A stretch of 47,767 nt of DNA, from positions 1 to 47,767 of the IMG/VR virus record IMGVR_UViG_3300025687_005584, one strand, 5' to 3'. The position numbers were made by a program, and so were the translations under genes. Origin of the DNA: a virus. The notes under the pieces are model-generated. The model had not been told where the DNA came from, searched no databases, and saw only the letters and a program-made list of their open reading frames with translations. Of the stretch, positions 1 through 47,767 are shown piece after piece; positions within the stretch are counted from its first letter, which is position 1, and every line of letters starts with the position of its first letter.

Positions 1-552
1 TCAAACGCTGCCGGTGTCATGACAAAGAGCCTTAGCTTGGCCGAGATTGCTGACGATCAAGGCCAGAGCTTTGGTTCGAAGGTTGTTGCTAACGATGGAA
101 CAGGTAATCAATACACTGACAGAGTTGGTGTTGGTAAAGCTGTTTCTGGTGGCACACTCGCTTATCAGGCTGGTGCTACTGAGTGGGTTGTTAAGGGTGG
201 TAATGTTTCCACTACTCTTGGTGGTGTTGCTAACACAACCTTGGTTGGTGGTCAAGCCGGTCCTGACCCAGTTCGTGATAATATCGCTAGTCTCGAAACG
301 ACCCGTGATTATGGCAACATGACCATTGATCCATTGGCTGCTCCAGCGTCAGGTATTAATTCTTACAGAACTATCACTGGTGGTGGATCTGAGAAGAATT
401 ACATTAACCCTGCTGTTGCTGGTGGTGCAACCAACTCTGCTGACTCTGCTGCGAATACCACTCGTGCTATTCCCGGCGAGTTTGTTTACAGAGATGGTTC
501 AGCGAACCCAATTCAGGATGACTTCAAGAGCAAAGAAGCCCCTGAAGAATAA
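1..552 (+). CDS. Probable phage structural protein, C-terminal part (5'-truncated by window edge)
   Basis: The reading frame is open from base 1, and the first ATG (19) has no visible ribosome binding site, so this is most likely the C-terminal part of a longer gene. The 184 visible residues are rich in Gly, Ala, Thr, Ser and Asn with many short beta-prone stretches, no membrane segment and no catalytic motif. That composition suits a capsid, decoration or tail protein. It is followed at once by a hairpin terminator, so it ends a transcription unit. I do not recognise a named family; structural is inferred from composition and position only. Confidence 0.55.
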   Translation, partial: SNAAGVMTKSLSLAEIADDQGQSFGSKVVANDGTGNQYTDRVGVGKAVSGGTLAYQAGATEWVVKGGNVSTTLGGVANTTLVGGQAGPDPVRDNIASLETTRDYGNMTIDPLAAPASGINSYRTITGGGSEKNYINPAVAGGATNSADSAANTTRAIPGEFVYRDGSANPIQDDFKSKEAPEE

Positions 553-571
553 ACTTCCTATGCAAAATTAA

Positions 572-603
572 CTTAGCCCTCAGAAATGGGGGCTAGGTTT
601 TCC
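572..603 (+). terminator. Rho-independent terminator after the structural gene
   Basis: An eight-base stem (572-579 with 590-597, one G-T pair) encloses a ten-base loop and is followed by TTTTCC. It lies 20 bases past the stop at 552 and upstream of the next ribosome binding site. Confidence 0.7.
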
Positions 604-616
604 TTTATGGAGGTTT

Positions 617-1219
617 ATGATGATTACGCCAGAATTTGCAGGAGCCGTAGCAACACTTGTCGGTGCAGGCATCGCAGTGTTAGGATTTTTATACAGAGCC
701 TTTACTTTTGTCAAATCATTTCAAAGATCTCAAGAAGAAGTAAAGGAGTCAATTAGAATTATCAAGGCAGAAGTCACACCTAATAGCGGTAAATCTTTAA
801 AAGATACTGTAAATTCATTGAAGAAGGCTTGTGACAGAATAGAAGCTAGACAAAAGGTATTAGATCAAAGATCGAAAGCCGCCCTTCACTACAACGAGAC
901 TCCGCTTTTTGAGACAGATATTAAGGGTAGATTAACTTGGTGCAACGAAGCATTTTTAGAATTAACAAAAGACAACGGTAGTTGTAGCGAAGGATTCGAT
1001 TGGCTAACGGTTATCGAAGATGATCGAAGAGACGATTTTCTGACAGAGTTTAACTCCTGTTTGAAGATGTGCCGAAAGATTGACATTGAAACCGTTTCCG
1101 TTCATGGAAGGCTCATACATTTTGTTGGATACCCTTACAGAGTTGCTAAAGGTATTCATGAAGGATTTTTAATTCATCTTCAAGTTTATTCACAGGAGAA
1201 TGAAAATGAACGAAGGTAG
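617..1219 (+). CDS. Membrane-anchored PAS-domain protein
   Basis: Residues about 8-30 form a hydrophobic transmembrane helix. Residues about 35-90 are charged and helical (probable coiled coil), and residues about 92-195 look like a PAS fold: an ETDIKGRLTWCN-type strand pair, a DWL turn and an EDDR segment. PAS domains bind small ligands or mediate dimer contacts; no kinase, cyclase or other output domain follows, so any signal would be passed through the coiled coil or the membrane. GGAGG at 609-613 serves ATG 617 or, with better spacing, ATG 620. It overlaps the holin-like gene downstream. A role as sensor or timing element of lysis is inference. Confidence 0.65.
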   Translation: MMITPEFAGAVATLVGAGIAVLGFLYRAFTFVKSFQRSQEEVKESIRIIKAEVTPNSGKSLKDTVNSLKKACDRIEARQKVLDQRSKAALHYNETPLFETDIKGRLTWCNEAFLELTKDNGSCSEGFDWLTVIEDDRRDDFLTEFNSCLKMCRKIDIETVSVHGRLIHFVGYPYRVAKGIHEGFLIHLQVYSQENENERR

Positions 1220-1424
1220 TAAAAGGTTTAAGTTAAATTGGGGCGACATTTCTAGTGTCGTTAAAAACGCTCTTTTGGTGGGCGGTGCATCAGCACTGAC
1301 TGTTGTCGCAGAAAACTTGGATGTTGTTGACATCGGAATTTATACTCCGCTTGTTGTTCCAATCATCGCTGTTGGTCTTGATACCGCTATCAAGTGGCTA
1401 AAAGACGCTTCACCGAAAGATTAA
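1206..1424 (+). CDS. Small membrane protein, holin candidate
   Basis: The 72-residue product has a basic N-terminus and two hydrophobic stretches (about residues 20-37 and 44-62) split by a short acidic turn, then a charged tail. Size and topology suit a class II-like holin or other small phage membrane protein. AGGAG at 1194-1198 sits seven bases from ATG 1206 and only one base from the in-frame ATG 1200, so 1206 is preferred. It lies immediately before a peptidase gene, the position expected for a holin paired with a lysis enzyme. No sequence motif proves holin function. Confidence 0.5.
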   Translation: MNEGSKRFKLNWGDISSVVKNALLVGGASALTVVAENLDVVDIGIYTPLVVPIIAVGLDTAIKWLKDASPKD

Positions 1425-1438
1425 GACAGGAGTAAAAA

Positions 1439-2365
1439 ATGGACTTTAACACGCCACGCGATTTGCTTAACGCATATCGTAACGGTTTTGATGGTGCTGT
1501 ATGTGACCCAGAAGAAACCGCAGAGTTACTAGGCCGGTTAAAGACTCCACTCTTTGGTGCTGCTGCTTATAAGCTATTTGGAGCAGGGGAAGGTAAACTT
1601 TCCCTGCCCTTTCTTTCTTTGCTTAAATTCGATAAGGGCTTTGGGCCATCAGAAAAGCAGACAACTGGTGATTGTGTCAGTCATTCTACTAGAAATGCTA
1701 TAGACATAACAAGAGCAGTTGAAATTGACATCAAAGGCGAGTCAGAAGATTTTGTAGTTAGAAGTGCAACGGAAGCAATCTATCAAAGTAGAGGGCACAA
1801 GGGTCAGGGGATGACTTGTTCTGGTGCCGCTAAATATGTCCACGAGAAGGGTGGAATTCTTTTAAGAAAAGATTATGGAAAAGTAGACCTATCAAAATAT
1901 AATTCTAGCTTAGGTGCAAGACATAATATTCCTAAGAGTATTTATATTGACGAAGCTAGTAAGCATCAGGTGAAGACTATTTCCGCAATCACAACCGTCG
2001 AAGAAGCCAGAGATGCTCTAGCCAATGGTTACGGTATTTCTGTTTGTTCTGGCTACGGATTCTCAAGTAGGCGAGACTCAAAGGGTATCGCAAAGAGATC
2101 TGGTAGCTGGGCACATGCGATGGCATGGATAGCCTGTGATGACACAAGAGAGCGTTACAATGAAATGCTATTCTTGGTACAAAACAGTTGGGGTAAATGG
2201 AATAGTGGCCCCAAGGTTCATGGGCAACCAGATGGAAGTTTCTGGATCAGGGAACGAGATGCAAGAGGTATGCTGTCAGGTAACTGGGGATCTTGGGTCT
2301 TTAGTGACGTAGACGGTTTCCCAGCTAGGAAACTTCCGAATTACGGTTTCAAAAAATATCTATAA
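1439..2365 (+). CDS. Papain-like (C1 family) cysteine peptidase
   Basis: The product (308 residues) carries the order expected for papain-type peptidases: oxyanion Gln74 and nucleophile Cys79 in QTTGDC, His226 in WAHAM and Asn249 in QNSWG. There is no signal peptide, so it would act in the cytoplasm or reach the envelope through a holin or inside a virion. AGGAG at 1427-1431 supports ATG 1439. Known options for such enzymes in phages are lysis, head maturation or modification of host proteins. Its place between a holin-like gene and an exported thioredoxin-fold gene favours the envelope. That role is inference; the peptidase fold call rests on the catalytic motifs. Confidence 0.75.
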   Translation: MDFNTPRDLLNAYRNGFDGAVCDPEETAELLGRLKTPLFGAAAYKLFGAGEGKLSLPFLSLLKFDKGFGPSEKQTTGDCVSHSTRNAIDITRAVEIDIKGESEDFVVRSATEAIYQSRGHKGQGMTCSGAAKYVHEKGGILLRKDYGKVDLSKYNSSLGARHNIPKSIYIDEASKHQVKTISAITTVEEARDALANGYGISVCSGYGFSSRRDSKGIAKRSGSWAHAMAWIACDDTRERYNEMLFLVQNSWGKWNSGPKVHGQPDGSFWIRERDARGMLSGNWGSWVFSDVDGFPARKLPNYGFKKYL

Positions 2366-2375
2366 GGCATTAACA

Positions 2376-2948
2376 ATGAAAAATTTAGTATATGTATTAG
2401 CTTTGTGTCTGGGTGCTTCTTCAACCCTTGGTTGTAATGCACAAGATTGCGACCATGCTAAAAAAATACGAGCTTATCAAGCTACACGCTTGGCTATTGC
2501 TGCGATGAATAATCCAGATACAACGCCAGACGAAGTAGATGAAGAACTTTGCGACGGGTCTGGCTGGATCATCCAAGGAGATGGTCATAAAACAGAATGT
2601 CCGGGTTGTTCAGCCTGCAAGAAAAAAGATGGGCAAATGGCTGCTGATATGGAGCCAGAATACAATGTATATCACTTTGGTGCTAAATGGTGTGGACCAT
2701 GCCAGCAGATGATTAAGAATACTTGGCCTGATGAAAAAATGGTTAAGTTTCTAAAAGATAAAAAGGCAAAACTTTTTGTGTTCGATGTAGACAATAAAGA
2801 TCATAAGAAGTATTTCTCGTACTATAAAGTGACTTCGTACCCTACAATTATCTTGTTAGATAAAGATAATTTGAATAAACCACTTCAAAGAAATGTAGGT
2901 GGAATGAGTGCAGAGTCCATGATTAAAGAATTGGATAAGGTACTATGA
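2376..2948 (+). CDS. Exported thioredoxin-fold protein
   Basis: An N-terminal hydrophobic segment (about residues 4-20, ending near Cys20) looks like a signal peptide or imperfect lipobox. The thioredoxin domain (about 95-190) has the redox motif WCGPC at 105-109 and a cis-proline context SYPT. Between them is a cysteine cluster, CPGCSAC, at 75-81 following a GDGH segment, possibly a metal site. The protein should act outside the cytoplasmic membrane, reducing, forming or shuffling disulfides. It sits directly after the cysteine peptidase gene and overlaps the next gene by four bases. Possible jobs are keeping Cys79 of the peptidase reduced or opening disulfides in the host envelope. Confidence 0.8.
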   Translation: MKNLVYVLALCLGASSTLGCNAQDCDHAKKIRAYQATRLAIAAMNNPDTTPDEVDEELCDGSGWIIQGDGHKTECPGCSACKKKDGQMAADMEPEYNVYHFGAKWCGPCQQMIKNTWPDEKMVKFLKDKKAKLFVFDVDNKDHKKYFSYYKVTSYPTIILLDKDNLNKPLQRNVGGMSAESMIKELDKVL

Positions 2949-3277
2949 GTGACTTAAACGACGTAGCAACAAGAATATCTTCTCATGTTGCAGCCAAAGA
3001 TAAGAACTTTGGGATAGACCCAGTGACTATCTCAATTATTATCAGCATCATCACCAATCTTGTAAAACTTTGGTGGAGTTGCAGAAGCGAAAGTAAGGTT
3101 CGTGGGGAACTGCGGAATCCTTCTTGGTTATTTAAACTGTTTCTCAAAAGAGAGATTAGGAAACAAGTCAAAGGAAGTGGACGCAGAAGTACGATGTACG
3201 GTGCTTTCATCGACGTTGGAAAATCATTATCGGAAAAAGAACTTAACAATATTTTGAGAGAAATTGGAGGGAAGTGA
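2945..3277 (+). CDS. Single-pass membrane protein of unknown function
   Basis: The 110-residue product has one hydrophobic segment (about residues 26-43, Ile/Val-rich ending in WW), then a strongly basic region and a C-terminal helical tail. The start overlaps the thioredoxin stop (ATGAG), so translation is coupled. No family is recognised. The position inside a run of envelope proteins suggests a lysis or envelope role. Confidence 0.6.
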   Translation: MSDLNDVATRISSHVAAKDKNFGIDPVTISIIISIITNLVKLWWSCRSESKVRGELRNPSWLFKLFLKREIRKQVKGSGRRSTMYGAFIDVGKSLSEKELNNILREIGGK

Positions 3278-3561
3278 TGAATTTGTTTCAATGGGTAATG
3301 CTTGGGCTTGCTGCTATTTTAGTTGCACCAATGGTTTTTGAGAAATTTAAAGGGTTTGTTCCATCTGTACCTACACCGCCGCCTGTACCACCTGTACCAC
3401 CCGCACCTGAGCATGTGGATAGTTGTGACGGATTGGTTGATGTTGTTGAGTGTTGGGAACACTTGCGTGATTGCTGTGAGGCTCAAGGCATGAAGGATGC
3501 TGCCAGAGAACTCAAAAAAATCTTCCCGCTATTTGCGATTCAGGAGGTAGAGAATGAGTAA
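3277..3561 (+). CDS. Small membrane protein with proline-rich linker, spanin-like layout
   Basis: A transmembrane helix (about residues 5-22) is followed by a Pro/Val-rich linker (about 29-45) and a cysteine-containing helical domain (Cys in SCDG, ECWE and DCCE). Inner-membrane helix plus proline-rich periplasmic segment recalls some phage spanins, but there is no lipobox partner I can identify, so this is only a topological resemblance. GGAGG at about 3266-3270 supports ATG 3277, which overlaps the previous stop codon; an upstream in-frame GTG at 3274 is less likely. Confidence 0.6.
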   Translation: MNLFQWVMLGLAAILVAPMVFEKFKGFVPSVPTPPPVPPVPPAPEHVDSCDGLVDVVECWEHLRDCCEAQGMKDAARELKKIFPLFAIQEVENE

Positions 3562-4024
3562 TCAACTCAGAACGATCTTAGCTGCTGTTCTGTGTGCGGT
3601 TGCACTCTTTGGTGAACCTGTATTTGAATGGGTTAAAAACAATGTAGATATTGTCAATGTCGTACCAGATGCAACTGTCGATGAGCCATCTTTAGAGAAT
3701 AAAGAATTGGTTGACGACATTGTTAAGATTGATTTTTCAAAAGAAGATGCAGATCTTGTTTCTTGCTTCTTCTTAGAGTTGGCAGATGTTGTAGGAGATG
3801 ACGATGAGATCATCAAGACAACGGGGCAATTTGCAAACTTCAATGTTATGGCTGGTATCTTACACTTTGATACCGAATTTGCAGGTAAGTACGATGGGTT
3901 TGGTGATGCTGTAGAATACGCAATTCAAAACGCTGTTGGCTTAGAGAATCAATCGCTGACCGATAGCAAGCGTCAAGATCTTGTAGATGTCCTCGAAGCA
4001 GTAGCTTGGGGTGTCAATCAATGA
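3554..4024 (+). CDS. Exported or membrane-anchored acidic protein, unknown
   Basis: Residues about 5-20 are hydrophobic (signal peptide or anchor). The remaining ~135 residues are acidic and helical, with no cysteine pairs or catalytic motif I recognise. AGGAGG at 3541-3546 supports the start, which overlaps the previous gene. Context places it in the envelope/lysis run. Confidence 0.6.
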   Translation: MSNQLRTILAAVLCAVALFGEPVFEWVKNNVDIVNVVPDATVDEPSLENKELVDDIVKIDFSKEDADLVSCFFLELADVVGDDDEIIKTTGQFANFNVMAGILHFDTEFAGKYDGFGDAVEYAIQNAVGLENQSLTDSKRQDLVDVLEAVAWGVNQ

Positions 4025-4194
4025 GCTTAATAGATGTATTACTTGACAAAGTAATGGACAAGTACGGCATTGAGCAGAAAGATATTGACAAAGCAAAAAG
4101 AATGATGGATAAAGTTAAGTTCGTAAAACGTAATGGCGAAAACTACATGGTTATAGATATTGGTGACGGAATTGAACTTTCCATCAAACAATAA
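4021..4194 (+). CDS. Small cytoplasmic protein, unknown
   Basis: The 57-residue product starts at ATG 4021, overlapping the previous TGA; a longer reading from 4006 would run 19 bases into the upstream gene and is less likely. It is charged, with two helices followed by short strands (an ENYMVIDIG-type hairpin). It is the last gene of the first plus-strand unit before a strong terminator. No family recognised. Confidence 0.5.
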   Translation: MSLIDVLLDKVMDKYGIEQKDIDKAKRMMDKVKFVKRNGENYMVIDIGDGIELSIKQ

Positions 4195-4202
4195 CAATTT
4201 AG

Positions 4203-4245
4203 CCTCTCTTTAGTTGGATAATACTGACTTTAGAGAGGTTTTTTT
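4203..4245 (+). terminator. Strong rho-independent terminator
   Basis: Seven-base stem CCTCTCT (4203-4209) pairs with AGAGAGG (4232-4238), followed by seven T residues (4239-4245). It closes the envelope-gene unit eleven bases before the nrdA promoter. Confidence 0.85.
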
Positions 4246-4256
4246 GTACTTTCCCC

Positions 4257-4285
4257 TTGACAAAACCGGTTTCGTAGACTATAAT
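4257..4285 (+). promoter_or_regulatory. Sigma70-type promoter upstream of nrdA
   Basis: Consensus TTGACA (4257-4262) and TATAAT (4280-4285) are separated by 17 bases. This matches the host housekeeping promoter consensus exactly and implies early expression by host RNA polymerase. It would start a transcript about 50 bases before nrdA. An 18-base block around the -10 box (4270-4287) recurs identically at 26161-26178 upstream of the polymerase gene. Confidence 0.85.
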
Positions 4286-4342
4286 AGAGTACAAGAACCC
4301 GCTACATTCGACAACATTTGTATAAAGATAAGGAACAACTAG

Positions 4343-6571
4343 ATGCAGGTTACAAAGCGTGATGGATCTAAAGAGGATTTCTCAGTAGAAAAGATCCACA
4401 AGGTTGTAAGCTGGGCGGTTAAAGGTATTAATGGCGTGTCATTCTCTGATGTTGAGATGAACGCCAACCTGTCCCTGTATGACGGGATTACTAGCTCAGA
4501 GATTCATCAGATTCTCATCAAGTCAGCAAATGATTTGATTTCAACATCTGCACCCAACTATCAGTATGTCGCTGCTAGACTGCTGAATATGCAACTCAGA
4601 AAAGAAGTTTGGGGCTACGGAGATCAACCCACTGACTTCCTGATGTTCATTCGTAGAAACGTAGACAATGGCATCTACGACCCACAACTGGAGAAGAAGT
4701 GGAACGAAGAAGAGATTGATGCCTTCGGCAAGTACATCAGTCACAATCGTGATGATATGTTTACATATGCTGGTCTACAGCAAATGATTGATAAATACTT
4801 GGTAAAAAACAGAAGTACAGGAGACATTTATGAGACTCCACAGTTTGCTTATATGGCTATTGCTATGTGTCTATTCGATGATATTAACGAGGTAAAGCAA
4901 GCGTATGACTGCTACTCGACGTTCCAAATTAATTTGCCCACTCCTATCATGGCTGGTGTTAGGACTAATATACGTCAGTTCGCCAGTTGTGTTTTGGTTG
5001 ATGTTGACGACAATCTTGACGCTATATTTTCTAGTATTCATGCGGTTGGCAAGTATACTGCGAGGCGTGCAGGGATCGGACTCAACATCGGACGTATGCG
5101 ACCAATCAACTCACCCATCAGAGGCGGCGAGGTCATCCACACAGGACTCATTCCATACTTAAAGAACTTTGAGTCGGCAGTTAAATCAACGTCTCAGAAT
5201 GGGCTTCGTGGAGGCTCTGCTACGGTACATGTACCATTCTGGCACTATGAGATTGAGGACATCATGGTTCTCAAAAACAACGCTGGCACAGACGACAACA
5301 GAGTGCGTAAATTGGATTACAGTATTCAGTTTTGTAAGTTGTTCTATGATCGTTTAATTGCCAACGAAGATATTACCCTGTTTAGTCCCAACGAAGCTAA
5401 GGGTTTGTACGAGGCGTTTGGTGACAATGAAAAGTTTGAAGAACTGTATCTGAAGTATGAGAACAAGAGATCGTTAAAGTTTAAGAGAAAGATTCCAGCA
5501 AGACAGTTGGCACAAATCTTTGCCCGCGAACGTCTGGAAACTGGACGTATCTACAGCATGAACATTGACTCAGCCAATGAACACGGATCGTGGAGTGTAC
5601 CATGCTATATGTCAAATCTTTGTCAAGAAATTATCCATCCGACAAATCCTATTCAGGCTATTGATGATGCAGAGGGCGAGATTGGTATTTGCATTTTGTC
5701 AGCATTGAACCTACTGGAAATGAACGATGAGAAAGACATTGAAGAAGCGTGCCGAATTGCTGTACGGACTCTTGACTCTGTTATTGATTACCAAGATTAT
5801 CCTGTGCTTGCCGGTGAGAACTTTACCAAGAATAGGAGATCACTTGGAATTGGTATTACTAACCTTGCTGGCTTCTTAGCTAAGAACAAGCTAAAGTATG
5901 AAGACCCAGAAGCATTAGAGTTGATCCATGAGACTATGGAACAGATTCAGTGGAATCTTCTTAATGCAAGTTGTGAGTTGGCAGAAGAAAAGGGTGCATG
6001 TTCTAAGTTTGATGAGACTAAATACTCAGACGGTCTTTTACCTATCGACTGGTACAAGAAAACTGTAGACGAATTAATTAAACCAAATTATAACATGGAT
6101 TGGGAAGGGTTACGTGAGAGAATTAAAAAACATGGTCTTCGGCACTCTACTCTATCTGCTATTATGCCTTGCGAGTCTAGCTCCGTTATTCAGAACTCTA
6201 CCAATGGAATTGAACCCGTCAGATCGTTGCTGATTCATAAGAAGGCGAAGAATGGCGTTCTGAAGCAGTTGGTTCCAAACTACCATACGAGAAAGAACTT
6301 CTACACGCTTGCGTGGGATATGCCAAACAATCAGGCTATGCTCAACGTAGCTGCTGTGATCCAGAAGTTTGTGGACATGAGTATGAGTACAAACCTGTAT
6401 TATAATTACTCTCATTATGAAGATGGAAACATTCCATTGAGCGTTCTTATTAAAGATCAAATCTATGGTTATAAGTATGGACTAAAGAATTTTTATTATG
6501 CCAACACACCGGATGGTGATGGCGAAACTGAAAAAGAGATGAATTGCGAATCTGGAGCGTGTGCGATATGA
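4343..6571 (+). CDS. nrdA: Ribonucleoside-diphosphate reductase, class Ia large subunit
   Basis: The 742-residue product matches NrdA in length and order. It has an N-terminal ATP-cone-like region (about 1-90), the substrate-site Cys in ASCVLVD, the active-site segment SNLCQE (Asn, thiyl Cys and Glu), the second redox Cys in ICILSALN, the paired tyrosines FYYANT for radical transfer, and the C-terminal swinging pair Cys735/Cys740 in CESGACAI. It reduces ribonucleoside diphosphates to deoxy forms for phage DNA synthesis, with NrdB supplying the radical. It is the first gene after a strong promoter; its stop overlaps the next start. Confidence 0.97.
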   Translation: MQVTKRDGSKEDFSVEKIHKVVSWAVKGINGVSFSDVEMNANLSLYDGITSSEIHQILIKSANDLISTSAPNYQYVAARLLNMQLRKEVWGYGDQPTDFLMFIRRNVDNGIYDPQLEKKWNEEEIDAFGKYISHNRDDMFTYAGLQQMIDKYLVKNRSTGDIYETPQFAYMAIAMCLFDDINEVKQAYDCYSTFQINLPTPIMAGVRTNIRQFASCVLVDVDDNLDAIFSSIHAVGKYTARRAGIGLNIGRMRPINSPIRGGEVIHTGLIPYLKNFESAVKSTSQNGLRGGSATVHVPFWHYEIEDIMVLKNNAGTDDNRVRKLDYSIQFCKLFYDRLIANEDITLFSPNEAKGLYEAFGDNEKFEELYLKYENKRSLKFKRKIPARQLAQIFARERLETGRIYSMNIDSANEHGSWSVPCYMSNLCQEIIHPTNPIQAIDDAEGEIGICILSALNLLEMNDEKDIEEACRIAVRTLDSVIDYQDYPVLAGENFTKNRRSLGIGITNLAGFLAKNKLKYEDPEALELIHETMEQIQWNLLNASCELAEEKGACSKFDETKYSDGLLPIDWYKKTVDELIKPNYNMDWEGLRERIKKHGLRHSTLSAIMPCESSSVIQNSTNGIEPVRSLLIHKKAKNGVLKQLVPNYHTRKNFYTLAWDMPNNQAMLNVAAVIQKFVDMSMSTNLYYNYSHYEDGNIPLSVLIKDQIYGYKYGLKNFYYANTPDGDGETEKEMNCESGACAI

Positions 6572-6921
6572 GTGAATTATCAGATAAAGAAAAGAAAATA
6601 TCTAAAGCCGCTGTATGGGTTTGGAGAAACCTGCTTGCGTCTGGAGTTTTCTTAGCTCTGTTTTGGATTGGGTATAATTGGGTCGGAAACAAGTTTGATG
6701 GAATGGAAGCAAAGATAGATAATGTGGAGCATGAGGTTATTAGAGTGGGCACTGTGGTTAAAGAAAGGATCAGAGTTGCTAGAGGTGACTATGGATGGGA
6801 AGAGCCTACATATGCTGTTGCAGCACCAAATATGACAGACGAGGAATATGAAAATTTATTAGACGAAGGTATAAAAATTCGAGAACACATTAATAGTTTC
6901 GCAGACGAGGTGCAAAAATGA
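6568..6921 (+). CDS. Membrane-anchored coiled-coil protein between nrdA and nrdB
   Basis: The 117-residue product has a charged N-terminus, one transmembrane helix (about residues 22-40), a coiled-coil-prone segment (about 42-65) and an acidic tail. ATG 6568 overlaps the nrdA TGA, and its own stop overlaps the nrdB start, so all three are translationally coupled; an upstream start at 6544 would run into nrdA. No family recognised. It is unusual to find a membrane protein between the two reductase subunits. Confidence 0.6.
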   Translation: MSELSDKEKKISKAAVWVWRNLLASGVFLALFWIGYNWVGNKFDGMEAKIDNVEHEVIRVGTVVKERIRVARGDYGWEEPTYAVAAPNMTDEEYENLLDEGIKIREHINSFADEVQK

Positions 6922-7994
6922 AAACAATCTTTAATACCAAGAATGTAGACCCAATGACTCAGCCACTTTTTCTTGGTAAAGACCTTGGAGTGCAGCGATA
7001 TGATGTTGTCAAGTATCCAATCTTCAAGGAGCTTGACAGTAAGCAGATGATGAACTTCTGGCGACCAGAAGAAATCGAACTAAAGAAAGACCGTGGCGAC
7101 TTCAAGGAGATGTCGGACAATGAGAAGTTTATCTTTACGTCTAATCTGAAATATCAGACCATGCTTGACAGTGTGATCTGTCGTGGTGTTCCTACTTTGC
7201 TAGAGTTTGTTACAAACACAGAGCTAGAAGCCTGCTTGATGACGTGGCAATTCTTTGAGAAGATTCACTCGCAAAGTTATAGTTATATCATTCAGAATGT
7301 CTTTGCTGACAGTTCCGAAATTTTTGGCGGAATTTATGAAGATAAAGAGATTATGAAGCGGGCAGACAGTGCTATCGCAGACTATAATAATTTGATGGGC
7401 ATGGCTTGCGATACAACATCTAAGGCAGACCTGAAGAAGCAAATCTACATGACGGTTATTAGTATCAATATTCTTGAGGCTATCCGGTTTTATGTCAGCT
7501 TTATCTGTAGCTTTGCGTTTGCAGAGAACAAGAAGATGGTCGGCAACGCAGATATTATCAAGCTCATCAAACGTGATGAGGCTTTGCACCTAGCCAATAC
7601 TCAGCAGATCCTAAAGATTCTCCATACGGAAGAGTCAGAAGGATTTGTTAGTACAGCCGCTAAGTGTCAAGATGCCGCCGTTGAAATGTTTGATAGAGCA
7701 GCGGCAGAAGAAAAAGAATGGGCATCGTACCTATTCCAAAACGGATCAATTATTGGACTCAACGAGACTGTACTACACCAATACATTGATTGGCTCTGTA
7801 TGTCTCGAAGAAAAGCTATTGGGCTTCCATACGAGAACGTTGGAAAGAACCCAATCGCAGGTTGGACGCAGGCTTGGATGCAGAGCGAAAGCGTTCAAGT
7901 GGCTCCACAGGAACATGAAATTACTAGCTATAAAATCGGTGCTAGTAAAAATGATTTAGATGATATGGACTTAGGAGGATTTACTTATGAGTGA
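6918..7994 (+). CDS. nrdB: Ribonucleoside-diphosphate reductase, class Ia small subunit
   Basis: The 358-residue product aligns with NrdB. Di-iron ligands and radical tyrosine are visible: Asp84 (KYQTMLDS), Glu114 and His117 (FEKIHS), Tyr121 (SQSYSY), the Glu of LEAIRFY, and the RDEALH pair. The C-terminal tail (GGFTYE) resembles the peptide that docks on NrdA. It makes the stable tyrosyl radical that starts ribonucleotide reduction. The presence of the tyrosine argues for a standard class Ia enzyme rather than a Mn/Fe class Ic type. The start overlaps the upstream gene by four bases. Confidence 0.97.
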   Translation: MKTIFNTKNVDPMTQPLFLGKDLGVQRYDVVKYPIFKELDSKQMMNFWRPEEIELKKDRGDFKEMSDNEKFIFTSNLKYQTMLDSVICRGVPTLLEFVTNTELEACLMTWQFFEKIHSQSYSYIIQNVFADSSEIFGGIYEDKEIMKRADSAIADYNNLMGMACDTTSKADLKKQIYMTVISINILEAIRFYVSFICSFAFAENKKMVGNADIIKLIKRDEALHLANTQQILKILHTEESEGFVSTAAKCQDAAVEMFDRAAAEEKEWASYLFQNGSIIGLNETVLHQYIDWLCMSRRKAIGLPYENVGKNPIAGWTQAWMQSESVQVAPQEHEITSYKIGASKNDLDDMDLGGFTYE

Positions 7995-8424
7995 ATTTAG
8001 TCGTGAAGATATTCTTGAGTTGGGACGTAAAACCCCTGACTTCCCTATTCCAAGTAAAGAGGGTATCACTAAACTTAGAAATATTCTCGCCAGTAATACT
8101 GGTGGTGGCACAATGGAGAATGTTGGAACTAAATCTTATATTGAAATGATTACACAGTGGCATCACGACCGTAATCTTATTGAAGGGTCTACGGACAAAG
8201 ATCAGTTTTGTAAACTAATGCAGGAAGCTGGTGAGCTTTCTGATAGTATTTGCAAAGGTAAAGATGTCTCTGACGATATTGGCGACATGATCGTTGTACT
8301 AATCAATATTGCAGAGAGGAACAAATTGAGCATCTCACAATGTCTTTCGAAGGCATGGGATGACATTAAAGACAGGAAAGGCAAGATGGTTGACGGTGTG
8401 TTCGTTAAGGAGGCCGATCTATAA
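7987..8424 (+). CDS. MazG-like nucleotide pyrophosphohydrolase
   Basis: The C-terminal half has the MazG-type helical metal site: the EAGEL pair in QEAGELSD and the downstream DDIGDM motif. The first ~50 residues are an unrelated N-terminal extension. Enzymes of this family hydrolyse (d)NTPs to monophosphates and are common next to phage nucleotide-metabolism genes, where they may clean the dNTP pool or affect host alarmone signalling. AGGAGG at 7974-7979 supports the start, which overlaps nrdB. Confidence 0.8.
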   Translation: MSEFSREDILELGRKTPDFPIPSKEGITKLRNILASNTGGGTMENVGTKSYIEMITQWHHDRNLIEGSTDKDQFCKLMQEAGELSDSICKGKDVSDDIGDMIVVLINIAERNKLSISQCLSKAWDDIKDRKGKMVDGVFVKEADL

Positions 8425-8447
8425 ACTTTCCCACATAAGGGTTTTAA

Positions 8448-9119
8448 ATGAGAACTAAACGACAAAGACGAGAAGACAACAAGAAACCTAATCACAAAAT
8501 TAAATCTTTAGAAGCAAAAACAGAAAACCAAAGAGACTATATCAGGGCAATCGTAGAGAACGATATTATATTTTGTTCTGGTCCAGCGGGTTCTGGTAAG
8601 TCTTTTATAGCAGCAGGAATCGCCGCTCAACACCTACATCACAATAGGATTGAGCAGATCATTGTAACTAGACCACTAGTTTGTACTGGTAAAGACATCG
8701 GGTCTTTGCCGGGAGAGATGGGTGAGAAAATCGCACCCTATCTTTTACCAATGAAAGAAAACCTAAAGCACTTTCTTGGTCAAGCATACTACGGTCTTTA
8801 TTCCAATGAGGGTCAGATCCAGTACAAACCTTTAGAAGTCATGAGAGGATCTACATTTCATAACTCCTACATGATCTTGGATGAAGCACAAAACTGTACT
8901 GAAGATCAGATTAAAATGTTTGTCTCTCGTATGGGTGAAAACAGTAAAGTCATTATCAATGGAGATATTGAACAAAATGATTTGCGTGGTCGGAGTGGTC
9001 TTGAGTTTTGCATGAATAGACTAGACCGTATTGACGGAATTGGAATTTGCAAACTAGGCTACGAAGATATTCAGAGGAATGGGATTATAGGAAGATTTTT
9101 AAGAGCATTGGAGAACTAA
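8448..9119 (+). CDS. phoH: PhoH-family ATPase
   Basis: The 223-residue product shows Walker A GPAGSGKS (45-52) and Walker B ILDEAQ (143-148), with RPLV and MRGSTF segments typical of PhoH. The basic N-terminus (about 1-25) may contact nucleic acid. PhoH-type ATPases are widespread in marine and freshwater phages; some have RNA helicase or RNase-linked activity, but their job during infection is not settled. It follows the MazG gene by 23 bases and abuts the next gene. Confidence 0.93.
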   Translation: MRTKRQRREDNKKPNHKIKSLEAKTENQRDYIRAIVENDIIFCSGPAGSGKSFIAAGIAAQHLHHNRIEQIIVTRPLVCTGKDIGSLPGEMGEKIAPYLLPMKENLKHFLGQAYYGLYSNEGQIQYKPLEVMRGSTFHNSYMILDEAQNCTEDQIKMFVSRMGENSKVIINGDIEQNDLRGRSGLEFCMNRLDRIDGIGICKLGYEDIQRNGIIGRFLRALEN

Positions 9120-9473
9120 ATGCCAACATATATTTACGAGTGCAGTGCATGTGAACACTCTTTTGAAGAGTGGCAAAAAATGACTGACGACCCACTCAAG
9201 AAATGCCCTGAGTGTGGTAAAAAGAAACTGTTTAAAGTTTTAACTGGTGGTCTTCACGGGTTTGTTTCTGGAAGCGAAACTATTGGAGGTCTTGCGGATA
9301 AAAACGCTAGAGAAAACAAAAACAAAATTGCAGAAGCAGAAGCAAAAAAGCGTGAGTCAACACCAGAAGCACCAAAGGCTTGGTATGACAAGTATGGAAC
9401 CGCTACACCAAAAGAAATTAATAAAATGACACCACAACAAAAAACTAGATATATAATGGAGGGCCGTAAATGA
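9120..9473 (+). CDS. FmdB-family zinc-ribbon protein
   Basis: The N-terminus has the FmdB/CxxC_CxxC pattern: TYIYEC with Cys8/Cys11 and Cys29/Cys32, a putative zinc ribbon of about 40 residues. The rest (about 45-117) is a charged, low-complexity helical tail ending in a conserved-looking segment. FmdB-like ribbons are suggested regulators or nucleic-acid-binding modules. ATG abuts the phoH stop codon. Confidence 0.75.
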   Translation: MPTYIYECSACEHSFEEWQKMTDDPLKKCPECGKKKLFKVLTGGLHGFVSGSETIGGLADKNARENKNKIAEAEAKKRESTPEAPKAWYDKYGTATPKEINKMTPQQKTRYIMEGRK

Positions 9474-9802
9474 GATTTGTTGACGGAAAATTTTTACCAC
9501 AAGAAGACAAGACTGTATTCCTATTTGGAAAAACTGGAGAAGTATTAGACAAAGATGAGCAGCATAAATTGCCGCACTATGCTAAAATTGTGCAGAACTC
9601 AGAAGGTAAAGAAACTTGCTATATCAGAACTTATCAAAGTACACCATTTGATCCAATGGGTCCATATGGTAGAAGAGAGAGAAATCTAGATACGCAAATT
9701 AAAAAGGTTTCCAGAAGCACCTTTGATTTTTATGTTACATATTTAAAAACTAACAATTCAATTTACTTAACCAAGGCTCAACGAGGATTTTTAAATGACT
9801 AA
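9470..9802 (+). CDS. Conserved-looking phage protein, unknown
   Basis: The 110-residue product overlaps its neighbours by a few bases on both sides. It is a soluble mixed alpha/beta protein with no signal peptide, cysteine motif or catalytic signature I can name. Context is DNA and nucleotide metabolism. Confidence 0.55.
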   Translation: MRFVDGKFLPQEDKTVFLFGKTGEVLDKDEQHKLPHYAKIVQNSEGKETCYIRTYQSTPFDPMGPYGRRERNLDTQIKKVSRSTFDFYVTYLKTNNSIYLTKAQRGFLND

Positions 9803-10100
9803 GAAGGGACCGCTCAGTAAGGCAGAGAAGTTTTACATTGAAAGCCATCTGGAAAAACCGATGGAAGACTTGTGCAAGGATTTAGACAGAGCTAAGTCTA
9901 GCATTGAGAAATACATTAAGACCATTCCAGTTGACGATAAGCAGAAGGCAGAGACTTTGCTGCTACAGCAGTTTGCTAGAAATGGAAAAGGGTCTACGGT
10001 TATGACTCAAAATGCAGCAGAAATGTCAGATGCAAAACGTGCTAAGTTTACAAATAATGGAACTAGGAGAAGTTCCAAGTGTACCACGAATATCAGGTGA
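9795..10100 (+). CDS. Small basic protein with possible helix-turn-helix
   Basis: Residues about 8-45 read LSKAEKFYIESH then DLCKDLDRAKSSIEKYI, which fits a helix-turn-helix where the second helix would contact DNA. The C-terminal part is basic and probably disordered. It may bind DNA or regulate transcription. The start overlaps the previous stop. The fold call is by eye only. Confidence 0.55.
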   Translation: MTKKGPLSKAEKFYIESHLEKPMEDLCKDLDRAKSSIEKYIKTIPVDDKQKAETLLLQQFARNGKGSTVMTQNAAEMSDAKRAKFTNNGTRRSSKCTTNIR

Positions 10101-10103
10101 CAA

Positions 10104-10538
10104 ATGGACGATAAGAAATGGGGCGAGTTTTACTCGTCGGACAGAAAAAATATAAGCAAAATCTTCGTTAAGGTTATGACAACCGATAAAAAGCATTGGT
10201 TCTTTTCTGATTACGATGTGTGGTACGAAGTAAAAGACTATTGCGAGAAAAATTCTGTGTTTATTGAGGATTTGCACTTGCAATTTAGGTCTAACAAATG
10301 TATAATAGATATAGGAGAGTGTGAGGCACTGTATTTAGTGAGATCCGCTCTCGGTGCTATCGGTCAACCAACAAAAAATTACTTCACTGTGGGAACATTA
10401 AACGATGGAGTGGTTCACAAGCAAATGTGGTTGACTCCAGAATTAATTTTAGACAAGCAGTACGATGATGATTTATCTGGATGTTTTAGCGAGGCTATAA
10501 TCTACAATGAACAAAAGGAAAAGAAGCGAAAAGAGTAA
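10104..10538 (+). CDS. Unknown soluble protein
   Basis: The 144-residue product has mixed alpha/beta character, aromatic-rich segments (HWFFSDYDVWYEVKDY) and a highly charged C-terminal tail. No family is recognised. It begins three bases after the previous stop, and its last 32 bases overlap the next gene. Confidence 0.5.
   Translation: MDDKKWGEFYSSDRKNISKIFVKVMTTDKKHWFFSDYDVWYEVKDYCEKNSVFIEDLHLQFRSNKCIIDIGECEALYLVRSALGAIGQPTKNYFTVGTLNDGVVHKQMWLTPELILDKQYDDDLSGCFSEAIIYNEQKEKKRKE
10278..10306 (+). promoter_or_regulatory. Possible internal promoter upstream of the gene at 10507 and recA
   Basis: TTGCAA (10278-10283) lies 17 bases before TATAAT (10301-10306), the same -35 variant and spacing as at 16565 and 26148. 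It lies inside a coding region about 200 bases before the start at 10507, so function is uncertain. Confidence 0.4.
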
Positions 10539-10962
10539 ATACAAACACTTAACAACAGGAGACTATTGCACTTGTGCCCAATACGTTGCTGCGATCATGT
10601 GTCAACGTAACGCAGAAAACAAGAATGAGGGATCTCTACCCTACAAATTCTGGAACAAAAAACCTTGGGACTGGACTTATAAGAAGCAGCTTTTTAAAGC
10701 CAACAGCATACTAAAGAACTACAGTGAAGAAGCACTTGTCAAAGCAATTGAGTCACCAGAGTTCAAAGGTATCTTTTCACTAAACCATCCGAAGGTAATT
10801 GGGATTATTAAGAAATACGAGCTACAGATTGAAGATCAGAAGTCAAAACCGAAGCAAGAAATTGAAGTGAAGAAAAACGCCAAGACTAGAAAAAAGAGTT
10901 ATGGCGGAAAGAACCTTTTAAACAAACTTAGGAAACTAGAGAATGGCGAAGAAGAAGAGTAA
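10507..10962 (+). CDS. Basic protein upstream of recA, unknown
   Basis: The 151-residue product has a basic N-terminus, two cysteines in YCTCAQY, a tryptophan-rich KPWDWTYKKQ segment and a Lys-rich tail. The charge and the position next to the recombinase suggest nucleic-acid binding or a replication accessory role. No family recognised. Overlaps on both sides indicate coupling with neighbours. Confidence 0.5.
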   Translation: MNKRKRSEKSKYKHLTTGDYCTCAQYVAAIMCQRNAENKNEGSLPYKFWNKKPWDWTYKKQLFKANSILKNYSEEALVKAIESPEFKGIFSLNHPKVIGIIKKYELQIEDQKSKPKQEIEVKKNAKTRKKSYGGKNLLNKLRKLENGEEEE

Positions 10963-12052
10963 AGCTGTTGAGTGCGACGATCCTACTGTCGCAACATTGT
11001 GTAAGAAGTATGGTAATGTAATTGAGTCTGGCACTAAAGTGTTGGAGTCATTAGAAACGTATGATACCATCAGCGTTAGTCCAGCACTGGACATGGCACT
11101 TGGTGGTGGATTGCGTGAGGGTCAGGTTGTTGTAATGACCGGCGACCCAAAGACCGGAAAGACAACGACCGCTCTGTATGCTGCTGCCAAGGCACAAGCC
11201 AAAGGTAAGAAAGTATACTATCTAAATACTGAAGGTCGTTTAACTAAACAAAACTTTCGTGGCATCAAAGGTTTAGATGTTGATGCTATGCAAATTGTCC
11301 AAGCTACAGACGATACACCTATCGTCTCTGCTGAGACATATCTTAATATTATGGAGCGACTTCTTAAAGAAGAAGAGAACCTGTTCTTGATCTGTGACTC
11401 TACATCTAATATGGTTCCACAGGACGAGATTGATGGCGAGATTCGCACAGGTGTTCGTAATGCTCTACCTCGCTTGTTGTCTATGTTCTTCAAGCGTATC
11501 AGCGGCGACGTATCACGCATGAAAGCTATCGCCGTGTTTATCACTCATAATATCGCCAACACTGGTGGGTCACGTTTTGCACCCAGCAAGATGGCAGACT
11601 GTGGTAACATGCTACAGTTCCAAGCTGGAACCAACATGGTTATCACGCACCGTGGCAAGTGGGAAGTACCCAAAGAGTCAGGCAATCACGTTGGTCAAGT
11701 TGCTAACTGGGTAATCAAAACTTCTGCTGCTGGTGGCACGCCCATGAGTACGGCAGCAAGCTGGATTCGTTACGGCATTGGGATTGATGAGTCACAAGAG
11801 ATTGCAACTATTGCTACAGACTTCGCACTAATTCAGGCTAAGGGTGCATGGTATACAATCTCTTGTTTAGTCGATAAGGCTTCACATCCTATCGTACACC
11901 AATACCTGTCAACCAACGAAGTCGATCCATCAGATGAAGAAGCTGTAACCAAGGCGTTCAAGTTTCAAGGCATGGAGAAGCTGGTAAACTTCTTGAATGA
12001 GAATGAAGAGCTTAGAGATATCGTTATCGAGGAAGTAAGAGACTTGTTCTAA
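10943..12052 (+). CDS. recA: RecA/UvsX-type recombinase
   Basis: The 369-residue product shows Walker A GDPKTGKTT (67-75), a Walker B strand FLICDST near residue 150, and a RecA-like core that includes the ITHNIAN region. It lacks the long acidic C-terminal domain of bacterial RecA, resembling phage versions. It would form filaments on ssDNA for strand exchange, replication restart and repair. The genes that follow (nuclease, UvsY-like, zinc ribbon, helicase) form a recombination-replication block. The start lies in the end of the previous gene; the stop overlaps the next start. Confidence 0.9.
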   Translation: MAKKKSKAVECDDPTVATLCKKYGNVIESGTKVLESLETYDTISVSPALDMALGGGLREGQVVVMTGDPKTGKTTTALYAAAKAQAKGKKVYYLNTEGRLTKQNFRGIKGLDVDAMQIVQATDDTPIVSAETYLNIMERLLKEEENLFLICDSTSNMVPQDEIDGEIRTGVRNALPRLLSMFFKRISGDVSRMKAIAVFITHNIANTGGSRFAPSKMADCGNMLQFQAGTNMVITHRGKWEVPKESGNHVGQVANWVIKTSAAGGTPMSTAASWIRYGIGIDESQEIATIATDFALIQAKGAWYTISCLVDKASHPIVHQYLSTNEVDPSDEEAVTKAFKFQGMEKLVNFLNENEELRDIVIEEVRDLF

Positions 12053-12465
12053 TGAAAGTCACAGGCTTGAATGGTAGAGAGTACAATCTCGATACCAAAA
12101 AATATTTGATTAACAATCGGAGTAAGCGTAGCTTCTATCACTTACAGGCTAGGGGAATTATAGTAGATTTATTCTATCCCTATCAGGTACTTGAAGAAGT
12201 TACGCTTCCCGGTTCTTCTACAAAAAAAGCCAAATTAGCCCTTGACTTTTTGATTCCGTCGTGTACAATAGGTATTGAGGTGCATGGTGAACAACACTTT
12301 AAATATGTCCCGTACTTTCATAAATCTAAGATCGGGTTTGCACAAGCAAAGAAACGAGATTTGGATAAGAAAGAGTGGTGCAGAATTAATGACATCACAC
12401 TCGTAGAGCTACGTTGGGACGAAGACCCAGAATATTGGAGAGAGAAAATTGAACGCAGCAGATAG
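12052..12465 (+). CDS. PD-(D/E)XK-type small nuclease
   Basis: The 137-residue product has a core LDFLIP strand (Asp65) followed by GIEVHGEQHF (Glu76, Glu80, His78/His82), then a helix with QAKKRDLDKKEWC and a final strand TLVELRW. This is the Vsr/DUF559-like PD-(D/E)XK layout of single-domain endonucleases. It could resolve recombination intermediates or nick DNA. The coupling to recA supports a recombination role. It is related in its core to the larger protein at 45213. Confidence 0.65.
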   Translation: MKVTGLNGREYNLDTKKYLINNRSKRSFYHLQARGIIVDLFYPYQVLEEVTLPGSSTKKAKLALDFLIPSCTIGIEVHGEQHFKYVPYFHKSKIGFAQAKKRDLDKKEWCRINDITLVELRWDEDPEYWREKIERSR

Positions 12466-12910
12466 ACTACAGAAGTTTTTGGATGGCATACAGCAGTATA
12501 TTACTGGAGCTAATATTGCACCAACAAACTTTACTCCAGAGTTTGCTATTGCAGAAACTCTAACATTAGACAAGATGGAGAAGTTGACTCAGGACGACTG
12601 TTTCAACTATGCTTATCAATTATACCAGTATGCAGATCACATAGCTTGGTGTAGATCACAGAGCGAGAATGTTGTAAGGTGGTGTAAAGAGAACCTTGGT
12701 AGTATCGTGGCTAGTGAAGTGACACAAATTGAAGTGCAGTTCATGAAGTACGAAACAAAGGTCGATTTGATTAAAAGAGAAAATGATATAGCAAGAAACA
12801 TTAACGAGTGGTTGATGACAGCAGAGAGTAGACTAGAACTATTAAAAAGTAGAGAATACAACGTTCGCCGCAAGGCTGATATTTTAATTGAAAAAGGGAA
12901 GAGAAAATGA
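12449..12910 (+). CDS. Possible UvsY-like recombination mediator
   Basis: The 153-residue product is almost wholly helical, starts at TTG 12449 (GGAGAG at about 12437), and ends with a segment (LELLKSREYNVRRKADI) that by eye resembles the C-terminal helix pattern of T4 UvsY. UvsY helps UvsX displace SSB from ssDNA. Length and place two genes after the recombinase fit. The similarity is weak and was judged by eye, so this remains a suggestion. Confidence 0.4.
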   Translation: MNAADRLQKFLDGIQQYITGANIAPTNFTPEFAIAETLTLDKMEKLTQDDCFNYAYQLYQYADHIAWCRSQSENVVRWCKENLGSIVASEVTQIEVQFMKYETKVDLIKRENDIARNINEWLMTAESRLELLKSREYNVRRKADILIEKGKRK

Positions 12911-13347
12911 GTGATGACATTGTAAAAACACTGTTAGAGTCATTGACAGATGAGCAAAAGTCTCAGTTAGTACAACGTTTAATGTCTAACATGAATCAAA
13001 CTATTTCTAAACCTCCAGCTAGAGAAACACAAATAGAACAAGAGGAAACGGTTTCCTCAAGACCTCGGTCAAATGTGACAGAGGATTTTAGAGTAGTTCA
13101 GAACGATAAGTTAGAAAAAAGGAAAACTCCGGTGAGAGCCAGAAAAAACCAGTGGGTAGATGAGGGTGAGGATCGTGATCCCGAATTTGACCCCGCTAAG
13201 TTTGAGCGTATGGGTAAAGCAGCACGTAACCGTAGCAAAGTAAGAAAGAAGACTATTGAGTGCCACGTTTGCGGTCGTAGCTTTGCTGTAAATCCCGCCT
13301 ATGTCTACGGCGAAAACATTAGATGTAACCGATGTACAGGAAGGTAA
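12907..13347 (+). CDS. Zinc-ribbon protein of the replication module
   Basis: The 146-residue product has a helical N-terminus (about 1-30), a long charged, probably disordered middle and a C-terminal treble-clef or ribbon with two CxxC knuckles (CHVC and CNRC, about residues 119-143). Such C-terminal ribbons often bind DNA. It may be an adaptor between recombinase and helicase. No named family. Confidence 0.6.
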   Translation: MSDDIVKTLLESLTDEQKSQLVQRLMSNMNQTISKPPARETQIEQEETVSSRPRSNVTEDFRVVQNDKLEKRKTPVRARKNQWVDEGEDRDPEFDPAKFERMGKAARNRSKVRKKTIECHVCGRSFAVNPAYVYGENIRCNRCTGR

Positions 13348-13348
13348 C

Positions 13349-14803
13349 ATGGATCAGCTTGCTGATGTCGGTGCAGAGAGAGCAGTTCTAGCTGGACTCT
13401 TTGCATACGGACTTGAATCTTATGTTGAAATCAGTGACTTCCTTACGCATAGCAGTTTCGCTAATCGTAACAATCAAGTCATTTACAAGTGCATTGAGAA
13501 GGTGCTGGAGAATGATGCTGTAGCTGACATTCCAGCGATTCTTTCTGCTGCTGAACAACTTAACCTCACAGAAGTAGTCAAGACTGAACATGAGCTAGAC
13601 TATATTCGTGACCTTATGGACTATCCCGTAAAGAGGGATAACGTCCTGCATTTTGCTGCACAGGTTAAAAAGTTTGAGTTTGCCCGTAACGCAAAACGTA
13701 TTGCTAAAAAGATAGATAAAGATATTGACTCCATAGTTGGTGATGAGAGCATTGATGATATTATCAATCTCGTAGAAATGCCACTTATGGATTTCTTGCG
13801 TGACGATGAGTCAGGTCAAAAGCCAGAAATGCTTGGCGATGATCTTGACGAATACATCGAATTTCTAATCGAAAACAAATGTGACCAAATAGGACTATCC
13901 AGTGGATTTCCCAGATTTGATTCCGTCATTGGTGGTGGCTTACGTCGTAAGTGTGTGGATCTCGTATCCGCAAGGCCCGGAGTGGGCAAGTCTGTCTTTG
14001 CAGATAATGTGGCTCTGCATAACGCTAGGAATGGAATTCCTGTACTTATGCTCGATACTGAGATGAGCAAAGAGGATCATCTCAACAGAGTCCTCGCTAA
14101 TATCAGTGGCGTTCCTATTCAGGATATTGCAACGGGCAAGTTTTCAGAAGATGACGAGAAAGCTATTGCCGTTAAAAATGCGGCAGAAGAAATTAGAGAT
14201 ATCCCCTACACCTATGTCAGTGTAGCTGGTGCCCCATTTGAAACCATTATGAACATCATTAAGCGATGGATTCTTCGCGAGGTGGGTCAGGACGAGAACG
14301 GCAGAACCAACGACTGTCTTGTTGTGTACGATTATCTCAAGCTCATGTCGTCGTCCGGTATTACAAACAATCTCCAAGAGTATCAGGCTCTTGGTTTTCA
14401 AATCACAGAATTACATAACTTAACAGTCAAGTATGACTTCCCATGTTTATCATTTGTTCAGTTGAACCGTGATGGTATCACAAAGGAATCTACGGACGCT
14501 GTGAGCGGTTCTGACCGCATCATTTGGTTGTGTACGTCTTTCTCTATATTTAAATTAAAGTCCGCAGAGGAACTGGCAGAGGACGGTCCAAACGGTGGTA
14601 ACAGAAAAGTTGTCACATTAAAGGCTCGTCACGGTGCTGGATTGCTTGACGGTAATTATATTAATATGAACATGGTTGGCGAACATGCACAACTGCTTGA
14701 GTTGCGAACCAGAGATGAAATGAGGTTATCACCCGATGGTGATGTAATTGAAGGTTCCGATGTACCATTCGACATAGAGGAAGATGATGATGAAAGTAGA
14801 TAA
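13349..14803 (+). CDS. dnaB: DnaB-type replicative helicase
   Basis: The 484-residue product has an N-terminal DnaB helical domain (about 5-115, GAERAVLAGLF) and a RecA-fold ATPase domain with Walker A ARPGVGKS (208-215), the LDTEMS segment, Walker B CLVVYDYLK and a FVQLNRD motif. It unwinds DNA at the fork as a hexamer with the primase at 16635. ATG 13349 has AGGAAGG just upstream and follows the previous stop by one base; a start at 13301 would overlap the zinc-ribbon gene by 47 bases and is unlikely. Confidence 0.93.
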   Translation: MDQLADVGAERAVLAGLFAYGLESYVEISDFLTHSSFANRNNQVIYKCIEKVLENDAVADIPAILSAAEQLNLTEVVKTEHELDYIRDLMDYPVKRDNVLHFAAQVKKFEFARNAKRIAKKIDKDIDSIVGDESIDDIINLVEMPLMDFLRDDESGQKPEMLGDDLDEYIEFLIENKCDQIGLSSGFPRFDSVIGGGLRRKCVDLVSARPGVGKSVFADNVALHNARNGIPVLMLDTEMSKEDHLNRVLANISGVPIQDIATGKFSEDDEKAIAVKNAAEEIRDIPYTYVSVAGAPFETIMNIIKRWILREVGQDENGRTNDCLVVYDYLKLMSSSGITNNLQEYQALGFQITELHNLTVKYDFPCLSFVQLNRDGITKESTDAVSGSDRIIWLCTSFSIFKLKSAEELAEDGPNGGNRKVVTLKARHGAGLLDGNYINMNMVGEHAQLLELRTRDEMRLSPDGDVIEGSDVPFDIEEDDDESR

Positions 14804-15134
14804 ACCTTGGGGTTCCTATACAGATTACTTTAGGGCTGACAATTTAGTATTTAAAACAATTGAAGTAAATCCGAAACAAAGACTATCTCTACAAGTTCAT
14901 AAAGAACGTTCCGAGATCTGGTTTGTTGTAGAGGGCGAGTGTCTTTGTGAAATAAATGAAGACGTTCACAGACTTAGGGAGGGGAGTTGGATATCTATAG
15001 AGCAGGGAGATGTTCACAGGCTTATCAATGACACAACGGAAAAGTGTGTGATCGCAGAGTTGCAATTTGGTAAGTGTTTCGAGCAAGATATTATCAGATT
15101 AGAAGATGACTACAACCGGAGAAAACCATGTTGA
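14790..15134 (+). CDS. Stand-alone ManC-type cupin (mannose-6-phosphate isomerase/GMP-like domain)
   Basis: The ~114-residue product matches the cupin domain at the C-terminus of type II phosphomannose isomerase/GDP-mannose pyrophosphorylase: KPWGSY start, LQVHKERSE metal ligands, a VEGE turn and GDVHRL. Single-domain versions interconvert mannose-6-P and fructose-6-P or act on related sugars. Three consecutive ATGs (14784, 14787, 14790) follow AGAGGA; 14790 has the best spacing. It overlaps the helicase end. With the GDP-L-fucose synthase at 43770 it suggests supply of mannose or fucose precursors. Confidence 0.75.
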   Translation: MKVDKPWGSYTDYFRADNLVFKTIEVNPKQRLSLQVHKERSEIWFVVEGECLCEINEDVHRLREGSWISIEQGDVHRLINDTTEKCVIAELQFGKCFEQDIIRLEDDYNRRKPC

Positions 15135-16207
15135 AGATTGATCCAGAACCTAAACTAGACTTTGATGATGTATTACTCGTACCACAAAGATCGCAAGCGG
15201 CAAGTAGAAAAGAGGTAGAATTAACTAGAAGGTTTAAGTTTTATCATTCACCAAAAGAGTGGCATGGTGTACCACTAATAGCTGCCAACATGGATACTAC
15301 TGGCACATTTAAAATGGGAACTGCCCTTAATACTCACGAGATGGTGACTTGTTTACATAAACATTATGCCGCTGATGTGATTGATGACTACTACAAATAT
15401 TATAATGTAGAGCATAATGTCTGGGTTAGTATTGGTATGGATCTTGAGCATGAGTTAGAGCGTCTATTCTATATCCAAGACAATTCATCTATTCAACCTA
15501 ACATCTGTATTGATATTGCTAATGGTTACACAGAGAGGTTTGTTGACTACTGTGGTAAAATCAGATTAGAATTTCCTAATTCAATTATTATGGCAGGTAA
15601 TGTTTGCACACCGGAGATGGTGTCAGAACTCATTCTGCATGGCGAAGTTGACATTGTAAAGATCGGGATTGGTCCCGGCTCTGCATGTACGACCCGACTA
15701 AAGACAGGTGTTGGATACCCACAGCTTTCAGCTATCGCAGAGTGTGCCCACGTAGCTCATGGTTTAAGGTCTGATGCTGGTAGACTTGGCCTCATCTGTG
15801 CAGATGGTGGCTGTAGGACTGCTGGTGATGTAGCTAAAGCCTACGCTGCTGGGGCAGACTTTGTGATGCTGGGCGGTATGCTGGCAGGAGCAGACGAGTG
15901 CGAAGGCGAATGGCAATATGTCTGTGACGAAAAAACAAATATGGATAGAAAAGATAGCTTGCTATTTTATGGTATGTCCTCAGAAAAAGCCCAAGACAAA
16001 CATAATGGTGGCATGAATGACTACGCTACTAGTGAAGGTAGAGTCAAGAAAGTTCCTTACAAGGGGAAAGTAGATGGGATTGTGCGAGATATTTGTGGCG
16101 GTGTTCGGAGTGCTTGTGCTTATACGGGAGCTACTTCGCTAAAAGACTTTAGTAAAACGGCACGTTTCGTTCGTGTCAATCGTACCCATAACGATCAGAG
16201 TGTCTAA
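15128..16207 (+). CDS. guaC: GMP reductase (IMPDH/GMPR family)
   Basis: The 359-residue TIM-barrel protein has the catalytic Cys187 in GPGSACTTR, the nucleotide-binding ADGGCRTAGD segment, and the GMP-reductase-like flap FYGMSS followed by a C-terminal GGVRSACAYTGA block. There is no CBS domain. GMP reductase converts GMP to IMP with NADPH, redirecting guanine nucleotides toward adenine nucleotides. In a phage this could rebalance purines for an AT-rich genome or recycle guanine nucleotides. IMP dehydrogenase is the alternative, but length and C-terminus favour GMP reductase. Confidence 0.88.
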   Translation: MLKIDPEPKLDFDDVLLVPQRSQAASRKEVELTRRFKFYHSPKEWHGVPLIAANMDTTGTFKMGTALNTHEMVTCLHKHYAADVIDDYYKYYNVEHNVWVSIGMDLEHELERLFYIQDNSSIQPNICIDIANGYTERFVDYCGKIRLEFPNSIIMAGNVCTPEMVSELILHGEVDIVKIGIGPGSACTTRLKTGVGYPQLSAIAECAHVAHGLRSDAGRLGLICADGGCRTAGDVAKAYAAGADFVMLGGMLAGADECEGEWQYVCDEKTNMDRKDSLLFYGMSSEKAQDKHNGGMNDYATSEGRVKKVPYKGKVDGIVRDICGGVRSACAYTGATSLKDFSKTARFVRVNRTHNDQSV

Positions 16208-16671
16208 TGATTACATATGCAGCGATACCCAGTCCGCTGTTTGGTTACAAACAAATGTTCGACGCAGTTGAACTTGTAGATGAAGCATTTGCTACTGGCT
16301 ACTTTAAGAACCATCTAGAAGAAATTAAATGTGCATGGATAGCACTTGATGGTGACAAAGTAGTAGGATGGGCAGCGGTTGGAGACTGTATACTCCGCTG
16401 CATTGTTGTGCATCCAGATTACCGAGGTCAAGGTATCGGCAAAAGATTAACACAAGAAAGATTAAAGTATTTAGGAGACTGCAAAGAAGTGGCCTCTTAT
16501 GCTTGGGTTCGTCCAGATGGTCGCTGTATGTCGTGTAAAAACCTAGAAAATTTCGGTTTTGAGCTTGCAAAAGAGCTTCCTGAATACTATAATAATACTA
16601 GAAGCAACTGTAAATACTGTGGGAGTAATTGTACATGTGTAGCAAGGCTGTACGTCAAAACACAACACTAG
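16207..16671 (+). CDS. GNAT-family acetyltransferase with Cys-rich tail
   Basis: The product (154 residues) has a GNAT core with the acetyl-CoA loop RGQGIGKR after the strand CIVVHPDY. The last ~25 residues are cysteine-rich (CKYCGSNCTC), possibly a metal site. The acceptor (protein, small molecule or toxin) cannot be told from sequence. It overlaps guaC by one base, and the primase start lies within its end. Confidence 0.8.
   Translation: MITYAAIPSPLFGYKQMFDAVELVDEAFATGYFKNHLEEIKCAWIALDGDKVVGWAAVGDCILRCIVVHPDYRGQGIGKRLTQERLKYLGDCKEVASYAWVRPDGRCMSCKNLENFGFELAKELPEYYNNTRSNCKYCGSNCTCVARLYVKTQH
16565..16593 (+). promoter_or_regulatory. Possible sigma70-type promoter for the primase
   Basis: TTGCAA (16565-16570), 17-base spacer and TATAAT (16588-16593) lie inside the GNAT gene 42 bases before the primase ATG at 16635. 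The transcript would start about 35 bases before the primase. Confidence 0.5.
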
Positions 16672-17681
16672 ACCTGAACAAAGTACGAGAGATCATCTTC
16701 CAAGATATTTATAAGTTGTTGGATAGTTTTAATCTAGAGTACACTCAGGACGCAGAAAATATTTTTATGAAGTGTCCTATTCATGAGGGCAGCGACAATC
16801 CATTCGGTGTGTCTATCGCACTTGATAAACAAGTGTGGCGTTGCTGGACTCGTGGGTGTCACGATCACTATAGTTGTAATATTTGGGGGTTCATCAAAGG
16901 TTGTCTGCAAACAGACTCATTCTCTGATGCACTCAAATATGTTTGTAAATTGTATGATGTAAACGGAGCATCCAAAAATGGTAGCAGTGGAAATAGTAAT
17001 AATCCTAAGCGTGATAATGATTTTAGCGAGCTTGTACGCCAAATCAAAGGATCTAGAAGAACAGATAGAAGCTCATGTGAAGTGGAGCATGTTACAAGAC
17101 CAAAAACTGAGTCGTGCCCTTCACCGTATTTCATTGCTAGAGGATACGAACCGGAAACGTTGCGATTTTTTGGAGTTCGAGAAACACCAAGTGATACCAG
17201 AGGCATCCTTCGACGTAGGGCAATCATACCCATCTGGGACAATGCCGGAATATACTGCGGGTACATCGGGCGAGCTACCGTTCCATATATCGAACCCAAA
17301 TACATTTTCAGTAAAGGAATCAGGAAGTCAGACTACCTTTACAACTACCACAATGCAACCGGTAGAGACACTCTTTTTCTGGTAGAAGGGCAGGGCGATG
17401 TTTGGAGACTGTGGGAGTGCGGAGTTAAAAATGCAGTCGGACTATTTGGTAAAGACGTATCATCACAACAGCGTAAGCTATTGCTTAACAGTGGTGCGAC
17501 CAGACTTGTTGTCCTCACTGACAACGACCAAGCAGGGCGAGAGTCGAAGATCAAGATCAAACGGGAACTAGGAAGATTATTTAAACTTGTGTTTCCCAAG
17601 ATGCACACAAAAGACTTGGGAAGCATGATGTGCGAACAGATTGATAAGAATATTTTACAGGATTTAAGAGGGTATTATTAA
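16635..17681 (+). CDS. dnaG: DnaG-type primase
   Basis: The 348-residue protein has an N-terminal zinc finger (Cys47/His50 in CPIH, Cys70, Cys75) and a TOPRIM domain with Glu251 (LVEGQGD) and Asp296/Asp298 (LTDNDQAGRE). It makes RNA primers at the fork with the DnaB-type helicase. It is shorter than bacterial DnaG because the C-terminal helicase-binding domain is missing or reduced. ATG 16635 with GGGAG at 16621-16625 is preferred over the in-frame TTG at 16629. Confidence 0.9.
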   Translation: MCSKAVRQNTTLDLNKVREIIFQDIYKLLDSFNLEYTQDAENIFMKCPIHEGSDNPFGVSIALDKQVWRCWTRGCHDHYSCNIWGFIKGCLQTDSFSDALKYVCKLYDVNGASKNGSSGNSNNPKRDNDFSELVRQIKGSRRTDRSSCEVEHVTRPKTESCPSPYFIARGYEPETLRFFGVRETPSDTRGILRRRAIIPIWDNAGIYCGYIGRATVPYIEPKYIFSKGIRKSDYLYNYHNATGRDTLFLVEGQGDVWRLWECGVKNAVGLFGKDVSSQQRKLLLNSGATRLVVLTDNDQAGRESKIKIKRELGRLFKLVFPKMHTKDLGSMMCEQIDKNILQDLRGYY

Positions 17682-18448
17682 TGATTCTAGGAATCTCAGG
17701 ACGCAAGCAAGCAGGTAAGAATACTACTGCTAATATTCTACATGGAATGATTCTTAAAGAGCAGGGGTTCGTCAACGATTGGAGTATTGGTGCTAATGGT
17801 CAGTTGATGATAGATAGCTCTGATGCAGATGGTTGGGGCGAGTTTGATGTTACACGCCAAGATGAACAGTTTGCAGAGTGGGCTGAACACAATATGTGGC
17901 CGTATGTCAAAATCTACAGCTTTGCAGATCATCTTAAATGGATTTGCGTCAAGTTGTTTGATATTCCATTTGAATGTGTGTACGGCACAGACGAACAGAA
18001 GAACCAATTGCAAGAGCATCTACTGTGGGAAAATATGCCGGGAGATACTAGCGATATTGGTCCCAACGGTAAGATATGTCATCATAAGGGACCAATGACC
18101 GCTCGCCAGTTCATGCAATTCTTTGGCACAGACGTTATGCGTAAAATATACGAACCAATCTGGGTCAACGCTTGCATCAAGAAAATACAACAAGAACAAT
18201 CGGGACTGGCAATTATTGCAGACGTTCGCTTCCCTAACGAGGCGAAAGCTATTGAACAAGCCGGTGGCAAGGTTGTGAGATTAACACGCGAGGTTCACGA
18301 GGATAACCATTCGAGCGAAGTAGCTCTGGATGACTACCCCTTCACAGATTATATTGACAATAAAATTGAAAGCATCGACGTTCTGATGGTGAAGGTTAAA
18401 CAATTTTACCGTAGCCTAAAGGAACAAAATGTTAGTTACCTATGTTAG
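17681..18448 (+). CDS. Deoxynucleoside monophosphate kinase-like protein
   Basis: The 255-residue P-loop protein has the nucleotide-binding segment GRKQAGKNTTA (7-17) and an ARQFMQFFGTDVMR region typical of phage dNMP kinases related to T4 gp1. It phosphorylates dNMPs released from host DNA or made de novo. It is coupled to the primase by a one-base overlap. Confidence 0.82.
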   Translation: MILGISGRKQAGKNTTANILHGMILKEQGFVNDWSIGANGQLMIDSSDADGWGEFDVTRQDEQFAEWAEHNMWPYVKIYSFADHLKWICVKLFDIPFECVYGTDEQKNQLQEHLLWENMPGDTSDIGPNGKICHHKGPMTARQFMQFFGTDVMRKIYEPIWVNACIKKIQQEQSGLAIIADVRFPNEAKAIEQAGGKVVRLTREVHEDNHSSEVALDDYPFTDYIDNKIESIDVLMVKVKQFYRSLKEQNVSYLC

Positions 18449-19469
18449 AAGTTCATCATATAACAATTATGATTTTTGCCAAATGCAGTATTTCCTGACC
18501 TATAATCTAGGTTGGAGAGGTTCTAGCGGCAAACGAGCAGATATGGGAACTATGGCCCACAAGGTCATGGAGATTCTCGCTGGACTTAAAAAGTTTCAGC
18601 AGGACAATCCTCGTAGAAAATGGCTAGAGATTGTAGATGATAAGTGTGGCAAAGTCAGGGTTAGCAAGGATGATCTCTACACTGACGCTTTTGTAGACGA
18701 ATTGATCGCCAGATCCATCAAGGATTACGGCGAAACATCTGCCCATAAATTCTACCGCAAAGAGCGACAGGAAGTAAAAGACACAGTATACACTTTCCTT
18801 ACTCACAATGACGGTCAATTTGACCCTAGACAAAGAAATGTATACTATCCAGAGCCGCACTTCGACCTGCCAATCGAGGAAGATTGGGCAAAGTTCGACT
18901 TTGTAGACGCAAACGGCAACACCCAAAAAGGGCAGTTGGCTATCAAGGGGACGATTGACCTCGTTACACTTCTTGACGAAGATACGATTGAGGTGGTTGA
19001 CTGGAAAAGCGGTCGTCGTCTAAATTGGGCTAGTGGCGAAGAAAAAACCTACGAAAAAATGATGAATGACCCACAGTTATTGCTCTATTTCTACGCTATG
19101 TCCAAGATGTTTCCCGATTTCCCCAATAGAATTATGAGTATTTTCTTCTATAAAGACACTGAGGGGGAACCAGATCCTACACCGTATAGCTTCTGTTTTA
19201 CCAAGGAAGATGAAGATAGATTTCTAGGTATGCTGAAAAAGCGGGTAGAAGAAATTAGACAAAATACCAATCCATCTGTATTAGATCCAACTAGAACTGA
19301 CTTTAGATGTAAATATTTATGTCATTTTTGCAAGAACAGCTTTGAAGGCGAGACGGATAATATGTGTATAACTATAGAGAAGGAATTAGTTCAGCTTGGA
19401 ATGGATGAGGTGGTGAAGAAACGTACTGCACCTGACTTTAATATTGGATTCTATGAGGCACCCGGATAA
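18429..19469 (+). CDS. Cas4/RecB-like PD-(D/E)XK exonuclease, possible Fe-S protein
   Basis: The 346-residue product has the RecB-nuclease motifs in order: GTMAHKVME (His44), GTIDLV, EVVDWKSG and QLLLYFYAM. Cys17 near the N-terminus and a C-terminal group CKYLCHFC plus a later Cys match the four-cysteine iron-sulfur layout of Cas4/AddB-type nucleases. It probably trims DNA ends for recombination or degrades host DNA. No cas1/cas2 or repeats are nearby, so this is not a CRISPR locus. AAAGGA at 18418-18423 supports the start. Confidence 0.85.
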   Translation: MLVTYVRSSSYNNYDFCQMQYFLTYNLGWRGSSGKRADMGTMAHKVMEILAGLKKFQQDNPRRKWLEIVDDKCGKVRVSKDDLYTDAFVDELIARSIKDYGETSAHKFYRKERQEVKDTVYTFLTHNDGQFDPRQRNVYYPEPHFDLPIEEDWAKFDFVDANGNTQKGQLAIKGTIDLVTLLDEDTIEVVDWKSGRRLNWASGEEKTYEKMMNDPQLLLYFYAMSKMFPDFPNRIMSIFFYKDTEGEPDPTPYSFCFTKEDEDRFLGMLKKRVEEIRQNTNPSVLDPTRTDFRCKYLCHFCKNSFEGETDNMCITIEKELVQLGMDEVVKKRTAPDFNIGFYEAPG

Positions 19470-19894
19470 TGAAAAGAAGAGAATTTCTAAAGGTTTCTGC
19501 CGCTACGAGTTTAGCCGCCGTAGCGGGTTTACAGTCTGAATGTGTCTCCAAAGAGGTAGAAAAGCCTCTCTTCGATTACGGAGAGATTTATTGCTCTCCA
19601 GAAGTAATGGAGGACATAAAGAAATGGGGTGTAGACAAGGTAGATGAGCAAACTAAAAAAGAAATATTAGCAGAAGAGCCACAAGCAAAAGATCTAAATG
19701 AGAACAGATACTACAATCCTCACTGGAATGTAAACGGTAGTTGGGGCAAGGCCAATAGCAGATCTGTATTAATATCACATCTTAGCGGACCTAATCATGG
19801 ATTCAAGCTATCCAGATTAAATCAATTATCTACAGACGAATTACAAAAATTACACGATGACGACCATGATAGTCGTAGAAGGTGGAGAAGATGA
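19469..19894 (+). CDS. Tat-signal exported protein, unknown
   Basis: The N-terminus MKRREFLKVSAATSLAAVAG is a twin-arginine signal (RREFLK) with an Ala-rich hydrophobic stretch and a cysteine soon after (Cys25). The mature part (~115 residues) is acidic, has an NPHWNVNGSWG segment and a charged tail, and matches no family I know. It is coupled to a second Tat-signal protein through an ATGA overlap, so the two are probably co-exported and may form a complex. Confidence 0.7.
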   Translation: MKRREFLKVSAATSLAAVAGLQSECVSKEVEKPLFDYGEIYCSPEVMEDIKKWGVDKVDEQTKKEILAEEPQAKDLNENRYYNPHWNVNGSWGKANSRSVLISHLSGPNHGFKLSRLNQLSTDELQKLHDDDHDSRRRWRR

Positions 19895-21120
19895 AAAGAC
19901 GAGATTTTATTAAACTAGGAGTGGGAACATATGCGTTGGGAAACGTTACAGCATCTATCGCAGATGATAGGTCAAAAGACGATCCTGCTGTTTTGTTTCT
20001 TTTTCTTAATGGTGGTGCTAGTCACATTGAAACTTTTAACCCTATTCCTCTGGCTCCTGCGGATCGAAGGTCTACTACGGGTTCTATAAAGACAAATGTA
20101 ACTGGTGTAGAAATTGGCGGTCTGTTTAAAGAACTAGCAAAACGAACAGATAAGATCGTAATTCCTAGAGCATTTGGTCACAGAGATCAAAACCATGCAT
20201 CTTCCGTACACTGGGTAGTGACTGGTGAGGCCAATTTTGGTGCTGGCACAAGCTCCAAGTGGCCTAGTCATGGCAGTATGATGAGCGTACACCACGGTGT
20301 CAATACTGCTGATGGATTGCCCACATATATCAAGATTGGTGGATTCCAGCACGACGATGCAGCTTGGTTGGGCGGTAAGTATATGGGATTCGATGCCACC
20401 AGAGAGGGGCGTAAAGACCTACAGCTTCTTGGTAACAGCGACCGTTTCAAAATGAGACTGAGGGTTTTAGACACTGTTGATCGAGGATTCAAGGCTAGAA
20501 ACCAGCAGATAGCAAAAGACTGGCAGGATCTTAAAAACCAATCAGTAGATATTATTCTTGGTAATGCTTCCAAGGCTTTTAGGGTTGAGGAAGACAGAGA
20601 TTATGACAACTTCAAGGGCGATTCTCTTGGGACTGATGCACTCACTGCGATTAGACTGTTAGAAGCTGGCTCTAAGTTTGTGACACTCAGCTATGGCGGC
20701 TGGGATATGCACAACAATATTGTTGGCGGATTACAGAATAGACAGACCGTCCTTGACACATACCTTGCTAAGATTATGGACACTCTAGAACAAAGGGGAA
20801 TGTATGAGCGTGTTATGCTTGTTGTTACTTCTGAATTTGGTCGTACTCCAAAGGTTAACCAAAATGCAGGTCGCGACCATTTCGGAAAACTCGCACCGCT
20901 AATGATTAGCTGCGGAAGCTATGAAATGGGACGAACTGTCGGCACTACCAATGCAAATGCCGACGATTTCGACCAAGGCAGAACAACGCCAGAAGACTTG
21001 GCTTGGACTATTTTTGACCACTTAAACATGCCTAAAAATACAAGGTATACCGCAACGGATGGTAGACCACACAATATCGTTAAAGAAGACTCTAAAAACA
21101 TCTTGAAGGAGATTGTATAA
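19891..21120 (+). CDS. DUF1501 protein with Tat signal (alkaline-phosphatase/sulfatase superfamily-like)
   Basis: The 409-residue product begins MKRRDFIKLGVG, a twin-arginine signal, followed by DUF1501 landmarks: LFLNGGASHIETFNP, HRDQNHASS with VVTGEA, GGWDMHNN, and SEFGRTPKVNQNAGRDH. DUF1501 proteins are exported, relate to the alkaline phosphatase fold, and are very numerous in Planctomycetota; their substrates are mostly unknown. ATG 19891 with GGAG at 19884-19887 is chosen over GTG 19882. All family landmarks seem intact, so it is probably functional. Likely acquired from a host. Confidence 0.88.
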   Translation: MKRRDFIKLGVGTYALGNVTASIADDRSKDDPAVLFLFLNGGASHIETFNPIPLAPADRRSTTGSIKTNVTGVEIGGLFKELAKRTDKIVIPRAFGHRDQNHASSVHWVVTGEANFGAGTSSKWPSHGSMMSVHHGVNTADGLPTYIKIGGFQHDDAAWLGGKYMGFDATREGRKDLQLLGNSDRFKMRLRVLDTVDRGFKARNQQIAKDWQDLKNQSVDIILGNASKAFRVEEDRDYDNFKGDSLGTDALTAIRLLEAGSKFVTLSYGGWDMHNNIVGGLQNRQTVLDTYLAKIMDTLEQRGMYERVMLVVTSEFGRTPKVNQNAGRDHFGKLAPLMISCGSYEMGRTVGTTNANADDFDQGRTTPEDLAWTIFDHLNMPKNTRYTATDGRPHNIVKEDSKNILKEIV

Positions 21121-22088
21121 TGCCTTTACCAGAAAAGCGTGACGGTGAAAAGCCGGGACAGTTTATTGCTCGTTGTATGAGCGATCCTAAAATCAACGAA
21201 GAATATCCAGATCAGAAGCAGCGTACAGCAGTATGTATGAGCAAAGCCTGTGAAGGCATGTCTTATATCGAAGCTGCTGACTTTCAGATAAACTTTGAAG
21301 AATATGGATTTACAGAAGAGCTTACAGAAGATAACTGGTACTGCCCTGCGGAAGCAGAGTACGAAACGGATATTGACTGGAATGAGCCTACAGAAGAGTG
21401 GGACATTTCAGAAGCCAAGCCCGGACTCTGGGAAAATATTCGCAAAAAGAAAGAACGTGAAGGTAAGAACTATAAGCCAGCAAAGAAGGGTGACAAAGAT
21501 CGACCTGATCCAGAGGCTTGGAAGAAAGCACAATCGTTATGGAAGCAAACTATTGCTGAATACGATGAAGGTCAAATGCAGCGTGAACAACTAATGAAGA
21601 TGCACCATCAGCTTATGGAGATTGAAGAAAAGCTAGAAGGTGTTAAGTTTGAAGATTGGACTAAAGACATGATCTCTAAGTCTGAAATTTATATTCAAAA
21701 TATTTATGATTTTGTAGAGGCTAGGAAGCCAGAAGAATCATATGCTGGATATAAGTATGAAGACCCTAAGACTGGAGAAGTGTACGAATATCAGCGTAAG
21801 GGTATCTATCGTAAGAATGGTCGCACTCTTGTTCCTGCTCGTGCTGCGGAATACCAAGGTCGCAAAGTTCAGCTTGGCAAACCTTTCCGTACTCCGAAAG
21901 GACCAAAGAAGTTTAGCGTTTATGTGAAGAACCCCAAAGGCAACGTTGTCAAGGTCAACTTTGGCGATCCTAACATGAAGATCAAGAAGTCTGATCCCGC
22001 TCGTCGCAAATCGTTCCGAGCTAGACACAACTGCGATAATCCGGGTCCACGCCACAAGGCGAGATACTGGAGTTGCCGTAAATGGTAA
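21120..22088 (+). CDS. Conserved phage protein with Cys/His C-terminal motif, possibly virion-associated
   Basis: The 322-residue product has an N-terminal module (about 1-45: GEKPGQFIARCMSDP, then QKQRTAVC), an acidic helical middle and a basic C-terminus (about 240-322) ending in SFRARHNCDNPGPRHKARYWSC. By recall, similar end modules occur in many phage proteins, sometimes fused to head-maturation or structural proteins; the function is unknown to me. The TAATG junction couples it to the DUF1501 gene. Confidence 0.6.
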   Translation: MPLPEKRDGEKPGQFIARCMSDPKINEEYPDQKQRTAVCMSKACEGMSYIEAADFQINFEEYGFTEELTEDNWYCPAEAEYETDIDWNEPTEEWDISEAKPGLWENIRKKKEREGKNYKPAKKGDKDRPDPEAWKKAQSLWKQTIAEYDEGQMQREQLMKMHHQLMEIEEKLEGVKFEDWTKDMISKSEIYIQNIYDFVEARKPEESYAGYKYEDPKTGEVYEYQRKGIYRKNGRTLVPARAAEYQGRKVQLGKPFRTPKGPKKFSVYVKNPKGNVVKVNFGDPNMKIKKSDPARRKSFRARHNCDNPGPRHKARYWSCRKW

Positions 22089-22642
22089 GGTACACAAGGA
22101 ACTTTACAGATCATTCATCAAAGGATTTTATCAAAGTATTTCCAAAGCTGTTTGAGAAAAGGGAGCACCCTATCAACTTCCTAGAAATTGGATGCTTTGA
22201 AGGTAGAACATCTAGGTGGATCATAGAGAATATGTTAACCCATCCTGACGACACACTTGTTTGTGTCGATTGGTGGAAAGATCAAAAACTCTATGATCTT
22301 TTCCTAGAAAACATGAGTGGTCTTGAAAGTAAATTTCTTTCGTTTAGAGGAAAATCAGAAGATATTCTTCCAACCTTAGAAAGCAATTCCTTTCATGGTA
22401 TCTATGTGGATGGTAGTCATGAAGCGGTAGATGTAATGAGTGACGCCATCCAATCATTCAGGCTTATTAAAAGGGGTTGTGTAATTTTGTTTGACGATTA
22501 CCTATGGGAGAATAATAATAGTGGCCGAAGGCACAAGATGCCAAAAGTGGCAATTGATTGTTTTGTTGAAATGACTAAAGGGTGGGCTACAGAAGTTGTT
22601 TTTAAAAATTATAGGCTTGCAGTGAGGAAAAATGAAAGATAA
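22082..22642 (+). CDS. Class I SAM-dependent methyltransferase
   Basis: The 186-residue product has motif I FLEIGCFEGRTS, an acidic end to strand two (VCVDWW), and GIYVDGSHEAVDVMSDA before an LFDDY strand, the layout of Methyltransf_24-type O-methyltransferases. It opens the glycan gene cluster and overlaps the glycosyltransferase that follows, so a sugar or glycan acceptor is likely. Confidence 0.8.
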   Translation: MVRYTRNFTDHSSKDFIKVFPKLFEKREHPINFLEIGCFEGRTSRWIIENMLTHPDDTLVCVDWWKDQKLYDLFLENMSGLESKFLSFRGKSEDILPTLESNSFHGIYVDGSHEAVDVMSDAIQSFRLIKRGCVILFDDYLWENNNSGRRHKMPKVAIDCFVEMTKGWATEVVFKNYRLAVRKNER

Positions 22643-24593
22643 GGATTTTTCTAAATGTCAATGTCCACAGGCGGGATGGTGCGATCTTCTTAAAAAAGAA
22701 ATGACCGCCACCCCTCCTAATTGGCAGTGGTGTCAAAGACTGACAGAAGAAGAAAGAAAAAAATATCACGACAAGGTTAACGGAAAAGTGAGAACTATAC
22801 GTAAAGCTATAAAAGCAGGTTCAGTAGACGTTGTAAACTTTGTTGATGATATTCCTACCCCAAAAAGCGATTACGCAGTTTGTGTAATTCCAGCAAATGA
22901 CTCAGCAATGAATCTCTTGGAAGCTACACGTAGTAATATTCAAAACTATGCAAAAAAATGCAATGCCGATTACGTTGAATTGATAGGAGATCAAATACCA
23001 GAGTTTCCCATATCAAATAAATTTAGATTACAACAAGTCACTCAAAGATATAAGAAGACACTCTTCGTTGATTGTGACATTGTAATAAAAGAGTCTGCAC
23101 CCGATATATTCAAAATAACGCCAAATAATAAGATTTCTGCTTTTGATGAATTTGAAGTCTATCTAAAAAACCATAGGGGTGTTTACTGGATCAATGAAAC
23201 CATGCATTTGATCTCTAAGAAACTTGGGGTTTCATATAGAAAAAACACAATGCTAAACAGTGGGTTTATGGTTATCCCCAAATCTTGCTCTCATTATTAT
23301 TCTCAGCCTGAGATTCCCTACCCACGCCATTGGTGCTTTGACCAAATGTGGTTGACACTAAACACTCCCGCAAAAAAAATTAATAAATTGGGCAGAGAAT
23401 GGAATAATGTTTTTGATGGGGCAGATTTTTGGAAACGATTTGAAGAAAGTTATGTTACACATTTTAACAATATGCAGGATGAGGAATCATTTCATCCAGA
23501 GTCTAGAAAAACTGCACTGTCTTCACTTTCAAAAAACACAGATATTACAGAGTTTGAATTAAAGACTAGATCAATTCAAAAAGTAGAAGAGTATGATCTT
23601 CCAGAAAACATGGACGAAGTAGAAATTGTATCTGTTCATTTCAATCCTACTAAGTCCGACAGTCTAAGAAGAACAAACGATTTATTTTTAAAGGGATTAA
23701 AGAATGTCGCCCCGTTCATCAAGTGTTATGAAATTTTATTTGACGATCAGGAGCAAGAAATAGAAGGCTCAATAATCATCAGAGGCTCCCTAGAAAAAAA
23801 TTGTTTGTGGCAAAAAGAAGCATTACTTAATGTTGCAATAAATAGCGTTGGCGAATCAAAAAAATATTTTATTTGGCTAGACCATGATATAATGTTTCTG
23901 AAAAAGGATTGGCTCAAGGAAGCTATAAATAAACTTAGTTCAGGATTTGATTTCTGCCAATTATTTTCAGAACTTGGTTGGGCCGATAAAACTGGAGACG
24001 TGCATCTTTCTAAAGTCGGAAGACTTGCGAAATTGAGAGATTGCGAGAGGTATGATGAATGGGATAATGAGGACATTCACTTCAATGCTCATGGGAACCC
24101 CGGACTTTGTTGGGCCGCTAGGGTTGACTCTCTAAAAAGAATGGGAGACAATCCATTTCCAAACGCTGTTGTTGGCAGTGGAGACGAATACTTTTGCATG
24201 GGCGTAACCAGAACAACAAAAGAAGGTATGAGTATGATGAGTGGACTCATGAGGAATCTTATAGCGAATGCTTACCTCAGAGAAAACAAACTCAAATCGT
24301 TGGAAGGTGTAACCCAGCTTCAAAAATATATAGATTTCATGACTGAAAAAGTAAATGATATGTCTAAGTATTTGTTTAATTCGACGGTTATTGATGGGGC
24401 AGTTTACCATTTCTGGCATGGTGACAACAAAAACAGGCAATATGGATCAAGACACAGCATCATACAAAAGTGTGATTTAAACTTATACGAGGATGTTTTC
24501 ATAAACGAAGATGGTATCTTTGAGTTGGTAGAGAATAAATATGAAGCATCAAAAAGATTTTATAAGTTTTTCCTAGATAGAAAAGAGGATTAG
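22632..24593 (+). CDS. Two-domain glycosyltransferase with Cys-rich N-terminus
   Basis: The 653-residue product has three parts. Residues 1-45 hold a cysteine motif (CQCPQAGWC ... WQWC) that may bind a metal. About 75-290 is a GT-A domain with the DxD-type motif LFVDCDIVI and NSGFMVIP. About 330-650 is a second GT-A-like domain with IWLDHDIMF and a GDEYFCMG segment. Two catalytic domains could add alternating sugars to one glycan. A similar N-terminal Cys arrangement occurs at 37257. Confidence 0.75.
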   Translation: MKDKDFSKCQCPQAGWCDLLKKEMTATPPNWQWCQRLTEEERKKYHDKVNGKVRTIRKAIKAGSVDVVNFVDDIPTPKSDYAVCVIPANDSAMNLLEATRSNIQNYAKKCNADYVELIGDQIPEFPISNKFRLQQVTQRYKKTLFVDCDIVIKESAPDIFKITPNNKISAFDEFEVYLKNHRGVYWINETMHLISKKLGVSYRKNTMLNSGFMVIPKSCSHYYSQPEIPYPRHWCFDQMWLTLNTPAKKINKLGREWNNVFDGADFWKRFEESYVTHFNNMQDEESFHPESRKTALSSLSKNTDITEFELKTRSIQKVEEYDLPENMDEVEIVSVHFNPTKSDSLRRTNDLFLKGLKNVAPFIKCYEILFDDQEQEIEGSIIIRGSLEKNCLWQKEALLNVAINSVGESKKYFIWLDHDIMFLKKDWLKEAINKLSSGFDFCQLFSELGWADKTGDVHLSKVGRLAKLRDCERYDEWDNEDIHFNAHGNPGLCWAARVDSLKRMGDNPFPNAVVGSGDEYFCMGVTRTTKEGMSMMSGLMRNLIANAYLRENKLKSLEGVTQLQKYIDFMTEKVNDMSKYLFNSTVIDGAVYHFWHGDNKNRQYGSRHSIIQKCDLNLYEDVFINEDGIFELVENKYEASKRFYKFFLDRKED

Positions 24594-24595
24594 TA

Positions 24596-25489
24596 ATGAA
24601 GATCAGTGCGTATGTTTTAAATACAATGCCAAAGACGTATCAGTGGCACTTAGACTCTTTGTCTGGTCAGTATAGGTACTTTGCCAAAGAGGGAATAAAA
24701 CTCAATGTATTAGATGATAAAAATTACCGAGTGAAAGCCCTGATTGACTGCTGTGATTACAAAATGCCCAAACACACTTTGAACCCAATGTTAAGAAAAA
24801 TCATTAGATTTTATGACTTCTTAGATTCTGGTGATGATTACGGAGTGATGATTGATTTGGACACGATGATTATAGAGGGGAAATCTTCTAAGAACATCAG
24901 AGAATTTTGCGATGGAAATATTTACATAAATCACAACACGCTAGAATATGAAAATAGGAAAAAATGGATGGCACTACCTTGGGTTCAGCAACCTTGGAGC
25001 GAAAGAACAAGACTCTGTATCCATCAAACATTTACTGATTTTGTAAAAACCGATTACCCAAAAGACTACTTCTTCAATACCGGTTTCTCTTTTCTCTCCA
25101 GAGAATTTTGTGAATTTGTCGTACAAAGGTTAGAAGATTTAGGAGTATCTCCTGTAACCAAGTCTGGAATAAAAAATTTAATTAACTTAAATAAGGATAC
25201 ACTGCCGAGATTTGAAATGATGGGGTGGGAAAATGCACACTTCACAATTCATGATGAACACCTGCTAGAGCTTGCTATTAACACGGTGCCAAATACTCAT
25301 GAAATATATAAGAAAATAAAAAGGTCGGATAAAGAGCTATGTTGTGAGTCCTATCAAATAAGGAGAAATAATGATCCACGCGATCTGAATTTCGGCACAC
25401 TGTCAAAATTTACAAAGCACACATTTTTTCACTTTATAGCATGTAAGGATGATTCAGTTATGGACAATATATTTAGGATAAATCAATGA
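24596..25489 (+). CDS. GT-A glycosyltransferase
   Basis: The 297-residue product has MIDLDTMI (DxD-type metal/nucleotide-sugar motif near residue 78) and YFFNTGFSFLSRE, where the acceptor-side NTG element of GT8-like enzymes is usual. It starts two bases after the previous gene and ends at the edge of a decayed gene. Confidence 0.7.
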   Translation: MKISAYVLNTMPKTYQWHLDSLSGQYRYFAKEGIKLNVLDDKNYRVKALIDCCDYKMPKHTLNPMLRKIIRFYDFLDSGDDYGVMIDLDTMIIEGKSSKNIREFCDGNIYINHNTLEYENRKKWMALPWVQQPWSERTRLCIHQTFTDFVKTDYPKDYFFNTGFSFLSREFCEFVVQRLEDLGVSPVTKSGIKNLINLNKDTLPRFEMMGWENAHFTIHDEHLLELAINTVPNTHEIYKKIKRSDKELCCESYQIRRNNDPRDLNFGTLSKFTKHTFFHFIACKDDSVMDNIFRINQ

Positions 25490-25736
25490 AAACAGAGATG
25501 TATACAAGTAGATCAGATATGTATTTATATCATGTTCCCAATGGGGAATAGGAATAGAACTTGGTGTTGCTAGGGGTGAAAATGCAACAGATCTTTTGCA
25601 AAACACTATACCTAGAAGGTTATGGGATATAGGAGTTTTAGCTCCAGTTATCGAGTCTATCCAACGTGGAGAAATGGAACTAGAGGCAATATCGGTAGAA
25701 ACATTTCCATCTTTCTTATGTAGGAATAAAAAATGA
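25486..25736 (+). pseudogene. Decayed methyltransferase remnant
   Basis: A 21-codon frame starting at ATG 25486 stops at 25549-25551. A second frame (25512-25736), without a usable start, reads GIGIELGVARGENATD, the motif I of class I methyltransferases, then an unrelated-looking tail ending in an ATGA overlap with the next gene. The two pieces fit one gene broken by a frameshift and a large internal deletion. This is the longest stretch without an intact gene in the window. Confidence 0.65.
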
Positions 25737-26158
25737 TTTTGTACACAGGTGGCACATACGATTTATTTCATTATGGTCATGTTAATTTCTTGCAACACTG
25801 TGCAAAAATATCAGACGAGGTTGTGGTGTCGCTAAACACAGACGAGTTTGTTTCTGAGTTTAAGCGTCCACCAATCATGTCTTATAGTGAGCGAGAACGT
25901 AGTTTACTTGGTTGTCAGTATGTAGATAGAGTAATACCTAACGTCGGAGGCTCTGACAGTAAGCCCGCCATTTTATCAGTGAACCCAGATATTATAGCGA
26001 TTGGTGACGACTGGGCGAGGAAAAATTACATGGATCAAATGCAATTTACTCAAGAGTGGTTGACAGAAAATGAAATACTTTTAGTGTACCTTCCCTACAC
26101 CAAAGAGATATCAACCACAGAAATTTTGAAAAGAATTGAAAAAAGACTTGCAAAATAG
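25733..26158 (+). CDS. Cytidylyltransferase-like nucleotidyltransferase (TagD/RfaE-C type)
   Basis: The 141-residue product has the HIGH-family motif as HYGH in TYDLFHYGHVNFL and a C-terminal ISTTEILKRI segment that corresponds to the second nucleotide-binding motif. Such enzymes join CTP or ATP to glycerol-3-phosphate, ethanolamine-phosphate or heptose-phosphate to make an activated donor. Substrate cannot be fixed here. A sugar or polyol donor for the neighbouring glycosyltransferases is likely. Confidence 0.85.
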   Translation: MILYTGGTYDLFHYGHVNFLQHCAKISDEVVVSLNTDEFVSEFKRPPIMSYSERERSLLGCQYVDRVIPNVGGSDSKPAILSVNPDIIAIGDDWARKNYMDQMQFTQEWLTENEILLVYLPYTKEISTTEILKRIEKRLAK

Positions 26159-26176
26159 CCTTTCGTAGACTATAAT
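26148..26176 (+). promoter_or_regulatory. Sigma70-type promoter upstream of the polymerase gene
   Basis: TTGCAA (26148-26153), 17-base spacer, TATAAT (26171-26176). The block 26161-26178 is an exact 18-base copy of that at the nrdA promoter (4270-4287). Transcription would start about 36 bases before dnaE-N. Confidence 0.75.
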
Positions 26177-26219
26177 AGGGTGAAGGACGATTGAATGGCA
26201 AATATTGAAAGGAAAAACT

Positions 26220-27857
26220 ATGAAGTGGTTCCCGCTACTGAACTACACCCACTATTCGCTACAATACGGCTTTTCCAAGCCAAATGAGCTTGCTAAGAAA
26301 TGCAAGCAGAATTCTTACCCTGCATGTGGCATCGCTGATTACAAAACAATCAGTGGTGCTGTATCTTTCTACAAAGCCTGCATCGACAATGATATCAAAC
26401 CTATCATTGGTTGTTCTTTCGATGGCTTTGCTCTCTTTGCCAAAAACCATGCAGGATGGCTGAACCTCATCGAGATTGTTTCTACAATTGATGCAGATGG
26501 TAATGAGGATCGAGGCACTATGGTTCGCCTAGCACGACAGGGCAACCTTATTTGCGTTGCCAAGTCTGAGGCTCTGTCTCCCGTCACAGGTGATGACTTC
26601 TACATATGGTCTGACTCTTTTGCTAAGAGTAATTATACAAACAAAGACCAAGCAGAGTTGCACAGGATTGTACTTTGCGGTAAGCTAAAAACCACACTAA
26701 ACAAAGTAAGAAAGAACGGACTATCAGAAACAGATAGTCAGTATGGTGTATTCTTTGAGTCAGACGATTTCTACATTAAAGATAAACTAGAGTCATCCAA
26801 GTTAGTTGTAGACGACCCACGCATGGAAGACTTTGAGGAAATATTTAATAAGTGTGAGAATTACAATATCCTGAGCAAGCCAATGTTGCCAGTCTTTGAG
26901 ACTCCGAACGGACAGTCAGAGAAGGATTACTTGCGGGAACTGGCAAGAGATGGCTGGAAAAAACTTCTTGGTGATAAAGTCACCGGCCAAGAGGAACGTC
27001 AGGTATACGGTGACCGTTTTAGAAAAGAGTTTTCCGTTATTGAAAAAGCAAATCTGTTTGGGTATTTCCTCATCGTTTGGGACATTTTAAATTGGTGTCG
27101 CGAACAAGGATGGATGGTTGGACCCGGACGAGGTTCTGCTGCTGGATGCCTTATCTCTTATCTAATTGGTATCACACAGATTGACCCTATCGAGTTTGAT
27201 CTGCTGTTCGAGCGATTCTACAACGAGGGTCGTAATACCGATGACCATATATCTTTACCCGATATTGACATGGACGTTCCCGGAAATAAGCGTGATGAAA
27301 TTGTAGCCAGACTAAAAGAAACATACGGTGCTGACAACGTTAGTCAGATGCTCACATTTGGTAGACTGCAAGGGCGAAGTGCGATGAAAGAGGTTCTTCG
27401 CGTGAATGACGCTTGCGGCTTCGCAGAAATGAACGAGATCACAAAATACATTCCAGACGAAGCTGCCATCTCTGACCAGCTAAGTGCTATGGATGAAGAA
27501 GATCGCTCTATCATCCGCTGGACACTACAGAATCGTGCAGACGACCTCATGGACTACTGTCATCTCGATGATGAGGGTAGGTTGCAGGGAGACTTTGCAG
27601 AATACTTCCAGCAGGCTATTGATATTGAAGGAACGTTTAAGACACAGGGAAAACACGCTGCTGGCGTTGTTATCTCTGCCGAACCACTATACAAAGTTTG
27701 CCCTATGGTAAACCAAAAGAGTGGCGGCGAGAAGATTGCGGGATTGGAAATGAACGATCTAGAAGCACTAGGTCACGTTAAGTTTGACCTTCTTGGCTTA
27801 AATCTCTTGGATAAATTGATGTATATTGAGGAATTACTAGAAAAATCATCGCAATAG
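26220..27857 (+). CDS. dnaE: DNA polymerase III alpha (family C), N-terminal piece
   Basis: The 545-residue product covers the PHP-derived region (1-225) and most of the palm. All three catalytic aspartates are here: Asp350 and Asp352 in LPDIDMD, and Asp523 in KFDLLGL; GPGRGSAAG (301-309) is the conserved glycine-rich loop. It stops 22 residues after Asp523. The PHP part keeps its outline (GAVSFYKACIDNDIKPIIGC) but has lost metal ligands: the usual HxH reads NYT and TDH reads ADY, so it is probably inactive. ATG 26220 with AAAGGA upstream is preferred over TTG 26205. The remainder is encoded at 29376. Confidence 0.93.
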   Translation: MKWFPLLNYTHYSLQYGFSKPNELAKKCKQNSYPACGIADYKTISGAVSFYKACIDNDIKPIIGCSFDGFALFAKNHAGWLNLIEIVSTIDADGNEDRGTMVRLARQGNLICVAKSEALSPVTGDDFYIWSDSFAKSNYTNKDQAELHRIVLCGKLKTTLNKVRKNGLSETDSQYGVFFESDDFYIKDKLESSKLVVDDPRMEDFEEIFNKCENYNILSKPMLPVFETPNGQSEKDYLRELARDGWKKLLGDKVTGQEERQVYGDRFRKEFSVIEKANLFGYFLIVWDILNWCREQGWMVGPGRGSAAGCLISYLIGITQIDPIEFDLLFERFYNEGRNTDDHISLPDIDMDVPGNKRDEIVARLKETYGADNVSQMLTFGRLQGRSAMKEVLRVNDACGFAEMNEITKYIPDEAAISDQLSAMDEEDRSIIRWTLQNRADDLMDYCHLDDEGRLQGDFAEYFQQAIDIEGTFKTQGKHAAGVVISAEPLYKVCPMVNQKSGGEKIAGLEMNDLEALGHVKFDLLGLNLLDKLMYIEELLEKSSQ

Positions 27858-27923
27858 TATGCAAACTTTAACCTTTTAAAAGACAAATACAGAAAACTTT
27901 TTAAATCTAGAGAGGAAATAATT

Positions 27924-28601
27924 ATGAATAAAGACCTCATTTTTTTCGACTTTGAGACTGGTGGACGTAATCCCCACAAGTGTCAACCTACACAGATTGC
28001 TGCTATCGCACTTGACGGTAGGAACTTTAGACTCAAGGGACAATTCAATAGTCTCATGCGTCCTATTATCGACGACGAGAAAGCAATCAAAGCTGGCGTT
28101 GACCCGCTAGAAGAAGGTGCTTTAAAGGTCACTGGTCAGACCAGAGAGAAACTTGCCAAGGCACCACTTCCAAAAGGTGTATGGAAGAAGTTCTGTGCGT
28201 TTGTGGATAAATATAACTGGAAAGGTACATCATTCTTTGCACCCATTCCATGTGGATTTAATATCCTTGGTTATGATATGCACATCGTAAATAGATTGTG
28301 TAAAGAATACGGCCCATACGATGATAAACGTCAGTGCCAGAAACTCTTTCATCAGATTTATAAAATTGACGTAATGGACGATGTGTGGCTGTGGACAGAG
28401 GGAGACCCAAATGTTAAGTCTATTAGTATGGATAGCTTGCGAGAAAGAATGGGACTGTCCAGTGAAAACGCTCACGACGCTCTCCAAGACGTTAAGGATA
28501 CAGCCAATATCTTCATCAAGTTGCAAAAGTCTCGTCGAGTAGTCTACCGGAACATGAAGTTTGAAAAGGCGTTTGCAGATGGCAACCTCTTTATCAACTA
28601 A
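27924..28601 (+). CDS. dnaQ: DnaQ-like DEDDh 3'-5' exonuclease
   Basis: The 225-residue product carries the DEDDh set: Asp9 and Glu11 in FFDFETGG, Asp118 in NILGYD, His184 and Asp189 in AHDALQD. It is the likely proofreading subunit for the two-piece polymerase whose own PHP domain appears dead. AGAGGA lies just before the start. It sits between the two polymerase genes. Confidence 0.92.
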   Translation: MNKDLIFFDFETGGRNPHKCQPTQIAAIALDGRNFRLKGQFNSLMRPIIDDEKAIKAGVDPLEEGALKVTGQTREKLAKAPLPKGVWKKFCAFVDKYNWKGTSFFAPIPCGFNILGYDMHIVNRLCKEYGPYDDKRQCQKLFHQIYKIDVMDDVWLWTEGDPNVKSISMDSLRERMGLSSENAHDALQDVKDTANIFIKLQKSRRVVYRNMKFEKAFADGNLFIN

Positions 28602-28650
28602 GGTCTGCACCAAGTGCGACCAAGAAAAACCACTGCACGATCTAATCTAG
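28579..28650 (+). pseudogene. Apparent stub of an HNH-type endonuclease zinc ribbon
   Basis: A 23-codon frame starts inside the dnaQ end and reads KVCTKCDQEKPLHDL before a TAG. That pattern (CxKCxxEKPLxxF/L) is the N-terminal zinc knuckle of many phage HNH endonucleases. The rest is missing; the exported CxxCH gene starts eight bases later. I read it as a truncated homing-endonuclease gene, though a short random match is possible. Confidence 0.45.
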
Positions 28651-28658
28651 GAGCGAAG

Positions 28659-29369
28659 ATGAAAACTTTATTAACCGTCGTTTTCTGTGTAATCAGTTGT
28701 GCCTCTTGCTATGCTCAAGAGATCAGCTTGGGTTACACCAAAGAGTCGTTGTTCCCCGTATACCAAATCGGCGGGTACAAAGTATTCCCTGTGGGATACA
28801 ATCCGTCAGCGCCGGGAACAGACCCTCATGGAACCCCAGCAAACCACTTTCCGTGGTTGCATCCGGGGGGATCGCCCGATGGGGCGGATGAGTCACAGTT
28901 CTGGTCTGTCAAGGAACTGAAACTCCCTTCACCAATCGTCGTCCGTAGGTCAGTTATGGAGACACCAGATTGGTATACTGCAATGAGTGACAGAGGATAT
29001 TCTTGGACCTATCCAGTCGGAACGGTGGCAACACTAAAGTTCTTCGACAAAGAATTAGGTGAGTTCTCGCACCACATTTCAACGAAGGTCAGAGAAGGAA
29101 ATGGGATTGATTGTTGGGAAGGTGAAGAAATCCTCTTGACAAAGAGGGTGCCCGTATGGTATAATTCACCTGACAACTGCACTGATTGCCATCAAGATGT
29201 TGGGCGACACGCCCGATCACTTGAGCCGAAGCGACACAACTACTACTTTTGGAACCGTGGTAGCGATGGTCGTTTCAGTTGGCACCCATTCAAAGACACA
29301 GATCGCACCCAAAGGGTAGGTCAGCGTGTCGAAATTCGAGATAGCAGGGAAATCATTTTTCGCAAGTAG
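28659..29369 (+). CDS. Exported CxxCH (c-type heme motif) protein
   Basis: ATG 28659 with GGAG at 28650-28653 gives a 236-residue product with a signal peptide (about 1-19, hydrophobic then CYAQ). The mature part is aromatic- and Pro/Gly-rich, with a single c-type heme motif CTDCH in SPDNCTDCHQDVGRH and a C-terminal FSWHPF block. The heme would be attached outside the cytoplasm by host maturation. No distal ligand can be assigned. It resembles host envelope proteins rather than phage proteins and sits, oddly, between replication genes. A longer reading from 28614 would place 15 residues before the signal and is less likely. Confidence 0.65.
   Translation: MKTLLTVVFCVISCASCYAQEISLGYTKESLFPVYQIGGYKVFPVGYNPSAPGTDPHGTPANHFPWLHPGGSPDGADESQFWSVKELKLPSPIVVRRSVMETPDWYTAMSDRGYSWTYPVGTVATLKFFDKELGEFSHHISTKVREGNGIDCWEGEEILLTKRVPVWYNSPDNCTDCHQDVGRHARSLEPKRHNYYFWNRGSDGRFSWHPFKDTDRTQRVGQRVEIRDSREIIFRK
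29136..29165 (+). promoter_or_regulatory. Possible promoter upstream of the C-terminal polymerase gene
   Basis: Perfect TTGACA (29136-29141) and TATAAT (29160-29165) with an 18-base spacer, inside the CxxCH gene and about 210 bases before 29376. It would let the second polymerase half be transcribed separately from the first. Confidence 0.5.
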
Positions 29370-29375
29370 GAAAGC

Positions 29376-30947
29376 ATGAGAAACATTGATCTGAATGATA
29401 GGAAAACGTGGCAGCTTTACAAGGAAGGGTTGACCAAAGGACTATTTCAGCTTGAGAGTAACCTTGGTCGTGCATGGTCCAAAAGAGTTGCACCGGAAAA
29501 CCTTGAAGAACTAGCGGCATTGATCGCTATCATCAGGCCCGGAACGTTGAAAGCGGTTAGCGAGGGCAAGTCTATGACTCAGCACTTCGTAGACCGTAAA
29601 CATAAAAGAGAAGATGTTGTATACCTCGATCCTAGTCTAGAAGAAATTCTAAAGACTACACATGGTGTACTCGTGTACCAAGAGCAAGCTATGCTCATCG
29701 CAGTCAAAGCTGCGGGGTTCAATGAGATGGAGGCAGACAATCTTCGTAAAGCTATTGGTAAAAAGAAAGCGTCTCTCATGGCTGAGATTCGTGGACAATT
29801 CATCGAGGGCTGTGAAAAGGTTGGACTTGTAGATCAAGACACTGCAAACCAGATTTTTGACTGGATTGAAAAGTCGTCTCGTTATTCGTTCAACAAGTCT
29901 CACGCCGTTGCCTACGCACTCGATTCGTACTGGTCTGCGTACTACAAGGCGAACTACACAAAAGAGTTCTTCTTGTCCTACCTATACTATGCGAATGAAA
30001 AGCAAGATCCTCATCAGGAAATCTATGAGCTAGTAAACGAAGCTAAACTATTCAATATACTAGTAAAGACTCCTAAACTAAGTAGGTTCTCTGAGAAGTT
30101 TGCCATCTTTGGTGATGACATTCAGTTTGGAGTTCGTGACGTTAAAGGTCTCACAGGTGTAACTGGCGAGAAGGTCTTGAAGGCTATTGGTGATGCTACA
30201 GAAGAATTGGGCAAACATCCCGACGAGTTTACTTGGATGGATGTACTTATTTACATCGCCCCCAAGATTACATCTACGGCTTTCAAGGCACTTGCTGGCA
30301 TTGGATTCTTTTCCACAAAGAAAACTGGTGTCACCAGAAATCAAGCCCTGTACGAATATCTCATCTGGCGTGAACTAACAAAGGCAGAAGTTAAATGGGT
30401 AACAGAGAATTACCCTAAAAAGAAGTGGTCAAAACTACAGGATTGTTTCAAAGATCTGTCTCCTACCAAGAAGATGGGCGGTGGTTGCAGTAATGCCAAT
30501 CGTAGTCAGATTGTGTACGGTGAGATTGAGATGCTAAAAAATCCACCATACGATATGTCTGATGAGCCGCAGTGGGTTATCGCAGAAGAAGTCAAACTCT
30601 TGGGTTGCCCAGTGTCGTATCAGTATACAGATGCTATCGACGCATCAATCGCCAATACTACATGTCAAGAAGTAGCCAACGGTAAGTTTGGTAAGGATAT
30701 TTGCATTGTAGCGAATGTCCAACGTGTAGCTAATCATAAGATCAACAAGAAGGATAGCAAGCAAAAGGGCCGGATCATGTCGTTCCTGACAATCGAAGAT
30801 GCCACTTGCTCTCTAGACAATGTTATCGTTTTCCCGGACGCAAGAGACAAGTACCAGTTCGTTTTGTATGAAGGTGCCAACCTTATGCTCTGCGGTGAGA
30901 TTGAAAAAGATAATTCGTTTATTGTTGAGAAAATTCACGAAATCTAG
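29376..30947 (+). CDS. dnaE: DNA polymerase III alpha (family C), C-terminal piece
   Basis: The 523-residue product continues DnaE exactly where the N-terminal piece ends: LFQLES, the AIIRPGTL finger segment, YQEQAM, LRKAIGKKK and YSFNKSHAVAY are all present, followed by the helix-hairpin-helix region (about 230-310) and an OB-fold near the C-terminus (about 430-523). It has no polymerase aspartates of its own and must assemble with the 545-residue partner. No intein sequence is visible at either junction. The start follows the CxxCH gene by six bases with an AGGAA site. Confidence 0.92.
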   Translation: MRNIDLNDRKTWQLYKEGLTKGLFQLESNLGRAWSKRVAPENLEELAALIAIIRPGTLKAVSEGKSMTQHFVDRKHKREDVVYLDPSLEEILKTTHGVLVYQEQAMLIAVKAAGFNEMEADNLRKAIGKKKASLMAEIRGQFIEGCEKVGLVDQDTANQIFDWIEKSSRYSFNKSHAVAYALDSYWSAYYKANYTKEFFLSYLYYANEKQDPHQEIYELVNEAKLFNILVKTPKLSRFSEKFAIFGDDIQFGVRDVKGLTGVTGEKVLKAIGDATEELGKHPDEFTWMDVLIYIAPKITSTAFKALAGIGFFSTKKTGVTRNQALYEYLIWRELTKAEVKWVTENYPKKKWSKLQDCFKDLSPTKKMGGGCSNANRSQIVYGEIEMLKNPPYDMSDEPQWVIAEEVKLLGCPVSYQYTDAIDASIANTTCQEVANGKFGKDICIVANVQRVANHKINKKDSKQKGRIMSFLTIEDATCSLDNVIVFPDARDKYQFVLYEGANLMLCGEIEKDNSFIVEKIHEI

Positions 30948-30976
30948 TTGTAAAAAACCGACTAGTGGACTATAAT
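30948..30976 (+). promoter_or_regulatory. Possible promoter directly before ssb
   Basis: TTGTAA (30948-30953), 17-base spacer and TATAAT (30971-30976). The ribosome binding site AAGGAG (30977-30982) touches the -10 box and the ATG is at 30988, so a normal start site would leave a leader of only about five bases. Either the RNA is nearly leaderless or this serves as an RBS context only. Confidence 0.45.
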
Positions 30977-30987
30977 AAGGAGTACAC

Positions 30988-31323
30988 ATGAACCATTGTA
31001 TTTTTTCGGGGTATCTATTGTTTGATCCAGCCGAAGGGTTAGAATCTGGCACAAAAGATGTTTACACCCCATCCGTTTGCACATTTAAGCTGGTGACATA
31101 CGAGTACACAAGAAACAAGCGTGGTGATAAGAAGCGTTATCCAACGACTGTAACCTTTCAAGCCTTTGATACTGGTGCAGATACCATCGCTAAACTAGGA
31201 AAGAAGGGAATGAAAATGACCGTACACGCTTCTGCCAGAAACGGTGTCATGAAAACCGACTCTCGTGACGATATTATTTTTAGAGTTAATCAATTCGACT
31301 TTGGATGTTTGGACAAGGAATAA
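30988..31323 (+). CDS. ssb: Single-stranded DNA-binding protein
   Basis: The 111-residue product looks like a compact OB-fold SSB: SGYLLFDP strand, CTFKLVTYEYT, a loop with basic residues (RNKRGDKKRYPTTVTF) and MTVHASARNG. It lacks a long tail but ends with acidic LDKE, possibly a short partner-binding tip. It would coat ssDNA for the polymerase and recombinase. It closes the second replication block. Confidence 0.8.
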   Translation: MNHCIFSGYLLFDPAEGLESGTKDVYTPSVCTFKLVTYEYTRNKRGDKKRYPTTVTFQAFDTGADTIAKLGKKGMKMTVHASARNGVMKTDSRDDIIFRVNQFDFGCLDKE

Positions 31324-31324
31324 A

Positions 31325-33013
31325 ATGAGAAAGAAACGAATTCTGTTCTGTAGCGAAGCTACTTTCCTGAACACTGGATACGCGACCTATACTCGTGAAA
31401 TTTTGAATTACTTGCACTCTACTGGAAAGTATGAGCTTGCAGAAATGGCAGCTTACGGTCAACGAAATGACCCAAGGGCAGCAAATATTCCTTGGAAGTT
31501 TTACGGTGTTCAGCCAAACACAGACTGCGAACCAAAAGCCAGTCAGGAAGAACTTCAGGCATTTGGGGCATCTGCTACAAATCAATTTGGAGAATGGATC
31601 TTTGAGCATGTTTGCTTGGATTTCTTGCCTGACATCGTATGCGATATTCGAGACTTTTGGATGCTAGACTTTGCAGAGAGAAGTCCTTTTAGACCCTATT
31701 TCGATTGGGTAATCATGCCAACGGTCGATGCTAGACCACAAGCACGACAGTGGATTTCAACATATGCTGGTGCTGATGCTTGTCTAACATACTCTGATTG
31801 GGCCGGAACTGTACTTGCAGATCAGTCTGGTGGTAAGATCAAGTATCATGGATCTTCACCACCTTCTGCCCATCCAGCATATCACCCCATTGAGGACAAG
31901 AAAGCACACAAGCTATCTATGGGGATTGACCCAGAATATAAAATCATTGGAACTGTTATGCGTAATCAACGACGTAAACTGTATCCAGATTTGTTTGAAG
32001 CATTTAGGAAATTCTTAGATAAGTCGGAAAGCAAGAAGTATTATCTTTATTGTCATACTTCTTATCCTGATCTTGGTTGGGATATTCCAGAGTTGATCTT
32101 GCAAAACAACCTGTCTTCACATGTCTTGTTTACCTATATCTGTCCTGAGACAAAAAAGCCATTCCCATCATTGTTTAAGGGTGCCGTGGCACAGTCTCCA
32201 TATACTGGAAAATGGGGCTCTACTCTATCAAACGTAAAGAATGGTGCATCTTACGAGGATCTTTCTCGAATCCAGAACCTCTTTGACCTTTACACTCAAT
32301 ATGCTAACTGTGAAGGTTTTGGATTGCCCTATGTAGAAGCTGCCGCCTGTGGTGTCCCAGTGTGCGGAACTGACTACTCTGCTATGGAGAGTGAGATTCG
32401 TAAACTGCAAGGTCATCCTATTAAACCGGCTGCACTTTATAAAGAATTAGAGACTGGTTGTCTTCGTGCTGTTCCAGATAATGATGCAGCAGCGGAATAT
32501 TTCCGTCACTTCTTTGAAGATAAAACTGATGAGGAACGTGCCGCAGAAGGTGAGCGGACAAGGAAGAACTTTGAAAAGCACTTTCAGTGGCACCTTAGTG
32601 GAAACAAGTGGGAGCGAATCTTTGACGCTACTCCTATTAGACCTATTGAGCAAACTTGGGCTTCGCCTCCAAGGATTCTAGACCCCGCAGGTAAGATTCC
32701 AAATGACCAACTGGGGAATGTAAGTCCAACTATGCAGGCTCAGTACCTTATCCAAAATGTTCTGAGAGACCCATCAAGGGCAGGAACATTTTTTGAATCT
32801 AGAATGATTAGAGACTTAACTTACAAATCGTCTACGGGTTCAACTGGCGGTATGTATTTTAATGAATCTAGTCAGGCATTTGATGGTACAAATCAGAGAC
32901 AAGGTTTTGATTTTCATGTTGCTTACGATTCTATGGTAGCACAAAGGCACAGAATCAATAGCTGGGAACAAAAACGAATCGAGGTATTGAAAAATAAAGG
33001 AGTTATTAAATGA
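31325..33013 (+). CDS. GT-B glycosyltransferase (GT4-like)
   Basis: The 562-residue product has an N-terminal Rossmann-type start (RILFCSEATFLNTGYATYTRE) and the donor-binding GT4 motif CEGFGLPYVEAAACGVPV, with the usual two glutamates seven residues apart. About 110 residues beyond the core form a C-terminal extension. ATG 31325 with AAGGA upstream is chosen; a start at 31265 would overlap ssb. Transfers a sugar from a nucleotide donor to a glycan. Confidence 0.85.
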   Translation: MRKKRILFCSEATFLNTGYATYTREILNYLHSTGKYELAEMAAYGQRNDPRAANIPWKFYGVQPNTDCEPKASQEELQAFGASATNQFGEWIFEHVCLDFLPDIVCDIRDFWMLDFAERSPFRPYFDWVIMPTVDARPQARQWISTYAGADACLTYSDWAGTVLADQSGGKIKYHGSSPPSAHPAYHPIEDKKAHKLSMGIDPEYKIIGTVMRNQRRKLYPDLFEAFRKFLDKSESKKYYLYCHTSYPDLGWDIPELILQNNLSSHVLFTYICPETKKPFPSLFKGAVAQSPYTGKWGSTLSNVKNGASYEDLSRIQNLFDLYTQYANCEGFGLPYVEAAACGVPVCGTDYSAMESEIRKLQGHPIKPAALYKELETGCLRAVPDNDAAAEYFRHFFEDKTDEERAAEGERTRKNFEKHFQWHLSGNKWERIFDATPIRPIEQTWASPPRILDPAGKIPNDQLGNVSPTMQAQYLIQNVLRDPSRAGTFFESRMIRDLTYKSSTGSTGGMYFNESSQAFDGTNQRQGFDFHVAYDSMVAQRHRINSWEQKRIEVLKNKGVIK

Positions 33014-34017
33014 GAACAGTCGTAGTGACAGGATGTGCGGGATTACTGGGTTCGCACTTTAGCCGACATCTTTTAAGTAAAGGTTATAAGGTTATTGGAA
33101 TTGATGACCTTAGCGGTGGATACTCAGACTATTTACCACAAGCACCTCCAGAGCAATTTGAATTCTGGCCCATCAATCTTTCTGACTCTTGGGCAAGTAA
33201 GGCTCTAAATAATATTTTCCATTTTAATGATGTAACGGCTTGTTTCCATTTTGCCGCCTATGCAGCGGAAGGATTGTCGCCCTTTATAAGACACTTCAAT
33301 TACACAAATAATGTTTTAGCGAGTGTCAATGTTATTAATCAATGTATCGAGCATGATACGAAGATGATCTTTACATCTTCTATGGCTGTATACGGAAATC
33401 ACTACCCACCATTTGTTGAGGATATGGGGCCAGCACCTATCGACCCTTATGGTATTGCAAAGTATAGCATTGAACAGGATATTAAAGTTGCACATCAGCA
33501 ACACGGACTACGCTATAGCATTATTCGTCCGCACAATGTTGTTGGCATTTATCAGAATATCTGGGACAAGTACCGCAACGTTGCAGGCATTTTTATTCGT
33601 CGCGTCCTCGCTGGTGAACCAATGCTCATCTACGGAGATGGCGAACAGACTCGTGCGTTTTCTGACATCAAGTATTACATGAAACCTTTTGAGCAACTTA
33701 TCGACGGACACGATAATGAACTTTTCAACATTGGTGCAGACAAGGCATATACCATCAACGAGCTTGCAAACACAGTTCAGCGTGTAGCTTGGAAGAATGG
33801 TTTTGAAGCAGAAAAGAAGCATGTAGAAGGTCGTCACGAAGCAAAACACGCCTTTTGTGACCACGCCAAAGCAAAAGAAATGCTGAACTTTAGCGACGAC
33901 ACCAATCTAGAAGAAACTGTTGATACAATGTTCAAGTGGGCTATGCAGCAACCAGAGCGAGAGCAAAAGAGAATGGAATACGAAGTCGAGAAGGGAATTT
34001 ATGACTACTGGAAATAA
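33010..34017 (+). CDS. NAD-dependent sugar epimerase/dehydratase (GalE-like SDR)
   Basis: The 335-residue extended SDR has the cofactor loop TGCAGLLGSH (7-16), a FTSSMAVYG strand and the catalytic YGIAK pair. C-terminal sequence (EEPMLIYGDGEQTRAF-type region) matches UDP-sugar epimerases. It probably interconverts UDP-hexoses for the nearby glycosyltransferases. The start overlaps the previous stop (ATGA). Confidence 0.88.
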   Translation: MRTVVVTGCAGLLGSHFSRHLLSKGYKVIGIDDLSGGYSDYLPQAPPEQFEFWPINLSDSWASKALNNIFHFNDVTACFHFAAYAAEGLSPFIRHFNYTNNVLASVNVINQCIEHDTKMIFTSSMAVYGNHYPPFVEDMGPAPIDPYGIAKYSIEQDIKVAHQQHGLRYSIIRPHNVVGIYQNIWDKYRNVAGIFIRRVLAGEPMLIYGDGEQTRAFSDIKYYMKPFEQLIDGHDNELFNIGADKAYTINELANTVQRVAWKNGFEAEKKHVEGRHEAKHAFCDHAKAKEMLNFSDDTNLEETVDTMFKWAMQQPEREQKRMEYEVEKGIYDYWK

Positions 34018-34771
34018 ATTGCAATTGCCAGATGTAGCTGTATTTACCTTTTGTTGGGGAACAGAGCATGTAGAGAAATCTCTCAGAGCCATGCTGATTG
34101 CGATGGATCAGGTAGACTTTAAACGTAGCGTCCTGATTACAGATAGCAGTAAAACAGATTTGTCGTTATTCGGTCAAGCTATTGACAGACACAAGATCGA
34201 AGTATGTGATATGAGTGTCGATCTCAATGACAACATGTCGAATGATGATAAGAATCGAGTAGGTTTTAATCAATCTTTTATTCAACAGACAAATAAGTAC
34301 ATTTTTGACGATTTCTGTTTGAATGTTCAGCATGATTCGACTATAATAGATATAGAAAAGTGGGACAACCGCTTTATGGACTATGACTATATCGGTGCTC
34401 CTTGGCCGATGCACATCATTCAAGCGAGCGATATGGTTGCTGGACGCATAGAAGAAATCCCGAACGTTGTTGGCAACGGAGGGTTTTCTTTGAGAACACG
34501 AGCATTTGTAGAGGAATCAGCAAAACTAGGATGGGAACACAAAAACGAAGACCTCAATATTTGTGTTTTCAATTATGACACTATGACCTCCGCAGGAATT
34601 AAGTTTGCACCACCAGAACTAGCAGCACAATTTTCTAAAGAACACCCAACACCATATGGTGGATTCAATAGAGACTTACTGTTTACTTACAATTCATTTG
34701 GTTTTCACGGTGAGTTTAATTCGGCGGGTATGGAATTCATTCAAGACTACGATTTAAAAGGAATGGTATGA
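34001..34771 (+). CDS. DUF5672-like glycosyltransferase
   Basis: The 256-residue product shows DYDYIGAPWP followed by VVGNGGFSLR, the hallmark of DUF5672-type glycosyltransferase-like proteins, with an NVQHDSTII element before. ATG 34001 with AAGGGA upstream is preferred to 33920, which would run almost 100 bases inside the epimerase gene. A TATAAT at 34342 with TTGAAT 17 bases upstream lies inside the gene and may be chance. Confidence 0.72.
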   Translation: MTTGNKLQLPDVAVFTFCWGTEHVEKSLRAMLIAMDQVDFKRSVLITDSSKTDLSLFGQAIDRHKIEVCDMSVDLNDNMSNDDKNRVGFNQSFIQQTNKYIFDDFCLNVQHDSTIIDIEKWDNRFMDYDYIGAPWPMHIIQASDMVAGRIEEIPNVVGNGGFSLRTRAFVEESAKLGWEHKNEDLNICVFNYDTMTSAGIKFAPPELAAQFSKEHPTPYGGFNRDLLFTYNSFGFHGEFNSAGMEFIQDYDLKGMV

Positions 34772-35868
34772 AAGTTTTATACATTGGGTATTACAAAGAA
34801 CATAGCGACTGGGGTAGAACTGCTAGGAACAATATTCTAGCCCTAGATTCTGCTGGTGTAGATGTAGCATGTCGGTCAGTTGTATTTGGCGTCGATCATA
34901 CTCCAGAGGAAATGAGAAGATTTGAAGAAAAAGACATTGAAGATTGTGATGTGTGTATACAGCATGTATTCCCAGACCATATGCTTCCATCGTCTAAATT
35001 TAAGAAAAACATCGCTATTTTAGCAAATGAATTTGTTGAAGCTAAACACTCTACTATTATAGAAAAGCTAGATCGTTTCGATCAGGTTTGGGTTCCAAGT
35101 ACATGGGCTGAAATTGCTTTTAAAAATACGCCTATCGAAGATAAGATCAAGCGAGTCCCATACGCATTTAATAAAGATAACTACAAAGCCACTACTAGTC
35201 CAGTAAATGGGGGAATTGAAACAAGAGATAAGTTCAAATTCTATACTATTATCAATAATAAGGGCGATGGAGTAGAAAGAGTATTGCGATGTTTCCATTC
35301 TGAGTTTGATGACACAGATAACGTTGTACTCTTGTTAGGTGTGGATGAATCGTGTAACAAGCAACTTATCGACCAGAAGATTGAAAAGGTAAAAACAGAC
35401 TTAGGACTCAAGCCACAAGCATCCGATTACAGGAAAGACGTATTCGTTCCAAGAATAAGCGGGTCTCATGAGCCACTTCATGTTTTTGCAGATTGTTATG
35501 TTAGCTGTGGAACTCAAAGAACTTTGAACCTAGAAGAGTTTGATGCCTTCGCCTTTGGCAACACACCAATTATACCAAATGCAACAGACGCAGAGGCATA
35601 CTTTGATGACTATGAATGCGTTGTATCATCTATCTATCAAACAAATACAAACCGATCAAAAATGTGGCCGGATTTGAACAATGGTAAGGACTACATTATC
35701 ATACCTTGTGAAAAAGAAATGAAAGAGACGATGAGAAAATTGTACAGTGCTTGGTCAGAAAACCCAGTAATTTATAGTGTAAATAGAAAAAGAGAAGCAT
35801 TTGAACGATTGGAAGTAATGTCGCTAGAAAGTGTAGGAAATTATATGAAGGAGAATCTAAATGCTTAA
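34768..35868 (+). CDS. GT-B-like glycosyltransferase
   Basis: The 366-residue product starts with VLYIGYYKEHSDWGRTARN and has a VWVPSTWAEIAF segment typical of GT4-like enzymes. The usual second-domain motif is degenerate (NLEEFDAFAFGNTPI), so donor use is uncertain. It is coupled on both sides by overlaps. Confidence 0.65.
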   Translation: MKVLYIGYYKEHSDWGRTARNNILALDSAGVDVACRSVVFGVDHTPEEMRRFEEKDIEDCDVCIQHVFPDHMLPSSKFKKNIAILANEFVEAKHSTIIEKLDRFDQVWVPSTWAEIAFKNTPIEDKIKRVPYAFNKDNYKATTSPVNGGIETRDKFKFYTIINNKGDGVERVLRCFHSEFDDTDNVVLLLGVDESCNKQLIDQKIEKVKTDLGLKPQASDYRKDVFVPRISGSHEPLHVFADCYVSCGTQRTLNLEEFDAFAFGNTPIIPNATDAEAYFDDYECVVSSIYQTNTNRSKMWPDLNNGKDYIIIPCEKEMKETMRKLYSAWSENPVIYSVNRKREAFERLEVMSLESVGNYMKENLNA

Positions 35869-36841
35869 AGTTCACTCTTTGATTCAAAAAATGCAAAGGC
35901 CAAAAGACAAGCCTTATAACATCTTAACATTCAATACTCATGAGCGTTACCAGACTCAAGTCGCAAAGACTGGTCATAATTTTTACGCATTTAATTTTGA
36001 TGGCGGGAAAGATTGGTTTACTGAACATGCACCCATGCCAAGTAATTACTATCAACTTCCCAAAAATTCTGTTTTTCCGGGTGTAACCTTTGACTTTATT
36101 TTTGTCAATAGTAAATTCGGACAATATCAAATTGCTTCACAAATTAACTCTTCTTTACAGTTGCCAGTATTGTGCTTGGAGCATACGTTGCCACATCTTA
36201 ACTGGCCTGCGGAGCGTCTTCGGCAATTTCAGCAAATGCGTGGTGATATCAATATATTTATCACGGAATATTCTAAAAGTAAATGGGGTATTCCCGGTGA
36301 AGTGATTTACCACTCTATTGATGCAGAGTTATTTAAACCGTCTGATGTTGAACGTAAACCTCAAGTCCTAACCGTTGCTCACGACTTTATCAATCGTGAC
36401 TATGCTTTAAATTTCAATGGTTGGAATAGGATTACAGATGGAATGAATAGAGTTGTAGTTGGAGAGACAGAAGGATTATCCAAGGCAGCAGCATCGGTGG
36501 ATGAGTTGGTGAAGCAGTATCAAGAGTCTTTGGTTTATATTAATCCAAGCACTCTCAGTCCTGTGCCTACGTCCATGTTAGAGGCCATGTCATGCGGCTG
36601 TGCGGTCGTTTCTACAAATACGTGTGATATTCCAAATATTATTAAACACGGCGAGAACGGCTTCCTGAGCAACGATGAGGGCGAATTGAGAGGCTATATC
36701 GAAAAACTATTAGCTGATCCAGAACTAGCAAAGAAAATGGGCGAATCTGCCAGACAAACTATTCTAGAAAAGTTCTCAGAAGATAGGTTTATTAATGAGT
36801 GGAACACTATTTTTGACAAAACATATGGAGTAATTAGATGA
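35861..36841 (+). CDS. GT4-family glycosyltransferase
   Basis: The 326-residue product has the C-terminal GT4 motif PVPTSMLEAMSCGCAVVST followed by DIPNIIKHGENGFL, the nucleotide-sugar-binding site, and a CLEHTLPH segment in the first half. The enzyme probably adds a hexose. Overlaps the neighbours. Confidence 0.85.
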   Translation: MLKVHSLIQKMQRPKDKPYNILTFNTHERYQTQVAKTGHNFYAFNFDGGKDWFTEHAPMPSNYYQLPKNSVFPGVTFDFIFVNSKFGQYQIASQINSSLQLPVLCLEHTLPHLNWPAERLRQFQQMRGDINIFITEYSKSKWGIPGEVIYHSIDAELFKPSDVERKPQVLTVAHDFINRDYALNFNGWNRITDGMNRVVVGETEGLSKAAASVDELVKQYQESLVYINPSTLSPVPTSMLEAMSCGCAVVSTNTCDIPNIIKHGENGFLSNDEGELRGYIEKLLADPELAKKMGESARQTILEKFSEDRFINEWNTIFDKTYGVIR

Positions 36842-37257
36842 AACTACAAATTATCAGACCAGAGCAAGACTCGATTGGTGGCTACGAGGTAGCAAAGATT
36901 ACACAGCCTAACTCGCTTGAGTTGTCCCATGTTGTAGACAACTCTTGTGAATCTATTCTAGCAGCAGATTTAATGGATTCTTTCAGTTCTAATTCTGTGC
37001 AGCAGGTCTGTCAGGCGTTAGTATCCAAACTTAGGCTTGGCGGTGAAGTTTCTATTGGTGGAACAGACGTTAGATTTTTCTCTAAATTTCTGGCGAACGG
37101 TCTTCTTGATGTAGAGAGTGCGTGTCAAATTATTACCGCTGCATATTCCATGTCTACTTCTGATATGGTTGTAGAGGCACTGAAAAGTCTAGGGTTAGAA
37201 ATTCTCACTGTGCATATGGATGGACTACACTATGAAGTCAAAGCAGTGAGGAAATAA
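36838..37257 (+). CDS. Small methyltransferase-like protein
   Basis: The 139-residue product resembles the second half of a class I methyltransferase: a short acidic helix (ADLMDSF) followed by LRLGGEVSIGGTDV, but it lacks a clear motif I. It may be a degenerate or scaffold version, as occurs among phage glycan clusters. The gene ends in a one-base overlap with the next. Confidence 0.5.
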   Translation: MKLQIIRPEQDSIGGYEVAKITQPNSLELSHVVDNSCESILAADLMDSFSSNSVQQVCQALVSKLRLGGEVSIGGTDVRFFSKFLANGLLDVESACQIITAAYSMSTSDMVVEALKSLGLEILTVHMDGLHYEVKAVRK

Positions 37258-37985
37258 TGGATTGTAGCAAGTGTGTATTTAACATCACGGACGACGGACC
37301 ACCAATGAGTGGCGGTCCTTACGGTGGTCGTCAAATTGGATGTGAAGTAGGCAGATTACAAAAGTTAATTGATAAGGGCAAAGCGGCCATGCCGCTTCCA
37401 GAAACCTCTTATGAATTGACCCAGTTTTGCAATATGTATAGGGAAGAAGAATGTGATGCAGATAAGCAAAGATACAATGTAATGCCTCTGTTTGGAATCG
37501 TTGTGTCTATTACGCCTGAAGATACACTTGAGGAACTCACTGAATTCTGTAGACATCTTGACTCCCTCGAATATCCAAAAGAGAAGTTGAAGATCGTGCT
37601 GTCAGTACCCTCTGGTCTAAAGTATGCAGAAGGCATACTGCATCTCTTTAATATGTTGAAGGTGAATTTTATCGCAGCAGAACTAGTGCTTCACTTGCAT
37701 AACGAGGGTAATGTAAAAGACAATGAAACGTTTAAAAAATTGTTAGAAGCTACCTATTTTGTTAAGGTGGGTGTGAAAGACAGGTTTAACCTAGACGTTT
37801 TTCAGGTAATAGACGATCTACTTAATGACGAACTGAAACAATTGTGTTTTGTCGAAAATAATTCAATATGCATTGTGCTAAGGAGCGTTATTCAGCAAAT
37901 ATATTACAATTATGAGAGCTATGAAAAAGCTGTGGAGGGCTTGAAAACAATCTCTATGGAGCAGGATAAATATGAAAAAATCTAA
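37257..37985 (+). CDS. Cys-rich protein with degenerate GT2-like domain
   Basis: Residues 1-65 hold a cysteine motif (CSKCVF ... GCEVGR ... FCNMYREEEC) similar in spacing to that at the N-terminus of the 22632 protein. Residues about 75-235 start like a GT2 domain (FGIVVSITPEDTLEELTEF, then SLEYPKEKLKIVLSV) but lack a visible DxD, so catalysis is doubtful. It may be an accessory or targeting subunit for another glycosyltransferase. Confidence 0.5.
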   Translation: MDCSKCVFNITDDGPPMSGGPYGGRQIGCEVGRLQKLIDKGKAAMPLPETSYELTQFCNMYREEECDADKQRYNVMPLFGIVVSITPEDTLEELTEFCRHLDSLEYPKEKLKIVLSVPSGLKYAEGILHLFNMLKVNFIAAELVLHLHNEGNVKDNETFKKLLEATYFVKVGVKDRFNLDVFQVIDDLLNDELKQLCFVENNSICIVLRSVIQQIYYNYESYEKAVEGLKTISMEQDKYEKI

Positions 37986-38733
37986 TCGCTTCATCACAAA
38001 CGCTAAATCTAATAATTCTGGGGTGCTTAGAGATGAGAAGATAACTGTAATACTTCTAGCTGAAAATTATGGCTACAGGATGAAGTCTTACGGTCCCATC
38101 TCTTTGATAGAGTTTGAAGGTAAAACGTTATTAGAAAGACAAGTAGATGCGATTAGGTCTGTTTTTTTAGAGTCCGAAATAATTTTATGTTCAGGTTTTG
38201 AAACAAATAAAGTTTACCATTTTGTAAATTCTAAATTCCCAAGCAGTTATAATATTAGAATAGTAGAAAATCAAGTTTATTATCATTCGAATTGTTGTGA
38301 GGGTCTGAGATTATGTATGAACAATACGACCAATAACAAGATATTGGTATGTGGTGGCGGTGTAGTGCTGACACCAAGATTCTTGAAAAGTCTTAATCTT
38401 AGAAAGCCATCAATATTAACTCAGGCGGGAAAGAAAGAAGATACATTTGAGATAGGAGTTATACCAAACGATTCAAGATTAGAAAATATGTCTCTAGCGA
38501 TTAAAGACAATGTGTGGACCGAACTTCTGTACTTGACAGGAGAGTCACTCGTAAAATCTTTCTACAACTTAATATCCAAAGCAGAACTTAAAAACAAATT
38601 TCTGTTTGAGGCTATAAATTCATGGAAGGGCAGAAGACAACTAAGTATTTTTGAAAACGATTCTGACCCAATATTTAAAATTGACAACATAAAAACTCTC
38701 AAAAGGATAAACAATGAAAATTTTGTTCCATAA
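37972..38733 (+). CDS. Sugar nucleotidyltransferase-like protein
   Basis: The 253-residue product starts its core with ITVILLAENYGYRMKSYGP, LIEFEGKTLLERQVD, recognisable as the NTP_transferase/MobA-like layout. The normal GxGxR loop is altered (ENYGYR), and NNKILVCGGGVVLTP replaces the usual metal-binding LxxxxD. Probable nucleotide-sugar synthesis or a derived role. Substrate unknown. Confidence 0.55.
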   Translation: MKKSNRFITNAKSNNSGVLRDEKITVILLAENYGYRMKSYGPISLIEFEGKTLLERQVDAIRSVFLESEIILCSGFETNKVYHFVNSKFPSSYNIRIVENQVYYHSNCCEGLRLCMNNTTNNKILVCGGGVVLTPRFLKSLNLRKPSILTQAGKKEDTFEIGVIPNDSRLENMSLAIKDNVWTELLYLTGESLVKSFYNLISKAELKNKFLFEAINSWKGRRQLSIFENDSDPIFKIDNIKTLKRINNENFVP

Positions 38734-39607
38734 TTACTCAAGTTCAACCTCTACAGAGCCTCTTTACCTTCATAACGCACTGCAAAAGTGCGGAGTGGAG
38801 AGCGTTATTTGGGGCGATCCCAATATGAGTGCTTACGATGTTTTTGACACTACAAAGCCGGATGTATTTGTAACGCACTTCAAGACATTCAGTCAAGACA
38901 TTTTTCAATACATGCAGCAGAATAGTGGCTGCTCTCTGGTGTTGAATGTGACTGGTGCATCTCAGTCGCAAATTGAATCTATCGAGAAAGAATTAGAGAA
39001 GGCGGGCATCAAGGTAGCTTTCTTGTTCACGAACAGTTCTGAGAATAAACTAAAAACAAAACTCAAGCTACACAGTCTTTTACCTGCGGCAGACCTGTTT
39101 AATCTTCCACCTCAACAAAATGTTAAATCTGTTTTGCCAGAAGCTGTGGTTTCTAATAAATTTGACGAAAATGTTGAGAATTATATTGGTGAAAAGGACG
39201 TTTTCAATCTATTATATATTACAGAGGGAGACAAGGACAGCAACTTCGACATAAGGGTAAATGTCAGAAACCTTTCCCAGCTTTACAAGGTGTATGACAA
39301 GATGTCTTTAGTTGGGGATAATGACTTGTGTTGCTCTCAGTTGTTCTTTGATATGGTGATGCATTGTAACAATCCAGTTATTAGAAGTTCGGACCAAGAA
39401 GTTTTCAATAAATTTTTGGGTAGTGTCTTCCAAGACACAGACCAGTATGAAGACGATTTACTGGGTGAAATTAAAAACCAAATCAAAGATAGGCATACGC
39501 CATTTCATAGAGCTTGGAGATTAATGAAATTCTTGGGTGACAAAGATGCGATGTCTAAAATTGACAACGTAAAAAATCAACTACCAACATTGATTAAGGA
39601 TATGTAA
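38714..39607 (+). CDS. Glycan-cluster protein, possibly GT-B-like N-domain, unknown
   Basis: The 297-residue product begins KILFHNYSSSTSTEPLYLHNAL and shows a Rossmann-like pattern (VFVTHFKTF, SLVLNVTGAS), as in the first domain of GT-B enzymes of the CgeB type, but no donor-binding motif follows. The function is unknown; neighbours suggest glycan synthesis. Confidence 0.5.
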   Translation: MKILFHNYSSSTSTEPLYLHNALQKCGVESVIWGDPNMSAYDVFDTTKPDVFVTHFKTFSQDIFQYMQQNSGCSLVLNVTGASQSQIESIEKELEKAGIKVAFLFTNSSENKLKTKLKLHSLLPAADLFNLPPQQNVKSVLPEAVVSNKFDENVENYIGEKDVFNLLYITEGDKDSNFDIRVNVRNLSQLYKVYDKMSLVGDNDLCCSQLFFDMVMHCNNPVIRSSDQEVFNKFLGSVFQDTDQYEDDLLGEIKNQIKDRHTPFHRAWRLMKFLGDKDAMSKIDNVKNQLPTLIKDM

Positions 39608-40317
39608 TGAAACTATTGGTACAATTTCCAACATACGGAAGAGCGGAGAAGTTCCTCCGTGTGTTGGACCAATACGTCGAGACGGTAAGTCCGCATCATG
39701 ACGTATTTTTTAACATTAATTGTGATCTGAATGATTTAACTATGACAAGTGCTTATATCCAAGAGAGGATTAAGTTCATCTTGGGCAAGATGCCAAATGT
39801 GAGTGGCGTGGTTAATTATGATGAGAACACTAACAAGATCAGTGCAATCAATGACCATATCGACGAGCATGAATTTGATATCGTTATTTGTGCCAGCGAC
39901 GACATGGTTCCCAAGGCTTGGGGTTGGGACAATGAGATCGCTATTGCTATGCAAGAACACTTTCCAGAACTAGACGGGTGTGTTCATTTTAACGATGGGA
40001 ACACAGATGGGGAACTTATCACTTTTTCTATTCTTGGTAAAGCATTGTATGACCACTTTGGTTATATTTATCACCCAGACTACAAAAGCCTTTACTGCGA
40101 TGATGAGTTCACGCAAGAGGTAAGACGTATGGGTAAAGAAAAGTATATCAATAAAGTCATTATCTCTCATGAGCATTGGAGTATTGAAGGTTCTGAGAAT
40201 CATAATCAAGCAGACATCGCCGTTCAAAAAACTCTGCACTACTCTGGGCGAGATCAGCTTGTATTTAATAGGCGTAAAGAGATGGGTTTCCCTAAACAAA
40301 GGATAACAGATGACTAA
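39607..40317 (+). CDS. GT-A (GT2-like) glycosyltransferase
   Basis: The 236-residue product starts LLVQFPTYGRAEKFLRVLDQY, a GT2-type opening, and has CASDDMVPKAWGWDNEI, where the DD supplies the metal-binding acidic pair. It is coupled by an overlap to both neighbours. Confidence 0.7.
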   Translation: MKLLVQFPTYGRAEKFLRVLDQYVETVSPHHDVFFNINCDLNDLTMTSAYIQERIKFILGKMPNVSGVVNYDENTNKISAINDHIDEHEFDIVICASDDMVPKAWGWDNEIAIAMQEHFPELDGCVHFNDGNTDGELITFSILGKALYDHFGYIYHPDYKSLYCDDEFTQEVRRMGKEKYINKVIISHEHWSIEGSENHNQADIAVQKTLHYSGRDQLVFNRRKEMGFPKQRITDD

Positions 40318-40939
40318 AATCATATCATTTAGTTTGTGGGGACAAGATCCCAAATATACAATTGGTGCAATTAGAAATGCCGAGTTAGCCCCAGAAATTT
40401 ATCCAGGTTGGACGTGTAGATTTTATACCGGAGAAGATGTTACGGATGAGATCAAATCTAAATTACTTGATCTCAAATCAGAGGTTATTGAGATGGGTGG
40501 GGCAGATTGGAACGGTATGTTCTGGAGATTCTTTGCCGCTGAAAACGCAGACATCATGATCTCAAGGGATACAGACTCTAGACTTGGAGAAAGAGAAAAA
40601 GCAGCAGTAGACGAATGGCTTGCTAGTGATAAAGACTTTCATATCATGCGTGATCACCCGTACCACAAAACAGAGATTCTTGGCGGGATGTGGGGTTGTA
40701 GGAATGGAATTCTGAAGGATGTTAAAGGTATGATTCAGGATTATGACACCAAGGAGTATCACAACAAATATCAAGTGGACCAAAATTTCTTGAGAGAGGT
40801 TGTTTGGCCTTTAGTGTGGGATAAATCGTGTGTGCATGATCCATATTTTAGTACAGGCCATGAATTCCCAACCGCGAGAGAGGACGCCCACGACTTTGTA
40901 GGAAACGTTTACGACGAAAATGAGGTGCCACAGTTTTGA
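40310..40939 (+). CDS. GT-A glycosyltransferase
   Basis: The 209-residue product has FSLWGQDPKYTIGAIRNAELA at the start, MISRDTDSR as the DxD motif near residue 85, and LGGMWGCRNG. This resembles small phage and bacterial glycosyltransferases acting on capsular or LPS glycans. Confidence 0.7.
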   Translation: MTKIISFSLWGQDPKYTIGAIRNAELAPEIYPGWTCRFYTGEDVTDEIKSKLLDLKSEVIEMGGADWNGMFWRFFAAENADIMISRDTDSRLGEREKAAVDEWLASDKDFHIMRDHPYHKTEILGGMWGCRNGILKDVKGMIQDYDTKEYHNKYQVDQNFLREVVWPLVWDKSCVHDPYFSTGHEFPTAREDAHDFVGNVYDENEVPQF

Positions 40940-41778
40940 ATATCTTAATTATACAAGAAAACGGTCATCATGACCTAAACAGAAACTTTAGAGAGTGCTT
41001 TTGTCTCAAGCGTGGATTTGAGCATCATGGTGCTGAAGTAGAAATTTGGGGAAAGGGTCACGATGATTTCGATCCAAATCCAGACCAGCGAATGTACGAC
41101 CAATACTTCAGTCACTTTGATTTGGTGTTCGCGATTGAAAACTGGGACTGGATGCCAGATATGAGCAAGGTAGACACTAAGAAATTTATCTGGGCAATTG
41201 ACGCACACTGCAAGGGGCCGCGAGTCTACGAACAGTATGGATTTGACAAGGTTCTACATGCTTCCTCAGTATTTGCAGAGAAGGATTGTTGGCTTCCAAA
41301 TTGCTACGACGACACTATTATTTACCCATTAGAAACAATGTATTACAAGAGCCACGGAATTGGTTTTTGTGGCAATGTTGCAAATAGGAAACCTTACATT
41401 GATATGTTGAAGGCTAACTTTCCACGTAAGTTCAGATTTGATGAATTTGTTATTGGGCCTAACATGGTCGAGGCAGTCAATTCCTACTTGGTGCATTGGA
41501 ATGCTAATATCGGGGTAGATGTCAACTATAGAAATTTCGAGACAATGGGTTGCCATACAATGCTTCTGACCTCTGCACATCCAGCATATGGACCACTTGG
41601 AATTAAAGACGGAGTAAACTGTCTTACTTATAGCAATACAATGGAAATGGTTAACAAGGCAAGATACGCCCTTGATAATGATAACTACAGAGATGATATC
41701 GCCAGAGCGGGATATAATCTAGTGAAAAAACACCATACTTATAAAAACAGAGCACAAACAATTTTGGAGATGATATGA
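40936..41778 (+). CDS. CgeB-like GT-B glycosyltransferase
   Basis: The 280-residue product starts at TTG 40936 (GAGGTG at 40922-40927), overlapping the previous stop. It has FCLKRGFEHHGAEV near the N-terminus and VNYRNFETMGCHTMLLTS, with a C-terminal DDIARAGYNLVKKHHTYKNR helix, the Glyco_trans_1_2/CgeB layout. Confidence 0.72.
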   Translation: MNILIIQENGHHDLNRNFRECFCLKRGFEHHGAEVEIWGKGHDDFDPNPDQRMYDQYFSHFDLVFAIENWDWMPDMSKVDTKKFIWAIDAHCKGPRVYEQYGFDKVLHASSVFAEKDCWLPNCYDDTIIYPLETMYYKSHGIGFCGNVANRKPYIDMLKANFPRKFRFDEFVIGPNMVEAVNSYLVHWNANIGVDVNYRNFETMGCHTMLLTSAHPAYGPLGIKDGVNCLTYSNTMEMVNKARYALDNDNYRDDIARAGYNLVKKHHTYKNRAQTILEMI

Positions 41779-42485
41779 GAGTAGTTGGGCTTATGCTAGC
41801 CTCGAACAATGAGGAAAATGGCCGTTCTTACATGGATATGGTAACTGCCTGTAAAGAAACATGGATCGCAAACAGACACCCTAATGTAGAAGTTATCGCT
41901 ACTTGGGGTAAAACATACCAACCTTACATTACAGAAAAAGTAAAGGAAGGAGAATGGATACTCACTCAAGAAAATGATCTTCTGATAAATACAGAGGAAC
42001 AAAGGGAGAATCTACTTATCAAGACAATTAAGGGTATGGAATGTGCCCTATTGAAATACCCAGATTTGGACTATATTTTTAGACCAAACTGCGGTAGCTA
42101 CGTAAAAACAGATTTGCTGTATGAATTTTTACAGGATAAACCAAGAGAAAAGTATTTCGGAGGTATACTTGGTAAGCACAAGGGTATTCCATTCATCTCT
42201 GGTGCATGTATGTTACTCAGTAGAGATGTTGTAGAATTGATAGTAAAAAATCAAGATAAAATCAACTTAGATGGTTGGAAAATGATGGACGATGTAAGTC
42301 TCGCCCAGTATCTTTATTCTGTAGGAATTGAGGGTACAGGAGACGGTCACAGGGTTATGGCTTCTAGCGAACAAGAACTAGAAGACTCTTGGGATAGGCA
42401 TTGTTACCACTATTATTTCTGCCACACAATTAATCCAGAGTTAGTTCGTAAGACACACTTATTGTTTAGAGGATCTGCTAAATGA
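41775..42485 (+). CDS. GT31-like glycosyltransferase
   Basis: The 236-residue product has ACKETWIANRHPNVEV at the start, PDLDYIFRPNCGSYV as a DxD-position segment, FISGACMLLSRDVVELI and MDDVSLAQYL. This order is that of galactosyltransferase-like (GT31-type) enzymes; donor unknown. Confidence 0.65.
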   Translation: MRVVGLMLASNNEENGRSYMDMVTACKETWIANRHPNVEVIATWGKTYQPYITEKVKEGEWILTQENDLLINTEEQRENLLIKTIKGMECALLKYPDLDYIFRPNCGSYVKTDLLYEFLQDKPREKYFGGILGKHKGIPFISGACMLLSRDVVELIVKNQDKINLDGWKMMDDVSLAQYLYSVGIEGTGDGHRVMASSEQELEDSWDRHCYHYYFCHTINPELVRKTHLLFRGSAK

Positions 42486-43270
42486 AGATTGACAGAATCA
42501 TTACATCAATAAATGATAACCCAGATTATGTCTCTTTTGCACAATTTACGTGTTGGGCATGGCATAAACTAGGTTATAATGTAACGTTGAACATTGTTGG
42601 AGACCACACCGTTGACGTAGGAGAGACTGCTGACGTTGTGAACTGGGAAAATCTACCATATGTAGAGAGTAAAAAGCAATCCCAGTTTATTAGGATGTAT
42701 AATGCAAGCACATATGGCGACGAAGTGTGCATGATTGCAGATATTGATATGGTCCCCTTGAGTGACGCACCTCTTATAGCTTATGGTTGGGTTCCAGAAG
42801 ATCATCTGGCTCAATTTGGCTATGAGCATCCGGCCTTCCAAAGACATCCAGATATTGGAAAATGGCCCATGCATGGCACTGCTGGAAAGGGCAGTACGTT
42901 CAAGGAAATTATTAACCCAAACGATAAGAGTTTGGCATCTTGTGTTTCGGAATGGAACATTTCCATGCCAGACTATCGAGCGAGACCTATGATGAGTGGA
43001 TATTTTTGCGATGAGTCGCTAATCAAATGTCTTCTAGATCAATGGTCTGGAAAAGATAGCAGGGTAAGCAAGATACGAAGAGAAGAATCTGGAGATTTTA
43101 AACAGCACGCAGATGGAGGCTATACTGTTTATGGAAGAATCGACAGAGAGAAATGGAAAACCCTAGAGGGTGAAAACCTACAAGACTATTTTGAAATTCA
43201 TGGACCAAGACCCTTTACGGAAGAATGGTACGGTCCGGTTACTAAGCATTTAGAGGAGACTACGAAATGA
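42482..43270 (+). CDS. GT-A glycosyltransferase
   Basis: The 262-residue product has FIRMYNASTYGDEVCMIADIDMVPLS, where ADIDMV gives the DxD motif, and MSGYFCDESLIKCLL. The C-terminal half is basic. It overlaps neighbours on both sides by four bases. Confidence 0.7.
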   Translation: MKIDRIITSINDNPDYVSFAQFTCWAWHKLGYNVTLNIVGDHTVDVGETADVVNWENLPYVESKKQSQFIRMYNASTYGDEVCMIADIDMVPLSDAPLIAYGWVPEDHLAQFGYEHPAFQRHPDIGKWPMHGTAGKGSTFKEIINPNDKSLASCVSEWNISMPDYRARPMMSGYFCDESLIKCLLDQWSGKDSRVSKIRREESGDFKQHADGGYTVYGRIDREKWKTLEGENLQDYFEIHGPRPFTEEWYGPVTKHLEETTK

Positions 43271-43773
43271 GTTGGGAAGGTCATAGTCACAAAAAAGTCC
43301 TAGAGGCAATAATGAAATGCTGTGATATTAAGAGCGTATTTGAATTCGGTAGTGGGCTAGGTAGTACGCCTATATTTCTTGAGAGGTCTAGTGAAGTTCA
43401 TAGTGTAGAAATGCAAAGCGAGGAATGGTTTCAAACAGTCCAAAAAGAACTAGGTCATAATGAGCATTTTAAATATGAAATTAAGATGGGGCCAATTGAT
43501 GCTATCGTTTATTTTTCTAATCTAGGAAAGAGATACGATTTAGTTTTTGTTGATGGTCATGGATCAAGTAGGCCAGAATGTATAAATGAGGCGTTTAAGT
43601 TTACGAATATTGTTGTAACCCACGATACAGAAACACCAAGCTATGGTTGGTCGAGAATTGTAAAACCCGAAGGTTGGACTAGATTAGATTATATGCTTGA
43701 ATCTCCTTGGACAACAATATTTTTCAATGAATCATTAGATGTGACTGAATTGATAAAGGAATTGAATATATGA
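43267..43773 (+). CDS. Class I SAM-dependent methyltransferase
   Basis: The 168-residue product has motif I FEFGSGLGSTPIF, an acidic end of strand two (HSVEMQSEEW) and YDLVFVDGHGSSRPECI, the pattern of small O-methyltransferases. It probably methylates a sugar and precedes the GDP-fucose synthase gene by an overlap. Confidence 0.78.
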   Translation: MSWEGHSHKKVLEAIMKCCDIKSVFEFGSGLGSTPIFLERSSEVHSVEMQSEEWFQTVQKELGHNEHFKYEIKMGPIDAIVYFSNLGKRYDLVFVDGHGSSRPECINEAFKFTNIVVTHDTETPSYGWSRIVKPEGWTRLDYMLESPWTTIFFNESLDVTELIKELNI

Positions 43774-44780
43774 AAATTTTGTTAACAGGTGGATCAGGAT
43801 TTCTAGGAAAGAATATCGTAGGGTATTTCAATGTAGTGAATATCTGTGACGGTTCTTTGTGGAACTCACTTAGTGATGGTCCGGGCGGCACTGTATTAGA
43901 AGACAAATCTGAACTAAGCTACAATGTAATACCTATCAGTAGCAAGGTCTACGACCTTAGAGACAGCTATGCTTGTAAGAAAGCATTAGAATATTATACC
44001 CCCGACGTTGTTGTTCATGCTGCTGGTAGCGTGGGCGGTATCCTAGCCAACCGCGAGAACCCCGGCAAGTTTATGTACGACAATCTTGCTATGGGTATGA
44101 ACATGATGGAGCGTACTCGACAATACCGAGATAAAACTCAGAAAGATGTAAAGTTTATCATGTTGGGTACAGTTTGTGCATATCCAAAGCACACACCGAC
44201 ACCATTCTTGGAAAGCTACCTATGGGAAGGTTATCCAGAGGAAACTAACGCACCTTATGGTATCGCTAAGAAGACTTTGATGAAGATGGGCGAGACTTAT
44301 CATGAACAATATGGGATGAATATTGTTAATCTCATTCCTGTAAACATGTACGGCCCATACGATCATTTTAATCTCACAAGTAGCCATGTAATACCTGCCC
44401 TTATTTTGAAGTTTTATAACGCCATTAAAAACGGTGAACAAGAAGTAAATGTATGGGGCACAGGTAAAGCATCGCGAGAGTTTTTGTATGCTGGCGATTG
44501 TGCCAAAGCAATCCATTGTGCTATTCACAAAGATGTAGGGCCAGAGCCAATCAACATTGGAACTGGCAAAGAGATCACAATTCATGACCTAGTGGTTGAG
44601 ATTGCAGAACAGATGGGTTATGAAGGGATGATTAAGTGGGAAACAGACAAACCTGATGGGCAACCTCGTCGTTGTCTAAACACCCATCAGGCTACTGAGA
44701 AGTTGAACTTTAGAGCTTCTACAGATTTACAAACTGGACTTAAACATACTATCGAATGGTTTTTAGAGGAGAACAAATAA
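43770..44780 (+). CDS. fcl: GDP-L-fucose synthase
   Basis: The 336-residue extended SDR has the NADP loop TGGSGFLGKN, AAGSVGGILANRE, LGTVCAYPKHTPTPF, PYGIAKK (catalytic Tyr and Lys), SSHVIPALI (His) and VWGTGKASREFLYAGDCA, all marks of Fcl/WcaG. It converts GDP-4-keto-6-deoxy-mannose to GDP-L-fucose. The partner GDP-mannose dehydratase (Gmd) is not in this window, so it is host-supplied or elsewhere. The Ser of the usual catalytic trio is Thr. Confidence 0.9.
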   Translation: MKILLTGGSGFLGKNIVGYFNVVNICDGSLWNSLSDGPGGTVLEDKSELSYNVIPISSKVYDLRDSYACKKALEYYTPDVVVHAAGSVGGILANRENPGKFMYDNLAMGMNMMERTRQYRDKTQKDVKFIMLGTVCAYPKHTPTPFLESYLWEGYPEETNAPYGIAKKTLMKMGETYHEQYGMNIVNLIPVNMYGPYDHFNLTSSHVIPALILKFYNAIKNGEQEVNVWGTGKASREFLYAGDCAKAIHCAIHKDVGPEPINIGTGKEITIHDLVVEIAEQMGYEGMIKWETDKPDGQPRRCLNTHQATEKLNFRASTDLQTGLKHTIEWFLEENK

Positions 44781-45220
44781 TGAATTTAGGATTTTTCGTA
44801 CCTACTAGTGCTGGCACCCCACAAAATACAAAGATTTACAATTTTCTAAACAATTCAGTGGAAGACCTCACCTCTGCTTCTGTATTTTTCAACGACACTG
44901 GGTTTAATCCAGTAGCTCCTAGATTTGGAATGTTTGACTCTGCTGATATGTGGAGCTTTAGTGGCAACCTAATTTGTACCACAATAGATAACTTAAGAAG
45001 GGCAGTGTCAACTGTCAATAATATTAAACTTGCATATCTCTTTAGTTCCAGTGAAGATATAGAAAGAAACTTGTTTGACTTTGTTGGTATAGCACAGACA
45101 TACAAGGTACTCGTAGATAACCTAGTAGACTATAACACGTTTTATAGACTAACAGGGCACAAGCCGGTTCTCGTAGAGGATTGGTCAGTCGATAAATTAA
45201 AGGAGATTTTTAATGGCTAG
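44780..45220 (+). CDS. Unknown protein at the end of the glycan cluster
   Basis: The 146-residue product has a single alpha/beta-like domain (LGFFVPTSAG start, AYLFSSSEDI, YKVLVDNLVDY). The layout recalls half of a GT-B enzyme, but no motif is decisive. ATG 44780 overlaps the previous TAA, with AGAGGAG upstream; a start at 44756 would overlap fcl by 25 bases. Confidence 0.5.
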   Translation: MNLGFFVPTSAGTPQNTKIYNFLNNSVEDLTSASVFFNDTGFNPVAPRFGMFDSADMWSFSGNLICTTIDNLRRAVSTVNNIKLAYLFSSSEDIERNLFDFVGIAQTYKVLVDNLVDYNTFYRLTGHKPVLVEDWSVDKLKEIFNG

Positions 45221-45977
45221 TTTTGACGATAAAGTTATTGACTTGTATAATGAGCAAAATAAAAGTACGTATGAGATTGCGAAACAACTGGACACTTACC
45301 CAAATAAGATTAGGCGAACACTAATTAAGCATGGGTATGAGTTGAAGGATAAAAGTGCGGCACAAAAAGCTGCACTAAAATCTGGTCGCAGTTCTCATCC
45401 TACTGCCGGTAAAAAAAGAACTGACGCTGAAAAGATCGCAATTAGTCAGAGTCTTGTAAACTACTGGGAGGAAATGAGCGACAAAGAGAAAGCTCGAAGA
45501 GTCAAGCAGGCAAAAGATAATTGGAAAAACATGTCTGCGAAACAAAAAGAAGAAATGCGATCTAAGGGTGTTGCTGCAATCAGAACTGCCGCAAAAGAAG
45601 GTTCTAAAATGGAGCGATGGGTAAAAGAGAAGCTAGAAGAAGCTGGTTTCTCGGTCAGGATGCATGTTTTAATAATTCCGGCAGAAAATCTGGAAATTGA
45701 CTTGTATATTCCTGATTTGAAGACTATAATAGAGGTAGACGGGCCAAGTCATTTCTTGCCTATCTGGGGAGAGGAAAAGCTCCAGAAACAGGTAAATGCA
45801 GACTTAAGAAAGTCAGGTGCCCTGTTGAGTAAAGGATATGCAGTGATCCGTTTGAAGTCACTGGGACAGGAAAGTTTGGCGAAGCGTGAAGAGATGTTAT
45901 CGTCTGTAGTAGATGAAGTAGTTAAGATCTCTAAAAAGTTTCCGCCAAAGAGTAAGCGTTTTATTGAGGTTGAATAA
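45213..45977 (+). CDS. HTH/NUMOD-type protein with Vsr-like nuclease domain (homing endonuclease candidate)
   Basis: The 254-residue product has an N-terminal helix-turn-helix (about 15-45, STYEIAKQL), a Lys/Ser-rich linker with NUMOD-like features (AGKKRTDAEKIAIS; about 60-125) and a C-terminal PD-(D/E)XK fold with LEIDLYIPDLKTIIEVDGPSHF-type core. This is the build of free-standing phage homing endonucleases of the Vsr-like class. AAGGAG at 45199-45204 supports the start. It sits between the glycan cluster and recombination genes, as a mobile gene might. Confidence 0.65.
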   Translation: MASFDDKVIDLYNEQNKSTYEIAKQLDTYPNKIRRTLIKHGYELKDKSAAQKAALKSGRSSHPTAGKKRTDAEKIAISQSLVNYWEEMSDKEKARRVKQAKDNWKNMSAKQKEEMRSKGVAAIRTAAKEGSKMERWVKEKLEEAGFSVRMHVLIIPAENLEIDLYIPDLKTIIEVDGPSHFLPIWGEEKLQKQVNADLRKSGALLSKGYAVIRLKSLGQESLAKREEMLSSVVDEVVKISKKFPPKSKRFIEVE

Positions 45978-46735
45978 TGAATGATGATTTGTTTGAGGGC
46001 GTTGCTCTTGAGACTCCACAAAATGTTGATACTAGTGTAAAGGATGAGATTGTGACAGAAGGACCAAGCCCTACTGATGTAGAGTGGAATGACTATGTTT
46101 TAGGGTTGTTTGACGAGAAGGAACTGTACGATGGGCGACCATTGTGTGCAGGATTAAGGAGAGTGGCAGAACTTCTGCTAGGAAGGATTGTCAGTAGTAG
46201 GCCAACTCAAGTATTTCCCCCCACAGAGGGGGATTCTATTGGTAGATCTACTGTTATCTGGGAAGTAGTGTTTGAAGATGGTAGTATATTTAGTGATGTG
46301 GCTGACTGCTGGGAAGGCAACACAGACGACACATTTTGCGTGTTTAACACCGCTACAGCAGCAACGAGGGCTGAAGGGCGTGCTTTAAGAAAGGCTCTTA
46401 GACTCAAGACTGTGGCCGCTGAAGAGATGACCAAGAAGAATACTGCTAGTATTGTACGTAGTATTAGCCAAACTAAAGCGATGGCGAATACAGATGGTGA
46501 GTACGATGACTCATCAAGAATGACTGATCCACAAGCTAGATTTATTGATGGCAAGTGTAAGCAGTTAAATATAGATGTGGAAGCATTTTTTAAGGAGGTA
46601 TTCGATGCGAATGTAAAGCGTAAAGTAACGAAGAGTCAGGCCAGCGATGCTATTCAATTGTTGGGCGGTGATTATCAAAAAGACAAAAGTCTAATTACTA
46701 ATTTCATGGGTTATAAGTCCGATTGGAGAGACTAA
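45977..46735 (+). CDS. Possible Rad52/Sak-like single-strand annealing protein
   Basis: The 252-residue product has a beta-strand region (STVIWEVVFEDGS) followed by ATRAEGRALRKALRL, a helix seen in several phage annealing proteins, and a C-terminal helical module (ITKSQASDAIQLL-type). By pattern it may be a Rad52-like recombinase or its relative. A RecA-type recombinase is already present, so roles may differ. Confidence in the family is low; the gene itself is clear. Confidence 0.45.
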   Translation: MNDDLFEGVALETPQNVDTSVKDEIVTEGPSPTDVEWNDYVLGLFDEKELYDGRPLCAGLRRVAELLLGRIVSSRPTQVFPPTEGDSIGRSTVIWEVVFEDGSIFSDVADCWEGNTDDTFCVFNTATAATRAEGRALRKALRLKTVAAEEMTKKNTASIVRSISQTKAMANTDGEYDDSSRMTDPQARFIDGKCKQLNIDVEAFFKEVFDANVKRKVTKSQASDAIQLLGGDYQKDKSLITNFMGYKSDWRD

Positions 46736-46737
46736 AT

Positions 46738-47070
46738 ATGAAGGTAAACTACCAAACTAGGAACGGTCGTCTAAGCGTTCAGCTTGAGGGCGACTCTCAG
46801 AAAGAGATTTTCGAGCAGATCTCACGTTTCCAAGAAGTGTTCGAAGAGACTGCATGTGGTAAATGTGACTCTGACAATATCCGCTTCGTTGTTAGAAATG
46901 TAGATGATAATCTATATTACGAGCTTCGTTGTGGCGATTGTGGAGCAAGGTTGTCCTTTGGTTCTCATAAGAAAGGGGGTGGTTTGTTTCCAAAACGTAA
47001 GGATGGTGACAATTGGCTACCTGACCGTGGTTGGGTAAAGTGGAATCCCAAGACTGAAAAGAACGAATAA
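46738..47070 (+). CDS. Zinc-ribbon protein, unknown
   Basis: The 110-residue product has two CxxC pairs (CGKC and CGDC, about residues 46-73) flanking a beta hairpin, and a C-terminal basic tail. ATG 46738 with GGAGAG upstream is chosen over 46723, which overlaps the previous gene. It resembles zinc ribbons that accompany phage annealing proteins. Function unknown. Confidence 0.6.
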   Translation: MKVNYQTRNGRLSVQLEGDSQKEIFEQISRFQEVFEETACGKCDSDNIRFVVRNVDDNLYYELRCGDCGARLSFGSHKKGGGLFPKRKDGDNWLPDRGWVKWNPKTEKNE

Positions 47071-47089
47071 AGGAGATCTAAATGAAGAA

Positions 47090-47114
47090 GGGTAGGCCGA
47101 AACCTACCCTTTTT
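47090..47114. terminator. Terminator hairpin between convergent units
   Basis: GGGTAGG (47090-47096) pairs with CCTACCC (47103-47109) over the loop CCGAAA, followed by five T residues and more T-rich sequence. The plus-strand unit ends here, and the minus-strand gene ends at 47141, so it may stop RNA polymerase from both sides, although the minus side has a weaker T tract. Confidence 0.8.
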
Positions 47115-47140
47115 CTTTTTACTTTACAAGGATCTGCTCC

Positions 47141-47767
47141 TTATAGGTACTCTAGAGTGAAATAAAGTCCGAAATCTGTTTTGCTCCCAATACTGTTTGG
47201 CGATGCACTCAAAGCAATATACCAGTCGTGACGATTAGCACGACAAGATTCACCAGATTGAGAAATGTAATTAAAGTGTGTGCCATCACCAGTTGCCAGA
47301 GGGTCATCTGACGATGTGTTTAAACCACTGGGTCCGGGTCCGGGTGTCATCACGTAATCTGCCATAGCAAACCCGTCAGCAAACTGTGTCCACTGGTGAT
47401 CGTCTGCAACACCTCTAAATTTGAGTGGCCCGTTGTTTGCATCAAAATCTACACCAATAACTGGATGCGGGTGTCTAATTTCGTAAACTTGAGTTACAAC
47501 ACCGCTCGCGTGGTTATCAATGCTCTGACGGTCAAAAATTCTTAATTTGCAGTTCTGGACACGTACTGCGTCCGCATTTTCAAACCTAATATTCAGTGGT
47601 GCAGCAATATTTGGAATACCAGAAACTACACTGGCTGATGCCTCGCCCTGAATATAGGCAGTTGTGTCAGTCGAATACTTTAAATTAGAACATTTGATGC
47701 CAGAAGTGGTGCCATTTGCATCAGTAACATACGTAGAATCCTGATACTGGCTAACTGGGACAGAAAT
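47141..47767 (-). CDS. Probable structural (tail/virion) protein, C-terminal part, cut by window edge
   Basis: On the minus strand the frame is open from the window end to the TAA at 47141-47143, giving 208 residues without a start, so this is the C-terminal part of a longer gene. It is rich in Gly, Asn, Ser and aromatic residues with repeated beta-prone stretches, and ends HDWYIALSASP then FGLYFTLEYL, a pattern often seen at the end of phage tail or virion proteins. It is the only minus-strand gene in the window and marks the edge of an oppositely directed structural module. Confidence 0.65.
   Translation of the reverse strand: MSVPVSQYQDSTYVTDANGTTSGIKCSNLKYSTDTTAYIQGEASASVVSGIPNIAAPLNIRFENADAVRVQNCKLRIFDRQSIDNHASGVVTQVYEIRHPHPVIGVDFDANNGPLKFRGVADDHQWTQFADGFAMADYVMTPGPGPSGLNTSSDDPLATGDGTHFNYISQSGESCRANRHDWYIALSASPNSIGSKTDFGLYFTLEYL

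Follow-up and report, generated by a model that had tools for sequence, protein, structure and literature searches.

The window analysed here is a viral DNA fragment of 47,767 bases (IMG/VR record IMGVR_UViG_3300025687_005584, positions 1 to 47,767). The gene under study, denoted P0001, occupies positions 28659-29369 on the plus strand and encodes a protein of 236 amino acids plus stop. The reading frame given for this locus in the ORF list, 28614-29369 (+), begins with GTG, but the ATG at 28659 is the better start: a Shine-Dalgarno-like AGGAG lies 7 nt upstream (approximately 28647-28651, to within a few bases, as read off the sequence), and no comparable ribosome-binding site was noted for the GTG. 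The N-terminus runs from a lysine through a hydrophobic core to a cleavage-like C-Y-A-Q end, and a hydropathy heuristic predicts a signal peptide at about residues 1-20 (MKTLLTVVFCVISCASCYAQ; 28659-28718, plus strand), with a best 11-residue Kyte-Doolittle mean of 2.82, compared with at most 1.12 in the rest of the protein. The heme-c motif CTDCH is located at residues 174-178 (29178-29192, plus strand), followed by a second conserved block, RGSDGRFSWHP, at residues 200-210 (29256-29288, plus strand), in which D203 and H209 are near-invariant in the family alignment. Of the 61 ORFs on the plus strand of the window that reach 60 amino acids or more, no other has a CxxCH, and when the mature part of the protein was shuffled 20,000 times, a CxxCH turned up in only 27 cases. 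Thus, both the signal peptide and the single CTDCH reported in an earlier note on this DNA hold up. The GC content of the gene (0.488) is higher than that of the window (0.407) and of the neighbouring genes. The P0001 ORF is a real gene.

Comparison of P0001 with Pfam, NCBIfam and PHROG models yielded no match above the cut-off. The matches to Pfam CotH (E 0.015) and to the NCBIfam CxxxxCH/CxxCH model (E 0.01) fell below it, covered short stretches, and were rejected. As a single-sequence query, P0001 had no match in viral contigs, phages, plasmids or genome contigs, the similarity to phage record MT837863 (E 0.08) being taken as chance. No cytochrome-maturation gene was recognised within the window. 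The exported thioredoxin encoded at 2376-2948 was considered as a cytochrome maturation partner of P0001, but the related contig G1030 encodes the thioredoxin and lacks the P0001 gene, which lends no support to such a link. In the window, this gene is the last of three consecutive genes (1200-2948) for holin-like, papain-like protease and exported thioredoxin-like proteins, a cassette also present in G1030 (the contig of locus L003).

P0001 is embedded in a split polymerase operon. The gene order is dnaE-N (26205-27857; PF07733, Pol3 alpha, and PF02811, PHP), dnaQ (27924-28601; exonuclease, PF00929, RNase_T), P0001 and dnaE-C (29376-30947; finger domain onward, PF17657), all on the plus strand, so that the placement between dnaQ and dnaE-C given in the earlier note is confirmed by domain matches on both borders. 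A dnaE-C scan gathered 64 related viral loci (L002-L065), and in all 63 of these that have all three genes, the dnaE break point is identical and dnaQ lies between the halves. Both junctions, dnaE-N/dnaQ and dnaQ/dnaE-C, are variable across the relatives and represent hot spots where nucleases or other cargo occur. The dnaQ/dnaE-C junction is empty in many loci, including the closer relatives L050, L051, L023 and L007, where dnaQ and dnaE-C are at most 30 bp apart. Other relatives carry, at one junction or the other, Endonuclease_7, HNH_3, NaeI-type, FkbM methyltransferase or glycosyltransferase-like genes, the glycosyltransferase match and one methyltransferase match being below the Pfam cut-off. 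P0001 itself is found in none of the 64 loci, a family profile search of 49 whole virus records sharing dnaE-C came back empty, and a search of the window for Rfam families, introns among them, yielded none. Because the relatives show an empty site, P0001 is an insertion: single-gene cargo of the moron or auxiliary type, absent from close relatives. The slot being a cargo site in a conserved operon, the replication neighbours tell little about the function of P0001.

Elsewhere in the window, positions 19882-21120 encode a DUF1501 protein with a Tat-like N-terminus; similar proteins occur in L007 (several copies), L023 and L062. The closest cellular relatives found for the phage DUF1501 protein are mostly from Planctomycetota. 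A contig binned as Lokiarchaeota (L066, JABXKB010000239.1) encodes a DUF1501 protein 80% identical to that of the phage and is probably a misbinned phage contig. Just upstream of the DUF1501 gene, positions 19469-19894 encode a 141-aa protein that bears a Tat-like signal and otherwise matches no family. A long run of glycosyltransferase-like, methyltransferase and sugar-epimerase genes, as judged by eye, extends over 22082-45000.

Planctomycetota genomes reached via the DUF1501 gene of the window yielded a full-length homologue of P0001, L146, from which profiles were built. Among genomes from the same class as a Pirellulaceae genome, 19 of 398 carried the family, as did 25 of 397 from the same order (~5-6%). 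It was detected in one of 199 genomes drawn evenly over the phylum and, by profile search, in none of 195 Verrucomicrobiota genomes. An HMM built without P0001 matched P0001 at E 1.8e-22 (Z 100,000) in two domains, the N- and C-terminal halves, compared with a maximum of 3.7 bits among 200 shuffles. In the alignment of 49 family rows, CxxCH is aligned in 48, D203 in all 49 and H209 in 48. The earlier note would have counted a lack of CxxCH in all homologues as refuting its reading; every homologue has the motif, including L164, whose row is misaligned at this point and whose sequence contains CSSCH. The motif and its spacing are invariant in the family, amid widely varying surrounding sequence. 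P0001 carries the family signature, CxxCH followed by R-G-S-D-G-x-F-S-[FW]-H (residues 174-178 and 200-209), and has the N-terminal export signal of the family as assessed by the hydropathy heuristic. On these sequence grounds, P0001 is firmly assigned to an unnamed, putatively exported Planctomycetota family (for example, L146, L166 and L159), with which it shares full-length homology, motifs and export signal type. The cellular copies, mostly ~420 aa, are single genes in ordinary chromosomal settings, whereas P0001 is a 236-aa form without the central insert. Family homologues lie beside PSCyt1/DUF1501-type genes in two Planctomycetota genomes, and the neighbourhoods of the cellular homologues contain no conserved neighbour hinting at NO or respiration. 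The kinship with Planctomycetota anticipated in the earlier note is thus borne out, as is its suggestion of a moron-like or host-derived insertion, given the empty sites in relatives, the higher GC and the chromosomal homologues.

A further 19 viral contigs with the family came from two scans of proteins and one with a DNA pattern, all 15 matches of the latter being true family members. By shared genes, these contigs form roughly ten groupings, several of which share only the family gene or a few others. Hallmark genes, in a check that covered part of the short contigs, include a terminase, portal and protease region in L204 (read by eye); DNA polymerase, terminase and head protein genes in G1093; baseplate wedge and replication genes in G1096; terminase, portal and head genes in G1083 and in the pooled G1084 plus G1085. 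G1090, G1092 and G1095 were scanned as one pool only, and a search for Terminase_6N gave no useful match. P0001 is therefore not a one-off, the family being carried by many unrelated viruses. Four viral gene pairs have dN/dS values of 0.10-0.16, indicating purifying selection, and in 15 of 17 viral relatives the N-terminus obtained with the chosen start is hydrophobic. The full tree of the family requires six to eight changes between viruses and cells, and its well-supported branches force at least two; a single virus clade was not rejected by the AU test on a reduced set (p 0.25), so that independent capture by each virus lineage was dropped as a proven conclusion. In one contig, L211, a holin-like membrane segment lies upstream of the family member in the same reading frame (7614-8960), either as a fusion or as two genes without an intervening stop. 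Two AT-rich phage contigs encode planctomycete-type pilin-like proteins with a prepilin N-terminus (L207, 10112-11059; L212, 6773-7726).

The structure prediction proposed in the earlier note was informative for a relative, but not for P0001 itself, whose own model is poor (pLDDT 48) and too weak for structural alignment. The model of L226, a long viral form, reached pLDDT 80 and pTM 0.82, with N-terminal helices, a beta-sheet and then a CxxCH-bearing helix. Foldseek found no significant match to this model among solved structures. When the chains proposed by Foldseek were re-aligned with VIA-align, the eight best were all cytochrome P460 or c'-beta, at Z 4.0-4.5 over 112-120 residues, values that chance arrangements can also reach; the next, unrelated row had Z 2.6. 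In Pfam, the sole hint for the homologue L146 was P460 (E 0.18), and P0001 did not match the P460 sequence profile (PF16694). In hhalign and HMM tests of the family against planctomycete P460 proteins, CxxCH alone was aligned, and the best member scored ~10 bits in a ranking that is not a clean control, the decoy set having included copies of family members. A by-eye alignment of FPDGTVLVKE with YPVGTVATLK, statistically unanchored, puts a leucine of P0001, and mostly glutamate in its relatives, at the position of the P460 lysine. According to PMC11928373, the P460/c'-beta superfamily combines very low internal sequence similarity with a five-stranded antiparallel sheet and a CXXCH heme after the sheet, and an NO-binding role has been proposed for c'-beta members. 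Judging from the L226 model, a family fold resembling cytochrome P460/c'-beta seems about evenly poised between right and wrong. Because Foldseek alone was not significant and the sequence profiles see only CxxCH, we treat this resemblance as a lead and do not file P0001 as a P460 or c'-beta member.

We propose that P0001 is host-derived cargo, an exported, periplasmic mono-heme c-type protein that would bind a ligand or pass electrons during infection, a reading to which we give roughly an even chance. A single gene of Planctomycetota origin would have entered the phage at the dnaQ/dnaE-C junction. The protein would be synthesised with a signal peptide and leave the cytoplasm by Sec export, after which the c-type maturation system of the host would attach heme to CTDCH, with H178 as the proximal ligand. 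Heme attachment is likely. The folded protein may be a beta-sheet heme domain of the P460/c'-beta-like type, lacking the lysine of P460. Its action in the infected cell would be periplasmic: it would bind a small ligand or pass single electrons; NO is the leading guess for the ligand, albeit an improbable one. The benefit to infection would be an envelope or respiration kept workable.

Other functions can be considered for an exported CxxCH protein of this kind. A role linked to lysis is a genuine competing explanation, as the family gene adjoins holin-like or protease genes in four contigs: it comes after holin-like and papain-like protease genes in G1093 and G1095, has a trypsin-like protease gene on its 3' side in L209, and shares a frame with the holin-like segment in L211 (all these roles read by eye). 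Under this explanation, the protein, with or without heme, would act late, together with holin and protease, to damage the unusual envelope of planctomycetes or make it looser. However, the holin-like/protease cassette of the window (1200-2948) is far from P0001, G1030 retains that cassette without the P0001 gene, the family gene lies between terminase and portal in L204, no lysis gene was seen beside it in virus lineages I, II and IV, and the cellular copies are ordinary chromosomal genes. We accordingly consider a lysis or envelope-breakdown factor quite unlikely.

Somewhat less unlikely, but still doubtful, is an electron carrier, a mono-heme c protein with bis-His or His-Met ligation that would exchange electrons with the respiratory complexes of the host, H209 serving as the sixth ligand. 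The single CxxCH, the H209 aligned in nearly all rows and the PSCyt1/DUF1501-type neighbours of homologues in two Planctomycetota genomes are consistent with such a carrier, whereas the fold lead suggests ligand-binding hemes and H209 is absent from the viral L211. The least probable explanation is a structural metal site, in which CxxCH and H209 would bind zinc in an exported adhesin, inhibitor or structural part. Two cysteines and two conserved histidines could form such a site, but CxxCH in an exported protein is the standard substrate of c-type maturation, and the invariance of the motif and its spacing amid widely varying sequence also argues against zinc.

The putative heme-c cargo can be set beside several known systems. 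Like the P460/c'-beta superfamily (PF16694; PMC11928373), the P0001 family appears to be of the exported CXXCH heme-c type, with a modelled beta-sheet domain preceding CXXCH, and both have an FP.GT strand before the motif. Unlike that superfamily, with which it has no detectable sequence kinship beyond CxxCH, the P0001 family carries an additional C-terminal block (RGSDGIFSFHP) and, in its long forms, a central insert of ~100 aa, and the cross-link lysine of P460 appears to be replaced. The viral auxiliary metabolic genes norB and nirK, which belong to the nitrogen/respiration kind, encode known enzymes and were reported from a single viral contig (PMC8115048), are likewise host-derived redox genes kept by viruses under purifying selection; by contrast, the P0001 family is uncharacterised and recurs in several unrelated virus types. 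The insertion point of P0001 resembles the homing-endonuclease slots of phage replication genes, as it is occupied in relatives by Endonuclease_7, HNH_3 or NaeI-type genes, but the P0001 gene is not a nuclease. In the open-access literature, represented mostly by titles and abstracts, we found neither the P0001 family nor phage P460-like proteins reported, nor any description of a viral envelope-heme strategy. The family also lies outside the coverage of the database models compared.

Exported heme-c proteins are unusual phage cargo, yet viruses of several types share this single uncharacterised family. The carrier viruses infect, or probably infect, Planctomycetota. The recurrence of the family together with purifying selection points to a requirement common to them in the envelope of the host; viruses of Planctomycetes appear to keep the family for a function there. 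A more far-reaching scenario, in which unrelated Planctomycetota viruses would have repeatedly acquired, and would retain by selection, a ligand-binding heme-c protein that is exported, has a P460/c'-beta-like fold, acts as a periplasmic NO or redox effector of infection and is built into the lysis cassette in some lineages, is rather speculative and, as a whole, unlikely. The family offers a testable entry point to viral effects on planctomycete respiration, NO handling or lysis.
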